DNA from: Amycolatopsis australiensis
GTDB lineage: Bacteria > Actinomycetota > Actinomycetes > Mycobacteriales > Pseudonocardiaceae
Direction: 5' to 3'
Assembly (NCBI RefSeq): GCF_900119165.1
Contig: NZ_FPJG01000006.1
Coordinates: forward strand, 1,798,001 to 1,862,000
Length of the DNA stretch: 64,000 nt
Shown here: positions 1-64,000 of the stretch, in pieces
How positions within the stretch are numbered: position 1 is the first letter of the stretch
Layout: each line of letters starts with the position of its first letter
The notes under the pieces: model-generated
What the model saw: the letters and a program-made list of their open reading frames with translations, nothing else
Told to the model about the DNA's origin: nothing
Databases searched by the model: none
Translations under genes and position numbers: made by a program

Positions 1-318
1 CAGGGCATGCCGGGCCCGCCGCCGGGCTACGGCCAGGACCCGATGCGGCTGCGCCCGCCGATGCCCGCGGGTGGTGCCGGTGCCTTCCAGCAGCCGAAGA
101 GCGGCGGCGGCAAAAAATGGATCTTCATCACTCTCGGCGTCCTCGTGCTGGCGGGCTTGATCGTGGGCGCGATCTTCCTCTTCTCCGACGGCGGCAGCGG
201 CGGCGGCGGGACGACGACGGCCCCGAACATCCCGGTCGGCCCCGGTGACTCGCAGAGCAACGCGCCGTCGTCGCTGAAGACGCCGCCGCCGTCGATCTCC
301 ATCAAGCCGAGTTCCTGA
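1..318 (+). CDS. C-terminal part of a proline-rich single-pass membrane protein (5' end outside window)
   Basis: The reading frame is open to the first base, so the gene begins upstream; the ATG at 7 is only the first Met visible. The visible part has a Pro/Gly-rich segment (about residues 1-33), a basic Gly-Lys stretch, one strong membrane span (residues 38-60, rich in Ile/Leu/Val/Gly), then a Gly/Ser/Thr/Pro linker to the stop. This resembles the many actinobacterial proteins with a Pro-rich cytoplasmic arm, one helix and a short exported tail. The function is not recognisable. No partner gene is visible in the window. Confidence 0.6.
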   Translation, partial: QGMPGPPPGYGQDPMRLRPPMPAGGAGAFQQPKSGGGKKWIFITLGVLVLAGLIVGAIFLFSDGGSGGGGTTTAPNIPVGPGDSQSNAPSSLKTPPPSISIKPSS

Positions 319-358
319 GCCGGGGAACCATCGGATCGTGCGGCGCTGAGCAGGTCTT

Positions 359-385
359 CTTGCACTCTCCCCCCGAGAGTGCTAA
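359..385 (+). promoter_or_regulatory. CIRCE operator 1 upstream of groEL (imperfect)
   Basis: Inverted repeat CTTGCACTC - 9 nt - GAGTGCTAA. The right arm matches the CIRCE half-site exactly; the left arm differs at two of nine positions. CIRCE is the binding site of the heat-shock repressor HrcA. It lies 187 nt upstream of the groEL start. Confidence 0.85.
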
Positions 386-2200
<1,815 letters not shown>

Positions 2201-2211
2201 GCCACGCACGG

Positions 2212-2249
2212 AAAGCCCGGTCCGCTTCGGCGGGCCGGGCTTTTCTTTT
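2212..2249 (+). terminator. Rho-independent terminator of groEL
   Basis: A 14-bp GC-rich stem (2212-2225 with 2230-2243, one G-T pair) is closed by a TTCG tetraloop and followed by a T-rich run (ttttctttt). It starts 12 nt after the groEL stop. Confidence 0.9.
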
Positions 2250-2260
2250 GCGGGCGCGGT

Positions 2261-2584
2261 CTACGGCTTGGTGAAGAACCAGACCGCGTACGCGCCGAGG
2301 ATGACTATGCCGAGGGACAGGACGCCCAAGCCCCCGATCCAGGCGGTGCTGGCCTCTTCGGCCTCCAGAGCGACGACGATCGCGCCGATCCCGGTGAGCA
2401 GGATCCAGATCGCCAGGGCCGCGGCGGTGTAGAGCACCGTCTTCGTGACGGTCGCACTGCCGGTGTCGTTGAACGCGAGCGCGAAGAAAGCGGAGAAAGC
2501 GGTCAGGCCCAGCCCGGCGATCAGGTACAGGCCGCCGAGGATCCCGACGACGACCTTCGCGGCCGTTCTGCTCCCTTGATCCAC
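2261..2584 (-). CDS. Small integral membrane protein, unknown function
   Basis: Hydrophobic protein of about 107 aa with three probable membrane helices, ending in an aromatic FFTKP tail. I place the start at the GTG at 2584, with a weak AGGG site upstream. The frame stays open to a GTG at 2740, but that extension (Pro/Arg/Gly-rich) looks non-coding and would include a rare TTA leucine codon near 2600. It follows the PspC-like gene on the same strand and converges on groEL. No family recognised with certainty. Confidence 0.6.
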   Translation of the reverse strand: MDQGSRTAAKVVVGILGGLYLIAGLGLTAFSAFFALAFNDTGSATVTKTVLYTAAALAIWILLTGIGAIVVALEAEEASTAWIGGLGVLSLGIVILGAYAVWFFTKP

Positions 2585-2750
2585 GAGCGCGAACCCTAAC
2601 GCCTCGGCCGGGTTGCGCGCCGCGCTTTTCGGCTGCCCGGAGTAGCGCTCTCGGCCGAACGGCCCGGACGTCCCCTCCTCGTCCGGGCCGCTCGGCCGGC
2701 ACACCCCCGGCGGGCACCGGCTCCCCCTGCGAACCGGCACCCGCCCCCGT

Positions 2751-2969
2751 TCAGGACTCCTCTTCCGGAGTCAGGATGGCGGCGGCGACGTAGACCGGGA
2801 TGGCGACGCCGACGGAGAGGAACACGGCGGCGACCATGCCGATGCGCAGGACGCTCGCGTCGATGCCGAGGTAGGTGGCCCAGCCACCGCAGACGCCGGT
2901 GAGCATCTTGTCGGTCTTGCTGCGGCGGAGCTTCTTGGTGGTTTCCGGGGTGTACACGCTGTTCGTCAT
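2751..2969 (-). CDS. PspC-domain membrane protein
   Basis: 72 aa. The N-terminal KKLRRSKTDKMLTGVCGG matches the PspC domain (basic segment, then GVCGG with a following YLGID), followed by a hydrophobic helix (about residues 40-66) and an acidic tail. PspC-family proteins are envelope-stress-associated membrane proteins; the single-domain form in actinobacteria has no proven role. Normal length for a minimal PspC protein. The gene lies just upstream of another small membrane protein on the same strand. Confidence 0.85.
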   Translation of the reverse strand: MTNSVYTPETTKKLRRSKTDKMLTGVCGGWATYLGIDASVLRIGMVAAVFLSVGVAIPVYVAAAILTPEEES

Positions 2970-3091
2970 GGCTCAATGGTGGCTCCCGGCGGCCACCGGC
3001 CACATCCGGAACGGCCCGGATCCCGACCCTGAATCCGGCATCCGGGAAATCCGGGTGCTTCGCCCCCGGCTCGCCGGTACAACTTCGGGGC

Positions 3092-3862
3092 ATGAAACAC
3101 GACACGCCCGAGTTCGCCGCGATCGCCGAGGGAGGCACCATCCTGCGCTGCCAGGTCGGTTCCGGTCTGCACGGCACCGCTGTCGACGGTCAGGACGACC
3201 GCGACGAGATGGGCCTGTGCGTGGAGCCCGCCGAGTACGTCACCGGGCTGCGGCCGTTCGAGCAGTACATCTTCCGCACCCAGCCGGAAGGCGTGCGGTC
3301 CGGCCCCGGCGACCTGGACCTGATCGTCTATTCGCTGCGCAAGTGGATGCGCCTCGCGCTCACCGGGAACCCGACGATCCTGCTGCCGCTCTTCGTGCCG
3401 GACGCGGAGATCGTGCGGATCACCGGCCTCGGCCACGACCTGCGCGCCAACGCCGACCGGATCGTGTCGCGCGCGGCCGGCCTGCGGTTCGCCGGCTACC
3501 TGCGGACGCAGCGGCGGCGGATGCTCGAAGGAACGCTCAAGGTCAACCGGCCGGAGCTCATCGAGAAGTACGGCTTCGACACGAAGTACGCGATGCACAT
3601 GGTGCGCCTGGGCGTCCAGGGTGTCGAACTGCTCGAGACCGGCCGGATGACGCTGCCCATCGCCGAGCCGTGGCTGAGCTGGCTGCGTGACCTGCGGCGC
3701 GGGAAGCACAGCCAGGAGGAAGCCATCGCGGCCGCGGCCGAGCTGGAGGACCGGCTCGACCGGCTGGTCCGGGGCGAGTCGCCGGTGCCGGAGCAGCCCG
3801 ACCGTGACTGGGCGAACCGCTGGCTGGTCCACGCCTACCAGTCGGCCTGGCAGGCGGCTTGA
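3092..3862 (+). CDS. Nucleotidyltransferase of the DNA polymerase beta superfamily (RlaP-like)
   Basis: 256 aa. The N-terminal third carries the superfamily signature: GSGLHG followed by a DDRDEMG metal-binding segment (residues about 24-42), matching the predicted nucleotidyltransferases grouped as RlaP/YcgL. The C-terminal half is helical, with basic segments that could bind nucleic acid. Family members are proposed to act in RNA repair or modification, unproven here. There is no strong ribosome site; a TACAACT -10-like box ends about 7 nt upstream of the ATG, suggesting leaderless expression. It converges with menC. The nucleotide and substrate are unknown. Confidence 0.75.
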   Translation: MKHDTPEFAAIAEGGTILRCQVGSGLHGTAVDGQDDRDEMGLCVEPAEYVTGLRPFEQYIFRTQPEGVRSGPGDLDLIVYSLRKWMRLALTGNPTILLPLFVPDAEIVRITGLGHDLRANADRIVSRAAGLRFAGYLRTQRRRMLEGTLKVNRPELIEKYGFDTKYAMHMVRLGVQGVELLETGRMTLPIAEPWLSWLRDLRRGKHSQEEAIAAAAELEDRLDRLVRGESPVPEQPDRDWANRWLVHAYQSAWQAA

Positions 3863-3876
3863 CACCGGGTCCGCGC

Positions 3877-4806
3877 TCAGGACAGGGCGCGGACCCGGGC
3901 CAGCCGGTCTACCCAGGCCGCCGCGACCGCCGGCGACGCCGGATACGCGTCCGTCGGTTCCGGCGCCCGGCGCGGCACCGGCAAGTAACCGTCCACAGGG
4001 GACAGCGAGTCTGCGCAGACGTCCCCTTCCAGCAACGAAAGCGTGCCCAGCCCGCACGCGAAATCCAGCTCGGGCAACGCGCCCGCCAACGCGAGCCCGG
4101 CCGCCAGCCCGACGCTCGTCTCGACCGCCGAGGACACCACGCACGGCAGCCCGCACGCCTGCGCGACCTCCAGCGCCCGGCGCACCCCGCCCAGCGGTGC
4201 CACCTTCAGCACCGCGACGTCCGCCGCTCCCGCGACCGCCACCTTCAGCGGGTCCTCGGCCCGCCGGATCGACTCGTCGGCCGCGATGCGGACCGAGACG
4301 CGCCGGCGGACGGCCGCCAGGTCGTCGATGGTCGGGCACGGCTGCTCCGCGTACTCGAGGCCGCCGGCCGCCTTGTCGAGGTCGGTGATCGCGCGGACCG
4401 CCGTGTCGACGTCCCAGGCCATGTTCGCGTCGACGCGGACGGCGCCGGACGGGCCGAGCGCGTCGCGGACCGCCGCCACCCGCTCGCAGTCGTCGGCCAG
4501 TGCCGACCGCGGGTCGGCCACTTTCACCTTCGCCGTGCGGCAGCCGGAGGCGCGGACCAGCTCGTACGCCTTCTCCGGGGAGACCACCGGCACCGTCGTG
4601 TTCACCTCGACGCGGTCGCGGACCGGCGCCGGCCACCCTGCTTCGCTCGCCTCCCGCGCCGCCTGCAGCCACGGCACGCTTCCGGCGTCCGAGTAGTCGG
4701 CGAACGGGCAGAACTCGCCCCAGCCCGCCGGGCCGGGCAGCAGCACGCCCTCCCGGACCGTGATGCCGCGGAACCGGTTGCGCAGGGGGATCGCGTAGAC
4801 CTTCAT
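3877..4806 (-). CDS. menC: o-Succinylbenzoate synthase (menaquinone biosynthesis)
   Basis: 309-aa enolase-superfamily protein that dehydrates SHCHC to o-succinylbenzoate in menaquinone synthesis. The KVKV motif holds the catalytic Lys, DANMAWD and EYAEQP supply metal-ligand positions, and ADES gives a third acidic ligand followed by the VLKVAPLGG strand with the second catalytic Lys. Length and order fit actinobacterial MenC. I use the ATG at 4806; an in-frame GTG lies 6 nt upstream. No other men gene is in the window, as is common in this group. It is divergent from the SARP regulator. Confidence 0.9.
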   Translation of the reverse strand: MKVYAIPLRNRFRGITVREGVLLPGPAGWGEFCPFADYSDAGSVPWLQAAREASEAGWPAPVRDRVEVNTTVPVVSPEKAYELVRASGCRTAKVKVADPRSALADDCERVAAVRDALGPSGAVRVDANMAWDVDTAVRAITDLDKAAGGLEYAEQPCPTIDDLAAVRRRVSVRIAADESIRRAEDPLKVAVAGAADVAVLKVAPLGGVRRALEVAQACGLPCVVSSAVETSVGLAAGLALAGALPELDFACGLGTLSLLEGDVCADSLSPVDGYLPVPRRAPEPTDAYPASPAVAAAWVDRLARVRALS

Positions 4807-4879
4807 CGGCACCGATCATGCCACCGGCGAGGTTGGCCGAACGCGTGCCGGACAGCGCGTTTCCGGTCAGAATGACTCC

Positions 4880-7693
4880 GTGGTCCTCGATTTCCGCGTG
4901 CTGGGTCCGGCCGAGGTCACGGCAGACGGCCACCCGGTGCCGCTCGGGGGCAGCCGGCCGCTGATCGTGCTGGCCGGGCTTCTGCTGCGCGCGAACCGGG
5001 TCGTGCCGGTCGACGAGCTGGGCCGCTGGCTCTGGGACGACGACCGCCGCCGCTCCAAGGGCGCGCTCCAGACGTACGTGCTGCGCCTGCGGCGAGCGCT
5101 CGGCGACCAGGTCACGATCCGGACCGAAAGCGGCGGCTACCTGATCGAGCTCGACGACGACCTGCTCGATCTGTCCCGGTTCCGGGCTCGCGCCACCCAG
5201 GGCAAGGCGGCGATGGACCGCGGCGAAAGCCGCCGGGCGGCCGCGTACTTCGCCGAGGCGCTCGCGCAGTGGCGCGGCCCGGCGCTGCTGAACGTCGAGT
5301 CCGACGCGCTGCACCGCGACGAGGTGGGCCAGCTGGCCGAGGAACGGCTGCGCGTGCGCGAACAGTGGGCGGACGCCCTGCTCGACGTCGGCGAGTACGG
5401 CACGGTCGTGCCCGAACTGACCCGGCTGACCAGGGAAAACCCGCTGCGGGAGCGGCTGCACGAGCAGCTGATGGTCGCGCTCTACCGGTCGGGCCGCCAG
5501 GCCGAGGCGCTCGAGGTCTACCGGCGGATCAGCGGCGTGCTGGCCGAGGAGCTGGGACTCGACCCCGGGCCGTCGCTGCAGCGCACCCGCCAGGCGATCC
5601 TCACCGGCGCCGCCGGCGAAGACGTGACCGGTGCTGCCCGGCCGGCGCGCTACCGGCTCGGCGTCGAGCCGCAGGTGCCGCACCAACTGCCCGCCGACCT
5701 GCCGACCTTCTCGGGGCGCGAGTGCGACCTCAAGGCGTTGCACGCGCTGCTGCCGGAAGCGATCGAGGCCGACACGTCGACGCCGATCGCGTCCGTCGAG
5801 GGCATGGGCGGCATCGGCAAGACGACGCTGGCCGTGCACTTCGCCCACGAGGTCGCCGACCGGTTCCCCGGCGGGCAGGTCTACCTCAACCTGCGGGGTT
5901 ACGGGCCCGGCGAGCCGGTGGAGCCGTCGGCCGCGCTGGAAGCGATGCTCACGGCGCTCGGCGTGCCGTGCGAGGCGATCCCGGCCGACCTCGACGGCCG
6001 CGCGGCGAGCTGGCGGACGCACACCGCGGGGCGGCGGCTGCTGGTCCTGCTCGACAACGCCAACCGGACCGAGCAGGTGCGCCCGCTGCTGCCGGGGCCG
6101 GGCTGCCTGGTCGTGATCACCAGCCGCTGGCAGCTGCGGGCGCTGGCCGCGACGCACGGCGCGCGGCGGATCGCGCTGGAGGAGCTCGGGGAGGAGGACG
6201 CCGTCGAGCTGCTCGCGTCCACGATCGGCCTCGAGCGGGTGGCCCGCGACCCGGCGGCGACCGAGCGGTTCGTGCGCCACTGCGGCGGGTTGCCGCTGGC
6301 CATCCGGATCCTCGCCGTGCGGGCGGCGCAGTTCCCCGACCTGCCGCTCGACGAGTTCGTCGACTCGCTGCCGGCGGACCTGCTCGGCTCGTTCGATCTC
6401 GCCGACGGCGAAGGGACGAACATCCGTTCGGTGTTTTCGTACTCCTACCAGGCGCTGGAGCCGTCGACAGCGCGGCTGCTGCGGCTGCTCGGGCTGCCCA
6501 CCGGCGTCGACTTCACCGCGCCGGCGGCGGCCGCGGTCGCCGGGCAGGACCTCGCGGCGACCCGGCCGATGCTGGAGACGCTGGCCGCGGCGCACCTGCT
6601 CGCCCAGCCGCGGCCGGGCCGCTACCAGTTCCACGACTTGATCCGGGCCTACGCCGGCGAAGTCGCTTCGCAGGTCGATTCGCCTTCGGAGCGCGACGCC
6701 GCGTTGGACCGGCTGCTGGACTGGTACCTGGCGTCGGCGCTGAACGCTTCACGCCGAATGCGGCCGGAGCGGTACTACCGGCTGCTGGAGCTGGACGGGT
6801 TGTCCGGCGGACAGACGTTCTCGACGTACCACGACGCGCTCGACTGGTTCGGTGACGAGTCCGGCAACCTGATCGCGGCGGTGCACCTGGCGCGGCGGCG
6901 GCGGGACGACGTCTGCTGGAAGCTGGCGTGGCTGCTGCAGAGCTATTTCGTGACGCGCTCGCGCCTCGACGACTGGCGTTCGGTGTTCGAGGTCGCGCTG
7001 GAAGCGGCGCGGGCCATCGGTCACCGTCCCGGCGAAGCGGGCATCCTGAGCGGACTGGGTGTGGTCAACGGCGTCGCGCGGCAGTACGACGAGTCCCGGC
7101 GGTACCTGGAGCAGGTGCTGACGATCCAGCGCGAGCTCGGCGCGCGCGAAGGCGAGGCGCGGGCGCAGTACAACCTGTCGATGGTGGCGCACAACCTGGA
7201 CGACTACGCCTGGGCGTACGAGCACGGCATGCAGGCGCTGGAGATCGTCCGCGAGCTGGGGCTGGGCGCGTTCGAGGCGAGCGTGCTGCGGGCACTGGGC
7301 GACATCTGCACGTCGATGGGCGACCACGAGCAGGCACTGCGGCTGGCCGACGCCGCGCTGGCGATCCTGGGCCCGGACGGCGAGCCGGTCGACACGCGGT
7401 TCACGCTGCACACGCGCGGCCTGGCGCTGGTGGGGCTGGGCCGGGTGGCGGAGGGCATCGAGGCCATCCGCGAGTCGGTGTCGATGTTCTTCGCGATGGG
7501 CGAGCACTACGAAGCGGCGGACGTGCTGGCGCAGCTGGGCACGATCCACGTGCGTCACGGCGAGCCGGCGTTGGCGCGGGAGTGCTGGTTGCGTTCGGTC
7601 CGGCTGCTGACGGAGCTGGGCCACCCGGACGCGGACGACGTCCGGGCCAAGCTGGCGGCGTTGGTGGGCTCGGGCTCGGGTTCGCCGAGCTGA
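4880..7693 (+). CDS. SARP-family transcriptional regulator with BTAD, NB-ARC ATPase and TPR domains (AfsR/DnrI type)
   Basis: 937 aa. Winged-helix DNA-binding domain (about 1-95), bacterial transcriptional activation domain (95-245), STAND ATPase with P-loop GMGGIGKTT near residue 308 and GLPLAIRIL near 470, then TPR-like helical repeats to the end. This is the architecture of AfsR-like regulators, which activate secondary-metabolite genes by binding heptameric direct repeats and recruiting RNA polymerase. It starts at GTG; a CAGAAT box ends 6 nt upstream, suggesting a leaderless transcript. No biosynthetic cluster lies beside it, so it is probably a global regulator; its targets cannot be named from this window. 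Confidence 0.92.
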   Translation: MVLDFRVLGPAEVTADGHPVPLGGSRPLIVLAGLLLRANRVVPVDELGRWLWDDDRRRSKGALQTYVLRLRRALGDQVTIRTESGGYLIELDDDLLDLSRFRARATQGKAAMDRGESRRAAAYFAEALAQWRGPALLNVESDALHRDEVGQLAEERLRVREQWADALLDVGEYGTVVPELTRLTRENPLRERLHEQLMVALYRSGRQAEALEVYRRISGVLAEELGLDPGPSLQRTRQAILTGAAGEDVTGAARPARYRLGVEPQVPHQLPADLPTFSGRECDLKALHALLPEAIEADTSTPIASVEGMGGIGKTTLAVHFAHEVADRFPGGQVYLNLRGYGPGEPVEPSAALEAMLTALGVPCEAIPADLDGRAASWRTHTAGRRLLVLLDNANRTEQVRPLLPGPGCLVVITSRWQLRALAATHGARRIALEELGEEDAVELLASTIGLERVARDPAATERFVRHCGGLPLAIRILAVRAAQFPDLPLDEFVDSLPADLLGSFDLADGEGTNIRSVFSYSYQALEPSTARLLRLLGLPTGVDFTAPAAAAVAGQDLAATRPMLETLAAAHLLAQPRPGRYQFHDLIRAYAGEVASQVDSPSERDAALDRLLDWYLASALNASRRMRPERYYRLLELDGLSGGQTFSTYHDALDWFGDESGNLIAAVHLARRRRDDVCWKLAWLLQSYFVTRSRLDDWRSVFEVALEAARAIGHRPGEAGILSGLGVVNGVARQYDESRRYLEQVLTIQRELGAREGEARAQYNLSMVAHNLDDYAWAYEHGMQALEIVRELGLGAFEASVLRALGDICTSMGDHEQALRLADAALAILGPDGEPVDTRFTLHTRGLALVGLGRVAEGIEAIRESVSMFFAMGEHYEAADVLAQLGTIHVRHGEPALARECWLRSVRLLTELGHPDADDVRAKLAALVGSGSGSPS

Positions 7694-7804
7694 GGCGGTG
7701 TGCCGAGGCCGGGTGCCGGACCGCTCGCGTGCCGACCCCCAGCGACAGCACGCAAGCCGGTCCGGCCCGCGTGGTCACTCAAGCCGATCGCGCTCACTGT
7801 CCGC

Positions 7805-8650
7805 TCACTGTCTCGCCGGCGGAGTCACGCCGAGCAGGTCGGCGAGCGTCTCGGCGTTGCGCGGGGCTTCGACCTTGACGTCGTTGTCGAAGTAGACGTG
7901 CACGTTCCGCCGGCCGCCGTCGTGCCAGGCGCGGATCTTGTCGGCCCACATCCGCAGCGCGCGGTCCGAGTAACCGCTGACGTAGAGCTCTTCGTCGCCG
8001 TGGAGGCGGATGTAGGCGAAGTCGGCGGTCTGGTCCTCCAGGAAGGGGAACTTCCCGGCGGTGTCGGCGACGACCAGGGCGATGCCGTGTTCGCGGAGCA
8101 GGTCCATCGCCGCGGGCTGCGCGAAGCTGGGGTGCCGGACTTCGAGCGCGTGCTGCAGCGGCTTGCGCGGTCCGGGGTCCAGGTGGGGGGTGCCCTTGAG
8201 CTTGTCGTCGTGCTTGGTGGCGAGCTGGGCGGCATCGGTGGTGGTGCGGGGCAGGAGGGCGAAGAAGTCGGCGAGCCGATCGGGATCGAACGCCAGCCGC
8301 GGCGGCAGCTGCCAGAGGAAGGGGCCGAGCTTGGCGCCGAGCGCGAGGACGCCGGAGGCGTAGAAGTTGGCGAGCGCGGTCTCGACGTCACGCAGCTGCT
8401 TCATGTGCGTGATGAAGCGGCCGCCTTTGACGGCGAAGAGGAAGTCGGCAGGGGTTTCGTCGAACCAGGCGCGGTACCGCTCGGGGCGCTGCAGGGAGTA
8501 GAAGGAGCCGTTGATTTCGACGGCGTTCATCCGCCGCGAGAGGTATTCGAGTTCCCGCCGCTGCGCGAGCCCGGGCGGATAGAACACCCCGCGCCACGGC
8601 GGATAGCGCCACCCAGAAGTCCCGATCCGGATTTCGGCGATCGTCCTCAC
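7805..8650 (-). CDS. DUF72 domain protein (YecE-like TIM barrel)
   Basis: 281 aa from a GTG at 8650. It begins with the conserved IRIGTSGW, then YPPWRG.FYP and the NGSFYSL strand, the classical DUF72/YecE signature. Family members fold as TIM barrels with no proven reaction. The frame remains open far upstream: an ATG at 8797 adds a basic 49-residue extension, and the open frame runs through the repeat region beyond, but similarity to the family begins only at the GTG. Minus strand, just downstream of the repeat array. Confidence 0.85.
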   Translation of the reverse strand: MRTIAEIRIGTSGWRYPPWRGVFYPPGLAQRRELEYLSRRMNAVEINGSFYSLQRPERYRAWFDETPADFLFAVKGGRFITHMKQLRDVETALANFYASGVLALGAKLGPFLWQLPPRLAFDPDRLADFFALLPRTTTDAAQLATKHDDKLKGTPHLDPGPRKPLQHALEVRHPSFAQPAAMDLLREHGIALVVADTAGKFPFLEDQTADFAYIRLHGDEELYVSGYSDRALRMWADKIRAWHDGGRRNVHVYFDNDVKVEAPRNAETLADLLGVTPPARQ

Positions 8651-8889
8651 CGCCTTCCCGCGAAAGGTGATGCCCGCCGGCGGCGGCCTCCAAACGCGAC
8701 GCCGCCACGGCGATCCGGACGAGTGGACCAAAGGACGGGACAGCCGACCCAATCTGGCGGACGCTCGTCTGACGGGTCCTTTGGAGCGTTTGCTCATGGC
8801 ACCTCCGAGGCGGGTCCGAGGACGGGCGATGACCGGCGGGCTGGGTTGGGGCCCGCGCGGTGTTGTGGGCTGGGGTGCTGGAGAGGATG

Positions 8890-9540
8890 CGCCGCGCGGG
8901 GCGGGCGGGTGCGGGTTGGCCGCCGGTCTGGCGGCTTTGGCCGCGCAGGGATCGGCGGTGCGGGGTGGTCGCCGCCTTGGCGGCGGTGGCCGCGCGGGAT
9001 CCGCGGTGCGCGGGTTGGGGGGGTGCGGGTTGGCCGCCGGCCTGGCGGTGGGTCGGCGCGGGATCGGCGGCGCGGGTTCCGTTGGCGTGGTTCTGCCGCG
9101 AAGGTGGTGCGGGTCTGGCGGCGGTGGGCGCGCGGGGTTCGCGGTGCGGGTTGGGGGGTGCGGGTTGGCCGCCGGCCTGGCGGTGGGTCGGCGCGGGATC
9201 GGCGGCGCGGGTTCCGTTGGCGTGGTTCTGCCGCGAAGGTGGTGCGGGTCTGGCGGCGGTGGGCGCGCGGGGTTCGCGGTGTGGGGTGGTCGGGTGCGGT
9301 CTGGCAGCGGTGGCCGCGCGGGGTTCGCCGTGCGAGGTGGTCGGGTGCGGGTTTGGCCGCTGGCCTGGCGGCGGTGGCCGTGCAGGGCCCGCCGTGCGGG
9401 TGGGCGGATGCGGGTTGGCCACCGACCTCGCGGCGGTGGCCGCGCAGGATCCGCCGTGCGGGGTGGCTGGGTGCGGGTTGGCCACCGCCCTCGCGGCGAA
9501 TGCCGCGCAGGAGCCGCGGCGCGGATCGGCTCGCTGCGAT
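8890..9540. repeat. GC-rich degenerate tandem repeat array, about 62-bp unit, non-coding
   Basis: Repeated blocks built on GCGGTGGCCGCGC...TCCGCCGTGCGGG...GTGCGGGTTGGCC recur about every 62 bp at 9308, 9371, 9433 and 9495, with less regular copies from about 8932. 62 is not a multiple of three, and open frames cross the array on both strands in several phases, the pattern of low-complexity GC DNA rather than a gene. It fills most of the gap between the DUF72 and DUF4253 genes (8651-9596). No transposase, direct-repeat/spacer regularity or protein similarity was seen. Confidence 0.75.
9010..9281. repeat. Perfect tandem duplication, period 135 bp, inside the array
   Basis: 9018-9146 and 9153-9281 are identical over 129 bp. 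One G is missing from the G-run of the second copy; allowing for it, the match extends back to 9010 and 9146. The perfect identity against a degenerate background marks a recent duplication by slippage or unequal recombination. Confidence 0.9.
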
Positions 9541-9596
9541 CCGCCATTCCCCGCCGACCTCCCCCCAACCGCCCCCCCGGCCCCGCCCACACAACC

Positions 9597-10358
9597 TCAC
9601 GCCCAGGAAAACCGCCAAAGCCGCGACTGAACCAACCCCGACGCGTACTCCCGCAGATTCCCGGGCTGCCCAGCAAAAGTCGGCAGGCTGAACGCGCGAT
9701 GCTCCGCTGCCACCGTCAACGCCCGCGCCTGATTGCGCGGCGGGGCCGCCACCGACAGCTCCAGCGTGTCGAACCCCAGCACCACCAGCGTTGCGCCGAA
9801 GCGGTCCTCCCAGCTGCGCAGCACCGCCGACAGCTCCGCCACCTGGTCCGTGCACTTGATCATCCCCGTCCAGCCGAGCAGGGCCGGGATGTCCGCCGGC
9901 CGCTCGGTCTGGACCAGTCCCAGCCGGTGCGGGGCGCGCGTTGCCAGGATCGAGCCCGTGTTGCCCGCCTCCGCCAGCGGGTCCGACCTGCGGGGGCTGC
10001 GCTTCGCCAGCCCCGGGAACCGGGCGCCGAACGGGCGCAGGCAGGCGCCGTCGCAGCACGAGCCGTCCCACCAGCGGGCCAATGCTCCCGCCGCGTCGGC
10101 CGTTGCCACGCGGTGGCCTGCCGGGGCCAGCCTGCCGCGGTCGTCGATCCAGTCCTCGCCGTTCGCCGCGAAGCGCTGGTCGTGCGGGATCAGCACCGGC
10201 CACAGTCCCGACCGCTCGAACTCGGCCACGCAGCCGAGGTAACGCTCGGGCCGGGTCAGCGGCAGGTCGGACACCCACAGCCGGCCGTGCCACGACCCCG
10301 GTGGCAGGGTCTGGACCGGCGGCGCGGGCGTACCGGGGCGGAGCGGTGCGATCGTCAT
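9597..10358 (-). CDS. DUF4253 domain protein
   Basis: 253 aa from the ATG at 10358, which has a good GAGGGGA ribosome site; the open frame extends upstream to 10421 without a better site. The C-terminal half matches DUF4253 (WxxRFGATLVVLGFDTLELSVA, then the Glu-His-Phe segment AAEHRAFSLPTF). This family is common in actinobacteria and has no known activity; some members sit with SMI1/KNR4-type toxin-immunity proteins, but none is present here. No signal peptide or membrane helix. Confidence 0.8.
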   Translation of the reverse strand: MTIAPLRPGTPAPPVQTLPPGSWHGRLWVSDLPLTRPERYLGCVAEFERSGLWPVLIPHDQRFAANGEDWIDDRGRLAPAGHRVATADAAGALARWWDGSCCDGACLRPFGARFPGLAKRSPRRSDPLAEAGNTGSILATRAPHRLGLVQTERPADIPALLGWTGMIKCTDQVAELSAVLRSWEDRFGATLVVLGFDTLELSVAAPPRNQARALTVAAEHRAFSLPTFAGQPGNLREYASGLVQSRLWRFSWA

Positions 10359-10539
10359 GGACGTCCCCTCGAACTTGTGTTCGGCTGGTGCATGTCGAAC
10401 AGTAGTTCGAGGGTCCGACAATTTCCAGCGATTCGCCCGCTCATCCGTTCGAGTGAATCAACAAATTCGCAGGTCAGCGCACCGGAGAAAACTCCTGGGA
10501 CGCAAGTTGCTCCTGTGACGATTCGCTAGGCCGAAGGAG

Positions 10540-11274
10540 TCAACGCGGCAACAGCCGTCCTCGGACGAACAGGCCGACGCACGTCACGGCGGCCAGGAAG
10601 CACACCAGGGCGCCGAGGGTGGCGAACACGGCCAGCCCGTCGAACGGCGCGTCGTCGCCTCGGGTGGCGAGGAAGGCCACGGCGCCCGCGGTCACCGCCA
10701 GGCACAGGCCGGCGAGCGCGAGCAGCAGGCCGCCTCGCTCGCGCTGCCACTCGTCCCCGGTCCGGCGCTCGGCGGCCGGGCACCGGGCGAGCACGACCCG
10801 GCCGAGCCCGGCGTGGTCTCGGGTCAGGCCGTCGAACCGCACCCGGCCGCCACCCTCGAACCGCAGCTCGGCGCGGTAGCCCGAGCCCAGCTGCCGCGAC
10901 AGGCCGGTTTCGATGCCGCGCGTGACGATGGTGATCCGGGTGACCTTGTCCCACGACCACCCGGAGATCTCGCGCCGGCTCGCGTGCACGAGCCCGTGCT
11001 CGCGCACCTCGAAGTATTCGGTCGAGCCGCCGCGGACCAGCGCCACGACCTGCCGGGCGCCGATGACCAGGCCGACCAGCGTGATCCCGAGGACCACGCC
11101 GACGAGCCTGGCGTGGGCGCGGGAACCGTCGGAGCCGCCGGACAGTGCCCACCAGCCGAGCGCGCCGGTCAGGGCCGCGATCGTCAGCGACCAGGCCGCG
11201 TTGGGGACGCGCCGGGCGTTGTCGACGCGGTGGGTGGTGAGCACGGGTCCGAGATCGGCGAACGCATCGGTCAT
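10540..11274 (-). CDS. Membrane protein with a central PH-like soluble domain, unknown function
   Basis: 244 aa. Two hydrophobic helices near the N-terminus (about 28-46 and 57-79), a beta-rich soluble middle (about 85-165: STEYFEVREHGLVHASRR... resembling bacterial PH-like domains), then two C-terminal helices (about 183-203 and 214-236). The arrangement resembles DUF6585 or bPH-type membrane proteins, but I cannot assign a family with confidence. Encoded on the same strand as XPB, 94 nt downstream of it. Confidence 0.7.
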   Translation of the reverse strand: MTDAFADLGPVLTTHRVDNARRVPNAAWSLTIAALTGALGWWALSGGSDGSRAHARLVGVVLGITLVGLVIGARQVVALVRGGSTEYFEVREHGLVHASRREISGWSWDKVTRITIVTRGIETGLSRQLGSGYRAELRFEGGGRVRFDGLTRDHAGLGRVVLARCPAAERRTGDEWQRERGGLLLALAGLCLAVTAGAVAFLATRGDDAPFDGLAVFATLGALVCFLAAVTCVGLFVRGRLLPR

Positions 11275-11368
11275 GCGGCGAGCAAATCACCGCCGACGCC
11301 GTGGGACAGCGGCAAAAACGCCGCCGTGACGGCGACATCAGAGCTCGCGCGCTCTTCGCGGGAACCGG

Positions 11369-13015
11369 CTAGAGCGGCCGGAGCAGGTCGTCCGCGTCGA
11401 CGATGTGGTACGCGTACCCCTGCTCGGCCAGGAACCGCTGCCGGTGCGCCGCGTACTCCGTGTCGACCGTGTCCCGCGACACGATCGAGTAGAAGTGCGC
11501 CTGCCGTCCGTCGCCCTTGGGACGCAGGAGCCGCCCGAGGCGCTGGGCCTCCTCCTGCCGCGAGCCGAACGTGCCCGAGATCTGGATCGCCACCGACGCC
11601 TCGGGCAGGTCGATCGAGAAGTTCGCCACCTTGGACACCACGAGCGTCCGGATTTCGCCGCGGCGGAAGCGGTCGAACAGCTCCTCGCGCTCCTTGTTGC
11701 GCGTCGCGCCCTGGATCACCGGCGCGTCCAGTTCGTCGCCCAGCATCTCCAGCTGGTCGAGGTACGCGCCGATCACCAGCGTCGGCTCGCCCGCGTGACG
11801 CTCCACAATGGACTTGATCACGGGGGTCTTCGTCTGCGCCGTCGCCGCCAGCTTGTACCGCTCGTCCGCCTCGGCCGTCGCGTACTCGAGCCGTTCCGCG
11901 TCGGTCAGCGTCACGCGGACCTCGGTGCACTGCGCCGGCGCGATCCAGCCCTGCGCCTCGATGTCGCGCCACGGCACGTCGTAGCGCTTCGGCCCGATCA
12001 GGGAGAAGACGTCGCCCTCCCGTCCGTCCTCGCGCACCAGCGTGGCGGTGAGCCCCAGCCGCCGCCGCGACTGCAGGTCCGCCGTCATCCGGAACACCGG
12101 CGCGGGCAGCAGGTGCACCTCGTCGTAGACGACCAGGCCCCAGTCGCGCGAGTCGAACAGCTCCAGGTGCTTGTACTCGCCCTTGGTCTTGCGCGTGATC
12201 ACCTGGTAGGTCGCGATGGTGACCGGCCGGATCTCCTTCTTCTCCCCGGAGTACTCGCCGATCTCCTCCTCGGTCAGCGACGTCCGCGCCACCAGCTCGC
12301 GCTTCCACTGCCGCCCGGCGACCGTGTTCGTCACCAGGATCAGTGTCGTCGCCGCCGCCTTGGCCATCGCCGCCGCGCCGACCATCGTCTTGCCCGCGCC
12401 GCACGGCAGCACGACGACGCCGGAGCCACCCGCCCAGAACGCCTCCGCGGCCTGCCGCTGGTAGTCGCGCAGCTGCCAGTCCGTCTCATCCAGCGCGATC
12501 GGGTGCGCCTCGCCGTCGACGTAGCCGGCGAGGTCTTCGGCGGGCCAGCCGACCTTCAGCAGCGCCTGCTTGAGCCGTCCGCGTTCCGACGGGTGCACGA
12601 CGACGGTGTCCTCGTCGATCCGCGCGCCGAGCATCGGGCTGATCTTCTTGTTCCGGACGACCTCGGCCAGCACCGCGCGGTCGGTGGTCGACATCACCAG
12701 CCCGTGCGCCGGGTGGTTGGCGATCTGCAGCCGCCCGAACCGGCCCATCACGTCGACGACGTCGATCAGCAGCGGCTGCGGCACCGGGAAGCGCGAGTAC
12801 GTCGTCAGCGCGTCGACGACCTGCTCGGCGTCGTGGCCCGCGGCGCGCGCGTTCCACAAGGCCAGCGGCGTGATCCGGTAGGTGTGCACGTGCTCCGGCG
12901 CCCGTTCGAGCTCGGCGAACGGCGCGATGGCGATCCGCGCGTCGTCGGCCTGGGGGTGGTCGACCTCCAGGAGCACGGTCTTGTCGGACTGGACGATCAG
13001 CGGGCCATCGGTCAC
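11369..13015 (-). CDS. DNA repair helicase XPB/Ercc3 (archaeal-type, superfamily 2)
   Basis: 548 aa, matching the length of mycobacterial XPB (Rv0861c). An N-terminal damage-recognition region precedes Walker A PCGAGKT near residue 205, the DEVH box (YDEVHLLP) near 297, SF2 motif III GLTATLVRED with an RED motif, and motif VI QRLGRLLRPKG. ATP-dependent 3'-5' DNA helicase. The start is a GTG giving the family-typical TDGPLIVQSDKT; a TATAAC box ends 7 nt upstream, so the mRNA is probably leaderless. In mycobacteria the next gene is the XPB-N-domain protein; here that homologue is at 35.6 kb. Confidence 0.95.
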   Translation of the reverse strand: MTDGPLIVQSDKTVLLEVDHPQADDARIAIAPFAELERAPEHVHTYRITPLALWNARAAGHDAEQVVDALTTYSRFPVPQPLLIDVVDVMGRFGRLQIANHPAHGLVMSTTDRAVLAEVVRNKKISPMLGARIDEDTVVVHPSERGRLKQALLKVGWPAEDLAGYVDGEAHPIALDETDWQLRDYQRQAAEAFWAGGSGVVVLPCGAGKTMVGAAAMAKAAATTLILVTNTVAGRQWKRELVARTSLTEEEIGEYSGEKKEIRPVTIATYQVITRKTKGEYKHLELFDSRDWGLVVYDEVHLLPAPVFRMTADLQSRRRLGLTATLVREDGREGDVFSLIGPKRYDVPWRDIEAQGWIAPAQCTEVRVTLTDAERLEYATAEADERYKLAATAQTKTPVIKSIVERHAGEPTLVIGAYLDQLEMLGDELDAPVIQGATRNKEREELFDRFRRGEIRTLVVSKVANFSIDLPEASVAIQISGTFGSRQEEAQRLGRLLRPKGDGRQAHFYSIVSRDTVDTEYAAHRQRFLAEQGYAYHIVDADDLLRPL

Positions 13016-13087
13016 AACTACTGTTATACGTGGCTCGCTCCGGTCCGCCGGTGGGACGGGGTGCCGAGGGGACCACTGGAGGGCACG

Positions 13088-13723
13088 TTGAGCACACCAC
13101 CGACCGACGACAACCCGTTCCGGACCCCGGACTACGCGACGGCCCCCGCGCCGATGCCGCCCCCGGCGATGGCCCCGGCACCGGGCTACCGGCCGATCCC
13201 GCACTGGTTCACGACGAAGGTCCGGATCACCCTCGCCGCCTGCGTCGTGCTGGCGCTGGGCCTCGGCGCGCTCGGCGCGCTGGGCATCGCCCGGCTCGGC
13301 CGCAGCGGCACGCCGTCCTCCGGCGACTGCCTGTACCTGACGCGCGAATCCGGCGGCAAGCTCGCCTACCACCGGGTCTCCTGCGGTTCGGGCAACGCGA
13401 CCTACAAGGTCGACGACAGCCACCGCGGGACGTCCCGGTGCGCTTCCGGCGACTACGTGCGGTTCCAGATCTCCGGCAGCGGCTCCGGCGCGCAGACGCT
13501 CTGCCTGGCCCTCAACGTCAGCACCGGCGACTGCTTGCGTGACGTCGACGACCAGGCCACGGTGGCCAAGGTCGCCTGCACCGACCCGGCGGCGAAGGAA
13601 CGCGCGGAGGTCATCGCCGGCTACCGCGGCGAAGACTCCTGCGCGGACGCCGACCACGTGCTGAGCTACCCCGGACCGCCGCGGCGGACGGTGTGCCTCG
13701 CGCCGCCGGGCGAGAACATCTAG
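13088..13723 (+). CDS. Membrane-anchored exported protein, unknown function (TTG start)
   Basis: 211 aa. Starts at TTG with GGAGGG 5 nt upstream; no ATG or GTG fits this site. Pro-rich cytoplasmic arm (1-45), one membrane helix (about 45-68), then an exported domain with several Cys, plausibly disulfide-bonded. The pattern of a Pro-rich arm plus a Cys-containing outer domain resembles LppU/SCO3897-like or septum-associated actinobacterial proteins, but I cannot assign it. Divergent from XPB. Its stop overlaps the stop of the broken monooxygenase by 4 nt, tail to tail. Confidence 0.75.
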   Translation: MSTPPTDDNPFRTPDYATAPAPMPPPAMAPAPGYRPIPHWFTTKVRITLAACVVLALGLGALGALGIARLGRSGTPSSGDCLYLTRESGGKLAYHRVSCGSGNATYKVDDSHRGTSRCASGDYVRFQISGSGSGAQTLCLALNVSTGDCLRDVDDQATVAKVACTDPAAKERAEVIAGYRGEDSCADADHVLSYPGPPRRTVCLAPPGENI

Positions 13724-14947
13724 CCGAACCACCGCGCCAGGTCCGCGGGGCCGGCGGCGTACCCGTCCGGCCGGACCAGCAGCAGCCGGCCGCGGTACTC
13801 CGCGTCCGCGGTGGCCGCGCGCACGACGTCGACCTGCCCGGTGAAGCCGCCGGGCAGCGGGTGGTCGCGAGGTCGAGCAGCAGCCCGCGGCCGCCGTGCA
13901 GCAGCGTCGAAAGCCGGGTGGGGCCGTCCGCCGTCGTCAGGTCGAGGTCCGGGACGCGCCGCGCGCCCGGGTACTCCAACGCGAGCCCGGACAGCAGGCC
14001 GCTGAAGTAGCGGTTGCCGTCCGCGGTCCGCATCAGGTCGATGACGATCTCGCGCAGCGCCTCGACGTTCTCGCCGCGGCCCGGCGCCGTGAACACGCGC
14101 TGGGCCGCCGTGTGCCGCAGGACCCGCTCGGCGGCCGGGTGGCGCTCGTCGTGGTAGCTGTCGAGCAGGCCGCCGGGCGCGGTGCCGCGGACCGTCGCCG
14201 CGAGCTTCCAGCCGAGGTTCATCGCGTCCTGGACGCCCAGATTGCGCCCTTGGCCGCCGAGCGGAGGGTGGATGTGCGCGGCGTCACCGGCGAACAGGAC
14301 CCGCCCGTGCCGGTAGCGCTCCAGCTGCCGCGTCGCGTCGTTGAACCGCGAAGCGCCGTACACCTCTCCCAAACGCGTTTCGGGGCCGTACAGGGCTGTC
14401 AGCGCTTCGGACACTTCGCTGTCCGACACCGGTGCGTCGCGGCCCGGCTGCGTCGTCGTGGAGCCGAACACGAAGCGGTGGGCGCCGTCGCCGAGTGGCG
14501 TGAGCATCGACCAGTCGCCGTTCGCCTGCCGAGCCAGCGCGCCCGGAGCCCGTCGACCGTGACGCCGTCCGCGCCGGCTTCGGCCGCACGCACCTCGTGG
14601 CCGCGCCGCAGCACCGCGCCGTGCTTGACCGCGTGATCCGCGAGCAGCGCCTCGACGTCGTCCTGCGTGCGGTTGCGGACGCGGGGGTGCCGGGTCCGCC
14701 AGACGCTGGGGTCCAGGGCGACCGGCAGGCCGGCGAAGTGCCCGCTCGGGCCGTCCAGCTCCACGTCCGCGGGTTTCAGGCCGCGCAGGTCGAGCAGCTC
14801 CGCGGTGCGCGGCTGGAGGCCGACGGGCCGGGGCAGGCCCGGGCCGTCCCGGCGGTTGAGCACCGTCACTTCGACCCCGGCCACGGCGAGTTCGCCGGCG
14901 AGCAGCAGCCCGGTGGGCCCGGCTCCGGCGATCAGGACGTCGGTCAT
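13720..14947 (-). pseudogene. Broken FAD-dependent aromatic monooxygenase (internal deletion and two frame changes)
   Basis: Residues 1-136 form a normal N-terminus of a PHBH-type hydroxylase (MTDVLIAGAGPTGLLLAGEL Rossmann motif, ending DGVTVDGLRARWL). The frame then changes near 14535 into LARQANGDWSMLTPLGDG and runs on through RVLFAGDAAHIHPP (second FAD motif). The usual segment between these, including GADG..S, is missing, roughly 40-60 residues by comparison with the family. Near 13866 a one-base loss shifts the frame again; restoring it gives DHPLPGGFTGQVDVV and a normal C-terminus stopping at 13720. The active enzyme cannot be made. The single-base change could be a read error, but the missing block could not. 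Confidence 0.85.
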
Positions 14948-14960
14948 CGCACTCCTGAAG

Positions 14961-14994
14961 TAGACTGAGTGCGAAACTAGACCAAGTGCAAATT
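14961..14994 (-). promoter_or_regulatory. Direct repeat in the monooxygenase promoter
   Basis: Two 17-bp copies in direct succession, TAGACTGAGTGCGAAAC and TAGACCAAGTGCAAATT, 13 nt upstream of the monooxygenase ATG. An A/T-rich island in a GC-rich background. Likely a promoter with a repressor site left from when the gene was active; no regulator gene adjoins it. Confidence 0.45.
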
Positions 14995-15003
14995 TGCGGC
15001 CGG

Positions 15004-15969
15004 CTAATTACCGGCCCGGTCGGGGAGCAGCGCCTGGACGTCGAGACGCGTCCCGAGTAGCCCGGAGTTGTGCATGAGGTCGGCGACGCGCTGCAGGCGG
15101 ATGCCGTTGAGCGACGCGGGGTACGAGCCGAGCGAGATCAGCGCGGCCGTCGTCGTGTCGATGTCCGAGAACTTCGGCAGCGCGTCGCGGACGACCGCCG
15201 GATCGGTGGCGCTCTGCTGCGCCGCGCCGAGCGCCGTGCGGAACGCGGCGAGCGTGCGCGGGTTGGCCTGGGCGAACAGCTTGGCCGACGCGTACGCCGA
15301 CAGCGGGAAGTCGAGCGTCGCGCCGCGGGCGCCGTCGGCGAGGATGTGGGCGCCGAGGTCCTTTTCAGCGCGGGTGATGTACGGCTCGACCATCAGCGCC
15401 GCGTCCGCGTCGCCCGCCTGCAGCGCCTCCGGCATGCGGTCGAAGGCGACCTGCTTGAACTTGATCTTCGTGACGTCGACGCCCGCGGTGCCGAGCACCG
15501 AGCGCGCGGCCAGCGCGCCGACGTCGTCGAGCATGTTCACCGCGATCTCGGGCGACTTCTTCGCCGTCGGCACGGTGTAGTCGGAACCGGGCAGGGTGAC
15601 CAGCGCCATCGTGTCGGGGCCGGACGTGTACGCCTCGCCCTGCAGCTGCAGGGCCGTCCCGCCGGCCGCGGCGCGGAAGATCGCGATGTCGGAACCGAAG
15701 GTGACGTCGAGGTCACCCGCGGCCACCTTGGCCAGCCCGTCGCCGGTGCCGAGCTCGACGAGCTGCACGTTCAGCCCGGCGGCGCCGAACTTCCCGGCGG
15801 CGACGGCGATCCGCAGCGGGGCCGTGTCGATGGCGTTGCCGACGCCGACACGGAGGGTGGTCCGTTCCAGCGGCGGTGGCGGGCTCGGTGAACCGGACGC
15901 GAACACGCTGCAGCCCGCGGTCGCCAGCAGCGCCGCTACCAGCGGAATCGTCAGTCCGCGTCTGATCAT
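15004..15969 (-). CDS. Solute-binding lipoprotein, NrtA/SsuA/TauA type, without its own permease
   Basis: 321 aa. Signal peptide with lipobox ATAGC (Cys about 20), then a periplasmic-binding fold of the aliphatic sulfonate/nitrate/taurine class. The C-terminal third closely parallels the second binding protein at 27.2 kb (shared ANP[RK]TLAAF and RLQRV.DL segments), so the two are paralogues. No permease or ATPase is adjacent; it lies divergent from a NIT-domain sensor kinase. It may feed another importer or present a ligand to that kinase. Ligand unknown. Confidence 0.85.
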   Translation of the reverse strand: MIRRGLTIPLVAALLATAGCSVFASGSPSPPPPLERTTLRVGVGNAIDTAPLRIAVAAGKFGAAGLNVQLVELGTGDGLAKVAAGDLDVTFGSDIAIFRAAAGGTALQLQGEAYTSGPDTMALVTLPGSDYTVPTAKKSPEIAVNMLDDVGALAARSVLGTAGVDVTKIKFKQVAFDRMPEALQAGDADAALMVEPYITRAEKDLGAHILADGARGATLDFPLSAYASAKLFAQANPRTLAAFRTALGAAQQSATDPAVVRDALPKFSDIDTTTAALISLGSYPASLNGIRLQRVADLMHNSGLLGTRLDVQALLPDRAGN

Positions 15970-15986
15970 GAACCTTCACCTACCGC

Positions 15987-16035
15987 GAGAATCTGGTTCT
16001 CGTGCTGGATCGTATGGTCCGGGACCCATACGATC
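15987..16035. promoter_or_regulatory. Inverted repeats in the divergent promoter between binding protein and sensor kinase
   Basis: GAGAA-5 nt-TTCTC at 15987-16001 and GATCGTATGG-8 nt-CCATACGATC at 16008-16035 (perfect 10-bp arms) lie between the two divergent starts. Position and symmetry suggest a dimeric regulator binding site controlling one or both genes. Confidence 0.5.
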
Positions 16036-16154
16036 GCGGGCAGGGCCGGATCGTGCCAGCGCGGCTTTCGGATCTCCATCGGGCGGGCTACCGTTCAGTA
16101 GGTTCGAGTTTGTCAGATCCGCGGGTTCCCGCCCGCGGTGGAAAAGGAAACCAG

Positions 16155-18842
16155 GTGACCCGTCGCGACAAGCGTCCCCGCAAGGGCGGCGACGCGGCGG
16201 ATCCACGTGCGGCCGGTGGCCGGTGGCGCCTGCGGAACTGGCGTCTCGGCACGAAGCTCTTCGCCGTCCTCCTCATCCCCGCGCTCGCCGTGATCGCGCT
16301 CGTCGGCCTGCGGATCAGCTCGGATCTGCGCGAGGCGCAGCAGCTCGCCGAGTTCGCCACCCGCGGCCGCGTCGACAGCACGGTCGCCGAAGCGATCCAC
16401 GAGCTGCAGCGCGAGCGTGACCTCACAGTCCGCTTCGTCGCCCAGAACCGCCAAGGCGACACCGCCGACCTGACCACCCAGCGCAAACGCGTCGACCAGG
16501 CCATCGGGACGTTCGAACGGACGCTCGCCGACAGCAAGCCCCGGCTCGACACCAAGGCCGCGGAAAGCCTGCAGCAGACCGACGACCGGCTGCGCGTGCT
16601 CGGTGGCCTCCGGTTCTCCGCCGAGCATTCGGCGTTCCCCGCCGACGCCGTCCTGCGCTCCTACAGCGAGCTGATCTCCGGCCTGCTCGACATCAGCGAC
16701 TCGGCCGCCGCCGACGTCTCGGACCCGGAGCTGGCGCGGATGCGCCTGGCGGGCAACGCGCTGGCCAGGGTCAAGGACCAGATGTCGGTCAAGCGCGCGG
16801 TGCTGGCCGAGGCGCTCGCCGCGGGCGGCCTCGACCGCGACCGCACGCGCGCGCTGCTCGGTGCCGAAGCCGAGCTGGCCGCCGCGCGCAACGACTACCG
16901 CACGTTCGCCACCCCCGAGCAGCAGCGGATGTTCGACGACACGGTGATCGGGCTGGTCGTCGACATCGGCAACAACATGGTCGAGTCCGCGCTCACCCGC
17001 ACCGAGAACGGCCAGAACCTGTCGGGCCTCGACCCGAACCAGTGGGACGTCTCGGCGACGCACACGGTGAACCTCGCCCACCAGGTGCAGCAGGCCCTGC
17101 TGGTCCAGTTGCAGGAACGCACGGACGCGCTGGCGGCACAGGCCCGCACGGCCGCCATCTGGGACGGCGGGGTCGTGCTCGGCGTCCTGCTCGTCGCCGG
17201 CGTGCTCTCGGTCGTGATCGCGCGGTCCCTGTTGCGCCCCTTGCGGATCCTGCGCCGGACCGCGCTCGAGGTGGCCGAGCACCGGCTGCCCGCGGCCGTG
17301 CAGAACCTGCTCACCGATCCCGAGCCCGCGCCGGAGAACCTGCGCAACCGGCTCGCCGTCGCGCCCGTGCCGGTGTTCACGCGCGAGGAAGTCGGCCAGG
17401 TGGCGCGCGCGTTCGACGCGGTGCACGGCGAAGCGGTCCGGCTGGCCGGCGAGCAGGCGATGCTGCGCGAGAACGTCAACGCGATGTTCGTCAACCTTTC
17501 CCAGCGCAGCCAGGACCTCGTCGAGCGGCAGCTGTCGGTGCTCGACCGGATGGAAGCCGACGAGCAGGACCCGGACACCCTCGCCGGGCTGTTCGAACTC
17601 GACCACCTCGCGACGCGGATGCGGCGCAACAGCGAAAACCTGCTCGTGCTGTCGGGCCACGACTCGGCGCGGGAGGACGCGGGCGCGGTCTCGGCCGACG
17701 AGATCATCGGTGCCGCGCTCTCCGAGGTCGAGCACTACCAGCGGGTCGAGCTGGGGCCGGCGCCGCAGGTCGCGGTGCGCGGGGAAGCCGTCAACGACCT
17801 CGTGCACGTCATCTCGGAGCTGCTGGAGAACGCGACGCGCTACTCCGGCGACGAGCCGGTCACCGTGGCGAGCGCCGAAACCCACGACGGCGACTGGCAG
17901 ATCGAGATCATCGACCGCGGCGCCGGCATGCCGCAGGCCGAGATCGACCGGACCAACGCCCGGCTCGCGCACCCGCCGGACGTCGACGTCGAGGTCTCGC
18001 GGCGGATGGGCCTGTTCGTCGTCGCGACGCTGGCCACGCGCCACCGCATCGACGTCAGCCTGAGCGCGGGCCGCGACGGCGGCCTGGTGGCCACCGTGCT
18101 CGTGCCGGCCGCGCTGATCGTCGAACTGCCGCCGATGCCCGCGCCGCCGCCCGCCGAGCCGCCCGCGGCGCCCGAGCCGGAGCTGCTGGCGCCGCTGGCC
18201 CCGCTCACGCCGCCGGAACCCGAGCCGGAACCGGAGGAGCTGACCCCGCCGTCGATCGAGGCGGGCCCGCCGCGCCGGGCGCCGGTGGTGGCGCGCGAGC
18301 AGGCCCCGGCGTGGCCGTCCGCCGACGACGAGTCCCACCACCTCGACCTCGACGCGCCGACCGAGCAGATGCCCGCCTACCGCGACGTCCTGTCGCGCTG
18401 GTTCGACGCGGCCGCCGCGCCCGAACCGCCGCGCAAGCCCGTGGCCCCGCAGCCGGTCGCCGAAGAGCGGCTCCCGCCCGCACCCCAGCCGCGGCACGCG
18501 CTGGCCGCGTCCCCGCCGCCTTCCCGGGAAGCGGCCGTCGCGGCCGAGCCGAACCCGGACGACGAGGACACCGATCCGCAGTTCCCGCCCGTCTCGCCGC
18601 CGCCCGCGATCGAGCCCGACTACCAGTGGCCGACCCCCGCCCAGCTGGAGCAGGAAGACGGCGCCGAGGACACCTGGCCCTTCCTGCAACCACTGGATTC
18701 GGCGACCGGCCCCGCCGCGGTGCCGGAGCAGCGGCCGATACTCTCTCTTTCCCCGGAAGCGGTGCGCGAGCGGATGACGAGCCTTCAAGGCGGCTTCCGG
18801 CGAGGGCGGCACGCGAGGGGAGACGACACCCGGAACCAGTGA
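16155..18842 (+). CDS. NIT-domain sensor histidine kinase, orphan CvnA-type
   Basis: 895 aa from a GTG with AGGAAA upstream; the frame is open further upstream but lacks a ribosome site. Membrane helix about 34-52, extracytoplasmic nitrate/nitrite-sensing-like (NIT) domain, second helix about 338-358, HAMP, a dimerisation segment with ELDHLATR, and an HATPase domain (N-box NDLVHVISELLENATRYSG near 546, G-box DRGAGMP near 584). A 230-residue Pro/Ala/Glu-rich tail ends like the tail of the conservon CvnA at 29-32 kb (both have an LSRWF segment and a basic terminal motif). No cvnB, C or D follows; cutC begins 12 nt later and may share the transcript. Confidence 0.88.
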   Translation: MTRRDKRPRKGGDAADPRAAGGRWRLRNWRLGTKLFAVLLIPALAVIALVGLRISSDLREAQQLAEFATRGRVDSTVAEAIHELQRERDLTVRFVAQNRQGDTADLTTQRKRVDQAIGTFERTLADSKPRLDTKAAESLQQTDDRLRVLGGLRFSAEHSAFPADAVLRSYSELISGLLDISDSAAADVSDPELARMRLAGNALARVKDQMSVKRAVLAEALAAGGLDRDRTRALLGAEAELAAARNDYRTFATPEQQRMFDDTVIGLVVDIGNNMVESALTRTENGQNLSGLDPNQWDVSATHTVNLAHQVQQALLVQLQERTDALAAQARTAAIWDGGVVLGVLLVAGVLSVVIARSLLRPLRILRRTALEVAEHRLPAAVQNLLTDPEPAPENLRNRLAVAPVPVFTREEVGQVARAFDAVHGEAVRLAGEQAMLRENVNAMFVNLSQRSQDLVERQLSVLDRMEADEQDPDTLAGLFELDHLATRMRRNSENLLVLSGHDSAREDAGAVSADEIIGAALSEVEHYQRVELGPAPQVAVRGEAVNDLVHVISELLENATRYSGDEPVTVASAETHDGDWQIEIIDRGAGMPQAEIDRTNARLAHPPDVDVEVSRRMGLFVVATLATRHRIDVSLSAGRDGGLVATVLVPAALIVELPPMPAPPPAEPPAAPEPELLAPLAPLTPPEPEPEPEELTPPSIEAGPPRRAPVVAREQAPAWPSADDESHHLDLDAPTEQMPAYRDVLSRWFDAAAAPEPPRKPVAPQPVAEERLPPAPQPRHALAASPPPSREAAVAAEPNPDDEDTDPQFPPVSPPPAIEPDYQWPTPAQLEQEDGAEDTWPFLQPLDSATGPAAVPEQRPILSLSPEAVRERMTSLQGGFRRGRHARGDDTRNQ

Positions 18843-18854
18843 ACGGATTGAGGC

Positions 18855-19532
18855 ATGAGCTCGAAGACGCCCCTGCTGGAAGTGATCGCGCTGGACGCGG
18901 CGGACGCCGAAGGCGCGCAGGCGGGCGGGGCCGACCGCCTCGAACTGGTGACGGACATGGCGCAGGACGGCCTGACGCCGTCGGTGCGGACCCTGCGTGA
19001 CGTGCTTTCGGCGACCGACCTCCCGGTGCGGGTCATGCTGCGCGACAACGGTTCCTTCGCCGTCGGCGACCTCGAAGGGCTGCGTGCGGACACCGCCCGG
19101 CTGATCGACGCGGGCGCGCGCGAGTTCGTCTTCGGCTTCCTCGACATCGACAGCGAGATCGACCTGGACGCGTGCGAAGCGCTGATCAAGGAGATCGACG
19201 GCCTGCCGTGGACGTTCCACCGCGCCATCGACCGCACCCGGGATCCGCTGCGCGCCTACGACCAGCTGGCCGCGCTCGGGTGTGACACCGTGCTCGCGGC
19301 CGGACACCCGGACGGCGTAGCGAGTGGGCTCTCGGTGCTGCAGCGGCTCGCGCGGCGCGAGCAGGGGCCGGAGCTGCTCGTCGGCGGTGGCCTGCGTGCG
19401 CAGCAGGTGCACCTCTTGCGCGCGGGCGGGGTGCGGGGGTTCCATGTCGGCGGGGCGGTCCGGCCCGGTGGCTGGCAGACGCCGGTGTCCGCGGAATCGG
19501 TGCGCACCTGGGTTGATCTCGTGAAATCTTGA
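18855..19532 (+). CDS. cutC: CutC family protein (copper homeostasis / TIM-barrel)
   Basis: 225 aa. Matches CutC: LEVIALDAADAEGAQAGGADRLE at the N-terminus is written here only as its core, AGGADRLEL, followed by PVRVMLRD, FVFGFLD, TFHRAID and GGGLR strands typical of the family TIM barrel. CutC proteins are named for copper tolerance, but their biochemical role is disputed. Only 12 nt separate it from the sensor kinase stop, so the two probably form an operon. Normal length for the short actinobacterial form. Confidence 0.88.
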   Translation: MSSKTPLLEVIALDAADAEGAQAGGADRLELVTDMAQDGLTPSVRTLRDVLSATDLPVRVMLRDNGSFAVGDLEGLRADTARLIDAGAREFVFGFLDIDSEIDLDACEALIKEIDGLPWTFHRAIDRTRDPLRAYDQLAALGCDTVLAAGHPDGVASGLSVLQRLARREQGPELLVGGGLRAQQVHLLRAGGVRGFHVGGAVRPGGWQTPVSAESVRTWVDLVKS

Positions 19533-19950
19533 TCGAATTCCGGAATCCCGCGTTCCCGTGGCGCACGGAAACGGTTTTCGTCGACGGTCCGGCGATTCGC
19601 TCGATCATGCTTCCGCGTACCGGATTTGCATTCGCCGCGTGCAGCGCCGGCAAGCGGGTCGAGCGTGCGGATGCACGCGCAATTCCGGGCTTTGACCTGG
19701 TTGGTGGCTGATTTCTGGCGGATCGGCTGACTACCGTGGAGTCGCATTTCGCGATCTGGAGGACCTTCGAAGAATCGAGCTGCGGAGCGGGAGGCGGCGC
19801 CGTGGGCGCGCGTATTCAGTTCGAGAACTCGTCGCGTGGGCAACGGGAAACCAGGATGCCGACGACCCGGTGGATTTCTGTCGCGTGGGAGCGGCTGATT
19901 CCCCGCGGATATCGGCCCGGCCCGTCCGCAACGAGCCGGAAGGCCGAATC
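19533..19950. other. Gene-poor stretch between cutC and a small ORF
   Basis: No convincing gene. An open frame from a GTG at 19736 (72 codons) ends in a GTGA overlap with the next small ORF, but its composition (Arg/Ser/Gly-rich, no recognisable motif) is weak. The base composition is more A/T-rich than the genes on both sides, as expected of a promoter region. Confidence 0.4.
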
Positions 19951-20160
19951 GTGACCGGCGCGATATCGCGGCAACGCGGGACCGGGACGTCGGACGAGTT
20001 CGCCGGGCTGGGGCTCGGCGGCTCACTCGCCCTCACCGGCCTGCTGGCCGCCGTCAAGATCGCGGAAACCGCCACAGGCGTGGTGCTGACCGCCGCCGGA
20101 GTGCTGCCCGGCGCCACCTCCGCGAAGGAGCGGGCCCCGGCCTGGCCCGGCGGGGAATGA
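19951..20160 (+). CDS. Possible small membrane protein upstream of the TPR protein
   Basis: 69 codons from a GTG with GGAAGG upstream. It has one hydrophobic segment (about residues 22-50, Gly/Leu/Ala-rich, broken by a Lys) and a short polar tail. It lies 44 nt upstream of the chosen start of the TPR protein, and its TGA overlaps an in-frame ATG of that longer frame, which suggests translational coupling. No family recognised; it may be a chance frame. Confidence 0.35.
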   Translation: MTGAISRQRGTGTSDEFAGLGLGGSLALTGLLAAVKIAETATGVVLTAAGVLPGATSAKERAPAWPGGE

Positions 20161-20204
20161 GCGGGGCTGCCCGGCCGGCAGCTCCCGATGGACGGAGGGC
20201 TGCC

Positions 20205-21167
20205 ATGACCGGCAGTGAAGAGCCGGGCGGCCGGCGTGGCACCCGCGTGGGCATCGCCGACGTCCGGCGGCTCGAAGACGTCGTCGCCGCGTACCGGGCC
20301 CTCGACTACCGCTACGGCGGCGGGGCCTGCCGGGTGGCCGTCGAGGCGCGGCTGCCGGGTGCGGTGGCGTTGCTGTCGGACGTGACCAAGACCGTCGTGC
20401 TGGCCCGGCTGTGCACCGCCGTCGCCGACCTGTACAACCTGGCCGGCTGGACCAACTTCGACCAGGACCGCCCGGCCGCCGCGCTGGTCGCGTTCGGGCG
20501 GGCGCTGGAGCTGGCCGTCGAAGCCGGGAACGACGACCTGCAGGCCAACATCCGCTACCGCGTCGGACGGCTGCACCTGCACTACGGCGCCGTCGACGCG
20601 GCGCTGGCGGAGTTCGCGCGGGGCCGGGAGGCGGCGCTGCTGGCGCACTCCAAGCTCGCGCAGGCGATCCTGTCGGCCAACCAGGCGTGGGCGCACGCCA
20701 AGAAAGCCGACGTCACCGAAGCCCTCGCCGCCCTGCGCCGGGCCCGCGAGGAGTTCGCGGAAGCCGAAGGGTGCGAGCCGTCGCCGTGGGCCGCCTTCTT
20801 CGGGCGCACCGACATGGCGGCGATGATCGGGACGGTGCACGCCGAGCTGGCCCAGGTGGTCGACGTCCGGCACGGCCGCGACGGCATCCCCGCGCTCGCC
20901 GAAGCGGTCGCGGGGTATCCCGAGCGCATGACGCGCAGCCGGTCGCTGACGCTGATCTGGCTGGCCACCGTGCACGCGCTGGACGGCGACCTCGACGTCG
21001 CCACCGCGGTCGGCGCGGAGGCGATCGAGCTGGCGGGGGCGCTGCGGTCCCCGCGGACGCGGCAACGGCTGCACTCGCTGTCGGCGGCCGCGCGGCGGTT
21101 CCCGGGCAACCCGGCCGCGCGGGAGATCGCCGACCGCATCGACGATCTCGAGCAGCGCGGGCGATAA
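20205..21167 (+). CDS. Tetratricopeptide-repeat protein related to the C-terminal part of actinobacterial XRE/TPR regulators
   Basis: 320 aa from an ATG with GGAGGG 6 nt upstream; the frame opens earlier at 20157. Helical TPR-like repeats throughout (VADLYNLAGWTNFDQ, LQANIRYRVGRLHLHYG, AMIGTVHAELAQVVD). This pattern is shared with the TPR half of NsdA/NsdB-like regulators of Streptomyces, which carry an N-terminal helix-turn-helix. No such DNA-binding domain is encoded here or immediately upstream, so the protein may act by protein contacts or be a domain-split relative. It precedes a secreted protease by 168 nt. Confidence 0.75.
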   Translation: MTGSEEPGGRRGTRVGIADVRRLEDVVAAYRALDYRYGGGACRVAVEARLPGAVALLSDVTKTVVLARLCTAVADLYNLAGWTNFDQDRPAAALVAFGRALELAVEAGNDDLQANIRYRVGRLHLHYGAVDAALAEFARGREAALLAHSKLAQAILSANQAWAHAKKADVTEALAALRRAREEFAEAEGCEPSPWAAFFGRTDMAAMIGTVHAELAQVVDVRHGRDGIPALAEAVAGYPERMTRSRSLTLIWLATVHALDGDLDVATAVGAEAIELAGALRSPRTRQRLHSLSAAARRFPGNPAAREIADRIDDLEQRGR

Positions 21168-21335
21168 TCGAATGACCATTGGCTGGTAAACGTTTCGGAA
21201 AATGAAAATGGGATCCGCGGAAGCCCAGACAAAAGTAGGTTCCTCGGCGTGATCATGGGTTCTTATGCTGCTCGGCAACCTGCGATCAATAGTGCAACGC
21301 AGGCCCGGTCCCCACCGCCGAGAGGAAATTCCCCC

Positions 21336-22979
21336 ATGCGCTTGCGCAAGCTCGTCGCGGCCGCCGTGCCGCTGCCGGCGTTGCTCGGCCTCGCCGTGGC
21401 CGTCCCCGCCGCCGCGGCGACGGAACCCCTGGTCACGCTGGCCGACAACGCCGCTCCGCTGATCGACAGCGCCCGCACCGGCGACGTCGCGGCGGACCGG
21501 CCGATCGCCGCGGCGCTGTCGCTGAAACTGCACAACCAGCAGGCGCTGGAAAAATTCCTCGCCGACGTGCAGAACCCGGCGTCGCCGCAATACCACCACT
21601 TTTTGACCCCGGCGCAGTTCAATGCCGAGTTCGGACCTACTCAGGCCGAGGTCGGCAAGGTCGTCTCATTCCTCGAGAAATCCGGCGCCACCGGGATCGA
21701 GGTTTCGGGCAACCGCCAGGCCATCACCTTCACCGGCTCGGCGGCCCGGCTGGAGTCGGCGTTCCACACCCGGATCGGGACCTACCACGACCGCGTGTCG
21801 GGCCGGGACTTCTTCGCCAACGACGCCGCGCCGGCCGTGCCCGCGGACGTCTCGGGTGTCGTGGCCAGCGTCGTCGGCCTCGACAACCACGCCGTGCGGA
21901 CGCATTCGGCGAGCGTGCGGCCGAACGTCGTCAAGTCCGTGACCCCGCCGGTGCTCAAGACCGCTCACGGCACCAGCGGCCTGTCGGCGACCGGCAGCGG
22001 CGTCAAGGTCGGCTTCGTCGAGTTCGACGGCTACCAGAAATCCGACATCGGCAAGTACGACAGCACCTACGGCCTTTCCGCGGGCCCGGTGACGACCGTC
22101 CCGGTCAGCGGCGCGAACTACGACTCGTCCCCGGGCGACGGCCAGGTCGAGGTCGAGCTGGACATCGAGGTCGTGCACGCGCTGGCCGCCGCGGCGAGCG
22201 ACTACGTCTACGAGGCACCGAACTCGAGCGCCGGTGAGCTGGCGATGTACCAGAAGATCGCGTCGGACCACACGGTGAACGTCGTCTCGATCTCCTGGGG
22301 CGCTTGCGAATCCGCAGAGGGCGCGAGCGCGGCGAAGAGCGTCAGCAACGCGATCGCGACGGGCACCGCGGAGGGCATCTCGTACTTCGCGGCCGCGGGC
22401 GACGACGGCACGACCGACTGCTACCGCCAGACGGGTTCGACGGCGAAGTCCGTGGACTTCCCGGCGTCGAGCCCGAACGTGACGGGTGTCGGCGGGACGA
22501 AGCTGAGCGTGACGTCGTCCAACGGCTACAGCAGCGAAACGACCTGGAACGACGGCAACAGCGGCGGTTCGACGGGCGGCGGGATCTCGACGGTGTTCGC
22601 GGCACCTTCGTGGCAGTCGGCCCAGAGCACGACGTACCGCAAGGTCCCGGACGTCGCGGCGGACGCGTCCCCGACGTCGGGCTACTACATCTACAGCGCG
22701 GGAACGTGGGAGACGGTGGGCGGCACGTCGGGCGCGGCCCCGCTGTGGGCGGCGTTCGCGACGCTGCAGAACCAGATCCACGGCGGCGGCCTCGGAAACC
22801 TGAACCCGAAGTTCTACGCGATCGGCAACGGGTCTTCGTACGGAACGGGCTTCCACGACGTGACGACGGGCACCAACAGCCTCAACGGGACGACCGGCTT
22901 CAGCGCCGGGACCGGGTACGACCAGGTCACGGGCTGGGGTTCGTTCAAGGGCAGCGGGCTGTCGGGCCTGATCGGCTGA
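21336..22979 (+). CDS. Secreted S53-family serine-carboxyl protease (sedolisin/kumamolisin type)
   Basis: 547 aa from an ATG with GAGGAAA upstream. Signal peptide (about 1-28, ending AAAA), pro-domain (about 30-195, with QYHHFLTPAQFNAEFGPT typical of pro-kumamolisin), then the catalytic domain. The catalytic Glu and Asp are Glu272 and Asp276 (EVELD) and the nucleophile is Ser465 in GGTSGAAPLW. The C-terminal FHDVTTGTN and GYDQVTGWG segments supply the calcium site. Such enzymes mature by self-cleavage at acidic pH and degrade extracellular protein. Complete; probably monocistronic. Confidence 0.95.
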   Translation: MRLRKLVAAAVPLPALLGLAVAVPAAAATEPLVTLADNAAPLIDSARTGDVAADRPIAAALSLKLHNQQALEKFLADVQNPASPQYHHFLTPAQFNAEFGPTQAEVGKVVSFLEKSGATGIEVSGNRQAITFTGSAARLESAFHTRIGTYHDRVSGRDFFANDAAPAVPADVSGVVASVVGLDNHAVRTHSASVRPNVVKSVTPPVLKTAHGTSGLSATGSGVKVGFVEFDGYQKSDIGKYDSTYGLSAGPVTTVPVSGANYDSSPGDGQVEVELDIEVVHALAAAASDYVYEAPNSSAGELAMYQKIASDHTVNVVSISWGACESAEGASAAKSVSNAIATGTAEGISYFAAAGDDGTTDCYRQTGSTAKSVDFPASSPNVTGVGGTKLSVTSSNGYSSETTWNDGNSGGSTGGGISTVFAAPSWQSAQSTTYRKVPDVAADASPTSGYYIYSAGTWETVGGTSGAAPLWAAFATLQNQIHGGGLGNLNPKFYAIGNGSSYGTGFHDVTTGTNSLNGTTGFSAGTGYDQVTGWGSFKGSGLSGLIG

Positions 22980-22984
22980 GCGCG

Positions 22985-23027
22985 GGAAGCCGGGGCTGTC
23001 GCGAGGTTCGCGGCGGTCCCGGCTTCC
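22985..23027 (+). terminator. Hairpin after the protease gene
   Basis: GGAAGCCGGG (22985-22994) pairs with CCCGGCTTCC (23018-23027) across a 23-nt loop, beginning 5 nt after the stop. There is no T-run, so it may terminate weakly or only protect the mRNA end. Confidence 0.5.
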
Positions 23028-23072
23028 GGGCTTCGGCTCAGTGCGGCCGCTTGGGGGGCTTTCCTTCGCAAA

Positions 23073-23087
23073 ACTAAGCATTAGTCT
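23073..23087 (+). promoter_or_regulatory. Promoter with symmetrical operator before benzoylformate decarboxylase
   Basis: ACTAA-gca-TTAGT is a perfect inverted repeat (23073-23085) overlapping a TAGTCT -10-like box (23082-23087). The start codon is 6 nt further on, so the mRNA is likely leaderless and a repressor on this site would block it directly. Confidence 0.5.
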
Positions 23088-23093
23088 GGGGGC

Positions 23094-24680
23094 ATGATCA
23101 AGCGCACGGTGCTGGACGCCACCCGCGAACTCCTCCGCGAACTCGGTCTCACCACGGTGTTCGGCAACCCCGGCACCACCGAGGTCCCCTTCCTCACCGA
23201 CTGGCCCGACGACTTCTACTACATCCTCGGCCTGCACGAGTCCGCCGTCGTGGCGATGGCCGATGCCTACTCGCAGGCCTCGCGGCAGGCCGTCCTCGTC
23301 AACCTGCACTCCGCCGGCGGCGTCGGGCACGGGCTCGGCAACCTCTTCAACGCCTACCGCAACCGGACGCCCTTGATCATCGTCGCCGGGCAGCAGAACC
23401 GGGCCCTGCTGCCGCACGATCCGTTCCTCGGCGCCATGGAAGCTCCCGAGTTCCCGAAGCCGTACGTCAAGTGGTCGATCGAGCCCGCCTGCGCCGAGGA
23501 TGTGCCGGCCGCGCTGGCCCGCGCCTACCACGTTGCGACGCAGGCGCCGTCCGGGCCGGTTTTCGTCTCCGTGCCCGCCGATGACTGGACCGTCGCCACC
23601 GAACGGCCCGTCATCTCCCGGCCGCGCATCCGGGGCTTCGCGCCCGATCCCGAAGCCATCGACGAACTGGCCGCCGCGCTGGCGGCCGCCGAACGGCCGG
23701 CGCTCGTCGTCGGCGGTGCCGTCGACCACGACGGCGCCGTCGTGGAAACCGTCGCGCTCGCCGAACGGCTCAACGCCGGTGTCTGGGTCGCGCCGATGTC
23801 GTACCGCTGCTCGTTCCCCGAGAACCACCCGCTGTTCCAAGGCTTTCTCGACCCGGAGCGCGGCGCCGTCTCCGACCGGCTCGCGCGGCACGACCTCGTC
23901 GTGGTCCTCGGCGCGCCCGCGTTCACCTACCACGTCGACCGCGGGCGCGGGGAAGCTCCGCTGCCGCCGTTGTTCATCGTCAGCGACGACGAGCAGATCC
24001 TCGCGCGGGCGTTCGAAGGCACGGGCATCCGGGCGACGCCGAAGCTGGGCATCCGCGCGATCCTCAACGCGGTCGAGCGCAGCACCCGGCCCGCGCCCGC
24101 ACCCCGCGAGCGTCCGGCCAAGCCGGCGGGGGACAGGCTCACCGGCGAGTACGTGTACGCGACGCTGGCGGACCTGTTGCCGGACAACGCCTTGGTCGTC
24201 GAAGAGGCGCCGAGCCACCGCGGCGTGCTGCACGACCACCTGCCGATCACGGCGACCGACACCGGCTTCCTGACCATGGCCAGCGGGACGCTCGGCTACG
24301 GCGTCCCGGGCGCGGTCGGCGCGGCGCTCGCCCGCCCGGACCGCACGGTGGTCGGCGTGGTCGGCGACGGCTCGAGCATGTACGGCATCCAGGCCCTCTG
24401 GACGGCGGCGCGCCAGGACCTCCCGGTGACGATCGTGATCCTGGACAACTCGGAGTACGCGGCGGTCCGCATCCTCGGCGACGCGATCGGCGGCGAGAAG
24501 CTGCCGGGCACCGCACTGGGCGGCATCGACTTCGCGGCACTGGCCGCGAGCATGGGCTGCGAAGGCGTGCAGGTCACCGAACCCTCAGGGCTGGCACCGG
24601 CCCTGACGACGGCGCTGGCCGACAAGCGCCCGACGCTGGTCCACGTCCGGGTGGTCGCGGCGGGGGAGAAGATCTACTGA
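23094..24680 (+). CDS. mdlC: Benzoylformate decarboxylase (thiamine-diphosphate enzyme)
   Basis: 528 aa, the same length as Pseudomonas putida benzoylformate decarboxylase. It decarboxylates phenylglyoxylate to benzaldehyde in mandelate catabolism. Conserved positions: cofactor Glu49 (LGLHE), active-site His72 (NLHSAGG), a second His at 280 (AFTYH) and the thiamine-diphosphate motif GDGSSMYGIQALWTAA...LDN. Thr28 replaces the active-site Ser26 of the P. putida enzyme, so the exact 2-keto acid could differ. No other mandelate-pathway gene is beside it; it converges with an ABC importer and shares a terminator with it. Confidence 0.85.
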   Translation: MIKRTVLDATRELLRELGLTTVFGNPGTTEVPFLTDWPDDFYYILGLHESAVVAMADAYSQASRQAVLVNLHSAGGVGHGLGNLFNAYRNRTPLIIVAGQQNRALLPHDPFLGAMEAPEFPKPYVKWSIEPACAEDVPAALARAYHVATQAPSGPVFVSVPADDWTVATERPVISRPRIRGFAPDPEAIDELAAALAAAERPALVVGGAVDHDGAVVETVALAERLNAGVWVAPMSYRCSFPENHPLFQGFLDPERGAVSDRLARHDLVVVLGAPAFTYHVDRGRGEAPLPPLFIVSDDEQILARAFEGTGIRATPKLGIRAILNAVERSTRPAPAPRERPAKPAGDRLTGEYVYATLADLLPDNALVVEEAPSHRGVLHDHLPITATDTGFLTMASGTLGYGVPGAVGAALARPDRTVVGVVGDGSSMYGIQALWTAARQDLPVTIVILDNSEYAAVRILGDAIGGEKLPGTALGGIDFAALAASMGCEGVQVTEPSGLAPALTTALADKRPTLVHVRVVAAGEKIY

Positions 24681-24683
24681 CCA

Positions 24684-24742
24684 AAGCGCCCCAAGGCGGC
24701 CTTCGGTGCGTCAGACGCACCGAAGGCCACATTGGGGCGCTT
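24684..24742. terminator. Large bidirectional terminator between mdlC and the ABC importer
   Basis: Nested inverted repeat: inner 14-bp stem (24698-24711 with 24715-24728, 3-nt loop) and outer 11-bp stem (24684-24694 with 24732-24742). It begins 4 nt after mdlC and ends 4 nt before the stop of the convergent ATPase gene, so it should stop transcription from both sides. Confidence 0.85.
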
Positions 24743-24746
24743 GGGG

Positions 24747-25607
24747 TCAGCTGCTGGTCTTGCTTTCCGTCACGTCCGAAGCCTGCTCGGCCAGCTCCCA
24801 CTCCGCGGCGTCGGACGCGGCCGTGGCCGCTTCCTCCGGCGTCCCGCCGTGCAGCAGGCGGGCCACTTCGCCGCGCAGCGTCACGAACTCCGCCGACTCG
24901 CGCGTGGTGATCTGGTCCCGTTCCGCGGGCAGCGCGACGGGCAGGTCCGCCACGATCGACGCCGGCGACTTCGACAGCACCAGCACCCGGTCGGACAGGT
25001 AGACGCTTTCGTCGATGTCGTGGGTGACGACCAGGATCGTGCTGCCCTGCTCGCGCTGCACGCGCCGGGTCAGGTCCTCGAGCTCGAAGCGCGTCTGGGC
25101 GTCGACGGACGCGAACGGCTCGTCCATCAGCAGCAGCGCCGGGCGGCTGGCCAGCGCGCGGGCGATCGACACGCGCTGCTGCATGCCGCCGGACAGCTGC
25201 CACGGGAACTTCCCGCCGACACCGGACAGCCCGACCTGCTCCAGCGCTTCGGTCGCCCGCGTCCGCCGCTCCGCCTTGGAAACCGGCCGCCACCGCAGCG
25301 GGAACTCGACGTTCTTCTGCACCGACAGCCACGGGAACAGCGAACGGCTGTAGTCCTGGAACACGACGGCGAGGTCGTCCGGCACGCCAGAGACGCGGTC
25401 GCCGTGCAGGCTCACCGTGCCTTCGGTCGGCGGGGTCAGCCCGGCGATGCAGCGCAGCAGCGTCGACTTACCGCAGCCCGACGGGCCCACGATGCTGGCG
25501 AGCTGCCCGGCTTCGACGGTGAACGTCAGCTCCCGCACCGCGGTGTGCGCCTTCTCGCCGGAGCCGTAGGTGTGACTGAGGCCGGACACTTCGAGCATGG
25601 TTGACAT
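24747..25607 (-). CDS. ABC transporter ATP-binding protein, SsuB/TauB type
   Basis: 286 aa. Walker A GPSGCGKST, Q-loop VFQDYSRSLFPW, signature LSGGMQQRVSIARAL, Walker B LLLMDEPFASVD and the switch His in VVTHD. The Phe-Pro-Trp after the Q-loop is typical of nitrate/sulfonate/taurine importers. A 35-residue Ala/Glu-rich tail follows the core. Last gene of a four-gene operon (binding protein, two permeases, ATPase), 19 nt after the second permease. Energises uptake at the inner face of the membrane; substrate unproven. Confidence 0.92.
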   Translation of the reverse strand: MSTMLEVSGLSHTYGSGEKAHTAVRELTFTVEAGQLASIVGPSGCGKSTLLRCIAGLTPPTEGTVSLHGDRVSGVPDDLAVVFQDYSRSLFPWLSVQKNVEFPLRWRPVSKAERRTRATEALEQVGLSGVGGKFPWQLSGGMQQRVSIARALASRPALLLMDEPFASVDAQTRFELEDLTRRVQREQGSTILVVTHDIDESVYLSDRVLVLSKSPASIVADLPVALPAERDQITTRESAEFVTLRGEVARLLHGGTPEEAATAASDAAEWELAEQASDVTESKTSS

Positions 25608-25626
25608 GGGAGAGGCCTTTCCAGCG

Positions 25627-26460
25627 TCAGTCGCGGCCGAGACGGGTCGGCTGCCAGGCCAGCACCCGCCGTTCCGCGGCCAGGAAGATCGTGTTGAAGG
25701 CGTAGCCGAGGATGCCGAGCAGCACCAGCCACGACCACATGGTCGGGAAGTCGAAGTCCTGCTGGGCGTTCATCAGCGACCTGCCGATGCCGTGGTAGGC
25801 GCCGACCAGCTCGGAGACGACCATGAGCAGCAGGGAGATGGACAGGCTCACCCGCAGCCCGGCGAAGATCTTGGGCGCCGCCGCGGGCAGCACCACCATG
25901 CCGACCCAGTAGCCCTTCGGCGTGCGGAACGACCGTGCGGTCTCCACCTTGACCTGGTCGACCGAGCGGACGCCGTCGACCGTGTTGAGCAGCACCGGCC
26001 ACACCGCGCCGAAGATGATCGACCCGATCTGCATGCCGGAGCTCAGCCCGAACAGCACCGCGAACACCGGGATGAGCGTCGGCGGCGGGATCGAGCGGAA
26101 GAACGCGAAGAGCGGGCCGAGGTAGTCCATCGCCGTCGCCGACCGGCCGAGCAGCACACCGAGGACGATGCCGGCGACCGCGGCCAGCGCCCAGCCGCCG
26201 AGCGTCCGGCCGAGGCTCGGGAACACGTTGTCGAACACCGCGTCGGTGAGGAACAGGTGCGACGCGGGCCCGGTGAACCACAGCTTCGCCGCGGCGGCCG
26301 CGATCTCCGTCGGCGGCGGGAAGAACTTGCTGCCGCCGGCCCGGGCGGCGAACTCCCACCCCACGACGAGGATCGCGAAGAGCAGCCAGTTGCGGACGAC
26401 GGTCGCGGCCCCGCGCGCGGCACGCCGGCCCACCCGGCCGGACAGAGTCGCCGTGCTCAC
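25627..26460 (-). CDS. ABC transporter permease, SsuC/TauC type (second permease)
   Basis: 277 aa from a GTG at 26460. About six membrane helices; the coupling segment PKGYWVGMVVLPAAAPKIFAG is given here by its core, VLPAAAPKIFAGLR, matching the EAA motif of binding-protein-dependent permeases. The start overlaps the stop of the upstream permease in a GTGA, so translation is coupled. Two non-identical permeases point to a heterodimeric channel, whereas SsuC and TauC usually act as homodimers. Confidence 0.9.
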   Translation of the reverse strand: MSTATLSGRVGRRAARGAATVVRNWLLFAILVVGWEFAARAGGSKFFPPPTEIAAAAAKLWFTGPASHLFLTDAVFDNVFPSLGRTLGGWALAAVAGIVLGVLLGRSATAMDYLGPLFAFFRSIPPPTLIPVFAVLFGLSSGMQIGSIIFGAVWPVLLNTVDGVRSVDQVKVETARSFRTPKGYWVGMVVLPAAAPKIFAGLRVSLSISLLLMVVSELVGAYHGIGRSLMNAQQDFDFPTMWSWLVLLGILGYAFNTIFLAAERRVLAWQPTRLGRD

Positions 26461-27227
26461 GCGATCGCCTCCCGATCCACCGTGCTCCACCGGAACAGCC
26501 GCTTGCCGAGCTGCTCGAGCCCTTCGTTGATCAGGTACCCCAGTACCCCGGCCACGACGGTGCCGGCCAGCACCAGGTCGAACCGGATGGAACCGGTGCT
26601 CGCGACGAGGATGAAGCTGCCGAGGCCGACCTCCGAGCCGGCCAGGAACTCGACGCTGACGACGGCGATCAGGGCGATGGTCGCCGACAGCCGGACGCCG
26701 GTGAAGACGAACGGCGCGGTCTGCGGCAGCGCGACCGACGACAGGATGCGGAACTTGCTGGTCCCGCACGCGCGGGCGGTCTCCATCAGCACGGGGTCGA
26801 TCTCGCCCATGCCGTAGATGGTGTTGAACATGATCGGCCACAGCGACGCGTACACCGCGAGGGTGATCTTCGCTTCGGGGCCGGAGCCGATCACCAGCAG
26901 CACCAGCGGGATCAGCGCGGTGACCGGGATCGGGCGGAGGAACTCGACGATCGCGGCGGTGGCCGTGCGCAGCACCGGGACGCTGCCCAGCAGCAGCCCG
27001 GCGGGGACGCCGATGGCGATCGCGATGGCGATGGCGATCAGCCACGCCAGCATGGTGGCGATGATGTCGCGGACGAAGGCGGGGTCACCCAGCAGGTGCC
27101 CGACGGTGACCAGGACGACGCTCGGGGGCGGGGTGAACGTCTTACTGACCAGGCCGGCCTGCACGACGACCTCCCAGAGCAGGAGGAAGCCGACCAGGCC
27201 GGCGAGGCCGCGGAGCAGTTTCGACAC
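26457..27227 (-). CDS. ABC transporter permease, SsuC/TauC type (first permease)
   Basis: 256 aa, about six membrane helices. EAA-type loop near residues 150-185 (ARACGTSKFRILSSVALPQ core TSKFRILSSVALPQ). It begins 1 nt after the binding-protein stop and ends in a 4-nt overlap with the second permease. Forms half of the transmembrane channel of the importer. Confidence 0.9.
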   Translation of the reverse strand: MSKLLRGLAGLVGFLLLWEVVVQAGLVSKTFTPPPSVVLVTVGHLLGDPAFVRDIIATMLAWLIAIAIAIAIGVPAGLLLGSVPVLRTATAAIVEFLRPIPVTALIPLVLLVIGSGPEAKITLAVYASLWPIMFNTIYGMGEIDPVLMETARACGTSKFRILSSVALPQTAPFVFTGVRLSATIALIAVVSVEFLAGSEVGLGSFILVASTGSIRFDLVLAGTVVAGVLGYLINEGLEQLGKRLFRWSTVDREAIA

Positions 27228-27228
27228 G

Positions 27229-28251
27229 TCAGCTGGTCGCCTGCGGGGCGATCATCGGCGCGGCGTCGACCTTGCTGGTGATGACGCCCATCTGCAGCAG
27301 CAGGTCGGGCACCCGCTGGAGGCGCCGGGCGTCGAGGGTGGAGCCGTACCCGGGCAGGGTGAGCAGCTTGGCCGTGTCTTCGTCGATCTTCGCGTACTTG
27401 ACCAGCAGCGGCTCGACCTTGGAGCGGTCGTTGATCGCGTCGAGGGTGGCCTTCTTCATCGCGCGCTGGAACGCCGCGAGGGTCTTCGGGTTGGCCTGGA
27501 CCCACTTCGTCGCCGCGCCGTAGCCGGTCAGCGGGAAGTCCTGGGTGGCGCCGGTGTTGATGTCGATGACCGGGATCGCCCCCGCGATCTTCGCCGCCTG
27601 GGACAGCTGCGGCTCCGGCATGTAGGCCGCGTCCACCTGGCCCTGCTGCAGCGCCGCGGCCATGTTCGGCAGCGGCATCGTGACCCAGTTGACCTTGCTG
27701 AAGTCGACGCCGTGGTCCTTCATGACCGACTTGGTGAGGATGTCGGAGGCGGTGTTCACGGCCGTGATCGCGATGCGCCGGCCCGCCAGGTCGTTGACCG
27801 TCTTCACCGGCGAGGTCGGGACGGTGACGATCGCGTTGCTCTTCGCGTTCACCGACGTGCCGTCGGCGACCAGCTGCACGTCCGCGGCGCCCTTGCTCTT
27901 GGCGACGAAGAACGGCGTGTAGGTCGAGAGCGCGATGTCCACTTCCCCGGAGATCGCCTTCGTCATCGACGCCTGCCCGCTGTTGGCGATGACCTGCTCG
28001 ACCTCGAGGCCCTCGGCCTTGAAGTAACCGCCGTCCTGGGCCAGCCAGAACGGGGCCAGGTCGGTGGTGGGCATGATCGAGACCTTGATCTTCGACTTCT
28101 CCAGGCCGCCCCCGTTCGACGAGGCGTTCGAGTCGTCCGAGCCGAGCGCACTGCAGCCGGTGAGGGCCGTGGCGGCTGCGACGGTGAGGGCGAGCCCGAG
28201 CGCGGCGCGGCGAGTGCGAACCCGGCCACTGCTCATGGCGTTTCCAAGCAA
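27229..28251 (-). CDS. Solute-binding lipoprotein of the SsuA/TauA/NrtA-type importer
   Basis: 340 aa from a TTG at 28251, which has an AAGGAG site 6 nt away; an ATG 15 nt downstream is the alternative. Signal peptide with lipobox ALTGC, a Ser/Asn-rich linker, then the binding fold (TTDLAPFWLAQDGGYF near the start, DIALSTYTPFFVAK, MPEPQLSQAA). First gene of the importer operon, divergent from the conservon. Paralogous to the lone binding protein at 15.0-16.0 kb. The class binds nitrate, sulfonates, taurine or thiamine-precursor-like ligands; which one cannot be read from sequence. Confidence 0.9.
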   Translation of the reverse strand: MLGNAMSSGRVRTRRAALGLALTVAAATALTGCSALGSDDSNASSNGGGLEKSKIKVSIMPTTDLAPFWLAQDGGYFKAEGLEVEQVIANSGQASMTKAISGEVDIALSTYTPFFVAKSKGAADVQLVADGTSVNAKSNAIVTVPTSPVKTVNDLAGRRIAITAVNTASDILTKSVMKDHGVDFSKVNWVTMPLPNMAAALQQGQVDAAYMPEPQLSQAAKIAGAIPVIDINTGATQDFPLTGYGAATKWVQANPKTLAAFQRAMKKATLDAINDRSKVEPLLVKYAKIDEDTAKLLTLPGYGSTLDARRLQRVPDLLLQMGVITSKVDAAPMIAPQATS

Positions 28252-28963
28252 GGCCTGCTCCTTGAAGAAAGTGACGGTTCGTGAACCGAATCCGGTGGGA
28301 GTGCGTGACTCATTCTCGGAAGAGCCACGCGGGTCACTGTAGAGAACGTGACAGCTCGCTCACAACGGGTGGAATCACTACCCAAGAGGGTGGCGCACGT
28401 CACTCTTTCGGCCTCTGGTCTAGACCCACTGCTCCACTCGCCGTAACCGTTCACCCAGCGTAGGACCCAGTTCCGGAATTCACGATCACGAGCTGTCTGT
28501 CGACTGAGCGAACGCTGTGCAACATCGCGGTGGAAGAGTCGGGAGGGTTACATCTTCCCCGGCCGTTCGCTACCCTCTGCACCTGCGGGGAGGTATCAAC
28601 CTCCGATGTAGTGAGAGAGAGTGCCTGGATGGCCGATCAAGACGATCCACTTCGGTGTACCAGGGCACGCTGTGCTTTTCCTGAGAGATTCTCCCCCGCG
28701 AAGACCACTGCCTGGCCGTGCTCGGCCGCCGCGCCGGTGGGTTAGGCCGAACAAACAGACCATGCAAGACCAGCGCAGGGACCCGACCGTGATGCTCGAG
28801 CTGAACCGATTCCGTCCGGCCGGACGGGGTTCAGGAACCCCCAACGCCGACACTGAAGACGATCTTTTCACCCGTACGGGTAGCGTCTCGCGCTGGGCTC
28901 CTCACGACCGGCCGGTGCGCCGGAGCGCCGGGAGCGTGCAGACGAGTGGCTGAGGAGAACGCG
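28252..28963. promoter_or_regulatory. 712-bp divergent regulatory region between importer and conservon
   Basis: No supported gene. It is clearly less GC-rich than its surroundings and holds several symmetrical elements: hairpin GGAGGT-atca-ACCTCC (28589-28604), the 12-bp palindrome ACCCGTACGGGT (28870-28881) and ACCGGCCGGT (28907-28916). The right half probably forms a long structured leader of the conservon transcript; I could not match it to a known riboswitch class. The left part should hold the importer promoter. Confidence 0.5.
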
Positions 28964-31900
28964 ATGCGCCCTGGCGGGCGCAGGACCGACCAGGGCTTTA
29001 CGGGCACGAACGATGATGGTGGTGCGGCGGTGCCGAACGAAGACACCGCGGGGGTAGGAGGGACCCCTGCGCAGCTGTCCGGGGATTCTCCGGGCCGGAA
29101 GGCCGGGCTGTTCTCCGGCATGCGCGACTGGCGGCTGCGCTCCAAGCTGGCCGCGGTCCTGATCATCCCGACGCTGACCGCGCTGGCGCTGGGGGCGCTG
29201 CGCGTGGTCGACGACGCCCGCGAGGCGGCCGAGTTCCAGCGGACGGCCGACCAGGTCGCGTTCGCCGTCAAGGTCACCACGGTCGTCCACGAGCTGCAGA
29301 ACGAGCGCTCGCTGGCCGTCGCGCGGATCGCGTCGAACAACCCGCTGCTGCAGACCGGGCTGGACGCGCAGATCGCCAAGGTCGACCGGGAGGTCGCCGA
29401 CCTGCGCAACGCGGCGGGCACCCTGAACTACGACGACCAGGCGACGAAGGACCGCTACACCCGCGGTATCCAGCGCCTGGACGCCCTCCGCCCGCTGCGC
29501 GCGGCGTTCAACGCGCAGAACGGCCTGCCCGACATCACGGTGATGACGGCCTACTCGGGCATCCTCGACTCGCTCATCGAGCTCGGCCGCGAGGTCACCA
29601 CCGCGGTCACCGACCGGGACGTGCTGCGCCTCGGCACGAGCACGCAGGCGATCAGCGAGGCCAAGGAGTTCACCACCCGCTCCGACGCCCAGCTCCAGAT
29701 CGCCGCGTTCCGCGGCAACTTCCCCGGCGACCTCCTCGACCAGACGCACGCGTCGGCGTCCAGCGCGGACGCCTCCATCGCCGCGTTCCTCGCGAACGCC
29801 GACGACGACCAGCGCCAGCTCTACAACGACACCTACTCCGGCCCGGATGTCGACGACCGCCGGCGGATCCAGACCGCGGCGTTCGCGCTGGCCCAGCAGA
29901 ACGAGGCGCCGAGCATCGACACCACGGCGCTCGGCAAGGACAGCACCGTCTCCGCCGACAAGCTGCACGCGGTCGAGTCGAACCTGCTGGCCCAGCTCAA
30001 GACCCGCGCCGACGACCTCGCCACGGCGGCGGTCAACTCGGCCTGGGTCGGCGGTGCGGTCGTGCTCGCCGCGCTGGCCGCCGCGATCGCGCTGATGCTC
30101 ATCGTCGCCCGCCTGATGCTGCGCCCGCTGCGGGTGCTGCGGCGCAGCGCGCTGGACGTCGCCTACACCCGGCTGCCCGAGACCGTGCAGGCGATCCTCG
30201 ACGACCCGGACCCGGTCGGCGCCTCGAAGAAGGCCGTCCAGCCGGTGCCGGTCACCTCCCGCGACGAGATCGGCGAGGTCGCGCGGTCGTTCGACATCGT
30301 CCACGAACAGGCCGTCAAGATGGCCGCCGAGCAGGCCCTCCTGCGCGAGAACGTCAACGGCATCTTCGTGAACCTCTCCCGGCGCTCGCAGCGGCTGGTG
30401 GAACGCCAGCTCGGCGTCATCGACCGGCTCGAGGCCGACGAGCAGGACCCGGACCACTTGGCCAGCCTGTTCGAGCTCGACCACCTGGCCACGCGGCTGC
30501 GGCGCAACGGTGAGTCGCTGCTGGTGCTCTCCGGCGCCGGCCTGGCGAAGTCGGTGCCCAAGCCGGTGCCCGCGGCCGACGTCATCGGCGCCGCGGTGTC
30601 GGAAATCGAGCAGTACGCCCGGATCGAGGTCGGCGTCGTGCCCGACGTCGCGGTCCAGGGCCTGGCGATCCACGACCTCGTGCACGTCCTCGCCGAGCTG
30701 CTCGACAACGCGACCTACTTCTCCGAGCCGGAGACGAAGGTCATCGTGCGGGCCGTGGTGACCCGCCGGAAGGCGCTCGCCATCCAGGTCACCGACCACG
30801 GTGTCGGCATGAGCGAGGAACGGCTGGCCGAGGTCAACGCGCGCCTGGCCGACCCGCCGGACCTGGACGTGTCGGTGACCCGCCGGATGGGCCTGTACGT
30901 GGTCTCGCGGCTGGCCAAGCGCCACGGCATCGAGGTCCGGCTGCGCGAGAACGAGGACATCGAGGGTGGCGTGATCGCCCGCGTCGTCGTCCCGGCCGAG
31001 CTGCTGACCCCGCTGCGCCCCGGCATGCAGCGGCAGACCCCGCCGCCGGCGAACCGGTCCGAGACGTCGATGTCCCTGCCGAGCATCCCGATCCCGGCCG
31101 CGCGCACGGGCTTCGACCAGACGCAGGCGCACACCCCGGTGCCGCCGTCGGCCCCGCCGCCCCCGCCGGCCCCGAAGCCGGCCGAACCGGTGGCCAACCA
31201 GGGCGGGCTGGTCCCGCTCGACCAGCCGATCAGCCTGGACGACCTGGTCAGCGGCGGCCGCGCGGCGGGCCCGTTCCTGTCGCCCGATCTGCCGAAGTCC
31301 GAGACGCCGGCCTGGCCGACCGCCGAGGACCTGGCCCCGCTGACGCCGTCGGCGAACGGCGAGGGCGCCAGCTCGCACGCCGGCGACACGCAGTTCGCGC
31401 CGCTGGTGCTGCCCAAGCGCGAGCCCAAGTTCGTGCCGCCGGAGGAGCCTGCCGCGGCACCACCGCCCGCGGAGGAAGCCGGTTCGTCGGCCCTCGAGGA
31501 CGATGTACCCACCCGGCGGCTGCCCATCTACCAGTCGGTGCTGTCACGCTGGTTCAGTGAGGGCGACGACTCGGCTGCCGACCCGGTGCCGCCGCAGAGC
31601 GAGGGCGAGGACCCGAACCTGCCGCCGCTCACCGGCTCTGACGACACCGCGTCCGCCGACACCGCGTCCGCCGACGCCCCGGCCGACGAGCTGCGGCCGA
31701 CCGCGGCGACCCGGCACCCGCTCCTGCCCGCGGACGACGGCTGGCACAGCGCCTCCGACGACGGGTGGCAGGCGGCGCAGTCGCTGCTGGAGTCCAAGAA
31801 CGAGGAGATCACCCCGGCCGGGCTGCCCAAGCGCATCCCGAACGCCTACCTGGTGCCGGGGTCGATCAGCAGCCAGTCACCCGCGGACGCGCCGGCGCAG

Positions 31901-32086
31901 AGCAGCTTCGCGGATGCCGGAGCGGGCATGCCCGGAACGGGTGCGATCACCCGCTCGGCGTCCGCGGCGCGGAGCCGGATGGCAAGCTTCCAGCGGGGCT
32001 ACACCTCGGGACGCCACGCGCTGAAGGAGCGTCCGGGCGCCGAGGTTCCGGTGAGTGGCAACACCACAGACAGCAGTGAGGAGTGA
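28964..32086 (+). CDS. Conservon sensor kinase CvnA (NIT domain)
   Basis: 1040 aa from an ATG with AGGAG 6 nt upstream; an in-frame GTG at 28946 lacks a good site. Membrane helix about 60-80, extracytoplasmic NIT domain, second helix about 360-382, HAMP, a helical segment with [12 protein letters not shown], then HATPase (N-box [18 protein letters not shown] near 569, G-box DHGVGMS near 610). A long Pro/Asp-rich tail (about 690-1040) ends in a basic segment. CvnA proteins head the conservons, eukaryote-like GPCR/G-protein-type modules of actinomycetes acting in development and metabolism. Its stop overlaps the GTG at 32083 of the next frame. Confidence 0.93.
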
Positions 32087-32088
32087 AA

Positions 32089-32568
32089 GTGACACGGGCG
32101 GGTGCAATGCAGCCGGGTGGCGCCGCGCAGCCGAACGGCCAGGCGCAGGCGAAGGCGGGTAGTGCCGGCAGCTTCGCTTGGCTGATCACGGATTTCGTGC
32201 ACCGGGTGCCCGGCGCGGCCCACGCGGTCGTGGTGTCGGCCGACGGCCTGCTCCTGGCGGCTTCGCGAGGGCTGCCGAAGGACCGGGCGGACCAGCTGGC
32301 GGCGGTGGCGTCGGGGCTGACCAGCCTCGCGCGCGGCGCCGCGAAGGTGTTCGAAGGTGGTCCGGTCGCGCAGACCGTGGTCGAGATGGCCAACGGCTTC
32401 CTCTTCCTCATGTCGGTTTCCGACGGTTCGTGCCTGGCGGTCCTGGGATCGCCGGAGAGCGACATCGGCCTGGTCGTCTACGAGATGACCCTGCTGGTGG
32501 AGCGGGTCGGCCAGCAGCTGACCCCGGAGATGCGGGCACAACTGCAGGGCGCGGCTGTCCGCCGCTGA
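32089..32568 (+). CDS. Conservon CvnB, roadblock/LC7 protein
   Basis: 159 aa. Roadblock/LC7 fold: [51 protein letters not shown], ending [19 protein letters not shown]. In conservons CvnB binds CvnA and modulates the CvnD GTPase, like eukaryotic MglB/roadblock regulators. I prefer the GTG at 32089, with GAGGAG at 5-nt spacing; a GTG at 32083 overlaps the cvnA stop. The extra N-terminal 25 residues (Gln/Ala/Gly-rich) are absent in the second CvnB at 34.3 kb. Confidence 0.92.
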
Positions 32569-32593
32569 GGACCCGGGAACCGAGGAGAGAGCC

Positions 32594-33376
32594 GTGGACG
32601 ACGGGCGCTTGAGGGGCGATGGCCGGCTCGGTGACGACTTCTCCGGCGGGTGGTCCGAGCAACCGGACGACGGCCGGGAGGACTGGCAGTCGTTCCGGGA
32701 GCGGGTGGACCGGGAATGGCGGTCGCGCCGGGTGCAGGCTTCCGACAGCGACCCCGTGCGGGAACCCCCGAACTGGCTGACCGACAGCAACGCGGGCCAG
32801 GAGCCGATCCGGCCGATCCAGGCCGGTGGCGCCGACTACCGCGACCGGCTGCTCGGCGGGCCGGGGGCGGAGCTGTTCGGCGGCGGGAGCGGGCCGCTGT
32901 ACGACGCGCGCGACTTCGCCGCGTACAGCACCGAGCGTGACTTCTCGCCGGGGCCGGACTCCGGTGAGTTCCCGGCGGCGCTGCCGCAGCAGGCCCACCA
33001 GGAGTACGTCGACGCGCCGCCACCGACCGAGATGGAGACCTCGGGCCTGGTCCGGCCGTACTTCCGGACGCGGGGCCGGACGAAGGCGACGCTCGACCTG
33101 GCGATCGAGGCGTTGGTGTCGACCAGCGAACAGGGCCGGATGCTCGACCGGGTCCGGGTGCCCGAGCACCGGTCGATCTGCGACCTGTGCCTCGACACGC
33201 GGTCGGTGGCCGAGGTGGCGGCGCTGCTGCGGCTGCCGCTCGGCGTGGTGCGGGTGTTGATTGGTGACGTGGCGGGCCTCGGGCTGGTGCTGGTGCACTC
33301 CAGCAACCAGACGGTGGGCGACCGCCCGAGTATCGAGTTCATGGAAAGGGTGCTCAGTGGGCTTCGGAGAATTTGA
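32594..33376 (+). CDS. Conservon CvnC, DUF742 protein
   Basis: 260 aa from a GTG with GAGGAGAG upstream. The N-terminal half is acidic and low-complexity; the C-terminal half (about 150-260) is DUF742: LVRPYFRTRGRT, HRSICDLCLDTRSVAEVAALL and LPLGVVRVLIGDVAGLGLV, a winged-helix-like fold with two conserved Cys. CvnC is a regulatory partner of CvnB and CvnD. Unusually long at the N-terminus compared with the 110-130 aa of many DUF742 proteins. Overlaps cvnD by 20 nt. Confidence 0.92.
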   Translation: MDDGRLRGDGRLGDDFSGGWSEQPDDGREDWQSFRERVDREWRSRRVQASDSDPVREPPNWLTDSNAGQEPIRPIQAGGADYRDRLLGGPGAELFGGGSGPLYDARDFAAYSTERDFSPGPDSGEFPAALPQQAHQEYVDAPPPTEMETSGLVRPYFRTRGRTKATLDLAIEALVSTSEQGRMLDRVRVPEHRSICDLCLDTRSVAEVAALLRLPLGVVRVLIGDVAGLGLVLVHSSNQTVGDRPSIEFMERVLSGLRRI

Positions 33377-33965
33377 CTCCGACGCGAACGCGCCGCAGGT
33401 GACGGGTCCGACCTCGTCGGCCAAGATCGTGGTCGCCGGCGGGTTCGGTTCGGGGAAGACAACGCTGGTCGGGGCGATCTCCGAGATCGACCCGCTGACC
33501 ACCGAGGCCATGATGACCGAGGCGAGCGTCGGGCACGACGACACCTCGGCCACGCCCAACAAGACCACCACCACCGTGGCGATGGACTTCGGGCGCATCT
33601 CGCTGGACTCGGACCTGGTGCTGTACGTCTTCGGCACGCCGGGGCAGCACCGGTTCTGGTTCATGTGGGACGACCTCGCGGTCGGCGCCATCGGGGCGGT
33701 CGTGCTGGTGGACACGCGGCGGCTCGCCGACGCGTTCCCGTCGATCGACTTCTTCGAGAACCGGAAGCTGCCCTACGTCGTGGCCATCAACTGCTTCGAC
33801 CGGCTCCTGCACCACCAGATCGAGGACGTCCGGCACGCGCTCACCATCGCGCCGTCGGTGCCGATCATGGCGTGTGACGCGCGTGAGCGCGAATCCGCCA
33901 AGCAGGTGCTGATCTCGGTCGTCCAGCACGCGATCGCGCACGATACGGCCCTGCGCGCGGGCTGA
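33357..33965 (+). CDS. Conservon CvnD, small Ras-like GTPase
   Basis: 202 aa from a GTG inside the end of cvnC. G1 loop [10 protein letters not shown]3 FGTPGQHRF, while the G4 position reads NCFD instead of NKxD, as is usual for this bacterial GTPase family. Cytosolic GTP-binding output of the conservon, expected to be controlled by CvnB/CvnC. The open frame upstream to 33261 is shadow from cvnC. Confidence 0.93.
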
Positions 33966-34347
33966 GGGTATGACACCCCGGTCCGGATGCGGCCGTTGGA
34001 GTGAACTCCGCGTGCTTCACCCACTTCGGGGAGTGCTGCCGCCGTCCGGAGGAGAAACCGGCCGCTCCGGTTCGGTAGCGTCGGGGACGGCGCCGCGGTC
34101 CCGCGCCGTCGCCAACCGGGCTGACCTGCGTGGACACCCCTCGATCGGGGGTAGCCGGGCGCGGTCGGCCCCGCCCGGCCCGGCGCGGAACGCGGCCGGG
34201 CGCACACGTAGGGTGCGCAGCGGCCGGCCGGTGGCGGACTCGACACCACCGGCGCGGCGAATACGCTTTACCGTGGCGTCGTCGACCGGCCGTGCCGGCC
34301 ACTCCGGGGTGCGGCGTGCGGCGCCGCGGGAGCGAGGAGGGGCAGTA
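33966..34347 (+). promoter_or_regulatory. 382-bp intergenic region upstream of the second CvnB-CvnC pair
   Basis: No gene supported, although the frame of the next gene stays open through it. Contains GGAGT-ga-ACTCC at 33998-34009 and a relatively A/T-rich box near 34258-34275 (aatacgctttaccg) that may be the promoter. It implies that the second pair has its own transcript rather than being part of the first conservon. Confidence 0.45.
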
Positions 34348-34764
34348 GTGACGGCATCCGGCCAGGGCACATTCGGCTGGCTCATCACGGACTTCGTGCG
34401 CCGGGTCCCCGGTGCCGCGCACGCCGTTCTGGTGTCCGCGGACGGGCTGCTCCTGGCGCCGTCGGAAGGGCTGCCGCAGGAGCGTGCCGAGCAGCTGTCC
34501 GCGGTCGCGTCCGGGCTGATCAGCCTGACGCAGGGCGCGGCGCGCTGCTTCGAGGCCGGCGGCGTCAACCAGACCGTGGTGGAGATGGAGCGCGGTTACT
34601 TGTTCCTGATGTCCGTTTCCGACGGCTCGTCGCTCGCGGTGCTGGCCGCGCCGACGTGCGACATCGGCACGGTCGCCTACGAGATGACGCTGCTCGTCGA
34701 GCGGGTCGGCCAGCAGATCACCCCCGAGCTGCGCGCGCAGCTCCAGGGCGGCGTGCGTGGGTAG
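34348..34764 (+). CDS. Second CvnB-like roadblock/LC7 protein
   Basis: 138 aa from a GTG with GGAGGGG upstream. Very similar to the first CvnB from residue 6 on ([61 protein letters not shown]), but lacking its N-terminal extension. Followed 6 nt later by a second DUF742 gene. No sensor kinase or GTPase accompanies the pair. Confidence 0.92.
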
Positions 34765-34770
34765 GACGAG

Positions 34771-35637
34771 ATGAGGATTTCGGGATTCGACGATCCGGAC
34801 TCCAGCGGCTGGGACGCACTGCACCGCGGCACCGAGCGCGAGAGTTTCGATTCGCCCAGCAAGTTCGACATGTCGACGCTGTCGATGATCATGCCCAAGC
34901 GCAAGCCGGTCCGGCCGCAGCCGGACCCGCAGGGCTACACCGACGAGGACACCCGCGAGTGGGGCTCGTCCGACGACTCGGATCACGACGACGGGTACGA
35001 CGACCGTTACGCACCGGGCGAGCCCGAGTGGCAGGACGAGGAGCGTTACGAGCCGGAGCCGCCGCCGCTGGAGCCCGCGTGGACGCCACCGCGCGGCGTG
35101 CGCCCGCCGGCGCCCCGGCACCCGGCTCCGCGGCCGGTGCAGACCACCCCGCCGTCCCGGTCGCAGCCGTCGTGGGCGCCGCCGGTCGACCCGCACGCCG
35201 GCTGGACGCCCCCGCCCGACCCGGAGACGCGCTGGATCCCCCAGCCGGAGCCGTGGGAGGAACCGGCCAGGGTGCCCACGGCCGTGCCGGTCGCGTCGGT
35301 GAACTCGCGGGTCCGCCCGTACACGCGCACCGGCGGCCGCACGCGCTCCGACCACAACCTCGCGCTGGAGGCGCTGGTCTCGACGTCCGACGACGGGCGC
35401 CGGTACCGCGGCGTCCGCTCGGTCGAGCACCGCCGGATCTGCGACCTGTGCCTGGACACGCGGTCGGTGGCGGAGATCGCCGCACATCTGCGGCTGCCGC
35501 TGGGCGTGGTGAAGGTGCTGGTCGGCGACATGGCCGACATCGGCCTCGTGCTGATCCACCAGACCGAGCTGATCCTCGGCGACCGTTCGTCGCGGGAGTT
35601 CATGGAGCGGGTGCTGGCGGGCCTGCGCGCCCTCTAG
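34771..35637 (+). CDS. Second CvnC-like DUF742 protein
   Basis: 288 aa from an ATG. The N-terminal 170 residues are Asp/Pro/Arg-rich and probably disordered; residues about 175-288 are DUF742 (VRPYTRTGGRT, HRRICDLCLDTRSVAEIAAHL, LPLGVVKVLVGDMADIGLV), with the same conserved CDLC. Paralogue of the first CvnC. Its stop overlaps the stop of the convergent XPB-N-domain gene by 4 nt. Confidence 0.92.
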   Translation: MRISGFDDPDSSGWDALHRGTERESFDSPSKFDMSTLSMIMPKRKPVRPQPDPQGYTDEDTREWGSSDDSDHDDGYDDRYAPGEPEWQDEERYEPEPPPLEPAWTPPRGVRPPAPRHPAPRPVQTTPPSRSQPSWAPPVDPHAGWTPPPDPETRWIPQPEPWEEPARVPTAVPVASVNSRVRPYTRTGGRTRSDHNLALEALVSTSDDGRRYRGVRSVEHRRICDLCLDTRSVAEIAAHLRLPLGVVKVLVGDMADIGLVLIHQTELILGDRSSREFMERVLAGLRAL

Positions 35638-37871
35638 TCCTCGACGAGGGCGGCGGACGTGATGCGGTGCAGCGAGTACCGCTCGTTGTTGTCGCCTTCG
35701 AGGACCCCGCCGCCGACGCGGATCGGCCGGACGACGCGCTGGCTGGCGGTGCCGCGCGAGTCCACGAACCCGATCCACACCTCACGCCGTTCCAGGGTCG
35801 CGCGGGACAGCAGCTCCAGCGTCGCCGACGTGTCCGCGCCGCCCCCGACCGGCGCCCGCACGGCCGAACCGCGGCGCCGGGCCGAAGCCGCGTCACCGGC
35901 CCGCAGGTTCGAGACGATCCGCGCGGCCTGGTCCTCGGTCAGCACCGCCTGCTCACCCGGGCTGCGCCGGGCCGCCCTCGCCTTGGCGGGCAGCCGCCGT
36001 CCGCCGGGCCGGAGGTCGACGACCCGGCCGTCCGGGCCCTCCGCGGCGGGCGCGAACCCGGCCGCGCGCAGCCCGGCCAGCACCTCGTGCAGCGGGTCCG
36101 GGCTGACCACGACCGTCGGCGCGATCAGCCGCAGGTCGTGCTCGGCCGCGACCGGGTTGGCCAGCACCTCGGCCAGCAAGGCCTCGTCGTCGCAGCGCAG
36201 GAACGATGCGGCGACGCCGCCGCGGAGCCGTCCGTGGCGGCGGGCGACGTCGTCGATCAGGTAGCTCAGGCCCTGCGGCACCGGTGTCGCGGACTTCGCC
36301 TTGAACAGCGCGTGCAGCTCGTCCGCCGTCCGGCCGGTGTCCAGCGCGCGGCGGACCGACGCCTCGGTGACCCGGTAGACCGTCGCGTGGCCCGCCGACT
36401 CGACGTTCGCCACCGCGTCCATCTCGGCGGCCAGCTCCGGCTCCAGCGGGCCCGGCGCGACGACCGTCAGGTCGGCCTGCACCAGGACGTGGTCCACCGG
36501 CGCGGGCAGCGCGGCCAGGATGGCCTCGACCGCGCCCGGCCGGTCGTCCGCCAGCAGCGCGCGCGTCGCCGTCGTGACGCCGCCGAGGCCGACGAGCCCC
36601 AGCGCGCTCGCTTCGGCCATCGTCCAGCGGACGGTCTCGTCCCGCAGCCGCCCGCCGCGCCGCGGGGCTCGCCAGGCCAGCACCGCGACCAGCTCGTCGA
36701 CGCTCTTCACGCCGGCGCCTACGGGCAGGTCGGCCAGCGCGGACAGGACCCGGCGCCGCGCGACCGGGGCCAGCGGCCGGCGCAGGTCCTCCGACAGCGG
36801 CGCGATCGGCTTGTCCTTCGCGTCGCGCCCGCCGGCCAGTCCGGGCAGCCGCGGCAGCTCCAGCCAGGCCTGGGCCAGCGTCATCCAGCGCTGCGCGGTC
36901 GGGGACGCGAGCCACGAGTCGGTCAGCGTCGTCGGCACCCACTCGGCCACGGACGCCTCGCTGTCCGCGACGAGCCCGGCGCCGACGACCAGCTCGGCCA
37001 GCAGAGTCGCCTGTGCCTCGTCGATGTCCAGGTCCTTGGCCAGCTTCTTCAGCTCGCGCACGCCGAGGCCGCCCGACTTGAGCACCGGCGGCGGCGCCGC
37101 GGACCACGAGCGCAGCAGGGCTTCGGTGTGGCGCAGGAACTCCATCGCCTCGCCGGCCGCGGCCTCGTCCACCGTGGACGGCTGGTGCGGGTGCACCGGC
37201 AGGTCGGGCTCGGTGAGCGTGCCGGGGGCGAAGACGCCGCCGCGCACGGCGATGCCGAGCTCGCGCGGCAGCTCGACGGTCTGGTCGTCGCGGCGCAGCA
37301 GCAGGCCGCGGGCGAGCAGCTTCTGCACCGGCGTTGTCGCCTTCTCGAGCGACAGGTCCAACCCGGCATCACGGGTGCGGCCGATGGGAGGTCCGGCGGC
37401 GAGGGCGTTCAGGACGCCGCGTTCGTCGTCGGACAGCTCGGCCAGACGCGCCTCGAGGTCTTCGCCCTCGAGCGCCGGCGACGACGCGCCCAGCCCGGCC
37501 GGGAACGGCCCGAGCGCCTCCCTGGCCGCGGGCGGCACGCGCAGCGCGTCGTCCGGGCCCCAGGCCAGTACCCGCGCTCGCAGCCGGGCGAGCGGCGCGG
37601 CGATGTCGGCGCCCACGAGGCCGGCGACGGCGGCCACGGGCACGGGATCGCGGTCCGCACCGGCCACCAGGCACGCTTCGAGCACGGCCAGGGTGAAGGT
37701 GTCGAGGTCTTCGCAGGCGCGCGCGACCGAGCCCGGCGTGCCGGCGCGGGTGGCCAGCACCGTGCTGTCGGAGGGCGGCGGCGTGGACAGGTCGCGTCGC
37801 GTGCGGAGCAGCTCTTCGAGCGCGCTGTCGGGCGCCGCGCGCAGCCAGTCCGCCAAGGAGGTCGCGGGCAT
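35634..37871 (-). CDS. Helicase XPB/Ssl2 N-terminal-domain protein (Rv0862c-like)
   Basis: 745 aa, no Walker motifs. Contains the XPB/Ssl2 N-terminal-type domain (about 440-560: HVLVQADLTVVAPGPL, then VYRVTEASVRRALDTG) without a helicase engine, preceded by a helical region and followed by a WYL-like beta segment near the C-terminus (LERREVWIGFVDSRG). Mycobacterial Rv0862c has this layout and lies directly next to XPB (Rv0861c), which suggests a cofactor role for XPB in DNA repair. Here XPB is about 22 kb away. ATG start at 37871. Confidence 0.85.
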   Translation of the reverse strand: MPATSLADWLRAAPDSALEELLRTRRDLSTPPPSDSTVLATRAGTPGSVARACEDLDTFTLAVLEACLVAGADRDPVPVAAVAGLVGADIAAPLARLRARVLAWGPDDALRVPPAAREALGPFPAGLGASSPALEGEDLEARLAELSDDERGVLNALAAGPPIGRTRDAGLDLSLEKATTPVQKLLARGLLLRRDDQTVELPRELGIAVRGGVFAPGTLTEPDLPVHPHQPSTVDEAAAGEAMEFLRHTEALLRSWSAAPPPVLKSGGLGVRELKKLAKDLDIDEAQATLLAELVVGAGLVADSEASVAEWVPTTLTDSWLASPTAQRWMTLAQAWLELPRLPGLAGGRDAKDKPIAPLSEDLRRPLAPVARRRVLSALADLPVGAGVKSVDELVAVLAWRAPRRGGRLRDETVRWTMAEASALGLVGLGGVTTATRALLADDRPGAVEAILAALPAPVDHVLVQADLTVVAPGPLEPELAAEMDAVANVESAGHATVYRVTEASVRRALDTGRTADELHALFKAKSATPVPQGLSYLIDDVARRHGRLRGGVAASFLRCDDEALLAEVLANPVAAEHDLRLIAPTVVVSPDPLHEVLAGLRAAGFAPAAEGPDGRVVDLRPGGRRLPAKARAARRSPGEQAVLTEDQAARIVSNLRAGDAASARRRGSAVRAPVGGGADTSATLELLSRATLERREVWIGFVDSRGTASQRVVRPIRVGGGVLEGDNNERYSLHRITSAALVED

Positions 37872-38008
37872 AGAAGGCCAGGATACCGGGCGGTTGCCGG
37901 TGGCTGCCCGGGCTGAGGCAGACTGTCCACCGAGAGCTTTCGGGGGTCCGCGTGCGGCACCCCCGGCCGAGTGGTTCCGGAAGACCGAGCACGGCTGTGG
38001 AGGACGTT

Positions 38009-38194
38009 GTGGCCAAGGGTGAGAAGAAGCACAAGGGCATCGACCCGACCTGGCCGGGCGAGGACGGCGAGCACCCGGTGACCGAGCTCGCGTCCGACCG
38101 CCAGGGTGCGCTGTCGCCGTTCGGCGACGTGACCTTCCCGCTCGAGTCGGTGCCCTACGTGCACCCCGAGACCGAGATCAACCGCCAGCCGTAA
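38009..38194 (+). CDS. Small conserved acidic protein of unknown function
   Basis: 61 aa from a GTG with GGAGG at 5-nt spacing. Highly charged: a Lys-rich start (AKGEKKHKGIDPTWPG) and an acidic middle, no membrane helix. Divergent from the XPB-N-domain gene, the same place that the small gene Rv0863 occupies beside Rv0862c in M. tuberculosis; I could not verify sequence relationship. Strong codon bias supports it as a real gene. Confidence 0.7.
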   Translation: MAKGEKKHKGIDPTWPGEDGEHPVTELASDRQGALSPFGDVTFPLESVPYVHPETEINRQP

Positions 38195-38237
38195 CGTTAC
38201 TGGTCAGTACCGGTATCGGCCCCTCGTGAGGGCGGTC

Positions 38238-38259
38238 ACGGGAGTAGGTTCGCTCCCGT
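38238..38259 (+). promoter_or_regulatory. Hairpin between the small gene and malic enzyme
   Basis: ACGGGAG-8 nt-CTCCCGT, 34 nt upstream of the malic enzyme start and 44 nt after the previous stop. There is no T-run. Could be a terminator remnant, an attenuator or an operator. Confidence 0.35.
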
Positions 38260-38292
38260 CCCAGCCACCTTTCCCATGCGGGGGTAAGTGCC

Positions 38293-39684
<1,392 letters not shown>

Positions 39685-39804
39685 GCGCTTCGGCGGACCC
39701 CGAAATCGTTCTTTCGACGGACGACCGGGGTCCCCGCCATCCCTACGCTGGGTTTCAGCTCACTTGGGGAGGCGCGAAATGCCGGCCCTCGACCGCCGTG
39801 GCGT

Positions 39805-40400
39805 TCCTCGCGACCGCGCCGCGGGGATGACCTTGCCGTGGCGCTGTTGGCCGTGGTCCTCGATCTGCCGTGGCACTCCTCGCGCCGCGCCGAGGCGCTG
39901 TGGGCCGTGGCCCTTGATCCGCGGCGGCTCTCCTCGCGCCGCGCCGCCGGGGCGACCTCGTCGTGGCGCTGGTGGCCGTGGTCCCGGACCTGGGCGGCAT
40001 CCCTCGCGACCGCACGCACCGCCGAGGTGCCCCGAAGCCCACTCGGCCATGGCCAGGGATCGGCGGCGGAACTTCCCACGCCGCGCCGCCGACGGGACCT
40101 CGTCGAGGTCCTAGCGGCCCTGGTCCTCGACCCGCCGAGGCATCCCTCGTACCCGCACCGCCGAGGCGACCCTCCGAGGCCCAGCCGGCCATGGCCCCCG
40201 CCCCGCCGCAGCACCCCCGCGACCGCACCGCCGAGGCCACCTCGCCGAGGCCCAGCCGGCCATGGCCCCCGTCCCGCCGCAGCACTCCCGCGACCGCGCC
40301 GCCGAGGCCACCTCGCCGAGGCCTAGCCGGCCATGGCCCCCGTCCCGCCGCAGCACTCCCGCGACCGCGCCGCCGAGGCCACCTCGCCGAGGCCGGAAGT
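39805..40400. repeat. Tandem repeat array of about 71 bp, nine units, upstream of moaC
   Basis: Units begin near 39805, 39877, 39931, 40001, 40074, 40144, 40215, 40286 and 40357 with a core close to TCCCGCGACCGCGCCGCCGAG, and units 4, 6, 7 and 8 also contain the palindrome GGCCATGGCC or a close form. The last three copies are nearly identical at exact 71-bp spacing; earlier copies are degenerate. 71 is not a multiple of three, so the array is unlikely to be coding, though open frames cross it on both strands. It ends about 12 bp before moaC, whose promoter therefore lies in or against the last partial unit. Confidence 0.8.
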
Positions 40401-40411
40401 AGCCTCGTGCT

Positions 40412-40882
40412 GTGAGTGAACTCAGCCACGTCGACGAGACCGGTGCCGCCCGGATGGTCGATGTCTCCGGCAAGACCGCCACCGCCCGCACCGCCCTCGC
40501 GGCCGGCACCGTCCGCACCACTGCCGAGGTGCTGCGGCTCCTCGCCGCCGATGGCCTGCCCAAGGGGGATGCCCTCGCCACCGCCCGGATCGCCGGGATC
40601 ATGGCCGCCAAGCGCGTGCCCGAGCTGATCCCGCTGTGCCACCAGATCGCGCTGTCCGGGGTCAAGGTCGAATTCACCCTGGGCGAGACCGAGATCGGCA
40701 TCCGCGCGACCGCTAAGACCACCGACGTCACCGGTGTCGAGATGGAGGCGCTCACCGCCGTCGCCGTGGCCGGGCTGACCCTGCACGACATGATCAAGGC
40801 CGTCGATCCGGCGGCGACACTCGACGAGGTCCGCCTGCTCCGCAAGGACGGCGGCAAGACCGGAACCTGGGAGCGGCCGTGA
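40412..40882 (+). CDS. moaC: Cyclic pyranopterin monophosphate synthase MoaC
   Basis: 156 aa from a GTG. Acts after MoaA to form cyclic pyranopterin monophosphate, the first molybdenum cofactor intermediate. Family motifs: ARMVDVSGK, PLCHQIAL with the conserved His, KTTDVTGVEMEALTA and the active-site Lys in a C-terminal DEVRLLRKDGGK. A TAGCCT box ends 7 nt before the GTG, suggesting a leaderless mRNA. Its stop overlaps the GTG of the next gene in GTGA. Confidence 0.96.
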   Translation: MSELSHVDETGAARMVDVSGKTATARTALAAGTVRTTAEVLRLLAADGLPKGDALATARIAGIMAAKRVPELIPLCHQIALSGVKVEFTLGETEIGIRATAKTTDVTGVEMEALTAVAVAGLTLHDMIKAVDPAATLDEVRLLRKDGGKTGTWERP

Positions 40883-41799
40883 AGCGCACCGCGCGGGTCA
40901 TCGTGGCGTCCAACCGCGCCGCGAAGGGCGTCTACGAGGACAAAACGGGCCCGGTGATCGTCGCCTGGCTCGCCGATCGCGGTTATGACGTGCCCGCGCC
41001 GGTCGTCGTCGAGGACGGTGAGCCGGTGGGCGTCGCCCTGCGGGCCGCGCTGGCCGACGGGGTCGCCGTGGTGCTCACCACCGGCGGCACCGGCATCTCG
41101 CCGACCGACCGCACCCCCGACGTCACGCGCGCGGTCCTGGACCACGAGCTGCCGGGCGTCGCGGACGCGATCCGGGCGGCCGGGCTGCCGAAGGTCCCCA
41201 CAGCGGTGCTCTCGCGCGGCGTGGCGGGCGTGGCTGGGCGGACCCTGGTCGTCAACCTCCCGGGCTCCACCGGCGGCGTGAAGGACGGCCTGGGGGTCCT
41301 CGACGGCATCCTCGACCACGCCGTCGACCAGCTGGCCGGCGGCGACCACCCGCGCACCCCGGCGCCGGCCTCGGCGGTCCGCGTGGCACGGGCCCTGGTG
41401 ACCGAGGACGTGCTCTCGGTCGAGGAGCACGCCCGCCTGGTCGAGGACGACGCGGCGGGCGCGGTGGTGACGTTCGCGGGCGTGGTCCGCGACCACGACG
41501 GCGGCAAGGGCGTCCGCGACCTGACGTACGAGGGCCACCCGAGCGCGGGCCAGGTGATCGCCGAGGTCGTCGAGGACCTGGCGAGCCGCTGGACCGGCGT
41601 CCGGGCGGTGGCGGTCAGCCACCGCGTCGGCCCCCTGACCATCGGCGACGTCGCGCTGGCCTGCGCCGTCGCGGCCGAACACCGTGGTCAGGCGTTCTCG
41701 GCGTGCTCGGACCTCGTGGACGAGGTCAAGGCGCGCCTGCCGGTCTGGAAGCACCAGCACTTCACCGACGGCACGGACGAGTGGGTCAACTCGCCCTGA
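40879..41799 (+). CDS. Fused molybdopterin adenylyltransferase (MogA/MoaB) and molybdopterin synthase large subunit (MoaE)
   Basis: 306 aa. Residues about 1-155 are MogA/MoaB: TGPVIVAWL, TTGGTGISPTDRTPDVT and NLPGSTGGVKDGL, the molybdopterin-binding segments. Residues about 170-306 are MoaE: GAVVTFAGVVRDHDGG, TYEGHPSAG, VSHRVGPLTIGD and the active-site Lys near LPVWKHQHF. MoaE with MoaD inserts the two sulfurs into precursor Z; MogA then adenylates molybdopterin. In M. tuberculosis these are separate adjacent genes (Rv0865 and Rv0866), so this is a fusion of neighbours. GTG start overlaps the moaC stop. Confidence 0.94.
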   Translation: MKRTARVIVASNRAAKGVYEDKTGPVIVAWLADRGYDVPAPVVVEDGEPVGVALRAALADGVAVVLTTGGTGISPTDRTPDVTRAVLDHELPGVADAIRAAGLPKVPTAVLSRGVAGVAGRTLVVNLPGSTGGVKDGLGVLDGILDHAVDQLAGGDHPRTPAPASAVRVARALVTEDVLSVEEHARLVEDDAAGAVVTFAGVVRDHDGGKGVRDLTYEGHPSAGQVIAEVVEDLASRWTGVRAVAVSHRVGPLTIGDVALACAVAAEHRGQAFSACSDLVDEVKARLPVWKHQHFTDGTDEWVNSP

Positions 41800-41816
41800 G
41801 CCGCGCGGGAAACGCG

Positions 41817-41857
41817 CAAGCCCTCCACCGCCCGGGGGATCGGCGGTGGAGGGCTTG
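41817..41857. terminator. Bidirectional terminator between mogA-moaE and the Rpf gene
   Basis: Perfect 16-bp stem (41817-41832 with 41842-41857) with a 9-nt loop, CAAGCCCTCCACCGCC in the left arm. It lies between two convergent genes and should stop both transcripts. Confidence 0.9.
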
Positions 41858-41902
41858 AGCTGTCACGGCTCGAGGCCGGACATACGCATCACTGCGCGAT
41901 CG

Positions 41903-42800
<898 letters not shown>

Positions 42801-42805
42801 ATCGG

Positions 42806-42834
42806 AAATTATTCGGGGCGTGACCTACGTCACA
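42806..42834 (-). promoter_or_regulatory. CRP/GlxR-type site and -10 box of the Rpf gene
   Basis: On the minus strand TGTGACGTAGGTCACG (42819-42834) matches TGTGA-N6-TCACA in 9 of 10 fixed positions. A TAATTT box (42806-42811) follows 7 nt later. The short distance would let a bound CRP-family protein contact RNA polymerase at the promoter. CRP control of rpfA is known in M. tuberculosis (Rv3676). Confidence 0.65.
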
Positions 42835-42839
42835 GTAAC

Positions 42840-43617
42840 GGCACGCAACCCCCGTCGATACCGGTGTTTCCGCAGGTCAGCGGGCCGTTATCTGGCCGTT
42901 TCCTGGCCGAGATAAAACACGCATCGTGAGGCTTGCATCACGTGTTTTGCGTAGCGAATGGACCATTCGCGTCGCCCGGCCGGCGATTGAAGCGCGCATC
43001 TTAAGACGGGTCGCGGCACTTCGCCAGACTTGACAACTGTGCCCCAGATGCCCCATCAGTCACAGCAGTCCCACCTCTTCGTGGGGTTTGGTGCCACCTC
43101 CGAAGCCATCATGGGGCCGGTCGCTGCCGATATGTGGCAACACACCGCAACGGACCAGGAGAAATGGGTCACTGGATGGCGTGGGGAAGGACGGCGATCA
43201 GCTTCTCGCGAACGCCCCGAGTAGGGGACGCGCCACGCCGAGGGCCGGTTGGGCGGTCGGCGAGCGGCGGGTGGCGGTACACGAACGGTCGGCGGGTGTA
43301 CAGACGAGGCGAACTGGCGTCCCCGGACGGGCGGTTCACGCGCCGGGCCGTCGGCCGGCGTGTCGGGGTGTTCGCTGGCGTGTCGCGAGGCTGGGCTGGC
43401 GTGCTCGAAGCTGCGGGCTCGCGGCTCGGCGGCCGGCTCGCGTGTCCGAGGTCCGGCCGGCGCACTGGCCGGTCGGCTCGCGCGCGGAGGGCGCCTGGCG
43501 GGGGTGGGCTCGCGGGCCCCGGCGGTCGGCCCGCGTACCTGTGCGGACCACATAGACGCCAGGCGGACTCAACGTGATCAGGTGAGCACGATCCGTCACC
43601 GGACGCGCGGCCGTCCC
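42840..43617. other. 778-bp gap between the Rpf promoter and moaD, no supported gene
   Basis: Left part (to about 43030) is A/T-richer than average and holds a TTGACA at 43030. From about 43200 to 43550 the DNA is very GC-rich with degenerate short repeats (GGCGTGTCG, GGCTCGCG); frames are open in several phases on both strands, so none is convincing. A 64-codon frame from 43030 has atypical codon use and no ribosome site. No RNA gene recognised. Confidence 0.5.
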
Positions 43618-43878
43618 TCAGCCGCCGGCGAAGGGCGGCAGCACGTCCAGCTCCGCGCCATCCGTCAGCGGGCGCGTGAGGTTGCGGACCGCCACACCGT
43701 CGAGCAGGTAGCTGGCCGCGTCGAGGACGCGCGGCAGGCCCTCGGGGTGCAGCCGGCGCAGCTCGGCCACCGCGTCTGCGACCGTCGCGCCCGATGGCAG
43801 CTGGACCTTCTCCTCCTCCGCGCCCGCCGCGGCTCGGGCCGACGCGAAGTACCGCACCACGATGGTCAGCGTTGCCAT
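43618..43878 (-). CDS. moaD: Molybdopterin synthase sulfur carrier subunit MoaD
   Basis: 86 aa, ubiquitin-like fold ending in the essential Gly-Gly (PPFAGG), which is adenylated and thiocarboxylated before donating sulfur in the MoaE active site. Starts 1 nt after the moaA stop on the same strand, so translation is coupled. Pairs with the MoaE domain of the fusion at 40.9 kb; the small subunit is not beside its partner but in the opposing half-operon. Confidence 0.93.
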   Translation of the reverse strand: MATLTIVVRYFASARAAAGAEEEKVQLPSGATVADAVAELRRLHPEGLPRVLDAASYLLDGVAVRNLTRPLTDGAELDVLPPFAGG

Positions 43879-43879
43879 C

Positions 43880-44944
43880 TCAACCGCCGATCGCGCTCAT
43901 CGGCCGGATCGGCTGTGCGAACCCGGCGTCGTTGATCTCGTGTCCCGCGAGCTTGCCCCACATCGTCGCGCGCCAGGCGTCGGCAATCTCTTCATCGCGC
44001 GCGCCCGCGCGCGCGAGGGAGCGCAGGTCCGTCTCGTCGTTGCTGAACAGGCAGGAACGCACCGCGCCGTCCGCCGTCAGCCGGGTGCGCTCGCACGCCG
44101 CGCAGAACGGGCGCGTCACCGACGCGATCACGCCCACGTCTCCCGGGCCGCCGTCGACCAGCCAGCGCTCCGCCGGTGCCCCGCCCCGCGCCGCCGGGAA
44201 CGGCGTCAGCGTGAACGACTCGCCCAGCATCTCCAGGATCTCCGCCGCCGTGATCATCTCGCCGCGGTTCCAGCCGTGCTGGGCGTCCAGCGGCATCTGC
44301 TCGATGAACCGCAGGTGGTAGCCCTCGTCGAGGCAGAACTTCAGCAGTGGCACGGCATCGGTCTCGTTGAGCCCGCGGATCAGCACGGCGTTGACCTTCA
44401 CCGGCGACATGCCCGCGTCGCGCGCCGCCGCCAGGCCCGCCAGCACGTGCGAAAGCCGGTCGCGGCGGGTGATCTTGACGAACGTCCCGGGGTCGACCGT
44501 GTCGAGCGAGACGTTGATCCGGGCCAGGCCCGCCGCCGCCAGCCCGGCCGCGCGCTTGGCGAGGCCGATCCCGTTGGTGGTCATGGACAGCCGGGGCCGC
44601 GGTGTCAACGCCGTGATCCGCGCGACGAGGTCCTCGAGACCCGGGCGCAGCAGCGGTTCCCCGCCGGTGAGCCGGATGTCGGTGACACCGAGCATCTCGA
44701 CGGCGATCCGCATCAGCCGGACCAGCTCGTCGTCGGTCAGCACCTGCTCGCCCGGCATCCAGTCGAGGCCCTCCGCGGGCATGCAGTACGTGCAGCGCAG
44801 GTTGCACCGGTCCGTGAGGGAAACCCGCAGATCGGTGGCGACCCGGCCGAAGGTGTCGATGAGGTGCGGGTTCTCGGGCCGGGGCACGCGAGACGAACCT
44901 CGTGTGCCGGGAACACGAGGAAACCCGAGATCCACTGCAGTCAT
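43880..44944 (-). CDS. moaA: GTP 3',8-cyclase MoaA (radical SAM)
   Basis: 354 aa. First step of molybdenum cofactor synthesis from GTP. N-terminal radical SAM cluster Cys in CNLRCTYC, SAM-binding LTGGEPLL, C-terminal second 4Fe-4S cluster (CAACERTRLTADGAVRSC core FCAACERTRL and SCLF), and the conserved C-terminal Gly-Gly (IGG). A 20-residue Pro/Arg-rich extension precedes the core. Divergent from the MarR gene; a TACCCT box ends 8 nt upstream of the ATG, suggesting a leaderless transcript. Confidence 0.96.
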   Translation of the reverse strand: MTAVDLGFPRVPGTRGSSRVPRPENPHLIDTFGRVATDLRVSLTDRCNLRCTYCMPAEGLDWMPGEQVLTDDELVRLMRIAVEMLGVTDIRLTGGEPLLRPGLEDLVARITALTPRPRLSMTTNGIGLAKRAAGLAAAGLARINVSLDTVDPGTFVKITRRDRLSHVLAGLAAARDAGMSPVKVNAVLIRGLNETDAVPLLKFCLDEGYHLRFIEQMPLDAQHGWNRGEMITAAEILEMLGESFTLTPFPAARGGAPAERWLVDGGPGDVGVIASVTRPFCAACERTRLTADGAVRSCLFSNDETDLRSLARAGARDEEIADAWRATMWGKLAGHEINDAGFAQPIRPMSAIGG

Positions 44945-45037
44945 TACGCACAGGGTAGCTCCGGAACGCGCGAAGTAACCCTGCCCAGTAGGATCGTTTG
45001 CCGAGTGAGTGGTTCAGTTGCCGAACTAAGAGGGCCT

Positions 45038-45517
45038 GTGACGGAAAAGACTTACCCGGTCACCGAAGAGGAGCTCTTCCGCTTCGCGGAATTGGGTCGC
45101 GCGGGTAGCACGTTCACCGTCCTCCGGCACGCCAGGATCGCCGAGCGGATGGGCCTGTCCGGTACCGACCACAAGGCGTTCGACCTGGTCATCCAGGCCG
45201 GAGAACCGCTGACGGCCGGCCGGATCGCCGAGCTGACCGGCCTGTCGACCGGCGCGGTCACCGGGGTCATCGACCGGCTGGAGAAGGTCGGGCTGGTCCG
45301 CCGGGTCCGCGATCGCGAGGACCGCCGCAAGGTCCTCGTCGAGGTCGTGCCCGGGGCCGAAGAGCGCTTCCGGCCGCTCTTCCAGTCGGCCTTCGACGCG
45401 CTGCGCGAGACACTCGCGCAGTTCTCCCCGGCCGAGCGAAAAGCCATCGAGCGTTATCAGAATGTCATCCTCGAACAGCTGCGCGCCGAAGTCATGGACA
45501 ATTCGCGCCCCGCGTAG
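45038..45517 (+). CDS. MarR-family transcriptional regulator
   Basis: 159 aa from a GTG with AGAGGG upstream; a GTG at 45005 adds 11 residues and cannot be excluded because a TAGGAT -10 box at 44989 would put the transcript start close to it. Winged-helix MarR core (AELTGLSTGAVTGVIDRLEKVGLVRRVRDREDRRKVLVEV given by its core STGAVTGVIDRLEKVGL and the DREDRR wing). Divergent from moaA and upstream of the Mop/ModE regulator. Likely a local regulator; ligand and targets unknown. Confidence 0.85.
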   Translation: MTEKTYPVTEEELFRFAELGRAGSTFTVLRHARIAERMGLSGTDHKAFDLVIQAGEPLTAGRIAELTGLSTGAVTGVIDRLEKVGLVRRVRDREDRRKVLVEVVPGAEERFRPLFQSAFDALRETLAQFSPAERKAIERYQNVILEQLRAEVMDNSRPA

Positions 45518-45550
45518 CTTTTCCTCAACTGCGGAGATAATGTCTGCGGC

Positions 45551-45955
45551 ATGCCGCAATTTCGGTTGTCCGAGGCCGCGCGCCTGCTCGGCGTCAGCGA
45601 CGACACGGTCCGGAGGTGGGTGCGCGCGGGGCAGCTGACCGCGACCGACGACGCCGCCGGCCGCAAGGTCGTCGACGGTGCCCAGCTGGCGGGGTTCGCC
45701 AGGGCGCAGGCCACCGGCCCCGACGACCCGTCGACGGTGGGGCGCTCGGCTCGCAACAGGTTCGTCGGCCTGGTCACCGAGGTCATCGCCGACAAGGTGA
45801 TGGCGCAGGTGGAACTGCAGTGCGGGGCACACCGCGTGGTGTCCCTGATGAGTACGGAAGCCGTCCGCGAGCTGGGGCTGCGCCCGGGGGTGCTCGCGGT
45901 CGCGGTGGTCAAGGCGACCACTGTCGTGGTGGAAACACCGGAAGGAAGTCGATGA
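45551..45955 (+). CDS. Helix-turn-helix plus Mop/TOBE domain protein (molybdate-responsive, ModE-like)
   Basis: 134 aa. N-terminal MerR/excisionase-type helix-turn-helix (about 1-52: FRLSEAARLLGVSDDTVRRWVRAGQL core LLGVSDDTVRRWV), then a single Mop/TOBE domain (about 66-132: SARNRFVGLVTEVIADKVMAQVE core NRFVGLVTEV, ending VVKATTVVVET). Mop domains bind molybdate, so the protein probably senses it and controls the modABC genes that follow. Its stop overlaps the modA ATG. A TAATGT box lies 7 nt before the ATG, suggesting leaderless expression. Different from classical ModE, which has a winged helix and two Mop domains. Confidence 0.85.
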   Translation: MPQFRLSEAARLLGVSDDTVRRWVRAGQLTATDDAAGRKVVDGAQLAGFARAQATGPDDPSTVGRSARNRFVGLVTEVIADKVMAQVELQCGAHRVVSLMSTEAVRELGLRPGVLAVAVVKATTVVVETPEGSR

Positions 45956-46797
45956 AGAAGCTCGGTTTTCGGGGGTTCGGGTGGCGAAGCCCCCGGCTCG
46001 CTCTCGCCGTCGCGGCCGTCGCCCTGTTCGCGGGCGCGTGCAGCAGCTCGGACGAGCCCAGCACGCAGCCCGGTGCGTCGGTCACCGCGCCTGCGCCCAA
46101 GGGGGCAGGCAACTCCGGCACCGGCACGCTCACCGTGTTCGCCGCCGCGTCCCTCACCGAGTCGTTCACCGCGCTCGGCAAGGAGTTCGAGGCCCAGCAC
46201 CCCGGCGTCGCCGTGAAGTTCAGCTTCGCGGGCTCGTCCGGCCTGGTCCAGCAGCTGACCAACGGCGCGAAGGCCGACGTCTTCGCCTCGGCCGACCAGG
46301 CCACCATGGACAAGGCCGTCCAGGGCGGCGTGATCGACGGCCAGCCGACGGTGTTCGCGACCAACAAGCTCGCCATCGCCGTCGCGCCCGGCAATCCGAA
46401 GGGCATCAAGTCCTTCGCCGACCTGAACAAGCCCGGCCTGACCGTGGTCACCTGCGCACCGCAGGTGCCGTGCGGCGCGGCCACGCAGAAGGTCGAGCAG
46501 AGCACCGGCGTCACGCTCAAGCCGAAGAGCGAGGAGCAGGACGTCAAGCAGGTGCTGAACAAGGTCGCCTCCGGTGACGCCGACGCGGGCCTGGTGTACG
46601 TCACCGACACGACCTCCGCGGCGGGCAAGGTCGACAAGGTCGACTTCCCCGAGGCCGGGCAGGCGGTCAACAGCTACCCGATCGCCGCGGTCAAGGGCGG
46701 GCAGGCCGCGCTGGCGCACCAGTTCGAGGAGTTCGTCCTCGGCAGCGAAGGCAAGACCGAGCTGGCGAAGGCCGGGTTCGGCGCTGCGCAGCAGTAG
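45952..46797 (+). CDS. modA: Molybdate-binding lipoprotein ModA
   Basis: 281 aa. Signal peptide with lipobox LFAGAC, a Ser/Pro-rich linker, and the ModA fold ([43 protein letters not shown]). Captures molybdate outside the membrane for the ModBC channel. ATG overlaps the upstream regulator stop (ATGA). The usual oxyanion-binding Ser/Thr and backbone positions are present in AAASLT and AGSSG. Confidence 0.95.
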
Positions 46798-46855
46798 GCG
46801 GGTCGCGAGCGGCCGTCCGGGTGCGCGCCCGGCCGGCCGCTCGCGCGTCCCGTGG

Positions 46856-47623
46856 GTGCTCGCCGTCCCCGCGACGCTCGCGCTGGCCCTGGTGGTCCTG
46901 CCGGTCGTCGGGCTGCTGGTGCGCACCGACCTCACGCGGCTGCCGGGCCTGATCGGCACGCCGTCGTCGTGGCACGCGCTGCGCCTGTCGCTCGTCACCG
47001 CGGCGCTGTCCACGCTGGCCTGCGTGCTGCTCGGCGTGCCGCTGGCCGTCGTGCTCGCGCGGGCCCGGTTCCGCGGGGTGCGGCTCCTGCGGTCGATCGT
47101 GCTGCTCCCGCTCGTGCTGCCGCCGGTCGTCGGCGGCCTCGCGCTGCTCTACCTCCTCGGCCGCAAGGGCTTCCTCGGCATCCTGATCACCACCCTGACC
47201 GGCGAATCGGTGCCGTTCACCACGACGGCGGTCGTGATCGCGCAGACGTTCGTCGCGATGCCGTTCCTCGTGGTCAGCCTCGAAGGCGCGCTGCGCGGCG
47301 CCGGCGACCGCTACGAGCAGGTCGCCGCGACACTCGGCGCGCGCCCCTGGACGGTCTTCCGGCGCGTCACGCTGCCGCTGCTGCTGCCCGCGCTCGGCTC
47401 CGGCGTCGTCCTCAGCTTCGCCCGCGCGCTCGGCGAGTTCGGCGCGACGATCACCTTCGCCGGCAGCCTCGAAGACGTCACCCGCACCCTGCCGCTCGAG
47501 GTCTACACGCAGGCCGAAGTGGACGTCGACAGCGCGGTGGCGCTCGCGTTGCTGCTGATCGTCGTCGCGATCGTCGTCATCGCCGTCGCCCGGCCGCGGT
47601 CGTGGGAAGGCGGCCTGCGGTGA
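46856..47623 (+). CDS. modB: Molybdate ABC transporter permease ModB
   Basis: About 255 aa from the only in-frame GTG (46856); the start is uncertain. The protein frame continues upstream into the end of modA with a plausible basic N-terminus ([16 protein letters not shown]), but no ATG, GTG or TTG lies there, so a CTG start near 46784 or a sequence error is possible. Five to six membrane helices; EAA loop near [19 protein letters not shown]. Its stop overlaps the modC GTG. Confidence 0.85.
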
Positions 47624-48687
47624 GCCTGGCCGCCCGGATCGAGGCCGTCCGCGGCTCGTTCCACCTCGACGTGGACCTCGACGTGCCGTCCGGGACGGTC
47701 CTGGCGCTGCTGGGCCCGAACGGCTCGGGCAAGTCGACGGTGCTGGGCTGCCTCGCCGGGCTCGTCACGCCGTCGTCGGCGGAGATCACCGTGGCCGGGC
47801 GCGCGCTGGCCGGCGTGCCGCCACACCGCCGCGGGATCGGGCTGCTGTCGCAGGACGCGCTGCTCTTCCCGCACCTGTCGGCGGCGGAGAACGTCGCGTT
47901 CGCGCCGCGCTCGACCGGCGCCGGCCGCCGTGCCGCGCGGGAGCGTGCCTACTACTGGCTGGCCGAAGTGGACGCCGTCGCGCTGGCCGACCGGCGGCCG
48001 GGACAGCTCTCCGGCGGGCAGGCCCAGCGCGTCGCCATCGCCAGGGCGCTGGCCGCCGAGCCGGACCTGCTGCTGCTCGACGAGCCGTTCGCCGCGCTCG
48101 ACGTCGACGCCGCCCCGGCGATCCGCGGCCTGCTGCGGCGGGTGCTCAAGACCGGCCCGACAACCGTGCTCGTCACCCACGACCCCCTGGACGCGCTCGC
48201 CCTCGCCGACCACGTCGCGGTGCTGAACGACGGCCGGATCGTCGAACGCGGCCCGACCCGCGAAGTGCTGGCCACCCCGCGGACGGCGTTCACCGCGCGG
48301 ATCGCCGGGCTCAACCTCGTCGCCGGCACCGCGGTGCCGACGGGCCTGCGGACGGCGTCCGGCGAGGTGGTGGCGGGCATCCCGGCGGCCGACGTGGTGC
48401 CGGGGGAGCCCGCGGTGGCGGTGTTCCCGCCGAACGCGGTCGCCGTCTACCCGCACGACGGCGAGCACCGCGGCAGCCCGCGCAACACCGCCGACGGCGT
48501 CGTCGCGGCCCTGGAACCGCACGGGCCGGTGATCCGCCTGCGAGCCGAGGGCGACGGCTGGGCGCACGGCCTGACCGCCGACCTCACCCCGGCCGCCGTG
48601 GCCGAGCTCGCCCTGGAGCCCGGCTCGGCGGTGACGCTGTCGGTGAAGGCCGCGACCGTGGCGATCCACCCGGCCGCGGCCTCCTGA
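47620..48687 (+). CDS. modC: Molybdate ABC transporter ATPase ModC with C-terminal Mop-like domain
   Basis: 355 aa. Walker [10 protein letters not shown], signature [15 protein letters not shown], Walker [13 protein letters not shown], switch VTHD, then a C-terminal TOBE-type extension (about 240-355) that in ModC allows molybdate feedback inhibition of transport. Last gene of the modABC operon, followed by a strong terminator. GTG start overlapping modB. Confidence 0.94.
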
Positions 48688-48698
48688 CCCCAGACCCG

Positions 48699-48742
48699 TC
48701 GTGAGTGAGAAACAGGGTTAGAACACTGTTTCTCACTCACGA
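48699..48742 (+). terminator. Strong hairpin between modC and the multicopper oxidase gene
   Basis: 17-bp perfect stem (48699-48715 with 48726-48742) with a 10-nt loop. Left arm begins TCGTGAGTGAGAAACAG. It begins 12 nt after modC and ends 9 nt before the stop of the convergent gene, so it likely terminates both. Confidence 0.9.
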
Positions 48743-48751
48743 GCCGGTGGG

Positions 48752-50524
48752 TCAGCCGTCGTGGTGGTGGCCGCCGCCCGGGTGGACGTGGAACTTCGCC
48801 ACCTCCGGCGGGTGCACCACGAACGGGCGCATCATGCCCTCGTCCTCGTGGTCGAGGATGTGGCAGTGGAACATGAACTCGCCGGTTCCGCCGCCGAACT
48901 GCCCGGCGACGCTCACCCACTGGCCCGGGTTCACGATGATCGTGTCCTTCCAGCCTTCCTCGTACTTCTCCAGCGGGACGTCGGTGAAGCCGTCGAGCGG
49001 CGTCGTGGTCCGCCCGGCGGCCTGGTCGAACGTCGTGGTGAAGCTCCGCCGGAACAGCGCCTGGAACTCCGTCAGGTGGATGTGGATCGGGTGCGCCGGG
49101 CCGCCGTTCGCGACGTGCACGATGTTCCACACCGCCCACCGGTCGTGGTCGATGAAGATGCCCGTGGTGTCGTCGAAGAGCCGCCCGTTCATCCGGAACG
49201 TCTTCAGCCCGCCGTTCGGGTCCCGCAGCTGGATGATCCCCGCGCCGCCCGGGTCCGCGTCGACCTCCTCGAGGTCCCACATCTCCGGGTGCCCGTCGGC
49301 GTTGAGCAGCAGCGCGACCCAGACGTGGTCGTGGTCTTCCGGCAGCGTCGTGCCGTGCTGCAGCCGGACGTAGGACGACGAGACCTTCTCGGGAAGCCGG
49401 AACGAATCGTGCTTCGCGCGGCCGTCCACCCGGAACTGCAGCACGTCCGGCTCGACCGTGCCCAGCCGCGGGTCGGCGTTGCGGAGCTTCAGCTGCTGCC
49501 CCCTGAAGCGGCTGAAGTCGATCAGCACGTCGAACCGCTCGGCCGGCGCGACGGTCAGCCCGCCACCCGGCAGCCGGGCCGGCGCGGGCAGCAGGCCGCC
49601 GTCCGTGCCGATCAGGCGGACGGCGTCGTTCTGCGGCACGTTGTCCTCGTCGACCAGGTTCAGCGTGTAGAACCGCGAGTTGGACGCGTTGAGCAGGCGG
49701 AAGCGGTACCACCGGGCGTCGACGTCCACGTGCGGCCAGATCACGCCGTTGACCAGCGTGAACGGTCCGGAGAACGGGATCATCGGGCCGTTCGGCACGT
49801 ACGGGAACTTGTAGAGCAGCTGCCCGGTCAGCGCGCCGGTCGCCGGGTCGATGTCGAAGTTGCGGTCGCTGATGACCAGCGGGATCTCGCGGTCGCCGTG
49901 CGGCAGGCCGAGCGCGTCCTCCTCGTCGTCGCGGACCAGGTACATCCCGGCCAGGCCCGTGTGGACGTTGAACCGCGTGATCGCCATGGCGTGGTCGTGG
50001 TACCAGAGCGGCATCGCCTGCTGGCGGTTCGGGTACTCCGCCAGCTGCGACGTGCCCTTCAGGCCCGCGTTGTGCGCCCAGCCGTCGTTGCCCGCGTTGG
50101 TCCGCGCGCCGTGCAGGTGGACGACCGTCCACGCCGGCAGGTCGGCGACGCCGTCGACGATCGAGTAGCCCGGCCGGTCCAGCTCCCGGCCCGGACGGCT
50201 GGTGGGCGCGTCGCCGACCGGGCCCTGAACGGCGACCAACGGGAACACGCCGTCGATTTCGTTCGACCACGAAATCCGCAGCTCCTTGCCGCTGCGCACT
50301 TCGATCGTCGGACCCGGGAAATGTCCCGCGTACGTCCACAACGTGCTCGGCGGCAATTCCGAGTGCAGCTTCTGCTGTTTGGTGATCATCGGAATGGTGA
50401 TCGTTTCCCGGCCGCGCGGCCGGAACACGGGTGGCACCGGCAGTGGGTCCAAGAACTTGGTGAGTCCCCAGTTCGGCGCGGTGATCGGCCCGGTCGTCGC
50501 CGGGCGCTCGATGATTTCGGTCAT
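48752..50524 (-). CDS. Multicopper oxidase, phenoxazinone synthase / CotA laccase type
   Basis: 590 aa from an ATG with a GGGGGA site. All four copper motifs are present in order: HLHG, WYHDHAM, HPIHIH and HCHILDHEDEGMM with an axial Met. It should oxidise phenolic or amino-phenolic substrates and reduce oxygen to water. Length and motifs are closer to phenoxazinone synthase/CotA than to the copper-resistance CueO group. No signal peptide, so it should be cytosolic or spore-associated. A C-terminal His/Gly tail (HVHPGGGHHHDG) could bind extra metal. Substrate unknown; no actinomycin-like cluster is beside it. Confidence 0.92.
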   Translation of the reverse strand: MTEIIERPATTGPITAPNWGLTKFLDPLPVPPVFRPRGRETITIPMITKQQKLHSELPPSTLWTYAGHFPGPTIEVRSGKELRISWSNEIDGVFPLVAVQGPVGDAPTSRPGRELDRPGYSIVDGVADLPAWTVVHLHGARTNAGNDGWAHNAGLKGTSQLAEYPNRQQAMPLWYHDHAMAITRFNVHTGLAGMYLVRDDEEDALGLPHGDREIPLVISDRNFDIDPATGALTGQLLYKFPYVPNGPMIPFSGPFTLVNGVIWPHVDVDARWYRFRLLNASNSRFYTLNLVDEDNVPQNDAVRLIGTDGGLLPAPARLPGGGLTVAPAERFDVLIDFSRFRGQQLKLRNADPRLGTVEPDVLQFRVDGRAKHDSFRLPEKVSSSYVRLQHGTTLPEDHDHVWVALLLNADGHPEMWDLEEVDADPGGAGIIQLRDPNGGLKTFRMNGRLFDDTTGIFIDHDRWAVWNIVHVANGGPAHPIHIHLTEFQALFRRSFTTTFDQAAGRTTTPLDGFTDVPLEKYEEGWKDTIIVNPGQWVSVAGQFGGGTGEFMFHCHILDHEDEGMMRPFVVHPPEVAKFHVHPGGGHHHDG

Positions 50525-50715
50525 GCGGTTTCCCCCTTCATGTCCGGGGGCAGGACGAATTGCGCCACGGCGATTACGCCGACGACGTCGAAAAGTATTC
50601 CCCCGAACCCCCTCGGTGACCGGAAGCGCGACTCCCCTCGCACTACCGGCAATTCCCACTGTAGCCCTTTCCGGCGTGCACCGCAGGCACTTCGCGCGCG
50701 TGATAGGTTCCGCGC

Positions 50716-51510
50716 ATGAGCGAACGCCGGTGGACGTACCTCTCCGACATGGACGGCGTCCTGGTGAAGGAGGAGCACCTCGTCCCGGGGGCCGACGAGT
50801 TCCTCGCCGAGCTGAAGGCGAACGGCACCGACTTCCTGGTGCTCACCAACAACTCGATCTACACCCCGCGTGACCTGCGGGCCCGGCTGGAGCGCACCGG
50901 GCTCGACATCCCGGAGGAGTCGATCTGGACCTCGGCGCTGGCGACCGCGAAGTTCCTCTCGTCGCAGCGGCCCAACGGCTCGGCGTACGTCATCGGCGAA
51001 GCGGGCCTCACCACGGCGCTGCACGAGGTCGGTTACGTGCTCACCGAGCGCGACCCGGACTACGTCGTGCTCGGCGAGACCCGCACGTACAGCTTCAGCG
51101 CCATCACGCGCGCGATCCGGCTCATCGAGGGCGGCGCCAAGTTCATCGCGACCAACCCCGACGCGACCGGCCCGAGCCTGGAAGGCTCGATGCCGGCCAC
51201 CGGGTCCGTCGCGGCATTGATCGAAAAGGCCACCGGGCGCTCGCCGTACTACGTCGGCAAGCCGAACCCGCTGATGATGCGCTCGGCGCTGCGGCGGCTC
51301 GGCGCGCACTCGGAATCGACGCTGATGATCGGCGACCGGATGGACACCGACGTCCACTCGGGCATCGAGGCCGGGCTGCAGACCATCCTCGTGCTCACCG
51401 GCATATCCACCCGGGAGTCGGCCGAACGCTATCCGTATCGGCCCACACTGGTGATCGACTCGATCGCTGACCTGATCGGGCGGACCCAGGACCCGTTCGG
51501 CGAAGGCTGA
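50716..51510 (+). CDS. HAD-superfamily phosphatase, subclass IIA (NagD/PNPase-like)
   Basis: 264 aa. Nucleophile motif DMDGVL (Asp11, Asp13), motif II TNNS, motif III Lys in GKPNPLMM, motif [11 protein letters not shown] sugar-phosphate or nucleotide phosphatase by family; substrate unknown. A TAGGTT box ends 8 nt before the ATG, suggesting a leaderless transcript. Followed 37 nt later by a metallophosphatase on the same strand. Confidence 0.9.
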
Positions 51511-51547
51511 CCGTGGGCTGGGCGCCGGCAGGGCTTATCGTCACCGG

Positions 51548-52417
51548 ATGAGCAACTCCGCTGTGCCCGGCGGGGGCCAAGCCCCCACACCCCTGCCGGA
51601 GGCTCTGCCCCCGGACCCCCGGGGAGCTGTTTATGTCGTAGGCGACGTGCACGGCCACCGCGACGAGCTGGTCGACGCACTGCGCGCCGAGGGGCTGGTG
51701 GACGACGAAGGCAACTGGTCCGGGGGCGAGGACCAGCTGTGGTTCCTGGGGGACTTCGTCGACCGCGGACCGGACGGCGTCGGCGCGATCGACCTGGTCA
51801 TGCGGCTCGAACAGCAGGCCGCGGAGGCCGGCGGCCAGGTCCAGACGCTGCTGGGCAACCACGAGATCCTCGCGCTGGGCATGTTCCACTTCGGCGACGA
51901 GCCGGTGCCGTCCGACTTCGGCCCGCGCAGCTTCGCCCGCAGCTGGGAGATCAACGGCGGCCTGCTCTCGGACCAGGACCGCCTGACACCCGAGCACATC
52001 GAGTGGCTGACGGCGCGCCCGCTCGCCGCGCTGGCGGCCGACCACCTGCTGCTGCACTCGGACACGCTCGAGTACCTGGACTGGGGCTCCTCGGTCGAGG
52101 AGATCAACGAAACGGCGGGCGAGATCCTGGCGGGCTCGGACATCGAGGCCTGGTGGGACGTCTGGCGCCGGATGACCACGCGGTACGCGTTCCGCGGCCC
52201 CGACGGCGAAGAGAACGCGCAGAAGCTGATGGACGCGCTCGGCGGGTCGCGGATCGTGCACGGGCACAGCGTGATCGCCGACCAGCTGGGGATCCACCCG
52301 ACGCAGATCGAGGGCCCGTTCCTGTATGCGGGCGGCAAGGCGCTGGGCGTCGACGGCGGCCTGTTCGTCGGCGGGCCGTGCCTGGTGGTGCGGCTGCCGT
52401 ACGAGCCGGAGTCCTGA
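51548..52417 (+). CDS. Metallophosphoesterase, Shewanella-like (PPP-type) phosphatase
   Basis: 289 aa. Metal ligands in order: GDVHG, GDFVDRG, GNHE and a distal HGH (VHGHSV). Serine/threonine or general phosphatase of the PPP fold. The first 25 residues (Gly/Pro-rich) are encoded by a common GC-rich hairpin element (GGGGGCCAAGCCCCC) and are not part of the domain; a shorter protein starting closer to the fold is possible, but I see no better start. Ends against the YccF stop. Confidence 0.9.
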   Translation: MSNSAVPGGGQAPTPLPEALPPDPRGAVYVVGDVHGHRDELVDALRAEGLVDDEGNWSGGEDQLWFLGDFVDRGPDGVGAIDLVMRLEQQAAEAGGQVQTLLGNHEILALGMFHFGDEPVPSDFGPRSFARSWEINGGLLSDQDRLTPEHIEWLTARPLAALAADHLLLHSDTLEYLDWGSSVEEINETAGEILAGSDIEAWWDVWRRMTTRYAFRGPDGEENAQKLMDALGGSRIVHGHSVIADQLGIHPTQIEGPFLYAGGKALGVDGGLFVGGPCLVVRLPYEPES

Positions 52418-52792
52418 TCAGCCGATCTCGACGATCTCCTTGCCGAGCGGCATCAGCGACACCGGGATCATCTTGAAGTTCGCCACGCCCAGCGGGATGC
52501 CGATGATCGTCAGGCACAGCGCGACGCCGGTGAAGACGTGCCCGATCGCCAGCCACAGCCCGGCGCACACGAACCAGATGACGTTGCCGAGGCAGGACGC
52601 GGCCCCGGCGTCGCGGCGCTCGACGACCGTGCGGCCGAACGGCCAGAGCGCGTAGTGCGCGATGCGGAACGACGCGAGCCCGAACGGGATCGTGACGATC
52701 AGGACGCAGCAGATCACGCCCGCGACCAGGTAGCCCAGCGCCATCCAGAAGCCGCACAGCACGAGCCAGATGATGTTCAGCAGCGTGCGCAT
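52418..52792 (-). CDS. YccF domain membrane protein
   Basis: 124 aa. Two copies of the YccF domain (N-terminal LNIIWLVLCGFWMALGY and a second CLGNVIWFVCAGLWLAIGH), about four membrane helices, typical of the short inner-membrane YccF family of unknown function. Overlaps phzF by 1 nt (TGATG), so translation is coupled. Confidence 0.92.
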   Translation of the reverse strand: MRTLLNIIWLVLCGFWMALGYLVAGVICCVLIVTIPFGLASFRIAHYALWPFGRTVVERRDAGAASCLGNVIWFVCAGLWLAIGHVFTGVALCLTIIGIPLGVANFKMIPVSLMPLGKEIVEIG

Positions 52793-53547
52793 CAGACGTG
52801 CAGCTCCGCGCTCAGGACCGTCACGGCCTGGCCGGCGATGCGGACCCGGTCGCCGTCCTGGCGGGTCCGGACGATGCCGCCGCGGGCCGAGACCTGGTGG
52901 CCGGTGAGGGTGTCGCTCCCCAGGCGCTCGGACCAGTACGGCGACAGGACGCAGTGCGCGGACCCGGTGACGGGGTCTTCGTCGACGCCGACACCCGGCC
53001 CGAAGAAGCGGCTGACGTAGTCGGTGTCGTCACCCTTCGCGGTGACCAGCAGCCGTCCGGTCCAGGTGGTCTTGAGCTTGGCGAGGTCGGGTTCGAGTGT
53101 CCGGACGGCCTTCTCGCCGGGCAGGACGGCGAAGAGGTTCTCGACACCGCGGCCGACGTATTCGATCTCGGTGCCGGGGAGGATCTCGGACAGATCGTCC
53201 TCGGTGGGCTTCGGCGGGTCGGACGGGAAGTCCAGTTCGACCCAGCCGTCTTCGGCCTTGGCCCGAAGTTCACCGCTGAGGGTGGTGTACACCTGCTCGC
53301 CGCCGAGGATGTGGGTGGTGGCGAGGGTGGCGTGGCCGCACAGCGCGACCTCGACCTCGGGCGTGAACCACCTGAGCGGCTTGGCACCCGGCGCGGCGGT
53401 GACGACGAAGGCGGTCTCGGCGTGCTTCATCTCGGCGGCGACAGCCTGCATCCAGGCCGGGTCGGCGGGCTCGTCGAGCAGGACCACTCCGGCGGGGTTC
53501 CCGGCGAAGGCACGGTCGGTGAAGGCGTCGACGACGAAGAGGCGCAT
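52792..53547 (-). CDS. PhzF-family isomerase/epimerase
   Basis: 251 aa. Family landmarks: AFAGNPAGVV, catalytic Glu44 (MKHAETAFV), CGHATLA and the C-terminal DPVTGSAHC. PhzF proteins isomerise diaminopimelate-like or phenazine precursors; outside phenazine clusters their substrates are unknown, and there are no other phz genes here. A TACATT box ends 6 nt before the ATG, suggesting a leaderless transcript. Confidence 0.92.
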   Translation of the reverse strand: MRLFVVDAFTDRAFAGNPAGVVLLDEPADPAWMQAVAAEMKHAETAFVVTAAPGAKPLRWFTPEVEVALCGHATLATTHILGGEQVYTTLSGELRAKAEDGWVELDFPSDPPKPTEDDLSEILPGTEIEYVGRGVENLFAVLPGEKAVRTLEPDLAKLKTTWTGRLLVTAKGDDTDYVSRFFGPGVGVDEDPVTGSAHCVLSPYWSERLGSDTLTGHQVSARGGIVRTRQDGDRVRIAGQAVTVLSAELHV

Positions 53548-53598
53548 GGCACCAATGTAGCCGCCGACCTGGGCGGGGCCCCGATTTCTCCGGGGGAT

Positions 53599-55047
53599 TT
53601 ACGGGTTGCCCTTACGGGGGCTTTCCGGTGCCTCGCCGATGACGGGCTTGACGAGCTTCTCGCCGTCCGGGCCGCGTTCGGGCTGGAGGTCGAAGACGTC
53701 TTCCTCGACGGCGTACCGGTTCTTGTGCTCTTTGTCGTCTTCCTTCTTCTTGCCCGCGCTGGCACCACCGGCGGCCCCGGCCGCCCCCTTGCCCTTGGCC
53801 GCCGCAGCGGCGGTTGCGCCGCGTTCGAGCCGTTCGCCGGGAGCCTTCCCGCCGGTCTTGCCGCCCGCACCGGGGGTTTCCTTCGGGCCACCGGTGTAGC
53901 CACCCCCGGAAACGCGCGAGCCGGCGAACCCGGTACCGGCCCGGCCGGAGCCGATGCCGGGCTTGCCGCGCGTGATGTCGCCGCCTCCGGCGCCGGTGCC
54001 ACCGGGCGTGCCGGGCATGGCGAGCCCGTCGGGAGTCATGCGCGTGAAGGAGCTGGCGGCGGGCGCGGCGCGGAAGCCGCTGTTGCCCCCACCGAAGTTG
54101 GGTCCGACCCCGCTGGTGGTGCCGGGCTGGACGTAGGAGGGCGGAGTGGCCCCGGGCGGCACGTAGCCGCTGCCGGTCCCGACGGTGGTGCCGCCGGGCG
54201 CGGTGGTCGTCCCGCCGCCGATACCGGGGGTGCCGGTGAAGCCGGTGCCCGTGGTACCGGTCGTGCCGGTGGTGCCGCTTGTGCCGTGGAACCCGGAGAC
54301 GGAGGTGGCGTCCCCGTTCCCGAGCTGCGGCGGCGGCGCGTAGGTGGGCTGGGAGCTGGCGGTCTCGTGGTAGGTGGAGTCGAGGCCCTGAAGGACCTGA
54401 ACGGCCTGCTGGTGCGCGGCGTCGGCCTGCTGCTGCTTGGCCTGGATGCCGGCCATGGTGGTGCCCATGCCGATGAGGTCGCCGGATTCGTACTGCTGCC
54501 GGGCCTTGTCCATCTCGGCCTGCTGGTTGAAGCCGGTGGGCTCGGGCATGTTGGTCTTGGCGTAGTACGCGGCGGCGGACTGCTGGGAGTAGTGGTTGGA
54601 CATGAGCTGCATGGCATTGCCGGTTTGTTCGGTGTGCCCGGCGGTGCTCTGGAAGAAGCTGTTGGCCTGCTCGGCGGCGGGACCCTGCCACGAGCCCCCG
54701 GCGGCCGTGGCGGCGTCGCGGAATTGGTTGGAGGCGTCGGCCAGCCAGTTGCCGTAGACGTTGGCCACGCGGCTGCGGTCGTTGATGCCTTCGATGTCGA
54801 GGTCCTTGTGGACCATGTCGTAGAGCACTTCGTGCGGGCTGTTGGCGTAGTTTTCGCCGGGGGCCGGTGAGTCGCCGCGCAGGTTCTGGCCCTGCTGCAG
54901 GAGCTTCCCTTGCGCAACCGAGTAGTCGGACGCGGCCTTCTCGGTCAGCCGCTGTCCGTCCTGCCCGTGACCTTGGAGCTTGCGGGCGGTTTCCGCGTAG
55001 TAGTCACCCTCGGACAGGTGGTGCTGCGCCCGGTGCGGCTGACTCAT
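53599..55047 (-). CDS. PPE/WXG100-like type VII secretion-associated protein with Gly/Thr/Pro-rich tail
   Basis: 482 aa from an ATG at 55047. Helical N-terminal half (about 1-240) with the WXG-type motif SWQGPAAEQANSFF near residue 120, similar to the PPE/ESX-like proteins of actinobacteria. A long low-complexity tail (Gly/Thr/Pro-rich, 250-450) ends in a charged segment. Probably exported by an ESX/type VII system, with the DUF3558 lipoprotein and EspG-like gene beside it; core secretion genes (EccC etc.) are not in the window. Confidence 0.85.
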   Translation of the reverse strand: MSQPHRAQHHLSEGDYYAETARKLQGHGQDGQRLTEKAASDYSVAQGKLLQQGQNLRGDSPAPGENYANSPHEVLYDMVHKDLDIEGINDRSRVANVYGNWLADASNQFRDAATAAGGSWQGPAAEQANSFFQSTAGHTEQTGNAMQLMSNHYSQQSAAAYYAKTNMPEPTGFNQQAEMDKARQQYESGDLIGMGTTMAGIQAKQQQADAAHQQAVQVLQGLDSTYHETASSQPTYAPPPQLGNGDATSVSGFHGTSGTTGTTGTTGTGFTGTPGIGGGTTTAPGGTTVGTGSGYVPPGATPPSYVQPGTTSGVGPNFGGGNSGFRAAPAASSFTRMTPDGLAMPGTPGGTGAGGGDITRGKPGIGSGRAGTGFAGSRVSGGGYTGGPKETPGAGGKTGGKAPGERLERGATAAAAAKGKGAAGAAGGASAGKKKEDDKEHKNRYAVEEDVFDLQPERGPDGEKLVKPVIGEAPESPRKGNP

Positions 55048-55061
55048 GACTGGACTCCGTC

Positions 55062-55622
55062 TCAGTTCTTGGGCAGAAGCGGCTCGACCTTGGCGGCGAT
55101 TTCTTGGACCATCTGGCAGGCCCTTGCGGTGTCCGAGCCCGAAGCCAGCAGGACGAACGCTCGGGAGTTGGGTTTCACTTCCAACCACACGTCGCACTGC
55201 CCGGGCGAGTTCTCCGGTTCGCGCTCCAAAACCGCAGGACGCCCGTTGACGTTTCCTTCACTGGCCTGGTTGGGATTGCCGACATTTTCCTTGTATCCGC
55301 GGCCCGGGTTCAAGGACAGCCCCACGTCCACGCCTGGTGTGTCTCCGGACGCCGGCTTGGTGGTTCGGCATCCCTGCTTCGGATTCGCCACCAGTGGCTC
55401 CGCCTTGGGATAACCCTGACCGACGAGCGCCTGGTCGAGGATGGCGCAAGAACTCATAGCCGCGAAGGGGTTGTCCGGTTCGGCGGTTGCGCTGCCTGAG
55501 CTGGGAGCAGTCGAGCCGGCCGGCTGCGAGCTGGGAGTCGCCTGGCCACCGACCTGACTAGTGCAGGCAGTCAAGGCGAATGCCAACGTGGCGAACACGA
55601 CCACGATGCGTCGTGCGCTCAC
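55062..55622 (-). CDS. DUF3558 lipoprotein
   Basis: 186 aa. Signal peptide with lipobox ALTAC, a Ser/Thr-rich linker, then a DUF3558 domain (CAILDQALVGQGYPKAEPL, CDVWLEVKPNSRAFVLL given by cores ILDQALVGQGYP and CDVWLEVK). Exported and lipid-anchored; members occur beside ESX-type genes and have no known activity. GTG start overlaps the stop of the upstream gene in GTGA. Confidence 0.88.
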   Translation of the reverse strand: MSARRIVVVFATLAFALTACTSQVGGQATPSSQPAGSTAPSSGSATAEPDNPFAAMSSCAILDQALVGQGYPKAEPLVANPKQGCRTTKPASGDTPGVDVGLSLNPGRGYKENVGNPNQASEGNVNGRPAVLEREPENSPGQCDVWLEVKPNSRAFVLLASGSDTARACQMVQEIAAKVEPLLPKN

Positions 55623-56116
55623 TGTTCCTGCAGCCCCTTGTTGAGCTGACTGAAAGTCATAGTGTGCGCATCCTCGGTCTCGCGGTAGTTCTTGCGTGCG
55701 ATCACCATCGCTTCACGAGCTTGCTGGATCCCGTCACGCATCCGGAGCAGGTTGGGGATCAGGGATTGCTCGTCGCCGTCGGCCACCTTGACGTTGAAAG
55801 CGGCGACTGCCTTGGCGTATTCGCTGCCGCCCATCTTGGCCTGAGCTGCCAGTTCGCGAACATCGACGATCATCCGGTTGTAGCCGTCGAGAAAGAAGTC
55901 GCAGGCCTTCATGTACGCCTGGAAGCCTTCTTCGTTCACCGCGAACTGGCCGTTCTCGGCCAGCGACTTCAGGTGGTGACCACCCTCGCTGACCCGCTGT
56001 GCGGCCTCCGAGTCGGTAGGTCCGTCCAGCAACCCGGACAGGAAGTTCGCCCCCGCGTCACCCGCGGCCGGTGGGGGTGTGAACGAGCCCGGTGCGCCGA
56101 ACTGTGAACCGCCCAT
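55619..56116 (-). CDS. ESX-associated helical protein, unknown function
   Basis: 165 aa, mostly alpha-helical, with a Gly/Pro-rich start (FGAPGSFTPPPAAGD) and a Glu/Lys-rich coiled-coil-like middle. No recognised domain. Its coupling to the DUF3558 lipoprotein and position between it and EspG suggest a component or chaperone of the same type VII locus. Confidence 0.8.
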   Translation of the reverse strand: MGGSQFGAPGSFTPPPAAGDAGANFLSGLLDGPTDSEAAQRVSEGGHHLKSLAENGQFAVNEEGFQAYMKACDFFLDGYNRMIVDVRELAAQAKMGGSEYAKAVAAFNVKVADGDEQSLIPNLLRMRDGIQQAREAMVIARKNYRETEDAHTMTFSQLNKGLQEQ

Positions 56117-56187
56117 GACGCCCTCCCCGTCGTCTCGGCACCACCCTGCGTGGTCTCTCGCACTGTACTAGTGACGAACTTGCCGCG

Positions 56188-56880
56188 TCAGTGGTTCCGG
56201 CCACGCTCGTGGAGCCAGCGGCGCAGGTCGGAACCATCCGATGGGATGAACCGAACCCGGGTCGAGCCGTCCGGGAGGGGGTCGTTGAACATCAGGAAGC
56301 GGCCGCCTTCGTTGTCCACGAACGTTGCCGTTCCCGCCGGCTTCAACGCTCCCGACTGGCGGACCGACAGCTCGAACGTGCCGTACCTGTGCAACGGCCA
56401 TGCCGAGAACTCCGCCGCCGCCTCGGTGTCGGCGCGTGAACCAGGAGTGGTGAACGTCAGCTCCGCCAGCGGTACCGGCCGGTACGCCGGGAGCATGCCG
56501 ACCACCAGGTCGACCAGCCGGTCCGGGCGGGTCTGGGCGAACAGGATCTCCTCGCTCGCCAGCTCCGAAAACACGCCAAGGCCGTGGCCGATCGCCGCGC
56601 GGTAGAACACCCGGCGGTCCTGCTCCGCCGCGCGGACGATGATCAGCACGTCCGGCTGCGTCCACGCCCGCAGCGTCTGCTCCACCTCGATGTCCAGCTT
56701 GTCCGGGCCCGCCAGCCCGCGCGCCCGCATCGATTCCCACGACGCCGCCGCGATGCGGTCGTGCTCGGCCAGGGTCCGGCCGGGGCTGCGGATCTCGAAC
56801 GGGTGCCAGTTCGCCGGGAGCCCGCTGCGGCGGACCGCCGTGTCGACCTCCGCCAGGCCCAGTGAGAATTCCTCCGGCAC
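56188..56880 (-). CDS. EspG-family type VII secretion chaperone
   Basis: 230 aa from a GTG. EspG chaperones bind PE/PPE substrates in the cytosol and deliver them to the ESX secretion machine. The C-terminal half carries the family pattern (SWPLHRYGTFELSVRQ core HRYGTFELSVR, FVDNEGGRFLMF, ending in a basic tail). Together with the PPE-like gene at 53.6 kb this marks a partial type VII locus. It is read just after the Ycf46 operon, 34 nt behind the IF2-barrel gene, and may share its transcript. Confidence 0.85.
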   Translation of the reverse strand: MPEEFSLGLAEVDTAVRRSGLPANWHPFEIRSPGRTLAEHDRIAAASWESMRARGLAGPDKLDIEVEQTLRAWTQPDVLIIVRAAEQDRRVFYRAAIGHGLGVFSELASEEILFAQTRPDRLVDLVVGMLPAYRPVPLAELTFTTPGSRADTEAAAEFSAWPLHRYGTFELSVRQSGALKPAGTATFVDNEGGRFLMFNDPLPDGSTRVRFIPSDGSDLRRWLHERGRNH

Positions 56881-56914
56881 GTCCCCGAGGGTAGCGGACC
56901 CGCCACCGCCCGCT

Positions 56915-58165
56915 TCAGATGTCGAGCTGCCGCACACCCGTCTCGCGCAACGCCACCCGCCCGGCCGTCGCCCGCGCGCGCAGCCGGACGATCTCGTGCG
57001 GCTGCAACCCGATCGCGACGCCGAACGCCTCCACGTCCGGGAACCCGCCCTGCCGCCGCCGCATGTCCACCGCTGTGGCGACTCTTTCGGGTGACATTCC
57101 CGGCAGGCCGGCCAGCTCGGCCTCCGACGCCGCGTTGACGTCCACCAGCGCAGCGGGAACCGGCGGAACAGGAACCGGCGCAGCGGCAACCGGCAAAACC
57201 GGCGGAGGCGCCAGCGGCGCCACATCGGCCGGGACGTAAGCCTCGATCCGGTCGTTCGGCCGCAGGTCCCGGAACGCCAGCCCGACGGTGAACGTCCGCG
57301 CCCCGCCGTTCGTCCGCACCGCCACGCCGTCCCGGGCCAGCGACAGGATCCGCAGGTCGGTCGCGACGACCGTGCTCTGCTCGTTGAACGTCGTCCCCAT
57401 CGGCCGCAGCACCCGCGCCCGCGTGCCGACCGTGAACACCGACCCCAGGCCCTCCGGCACCTCGACCGCCGCCACCACGGTGCCGTTGCCGAGGTCGTTC
57501 AGGCCGTGCACCGCCGCCGTGCCCTCCCGCCGCTCCAGGAAGTCCCGCGGGGGCTCGTGGAACGCCGTCAGCGCGTCGCCGGCCAGTGGCGGCACGGCGC
57601 ACTGGAAGCCGAGCAGCACGGTGCCCGGCTGCCCGGCCGGCAGCTCCTCGAGCGGCCCGGCCGGGCCGAACAGCCCGAGCACCCGCATCGGCTCGCCGAC
57701 CGGACGGCCGCCGCGCGTCAGCCCGCAGAGGGCGCCGAACCGCAGGATCCCGTGCTCCTGCCGCACCTGCACGTGGAACCCGGTCAACTGGTCGTAGGCG
57801 GGCGCGAACACCGACGCGACACCGTCCTGGCGGCTCAGGTCCGGGCCGACCGCTTCGTCGGTGTACAGCTCCAGCGAGTCCCCGTTGCCGATGTCCCGCC
57901 GCCCGGCGGCCACGAAGACGTCCTTGAGGAACCCGGCGTCGGTCACCGGCTCGACGCCGCTCGAGAAGAACTTCTTCCGCACCATGATCCCGAGGCGCAG
58001 GTTGTCCGCCAGGACGCGGTCACCCCGGCGGAGGCGCGCGCGGGCGCCGCGGACCGCGCGGCCGGCGCTCACCTGCCCGCCCGGCAGCTCCCCGAGGCCC
58101 GGGAGGGTGACCGAGTCGTTGAGCGCCTTGCCGAACTCGATCAGCCCGACCCTGACCTCGGTCAC
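56915..58165 (-). CDS. Protein with IF2-like beta-barrel and C-terminal helix-hairpin-helix, unknown function
   Basis: 416 aa from a GTG. Residues about 230-330 resemble a translation-factor barrel, in particular the IF2 C-terminal barrel: FTVGTRARVLRPMGTTFNE, then LRILSLARDG and TFTVGLAFRDLRPNDRIEAYV (written here as core GLAFRDLRPNDRIEAYV). After a Pro-rich linker, residues about 340-400 form a ComEA-like helix-hairpin-helix (VDVNAASEAELAGLPGMSPERV core ASEAELAGLPGMSPERV), a nucleic-acid-binding fold. The N-terminal 220 residues are not recognised. Last gene of the Ycf46 operon, overlapping the DUF1257 gene by 4 nt. Confidence 0.75.
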   Translation of the reverse strand: MTEVRVGLIEFGKALNDSVTLPGLGELPGGQVSAGRAVRGARARLRRGDRVLADNLRLGIMVRKKFFSSGVEPVTDAGFLKDVFVAAGRRDIGNGDSLELYTDEAVGPDLSRQDGVASVFAPAYDQLTGFHVQVRQEHGILRFGALCGLTRGGRPVGEPMRVLGLFGPAGPLEELPAGQPGTVLLGFQCAVPPLAGDALTAFHEPPRDFLERREGTAAVHGLNDLGNGTVVAAVEVPEGLGSVFTVGTRARVLRPMGTTFNEQSTVVATDLRILSLARDGVAVRTNGGARTFTVGLAFRDLRPNDRIEAYVPADVAPLAPPPVLPVAAAPVPVPPVPAALVDVNAASEAELAGLPGMSPERVATAVDMRRRQGGFPDVEAFGVAIGLQPHEIVRLRARATAGRVALRETGVRQLDI

Positions 58166-58599
58166 GACGTGGCGGCCAGCGTGACGCTGACCGACTGGTC
58201 GGCGTTGACCCGCTCGGATTCGACGACCATGCCCGCCTGTGCCGCGCGCGCCTTGAGCCGGGCGAGCACCGACCGCTGCACCTCGGCGGCGTAGGCCTCG
58301 TCGACCGACACGACCAGCCGGGCGGCTTCGGCTTCGGTGAGGCCGGGCCCGTCGACGTGCGCGAGCTGGACGCCGTCCGGGCCGTAGCCGAACGTGATCC
58401 GCCGTCCCTCCCACGCGGCGACGACGGACGTGCCGTCGTCGGTCACCTGGGCCCGCAGCCCGCTGAGCGCGCGGGCCAGCAGGTCGCGGTGCCGCATCCG
58501 CGTCCGGACGGTGACGACACCGGGCTGCGCGTGCGCGGCGATGGTCGCCGCGTTCAGCTGGGCCAGCGCTTCACTGCGCAGCTTGAGCGTGACACTCAT
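58162..58599 (-). CDS. DUF1257/Ycf35-like protein
   Basis: 145 aa. Resembles the DUF1257 family that includes cyanobacterial and plastid Ycf35: the segment MRHRDLLARALSGL near residue 35 and a C-terminal VDEAYAAEVQRSVLARLKARA (core YAAEVQRSVLARLK) followed by a beta tail (SVSVTL). DUF1257 proteins have no known biochemical activity. Overlaps the radical SAM gene in ATGA and the next gene in GTGA. Confidence 0.8.
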   Translation of the reverse strand: MSVTLKLRSEALAQLNAATIAAHAQPGVVTVRTRMRHRDLLARALSGLRAQVTDDGTSVVAAWEGRRITFGYGPDGVQLAHVDGPGLTEAEAARLVVSVDEAYAAEVQRSVLARLKARAAQAGMVVESERVNADQSVSVTLAATS

Positions 58600-59171
58600 C
58601 GGTGCTCCCCTTCGAGCAGCGCTTCCAGTACTTCGGTGGTGGCGAACCCGTTCAGCTCGATCCCGCCGTCCGGGGCGATCCGCAGCTCGAGCCGGTTCGG
58701 GGTGGTGAAGATCGACTCGTCGTAGCGGTCGGTGAGGAAGTGGAACCGCTGGTTGGCCGACCCCACCCACGGCCGGGAGGTCTCCGGCCGGTCGGCGCGG
58801 AACGGCCCGTCGACCAGCAGGTCCGTCGAGTCGAGCAGCTTCGACGGCGGCAGGTCCTCGATCACGTGCCCGGTGAACGTCATGACCGAGAGGCCCGCCG
58901 CGCGGACGGCTTCGGCGAAGCGGCCCAACGGCGCGGCCTGGTCGAACGGCTCTCCACCCAGAAGTGTGACGCCTTCGATGCCCTCGACGGCCAGCACGTG
59001 CGAAACCAGCTCGGGCCACGGCAGCGCAAAGCCGCCGCGCGTGGTCCACGTCTGCGGGTTGAAGCAGCCGGGGCAGCGGACCGAGCAGCCCTGCGTCCAC
59101 ACCGCGCACCGCAGGCCCGGGCCTTCGGCGGCCGTGACGTCGACGATCCGGTGCAGGTTCAGCAGTTCCAT
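58596..59171 (-). CDS. Short radical SAM enzyme (NrdG/pyruvate-formate-lyase-activase-like)
   Basis: 191 aa. The 4Fe-4S cluster Cys are C29, C33 and C36 in CSVRCPGC, followed by the SAM-binding LLGGEPF. Length and motif spacing match the small activase-type radical SAM proteins (NrdG, PflA family), which abstract a hydrogen from a protein or small-molecule partner. No ribonucleotide reductase or glycyl-radical enzyme is nearby, so the substrate is probably inside this operon. ATG at 59171, 13-nt overlap with DUF2997. Confidence 0.88.
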   Translation of the reverse strand: MELLNLHRIVDVTAAEGPGLRCAVWTQGCSVRCPGCFNPQTWTTRGGFALPWPELVSHVLAVEGIEGVTLLGGEPFDQAAPLGRFAEAVRAAGLSVMTFTGHVIEDLPPSKLLDSTDLLVDGPFRADRPETSRPWVGSANQRFHFLTDRYDESIFTTPNRLELRIAPDGGIELNGFATTEVLEALLEGEHR

Positions 59172-59374
59172 TGCGACTGCTGCTGCGTGGCGGTGTTCTC
59201 CGCGGAGGCCGACGTGCGCCGGTAGTCCTCGGTGAATTCCGACGTGACCGTCTCCGCGCCGAGCAGGTCCTCCAGCAGCGGGATGTAGTCGAGGCACTTC
59301 GAGCCGGTGACGCCGTGCGTCTCGGCGCTGATCGAGCCGTCCTTGCCGATCGTGACGGTCACGCGGTGCGTCAT
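59159..59374 (-). CDS. DUF2997 small protein with C-terminal Cys
   Basis: 71 aa. Residues 1-50 match DUF2997: [42 protein letters not shown]. After that a Gln/Ser/Thr-rich tail ends exactly at QSQWNC, with a Cys as the last residue. DUF2997 proteins are associated with DUF1257 and Ycf46 in many bacteria and have no known function. The conserved Cys28-region and the terminal Cys are candidates for the radical SAM or AAA partner. Overlaps Ycf46 in ATGA. Confidence 0.85.
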   Translation of the reverse strand: MTHRVTVTIGKDGSISAETHGVTGSKCLDYIPLLEDLLGAETVTSEFTEDYRRTSASAENTATQQQSQWNC

Positions 59375-60999
59375 ACGTCGATCGTCCTTCCGCTCGGGGA
59401 GTCCGCCGGTGCGGCCGGCGGCACCGTGACGGGCTCGGGAGCCGCGGTGCCGGTGTCCGTCGCGGCCACGGCCCGGGTCTGCGCCCAGTTCCGGATGGCC
59501 AGGATCTCGTCGGCCTGCGTGACCGAAAGCGGGACGGTCGACTTGACCGCCCGCACGAGGTCGTCGCGGCGCAGCGGCCGCTGCTCGGCGAACGCGTCGA
59601 CCAGCCCGGCCAGCACGGCCTGCTCGATCTCGGCGCCGCTGTAGCCCGCGCTGACGTCGGCGAGCTCGGCGAACAGCGCGTCGTCCAGCCGCAGCTCGCT
59701 GCCCACGAACGGGTCCGTGACGCGCTTGTGCAGGTGGATCCGCCAGATCGCGGCGCGCTCGGGCGCCGACGGGAGGTCGACGAAGAAGATCTCGTCGAAC
59801 CGGCCCTTGCGGAGGAACTCCGGCGGCAGCGAGTCGACCTGGTTGGCGGTGGCCATCACGAACACCGGCGCGGACTTTTCCTGCATCCAGGACAGGAACG
59901 TGCCGAACACGCGCCGTGCGGTGCCGCCGTCACCCCCGCCGCCGGCGCCGGCGAGGCCCTTCTCGATCTCGTCGACCCACAGCACGCACGGCGCGATGCC
60001 CTCCGCCGTCCGGATGACCGTGCGGATGTTCTTTTCGCTGGACCCGACCAGGCCGGCGAAGACGCGGCCGAGGTCCAGCCGCAGCAGCGGCAGCCGCCAC
60101 ATGTTCGCCACGCACACCGCGGACAGGCTCTTGCCGCAGCCGGGGACGCCGGTGAGCAGCAAGCCCTTCGGCGCCGCGAGGTTGTACGCCGACGCGGCGG
60201 GCGTCCACGTGCCGGTGCGCTTGGTGAGCCAGCGCTTGAGCCGGTCGAGGCCGCCGACGGCGTCGAAGCTCGTTTCCGCCGGCACGATGTCGAGCATCCC
60301 GGACCGCCGCACGGCCTGGCGCTTCTCGGCGAGGATCAGCTCCAGGTCGCTCGGGTCCAGCCCGCCGCCCTCGACCAGGGCGCGCGCGAACGCGTTCTCG
60401 GCCTCCGGCAGCGTCAGCCCGCGTGCCGCCGCGACGATCCGGTCGCGGTCCTCGCGGCCGATGCTGATCCGGACGTTCTGCCGGTGCGCGGCGACCATGC
60501 TGTCCAGCAGCTCGCCGATCTGGCGCTGGTCGGGCAGCGGGAAGTCGACGACCGTCGCGTCGTGTTCCAGCTCCGGCGGCACCGGCAGCGACGGCGACAC
60601 GAGGACGAGGCTCAGCGGCACCGGACGCGTCTTGAACGCGGCGGCGAGCTCGCGCAGCCGCCGCACGACGTCGGGATCGGGCCGGTGACCGCCCTCGGAA
60701 ACCAGGGACGGGTGCAGGTCCACGAAGACGAACACGGCGGGCTCGCCCCAGCCGTGCACCCGCTCGAGCGCGGCGGCCGCGGCGCGGGTCTCGCTGATCG
60801 GCGGGCCGCCCGCCGGGGCCAGGCCGGTGGTGGAGGACCAGACGTAGACGCGTCGCGGCGTCCGCAGCCGCTGGGGATCCTCCGCGACGGCGCGGATCTC
60901 CCGCAGCACCCGCTGCTCTTCGTGCGTCTCGACGACCAGCAGCGGGTAGCGCGCCTGCAGCAACTGGGTCAGCTCGTCGCGAAACCCCTGGCCGGCCAT
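59371..60999 (-). CDS. Ycf46-like AAA+ ATPase
   Basis: 542 aa from an ATG with GGGGG at 7-nt spacing; a TAGGGT box lies at 61029-61034. N-terminal domain (about 1-250: [20 protein letters not shown] core [15 protein letters not shown]) characteristic of Ycf46, then one AAA+ module: Walker [12 protein letters not shown] near residue 280, Walker [11 protein letters not shown] near 345, a Gly-rich pore-side loop, sensor MATANQVD and the arginine-finger/second-region [14 protein letters not shown]. Ycf46 is encoded in red-algal plastids and cyanobacteria; function poorly known. First gene of the operon; the ATPase motor of the presumed complex. Confidence 0.93.
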
Positions 61000-61029
61000 C
61001 GATCGCCCCCTGAAAAGTCCGTCCGGACC

Positions 61030-61326
61030 CTACCAGTCACGCGCCGACGGCAGGACCTCGTAAGCCGGGCGGGTGGCCGCTGTGGAACAGCGGGCCGGTG
61101 ATCGTGCCGTGGTGTTCCCGGCGTCGTAGACGGAGGCCTTGCCGCCGTTGCCGTCCGCGACGAACAGCAGGTCGTGACGCCGGTCCAGGTCCAGCCCGGC
61201 CGCCATCGCGCCGGGCGGTGCCTCGATGTAGGGCTCGGCCGTGCCCCGCGTCGGGTCTTCGCGGAAAGGATCCTGCCGCCGCGCTGGCTGACCAGGCACG
61301 TGGTTCTTAGACTCGGCGCAAGTCAC
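61030..61326 (-). pseudogene. Possible remnant of an NHL/SMP-30-like secreted protein
   Basis: The minus-strand frame 61326-61030 contains PPGAMAAGLDLDRRHDLLFVADG, typical of an NHL/beta-propeller repeat in secreted lactonase-like proteins, but the protein begins without a credible signal peptide and loses similarity after the VYDAG segment, with Arg-rich readthrough to the stop. It fills the 347-bp gap between Ycf46 and the acyl-CoA synthetase. Could be a broken fragment or chance similarity. Confidence 0.35.
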
Positions 61327-61346
61327 CGCCGACTTCAGGAGGCACC

Positions 61347-63005
61347 ATGCCTGACGCGCCCGCCTTGCCCAGCTACGCCTCGGGAATCTCCGAGGTCCCG
61401 CTGCTCGGGGACACCATCGGCGACAACTTCGATCGGACGGTCGCCGCGTTCGGGGACCGGGACGCCCTGGTCGACCGGGCCGCCGGGCGGCGGTGGACCT
61501 ACCGGGAGCTGGCCGCCGAAGTGGACGCGCTGGCGCTGGGGCTCGTCGCGCAGGGCATCGGCAAGGGCGACCGGGTCGGGATCTGGTCGCCGAACCGTGC
61601 GGAGTGGACGTTCCTGCAGTACGCGACGGCGAAGATCGGCGCGATCCTGGTCAACATCAACCCGGCCTACCGGTCGCACGAGCTGGAGTACGTGCTCAAC
61701 CAGGCCGGCATCCGGATGCTGGTGGCCTCGGACAAGTTCAAGACGTCGGACTACCCGGCGATGGTCGACGAGGTGCGGGAGAAGTGCGCCGCGCTGGAGC
61801 ACGTCGTGATCCTGGGCGGCGACGGCTGGCAGGCGCTGGTCGACGCCGGACGGCGGGGTGACCCGGGGCAGCTGGCGCACCTGCAGGCCGGGCTGTCGGC
61901 CGACGACCCGATCAACATCCAGTACACGTCCGGGACCACGGGTTTCCCCAAGGGCGCCACGCTGTCCCACCACAACATCCTCAACAACGGCTTCTTCGTC
62001 GGCGAGCTGTGCAACTACACCGAGCAGGACAAGGTCTGCATCCCCGTGCCCTTCTACCACTGCTTCGGCATGGTGATGGGCAACCTGGCCTGCACGAGCC
62101 ACGGCGCCTGCATGGTGATCCCGGCGCCGGCGTTCGACCCGCGCGCGACGCTCGAAGCGGTGGCGGCCGAGCGGTGCACGTCGCTCTACGGCGTGCCGAC
62201 GATGTTCATCGCCGAGCTGAACCACCCCGGCTTCGGCGAGTTCGACCTGTCGTCGCTGCGGACCGGGATCATGGCGGGCTCGCCGTGCCCGGTCGAGGTG
62301 ATGAAGCAGGTCATCGACCGGATGGGGATGAGCGAGGTGTCGATCTGCTACGGCATGACCGAGACGTCGCCGGTGTCCACGCAGACCCGTGCCGACGACT
62401 CGATCGAGCGGCGCGTGTCGACGGTCGGTCGGGTCGGGCCGCACCTGGAGGTCAAGGTCGTCGACCCGGAGACCGGGCTGACCGTGCCGCGCGGCGAGCC
62501 GGGCGAGCTGTGCACGCGCGGGTATTCGGTGATGCTCGGCTACTGGGAGCAGCCGGACAAGACGGCGGAGGCGATCGACGCGGCCCGCTGGATGCACACC
62601 GGCGACCTGGCGGTGATGGACGCCGACGGCTACGTCAACATCACCGGCCGGATCAAGGACATGGTCATCCGCGGCGGTGAAAACCTGTACCCGCGCGAGA
62701 TCGAGGAGTTCCTCTACACGCACCCGGACATCCTCGACGCGCAGGTCATCGGCGTCCCCGACGAGAAGTACGGCGAAGAGCTGATGGCCTGGATCCGGAT
62801 GCGCGAAGGTGCCGAGCCGCTGACCGCGGAGAAGGTGCGCGAGTTCTGCGAAGGCAAGCTGGCGCGCTACAAGATCCCGCGGTACGTCCACGTCGTCGAC
62901 GAGTTCCCGATGACCGTCACGGGCAAGGTCCGCAAGGTCGAGATGCGCGAGAAGTCGATCAGCCTGCTCGGCCTGGAAAAAGCCGCCGCGACCAAGCACG
63001 CCTGA
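61347..63005 (+). CDS. Acyl-CoA synthetase (AMP-binding, FadD-like)
   Basis: 552 aa. ANL-superfamily ligase that activates a carboxylic acid with ATP and transfers it to CoA. P-loop [11 protein letters not shown] near residue 193, A5 motif YGMTE, A7/A8 region [15 protein letters not shown] and TGDLAVMD, and the catalytic Lys in the C-terminal [10 protein letters not shown]. Full length, probable fatty or aromatic acid substrate; no clue to chain length. Converges with the R2-like oxidase, 14 nt apart. Confidence 0.93.
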
Positions 63006-63019
63006 CCCGGGGAACGGCC

Positions 63020-63988
63020 TCAGCCGACGGCCGCGGCGGCCTCCGCGATCGCCTTCGCGTCTTCCTCGCCGAAGGTGTCCTCCAGCTGTTCGGGTGAATA
63101 GTCCAGGTCGATCTGCTCCACCGGCATGCCGCGGGCCGACTCGATCGCGCCCAGCCGCCGCTGCGCGCGGTCGGCCGCGTACTGGACGATCTCCTGCGGG
63201 TCGTTGTCGAAGGGCAGTTCCTCGAACTGGTCCTGCACCCACTGGATCATGTTCAGCGCGTGCGGCAGCAGCTCGCCCATCCGCTGCTGCACGGCGTCCC
63301 ACAGCGAGTCGTCCGCGGCGACGTGCCGGCGGCAGGTGAACGTGCCCCACGCCATGTGGCGGCGCTCGTCGTCGCCGATGCGGCGGACCAGCTCCTGCAT
63401 GCCCGGGAGGATGTCGTGCTGGGTGCAGATCAGCTGCCACGAGTAGTAGCCGGTCAGCGCGAGGCTGCCCTCGATCACGTGGTTGTACGTCACGCTCGCG
63501 CGGATCTGGTTGAGCGGGCTGGGATCGTCCTCCAGCGCGCGCAGCGACTGCGGCAGCTCCTCGTAGAACAGCTTGCGGTAGTGCGGGTTCTCGGCCACGT
63601 ACGGGTGCAGGTCCTCGGTCAGCCCGACGGCGTCCATCCAGCGGCGGAACACCTCCGTGTGCTTGGCTTCCTCGAAGCAGAACTGCGTCAGGTACATCTC
63701 GTCGCCGAACCGGCCGGTCGCCGACATCGCGCGCATGAACGGCTGGATGTCCTCGGTGACGGCCTCTTCGCCCGCGATGAACTGCGCGACCAGGTACGTC
63801 GTGCTCCGCTGCTGCTCGGGGTTGAGCGTGTCCCAGCCTTCGCGTTCGCGGCTGAAGTCGATGTCGGCCGGGTTCCAGAACTTCTTGTTGCCCTTGACGA
63901 ACAGGCGCAGCGGGAACGAGTCCCAGTTCAGCCCGCCCTTGCGCAGCGAGGAAAAGCCGGTTCGCAGTTCGGGCAGCGTGTCGGTCAT
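63020..63988 (-). CDS. R2-like ligand-binding oxidase (R2lox, Mn/Fe cofactor)
   Basis: 322 aa, closely matching M. tuberculosis Rv0233. All metal ligands are in place: Glu74, Glu107, His110, Glu173, Glu208 and His211, and the residues that form the characteristic Val-Tyr cross-link are Val77 and Tyr168. Distinct from ribonucleotide reductase R2: no radical Tyr path, and a fatty-acid-like ligand binds the Mn/Fe site. Two-electron oxidase of unknown physiological substrate. It may act on a lipid made or activated by the neighbouring acyl-CoA synthetase, which is only proximity-based. The ATG is at 63988 and the gene is complete. Confidence 0.94.
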
Positions 63989-64000
63989 CGTGTCACTCCG

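Follow-up and report, generated by a model that had tools for sequence, protein, structure and literature searches.

A five-gene cassette joining a Ycf46-type ATPase to a helix-hairpin-helix protein with the same C-terminal tail in Amycolatopsis australiensis and other bacteria

Introduction

What kind of system is encoded by five overlapping genes when two of the five families are relatives of the chloroplast genes ycf46 and ycf35? The genes in question lie on the minus strand at 56915..60999 of a 64-kb stretch of the Amycolatopsis australiensis genome (64,000 nucleotides, hereafter the window), and a first-pass annotation had proposed that they form an undescribed system. Ycf46, Ycf35/DUF1257 and DUF2997 proteins are retained in cyanobacteria, some plastids and many bacteria, and the literature searched assigns no mechanism to any of them. 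In the same literature we found no description of such a system and, judging by title, no paper that combines the cassette families beyond the plastid and cyanobacterial context, in agreement with the earlier proposal.

The nearest precedent is cyanobacterial. As far as the accessible portions of the sources go, a DUF2997-ycf35(DUF1257)-fed7 cluster encodes Fed7, a [4Fe-4S] ferredoxin that is dispensable yet matters under oxidative, metal and iron-limitation stress (PMC4284462); ycf46 (slr0374) is part of a stress-responsive operon (PMC7496141); and inactivation of slr0374 lowers the activity of the carbonic anhydrase EcaB (Jiang 2015, as cited in these sources). That arrangement and ours share the three core families and include an Fe-S protein, but the Fe-S partner is a ferredoxin there and a radical SAM enzyme here, and in the accessible text ycf46 is not listed in the cluster and no helix-hairpin-helix (HhH) partner is named.

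Results

The five genes stay together across phyla and also occur on plasmids

The five genes are real and mutually overlapping, as first annotated (Table 1). In relatives, start codons were set by a rule favouring starts close to the previous stop, and overlap counts depend on that rule.

Table 1. Features of the cassette, in window positions
Feature	Position	Strand	Evidence or scope
Ycf46-type AAA+ ATPase, 542 aa	59371..60999	-	PF00004 2.2e-27
ATPase C-terminal tail GRTIDV-stop	59371..59391	-	
DUF2997 small protein, 71 aa, G-x-x-C motif	59159..59374	-	PF11211 58.0 bits, cut-off 24.1
Minimal radical SAM protein, 191 aa, CxxxCxxC at residue 29	58596..59171	-	Pfam 30.4 bits, cut-off 29.5
DUF1257/Ycf35-related protein, 145 aa	58162..58599	-	orthologue and profile comparison
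Barrel/HhH partner, 416 aa, GTG start	56915..58165	-	
IF2/EF-Tu domain 2 type beta-barrel, partner residues 107-206	57548..57847	-	Amycolatopsis only
ComEA-like helix-hairpin-helix domain, partner residues 338-396	56978..57154	-	31.3 bits, cut-off 27
Partner C-terminal tail VRQLDI-stop	56915..56935	-	

Among loci reached via the radical SAM protein, all five genes occur together on one strand in 76 of 80; these are the best 80 of 209 radical SAM relatives, so the proportion applies to the close radical SAM clade. Contig ends truncate three of the four exceptional loci. The set is found in Actinomycetota, Bacillota and Sumerlaeota and in five gene orders, and because the genes stay together through all five, selection appears to maintain the set and not the order. 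The first-pass annotation had staked its case on repeated adjacency in unrelated phyla, which these loci provide; neither scattered homologues nor a loss of DUF2997/DUF1257 similarity was observed. At one locus (L078) the radical SAM gene stands alone, with the core triad on another contig of the same genome (L147).

The Ycf46, DUF1257 and DUF2997 core is also found in other phyla, on plasmids and in one phage. With DUF2997 as the starting point, 48 distinct places were found, and longer stretches were retrieved for 40 of them; Ycf46 lies nearby on the same strand in 31 of the 40 and is absent from the fetched stretch in nine (L145, L146, L153, L160, L161, L167, L169, L170, L171). The core consists of the Ycf46 ATPase, DUF2997 and a protein of DUF1257 type; the cassette version also encodes the small radical SAM enzyme and an HhH protein usually predicted to be membrane-bound.

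Within Amycolatopsis the unit is present in 4 of 17 genomes, and it occurs in 0 of 232 other genomes of the family Pseudonocardiaceae, a patchiness that points to a mobile accessory module. The full cassette also sits on two conjugative plasmids. Together the five genes make up a conserved, co-inherited module, carried by plasmids as well.

A sixth member was considered and rejected, as no further gene is common to all lineages. Outside Amycolatopsis, 20 of the 21 loci that share the window's gene order carry an additional gene immediately upstream of Ycf46 (the 21st, L077, begins at Ycf46). It is found in Cryobacterium, Mycetocola, Microbacterium and Glaciihabitans kin, often overlaps the Ycf46 start and is doubled in Microbacterium; five of its proteins were scanned, with no convincing Pfam match. 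A mixed flanking cluster (60 ORFs from 30 loci, on both strands and at scattered distances) and smaller flanking clusters were also seen.

The ATPase and the HhH partner share a C-terminal tail

The tail R-x-[ILVMAC]-[DE]-[ILVFYM]-COOH, a pattern fitted post hoc to data already viewed, ends 70 of 77 Ycf46 proteins and 74 of 78 HhH proteins, none of the 233 members of the three remaining cassette families, and 2 of 5191 other stop-to-stop ORFs of at least 120 aa (5541 less 350 cassette genes). It is missing from Ycf46 at L016, L017, L018, L020, L076, L079 and L032, and from the HhH protein at L026, L032, L063 and the cut-off L031. All 76 partner homologues compared (P0023-P0098) end in V/I-R-Q-L-D-I; P0099 from Microbacterium, whose alignment covers 14% of the partner gene, was excluded. 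In the 9.3 Mb genome of A. australiensis, [GV]R-x-[ILVM]-D-[NTN codon]-TAA/TGA occurs three times, in the ATPase, the partner and gyrB, and a reversed control of the pattern occurs twice. The tail is absent in 52 of the best 120 Ycf46 homologues, including a large clade ending like ASRFG. The tail, common to ATPase and HhH partner and absent from the first-pass annotation, is a new finding and the strongest mechanistic clue that the locus offers.

Related pairs occur on mobile elements. The tails read GGRRIDF and GGRTLDL on a Paenarthrobacter plasmid, GGRTFEF (one residue outside the regular expression) and GRRLEF on a Rhodococcus plasmid, and TRKVLV and NRKIKI in a Streptococcus satellite phage. 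No recognised DUF1257 or DUF2997 gene adjoins the satellite phage pair, so the tail receptor could be Ycf46 itself. On an IncC plasmid, 4 of 645 ORFs of at least 60 aa (in 100 of 174 kb) bear an RK-tail, namely Ycf46 plus three further genes within 5.3 kb. The annotation shows no radical SAM gene in the vicinity. Most members of Myxococcota clade 1 keep the motif a few residues inside the C-terminal end, and their fetched stretches hold no radical SAM gene. From these two cases, the tail seems not to be tied to the radical SAM enzyme. On a P. polymyxa plasmid, two neighbours end in SRVIHF and KRVIRL, and Ycf46 ends in RRISH, outside the loose pattern. Across 17 plasmid or phage Ycf46-like genes, the strict motif is present in three (L175, L183, L185), a looser form or dialect in three (L176, L182, L195), and no such tail in 11 (L184, L186, L187, L189-L194, L196, L197). 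The loose scan also fitted one extra short or antisense ORF on each of the IncC, P. polymyxa and Paenarthrobacter stretches.

The ATPase belongs to the Ycf46 family

The AAA domain is intact, with Walker A from residue 284 and Walker B from residue 341, and scores 96.5 bits against PF00004. Walker A is present in 78/78 and Walker B in 77/78 Ycf46 proteins, and eight proteins align over their full length at 37-52% identity to the first; intact motifs and full-length similarity place the window ATPase in the Ycf46 family. Some homologues carry the source name SpoVK/Ycf46/Vps4. The closest solved relatives of the domain are the second AAA domains of p97/Cdc48. The N-terminal region contains no Walker A and gives a weak end-to-end match to the protein's own AAA domain (hhalign P 0.004, probability 3.5%), and by sequence may be a degenerate D1. 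Like Cdc48/p97-class AAA+ unfoldases, the protein would then combine an AAA domain with a second AAA-like region; unlike them, its first region seems degenerate, its proposed adaptors are DUF1257 and DUF2997, and its clients would be recognised through the shared C-terminal tail.

The IetAS system pairs its ATPase with a subtilisin-like protease, IetS. In the accessible part of PMC10954446, the sgiAT system of SGI1 likewise pairs its antitoxin, a Ycf46-superfamily AAA protein, with a subtilisin-like protease. The ATPases of both systems come from the same broad superfamily as ours, but no such protease is among the five genes, and at 74.2 bits the window ATPase falls far below the IetA NCBIfam cut-off of 510 and is not assigned to IetAS. 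An alternative is a conflict or defence module acting against phage or rival plasmids, in which the tagged HhH protein would be the sensor or effector. Such a role would fit the patchiness even inside a genus, the two conjugative plasmids, the occurrence of Ycf46 in a phage satellite and 54 phage records, a cyanobacterial plasmid on which the core triad neighbours RloB, DUF4007 and zeta-toxin genes, a match of the ATPase to the IetA defence model (81.6 bits), and the kinship with the sgiAT antitoxin. We consider it rather unlikely: the other four cassette proteins have no convincing PADLOC match, the five genes include no nuclease, protease or toxin, and the chromosomal DUF2997-ycf35-fed7 cluster of cyanobacteria, widely kept according to the accessible part of PMC4284462, looks like a housekeeping locus.

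DUF2997, radical SAM and DUF1257-related proteins

Placement of the third gene in the radical SAM superfamily follows from its Pfam score and its CxxxCxxC motif, which is present in 81/81 radical SAM proteins; elsewhere the protein is annotated as a 4Fe-4S single cluster domain protein. It could be a conventional glycyl-radical-enzyme activase of the NrdG/PFL type with the AAA protein as its chaperone, and AAA chaperones do stand beside glycyl-radical activases in benzylsuccinate synthase operons. NrdG is its best NCBIfam match (96.4 bits), its solved relatives are PFL-activating enzymes, and with these enzymes it shares CxxxCxxC, a conserved GGEPFDQ stretch and sequence kinship. However, the score misses the NrdG equivalog cut-off of 126.1, and the five genes include no glycyl radical enzyme. 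Among 27 genomes hosting the cassette or part of it, 9 carry an NrdD or Gly_radical domain, but both are absent in 18, and A. australiensis itself has neither NrdD (PF13597) nor Gly_radical (PF01228). This largely refutes the activase explanation, which we regard as extremely improbable.

The DUF2997 protein clears the Pfam gathering cut-off, and its G-x-x-C motif is found in 78/78 cassette members, the window included. Its small size, invariant Cys and proximity to a radical SAM gene in many loci, a pairing found even where the fetched stretch lacks Ycf46 (L145, L153, L160, L161), recall a RiPP-like peptide on which the radical SAM enzyme would act and whose processing or export the other proteins would aid. 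Such a peptide-modification pathway is distinctly unlikely, given that the DUF2997 core is conserved like a folded protein, unlike a leader with a variable core, that DUF2997 is retained where no radical SAM gene lies in the fetched stretches (Myxococcota clade 1) or is annotated in the vicinity (IncC), and that neither a protease nor an exporter is among the five genes.

The fourth protein has no Pfam match to PF06868 and is therefore termed DUF1257-related, not a Pfam member. Two cassette orthologues reach the PF06868 cut-off (3 of 16 genomes matched, the third being a core-triad locus), 4 of 26 family members match at E 1 or better (best 7.9e-5), and a profile-profile comparison gives E 9.7e-6 with probability 82.6; orthologues and profiles thus support homology to DUF1257/Ycf35. 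Its predicted model (mean pLDDT 81) yields no clear fold match.

The HhH partner and its barrel

HHH_3 is detected at E 0.1 or better in 26/26 partner family members, and the predicted model features beta strands plus HhH helices. Outside Amycolatopsis, 62 of 64 partner proteins have 1-4 hydrophobic membrane-like segments, the other two being cut off at contig ends; in Amycolatopsis an IF2-like barrel stands where other genera have the membrane segment. The translation-factor-like part highlighted by the first-pass annotation is accordingly a trait of one genus and not of the system. The barrel is of the EF-Tu domain 2 type, but Pfam finds no GTPase family in the protein, which is thus not classed as an IF2-like translation factor. 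Its fold is common to IF2/eIF5B and EF-Tu domain 2 barrels, P. furiosus PF0907 and P. abyssi Pbp11; unlike in these, it is fused to HhH and replaces a membrane segment. Of the nucleoprotein targets first suggested, the ribosome and RNA polymerase gained no support from the analysis, and DNA contact through the HhH domain is plausible.

The ComEA-type HhH domain and the membrane-like N-terminus would also suit a DNA-uptake or membrane-DNA module in which the AAA ATPase drives a ComEA-like DNA receptor. The partner, however, scores 23.9 bits against an NCBIfam comE cut-off of 152.35, having the HHH_3 domain alone in common with that family, and the membrane part is lost in the Amycolatopsis form. 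Tail-bearing neighbours in the satellite phage and on the P. polymyxa plasmid, and the one IncC neighbour scanned, also lack a Pfam HhH, and we judge this option very unlikely.

Discussion

We tentatively favour, as a possibility somewhat short of probable, a self-contained, horizontally mobile AAA+ machine that uses a DUF1257/DUF2997 adaptor to dock and remodel partners bearing the tail, and that also carries out radical SAM chemistry. Its target and reaction we infer as follows. Ycf46 would assemble into a Cdc48-like hexamer, with DUF1257 and DUF2997 as its adaptor. The tail would serve as a docking tag, that of the co-encoded partner binding the site otherwise occupied by the ATPase's own tail, and ATP hydrolysis would then extract or remodel the partner, here an HhH protein of a DNA-binding type. 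More speculatively, the radical SAM enzyme might modify a protein of the complex, either DUF2997 at its invariant Cys or the partner, and not a glycyl radical enzyme.

A broader and more doubtful proposal is that Ycf46 ATPases are a wide class of client-specific remodelling machines, many using a C-terminal tail code. ATPase and co-encoded clients would bear the same short address at the C-terminus, written in a dialect that differs between systems: the cassette has GRxxDF, IncC plasmids have RK-tails ending IILD, and the phage satellite has R-K-hydrophobic-x-hydrophobic. The code would then operate on chromosomes, conjugative plasmids and phages, and the plastid genes ycf46 and ycf35 would be what survives of a machine of this type. 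The shared tail provides a sequence handle for client searches in other genomes and plasmids, including IncC, and because culturable soil bacteria and bacilli carry the compact five-gene cassette, how Ycf46, Ycf35 and DUF2997 work can be tested directly.

Gene content and conservation of the cassette

The first-pass annotation had described five overlapping minus-strand genes as an operon and a candidate undescribed system; that observation was right, and the system is real. The genes encode a Ycf46-type AAA+ ATPase, a DUF2997 protein, a small radical SAM protein, a DUF1257-related protein (gene 4) and a barrel/HhH protein (gene 5). Successive genes overlap head to tail by 4, 13, 4 and 4 nt, the second having earlier been counted as 16 nt. 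A Pfam scan of the gene 4 protein itself gave no DUF1257 match; its cassette orthologues in Geobacillus and Metabacillus attain the DUF1257 cut-off, and a profile-profile comparison of its family with nine classical DUF1257-type proteins gives a match at E 9.7e-6.

Coordinates of the cassette, its neighbours and compared features
Feature	Location	Strand	Evidence or position
Ycf46-type AAA ATPase	window 59371-60999	-	Pfam: AAA
DUF2997 protein	window 59159-59374	-	Pfam: DUF2997
Small radical SAM protein	window 58596-59171	-	Pfam: Fer4_12/radical SAM
DUF1257-related protein (gene 4)	window 58162-58599	-	orthologue and profile matches
Barrel/HhH protein (gene 5)	window 56915-58165	-	Pfam: HHH_3
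EspG-family protein	window 56188-56880		PF14011, 1.1e-26; next gene downstream of cassette
Downstream genes, including EspG-family	window 53599-56880
Acyl-CoA synthetase-like gene	window 61347-63005	+	judged by eye; between cassette and PF00268 gene
R2-type ribonucleotide reductase small-chain domain protein	window 63020-63988		PF00268; upstream of cassette
Extra upstream gene (also in 18 further loci)	L039 7208-8050; L057 6468-8044		directly upstream of Ycf46
GyrB-like protein, own genome	L172 1501-3018		ends VRFLDV
Treponema succinifaciens plasmid genes	L183 5363-9587

The EspG-type gene was left out of the cassette; its presence suggests that the region holds ESX-type secretion genes.

With the radical SAM protein as query against the species-genome collection, the closest loci were those of Amycolatopsis. 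Among the best 80 of 209 relatives, all five families stand in a row on one strand at 76 loci; contig ends interrupt three others (L015, L043 and L061), and in one (L078) the radical SAM gene stands without the other four. Gene order in the 76 complete loci is Ycf46-DUF1257-DUF2997-HhH-rSAM (36 loci), Ycf46-DUF2997-rSAM-DUF1257-HhH (34), DUF2997-HhH-rSAM-Ycf46-DUF1257 (four, from Clostridia) or one of two single arrangements. That the set is kept while its order is shuffled argues strongly for a joint function. Under our own start-codon rule for the relatives, 201 of 303 gene junctions overlap, 125 of them by exactly 4 nt.

Some lineages have a sixth member, as 20 of the 21 Microbacteriaceae-type loci with the window-type order (Ycf46-DUF2997-rSAM-DUF1257-HhH) outside Amycolatopsis carry an extra gene of unknown family directly upstream of Ycf46, for which a Pfam scan of five of the proteins gave no convincing match. 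Its product has one hydrophobic segment, and the gene is doubled in Microbacterium.

A C-terminal tail shared by two cassette proteins

Typical cassette C-termini are RGGRTVDF for Ycf46 and GRVVDF for the HhH protein, and the 76 gene 5 homologues kept end V/I-R-Q-L-D-I. A strict tail, R-x-[ILVMAC]-[DE]-[ILVFYM]-COOH, fitted post hoc after inspection of the data, occurs in 70 of 77 Ycf46 and 74 of 78 HhH proteins of cassette loci. The remaining three families together show it in none of 233 proteins; among 5191 further ORFs of 120 aa or longer, many being shadow frames, it stands in 2. The Ycf46 proteins without it belong to four Actinoplanes, one Dactylosporangium and one Micrococcales MAG, six Actinobacteria in all, and to a Sumerlaeota locus. 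The tail pair in the five-gene cassette is thus firm.

The 9.3 Mb own genome has three matches to a DNA pattern that covers one form of the tail, restricted to Asp and to a TAA or TGA stop: the two cassette genes and gyrB, the only other gene end to carry it. The reversed control gave two matches, and a single stray match is therefore what one would expect by chance; gyrB fits the tail by chance or for reasons of its own.

Some other Ycf46 systems carry similar pairs. On the IncC plasmid, the Ycf46 C-terminus is GRKLAIED and that of three genes downstream is KRKIILD; these are the only four RK-tails among 645 ORFs of at least 60 aa (100 of 174 kb); a looser pattern adds one antisense ORF. Of 45 ORFs in the Streptococcus satellite phage Javan368, just two match the looser pattern: Ycf46, with the end TRKVLV, and a neighbouring gene, with NRKIKI. 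A P. polymyxa plasmid encodes two small proteins, hydrophobic at the N-terminus, whose ends are SRVIHF and KRVIRL; the Ycf46 there ends RRISH, outside that pattern. Chloroflexi-type Ycf46 proteins have ends like GERLMEF, and an upstream protein of 429-461 aa ends R-M/L-x-A-L-E-L/V in five of five loci (L154, L156, L157, L159 and L164), a possible further tail-bearing partner; two members scanned gave zero Pfam matches.

When 8000 Ycf46 homologues were scored and the best 120 examined, the strict tail was present in 37, the motif lay within the last 14 residues in 31 more, and 52 had neither; among 17 plasmid or phage Ycf46-like genes, 3 are strict, 3 looser or dialect and 11 tailless. Against a general tail stand these mixed counts, the post hoc pattern and the gyrB match; the tail pair is supported by a few independent systems and is not universal.

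Distribution and probable mobility

A search for DUF2997 by itself found it in Actinomycetota (3/296 genomes, counting the own one; two above cut-off) and in the phyla of a Lederbergia (3/249), a Myxococcales MAG (20/193), a Chloroflexi MAG (11/201) and a Sumerlaeota MAG (3/40). Of 48 DUF2997 places, 40 were retrieved with flanks, and 31 of these have Ycf46 close by on the same strand. Most loci of the Chloroflexi type and some of the Myxococcota type have a radical SAM gene close by, and no HhH gene was seen in the retrieved stretches of either. One Myxococcota-type locus (L145) has an SF1 helicase-like gene near DUF2997 and radical SAM.

The Ycf46, DUF1257 and DUF2997 triad lies within a few genes on plasmids of Paenibacillus, Bacillus licheniformis and three cyanobacteria, on the IncC plasmid and in a Rhizobium phage, where the IncC DUF1257-like gene (no DUF1257 call by Pfam) and two small phage genes are assigned by start and position only. 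Paenarthrobacter and Rhodococcus each have the complete cassette on a conjugative plasmid. Within the host's own taxonomic family, 4 of 249 genomes carry DUF2997, all of them in the host genus (4/17). Given this and the plasmid copies, the cassette is accessory and probably mobile.

Several neighbourhoods differ in company. In a Chloroflexi-type genome (L152) and on a Pseudanabaena plasmid (L186), the triad is linked to Hsp70-like and WD40 proteins, in L186 also to GrpE, and Ycf46 ends QLDIR plus a few residues. A second cassette with a relative of the radical SAM gene, found on Gamma-, Beta- and Alphaproteobacteria plasmids (L177, L178, L179, L180 and L188), comprises a large AAA-domain protein, a PIN domain protein, a hypothetical protein, an AAA ATPase (AAA_2 in L178) and radical SAM. 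On the Treponema succinifaciens plasmid, radical SAM and a tail-bearing Ycf46 adjoin a gene annotated as phage baseplate assembly protein V, which may indicate a contractile injection-like context.

Relation to known systems and proposed mechanism

The cassette belonged to none of the known systems tested, with known kin for single domains only. In the literature searched, mostly at title level, no description of the five-gene set or the tail was found, and published knowledge on these families concerned cyanobacteria and plastids. From the available excerpts, ycf46 (slr0374) belongs to a stress operon and its loss reduces EcaB activity (PMC7496141, citing Jiang 2015); Fed7 mutants cope poorly with oxidative and metal stress and with iron limitation (PMC4284462); and across 127 red algal plastids, agreement with marine habitat is 81.8% for ycf35 presence and 87.9% for ycf46 (PMC5940233).

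The ATPase and cluster motifs are present. The simplest fitting model, to which we give slightly less than an even chance, is a Cdc48-like Ycf46 hexamer that would recognise a short C-terminal address common to itself and a client, and remodel that client. DUF1257 and DUF2997 would be the candidate adaptor. The client would usually be at a membrane, the window version having a DNA-binding-type domain that may contact DNA. The Fe-S enzyme seems exchangeable: the cyanobacterial DUF2997-ycf35-fed7 cluster has its own Fe-S protein, ferredoxin Fed7 (PMC4284462, available excerpt), whereas the window cassette has a radical SAM protein, for which we infer radical chemistry. The boldest of the readings that the evidence permits, and in our view less likely than not, is a tail code that holds as a general principle; the mechanism itself is a testable proposal.
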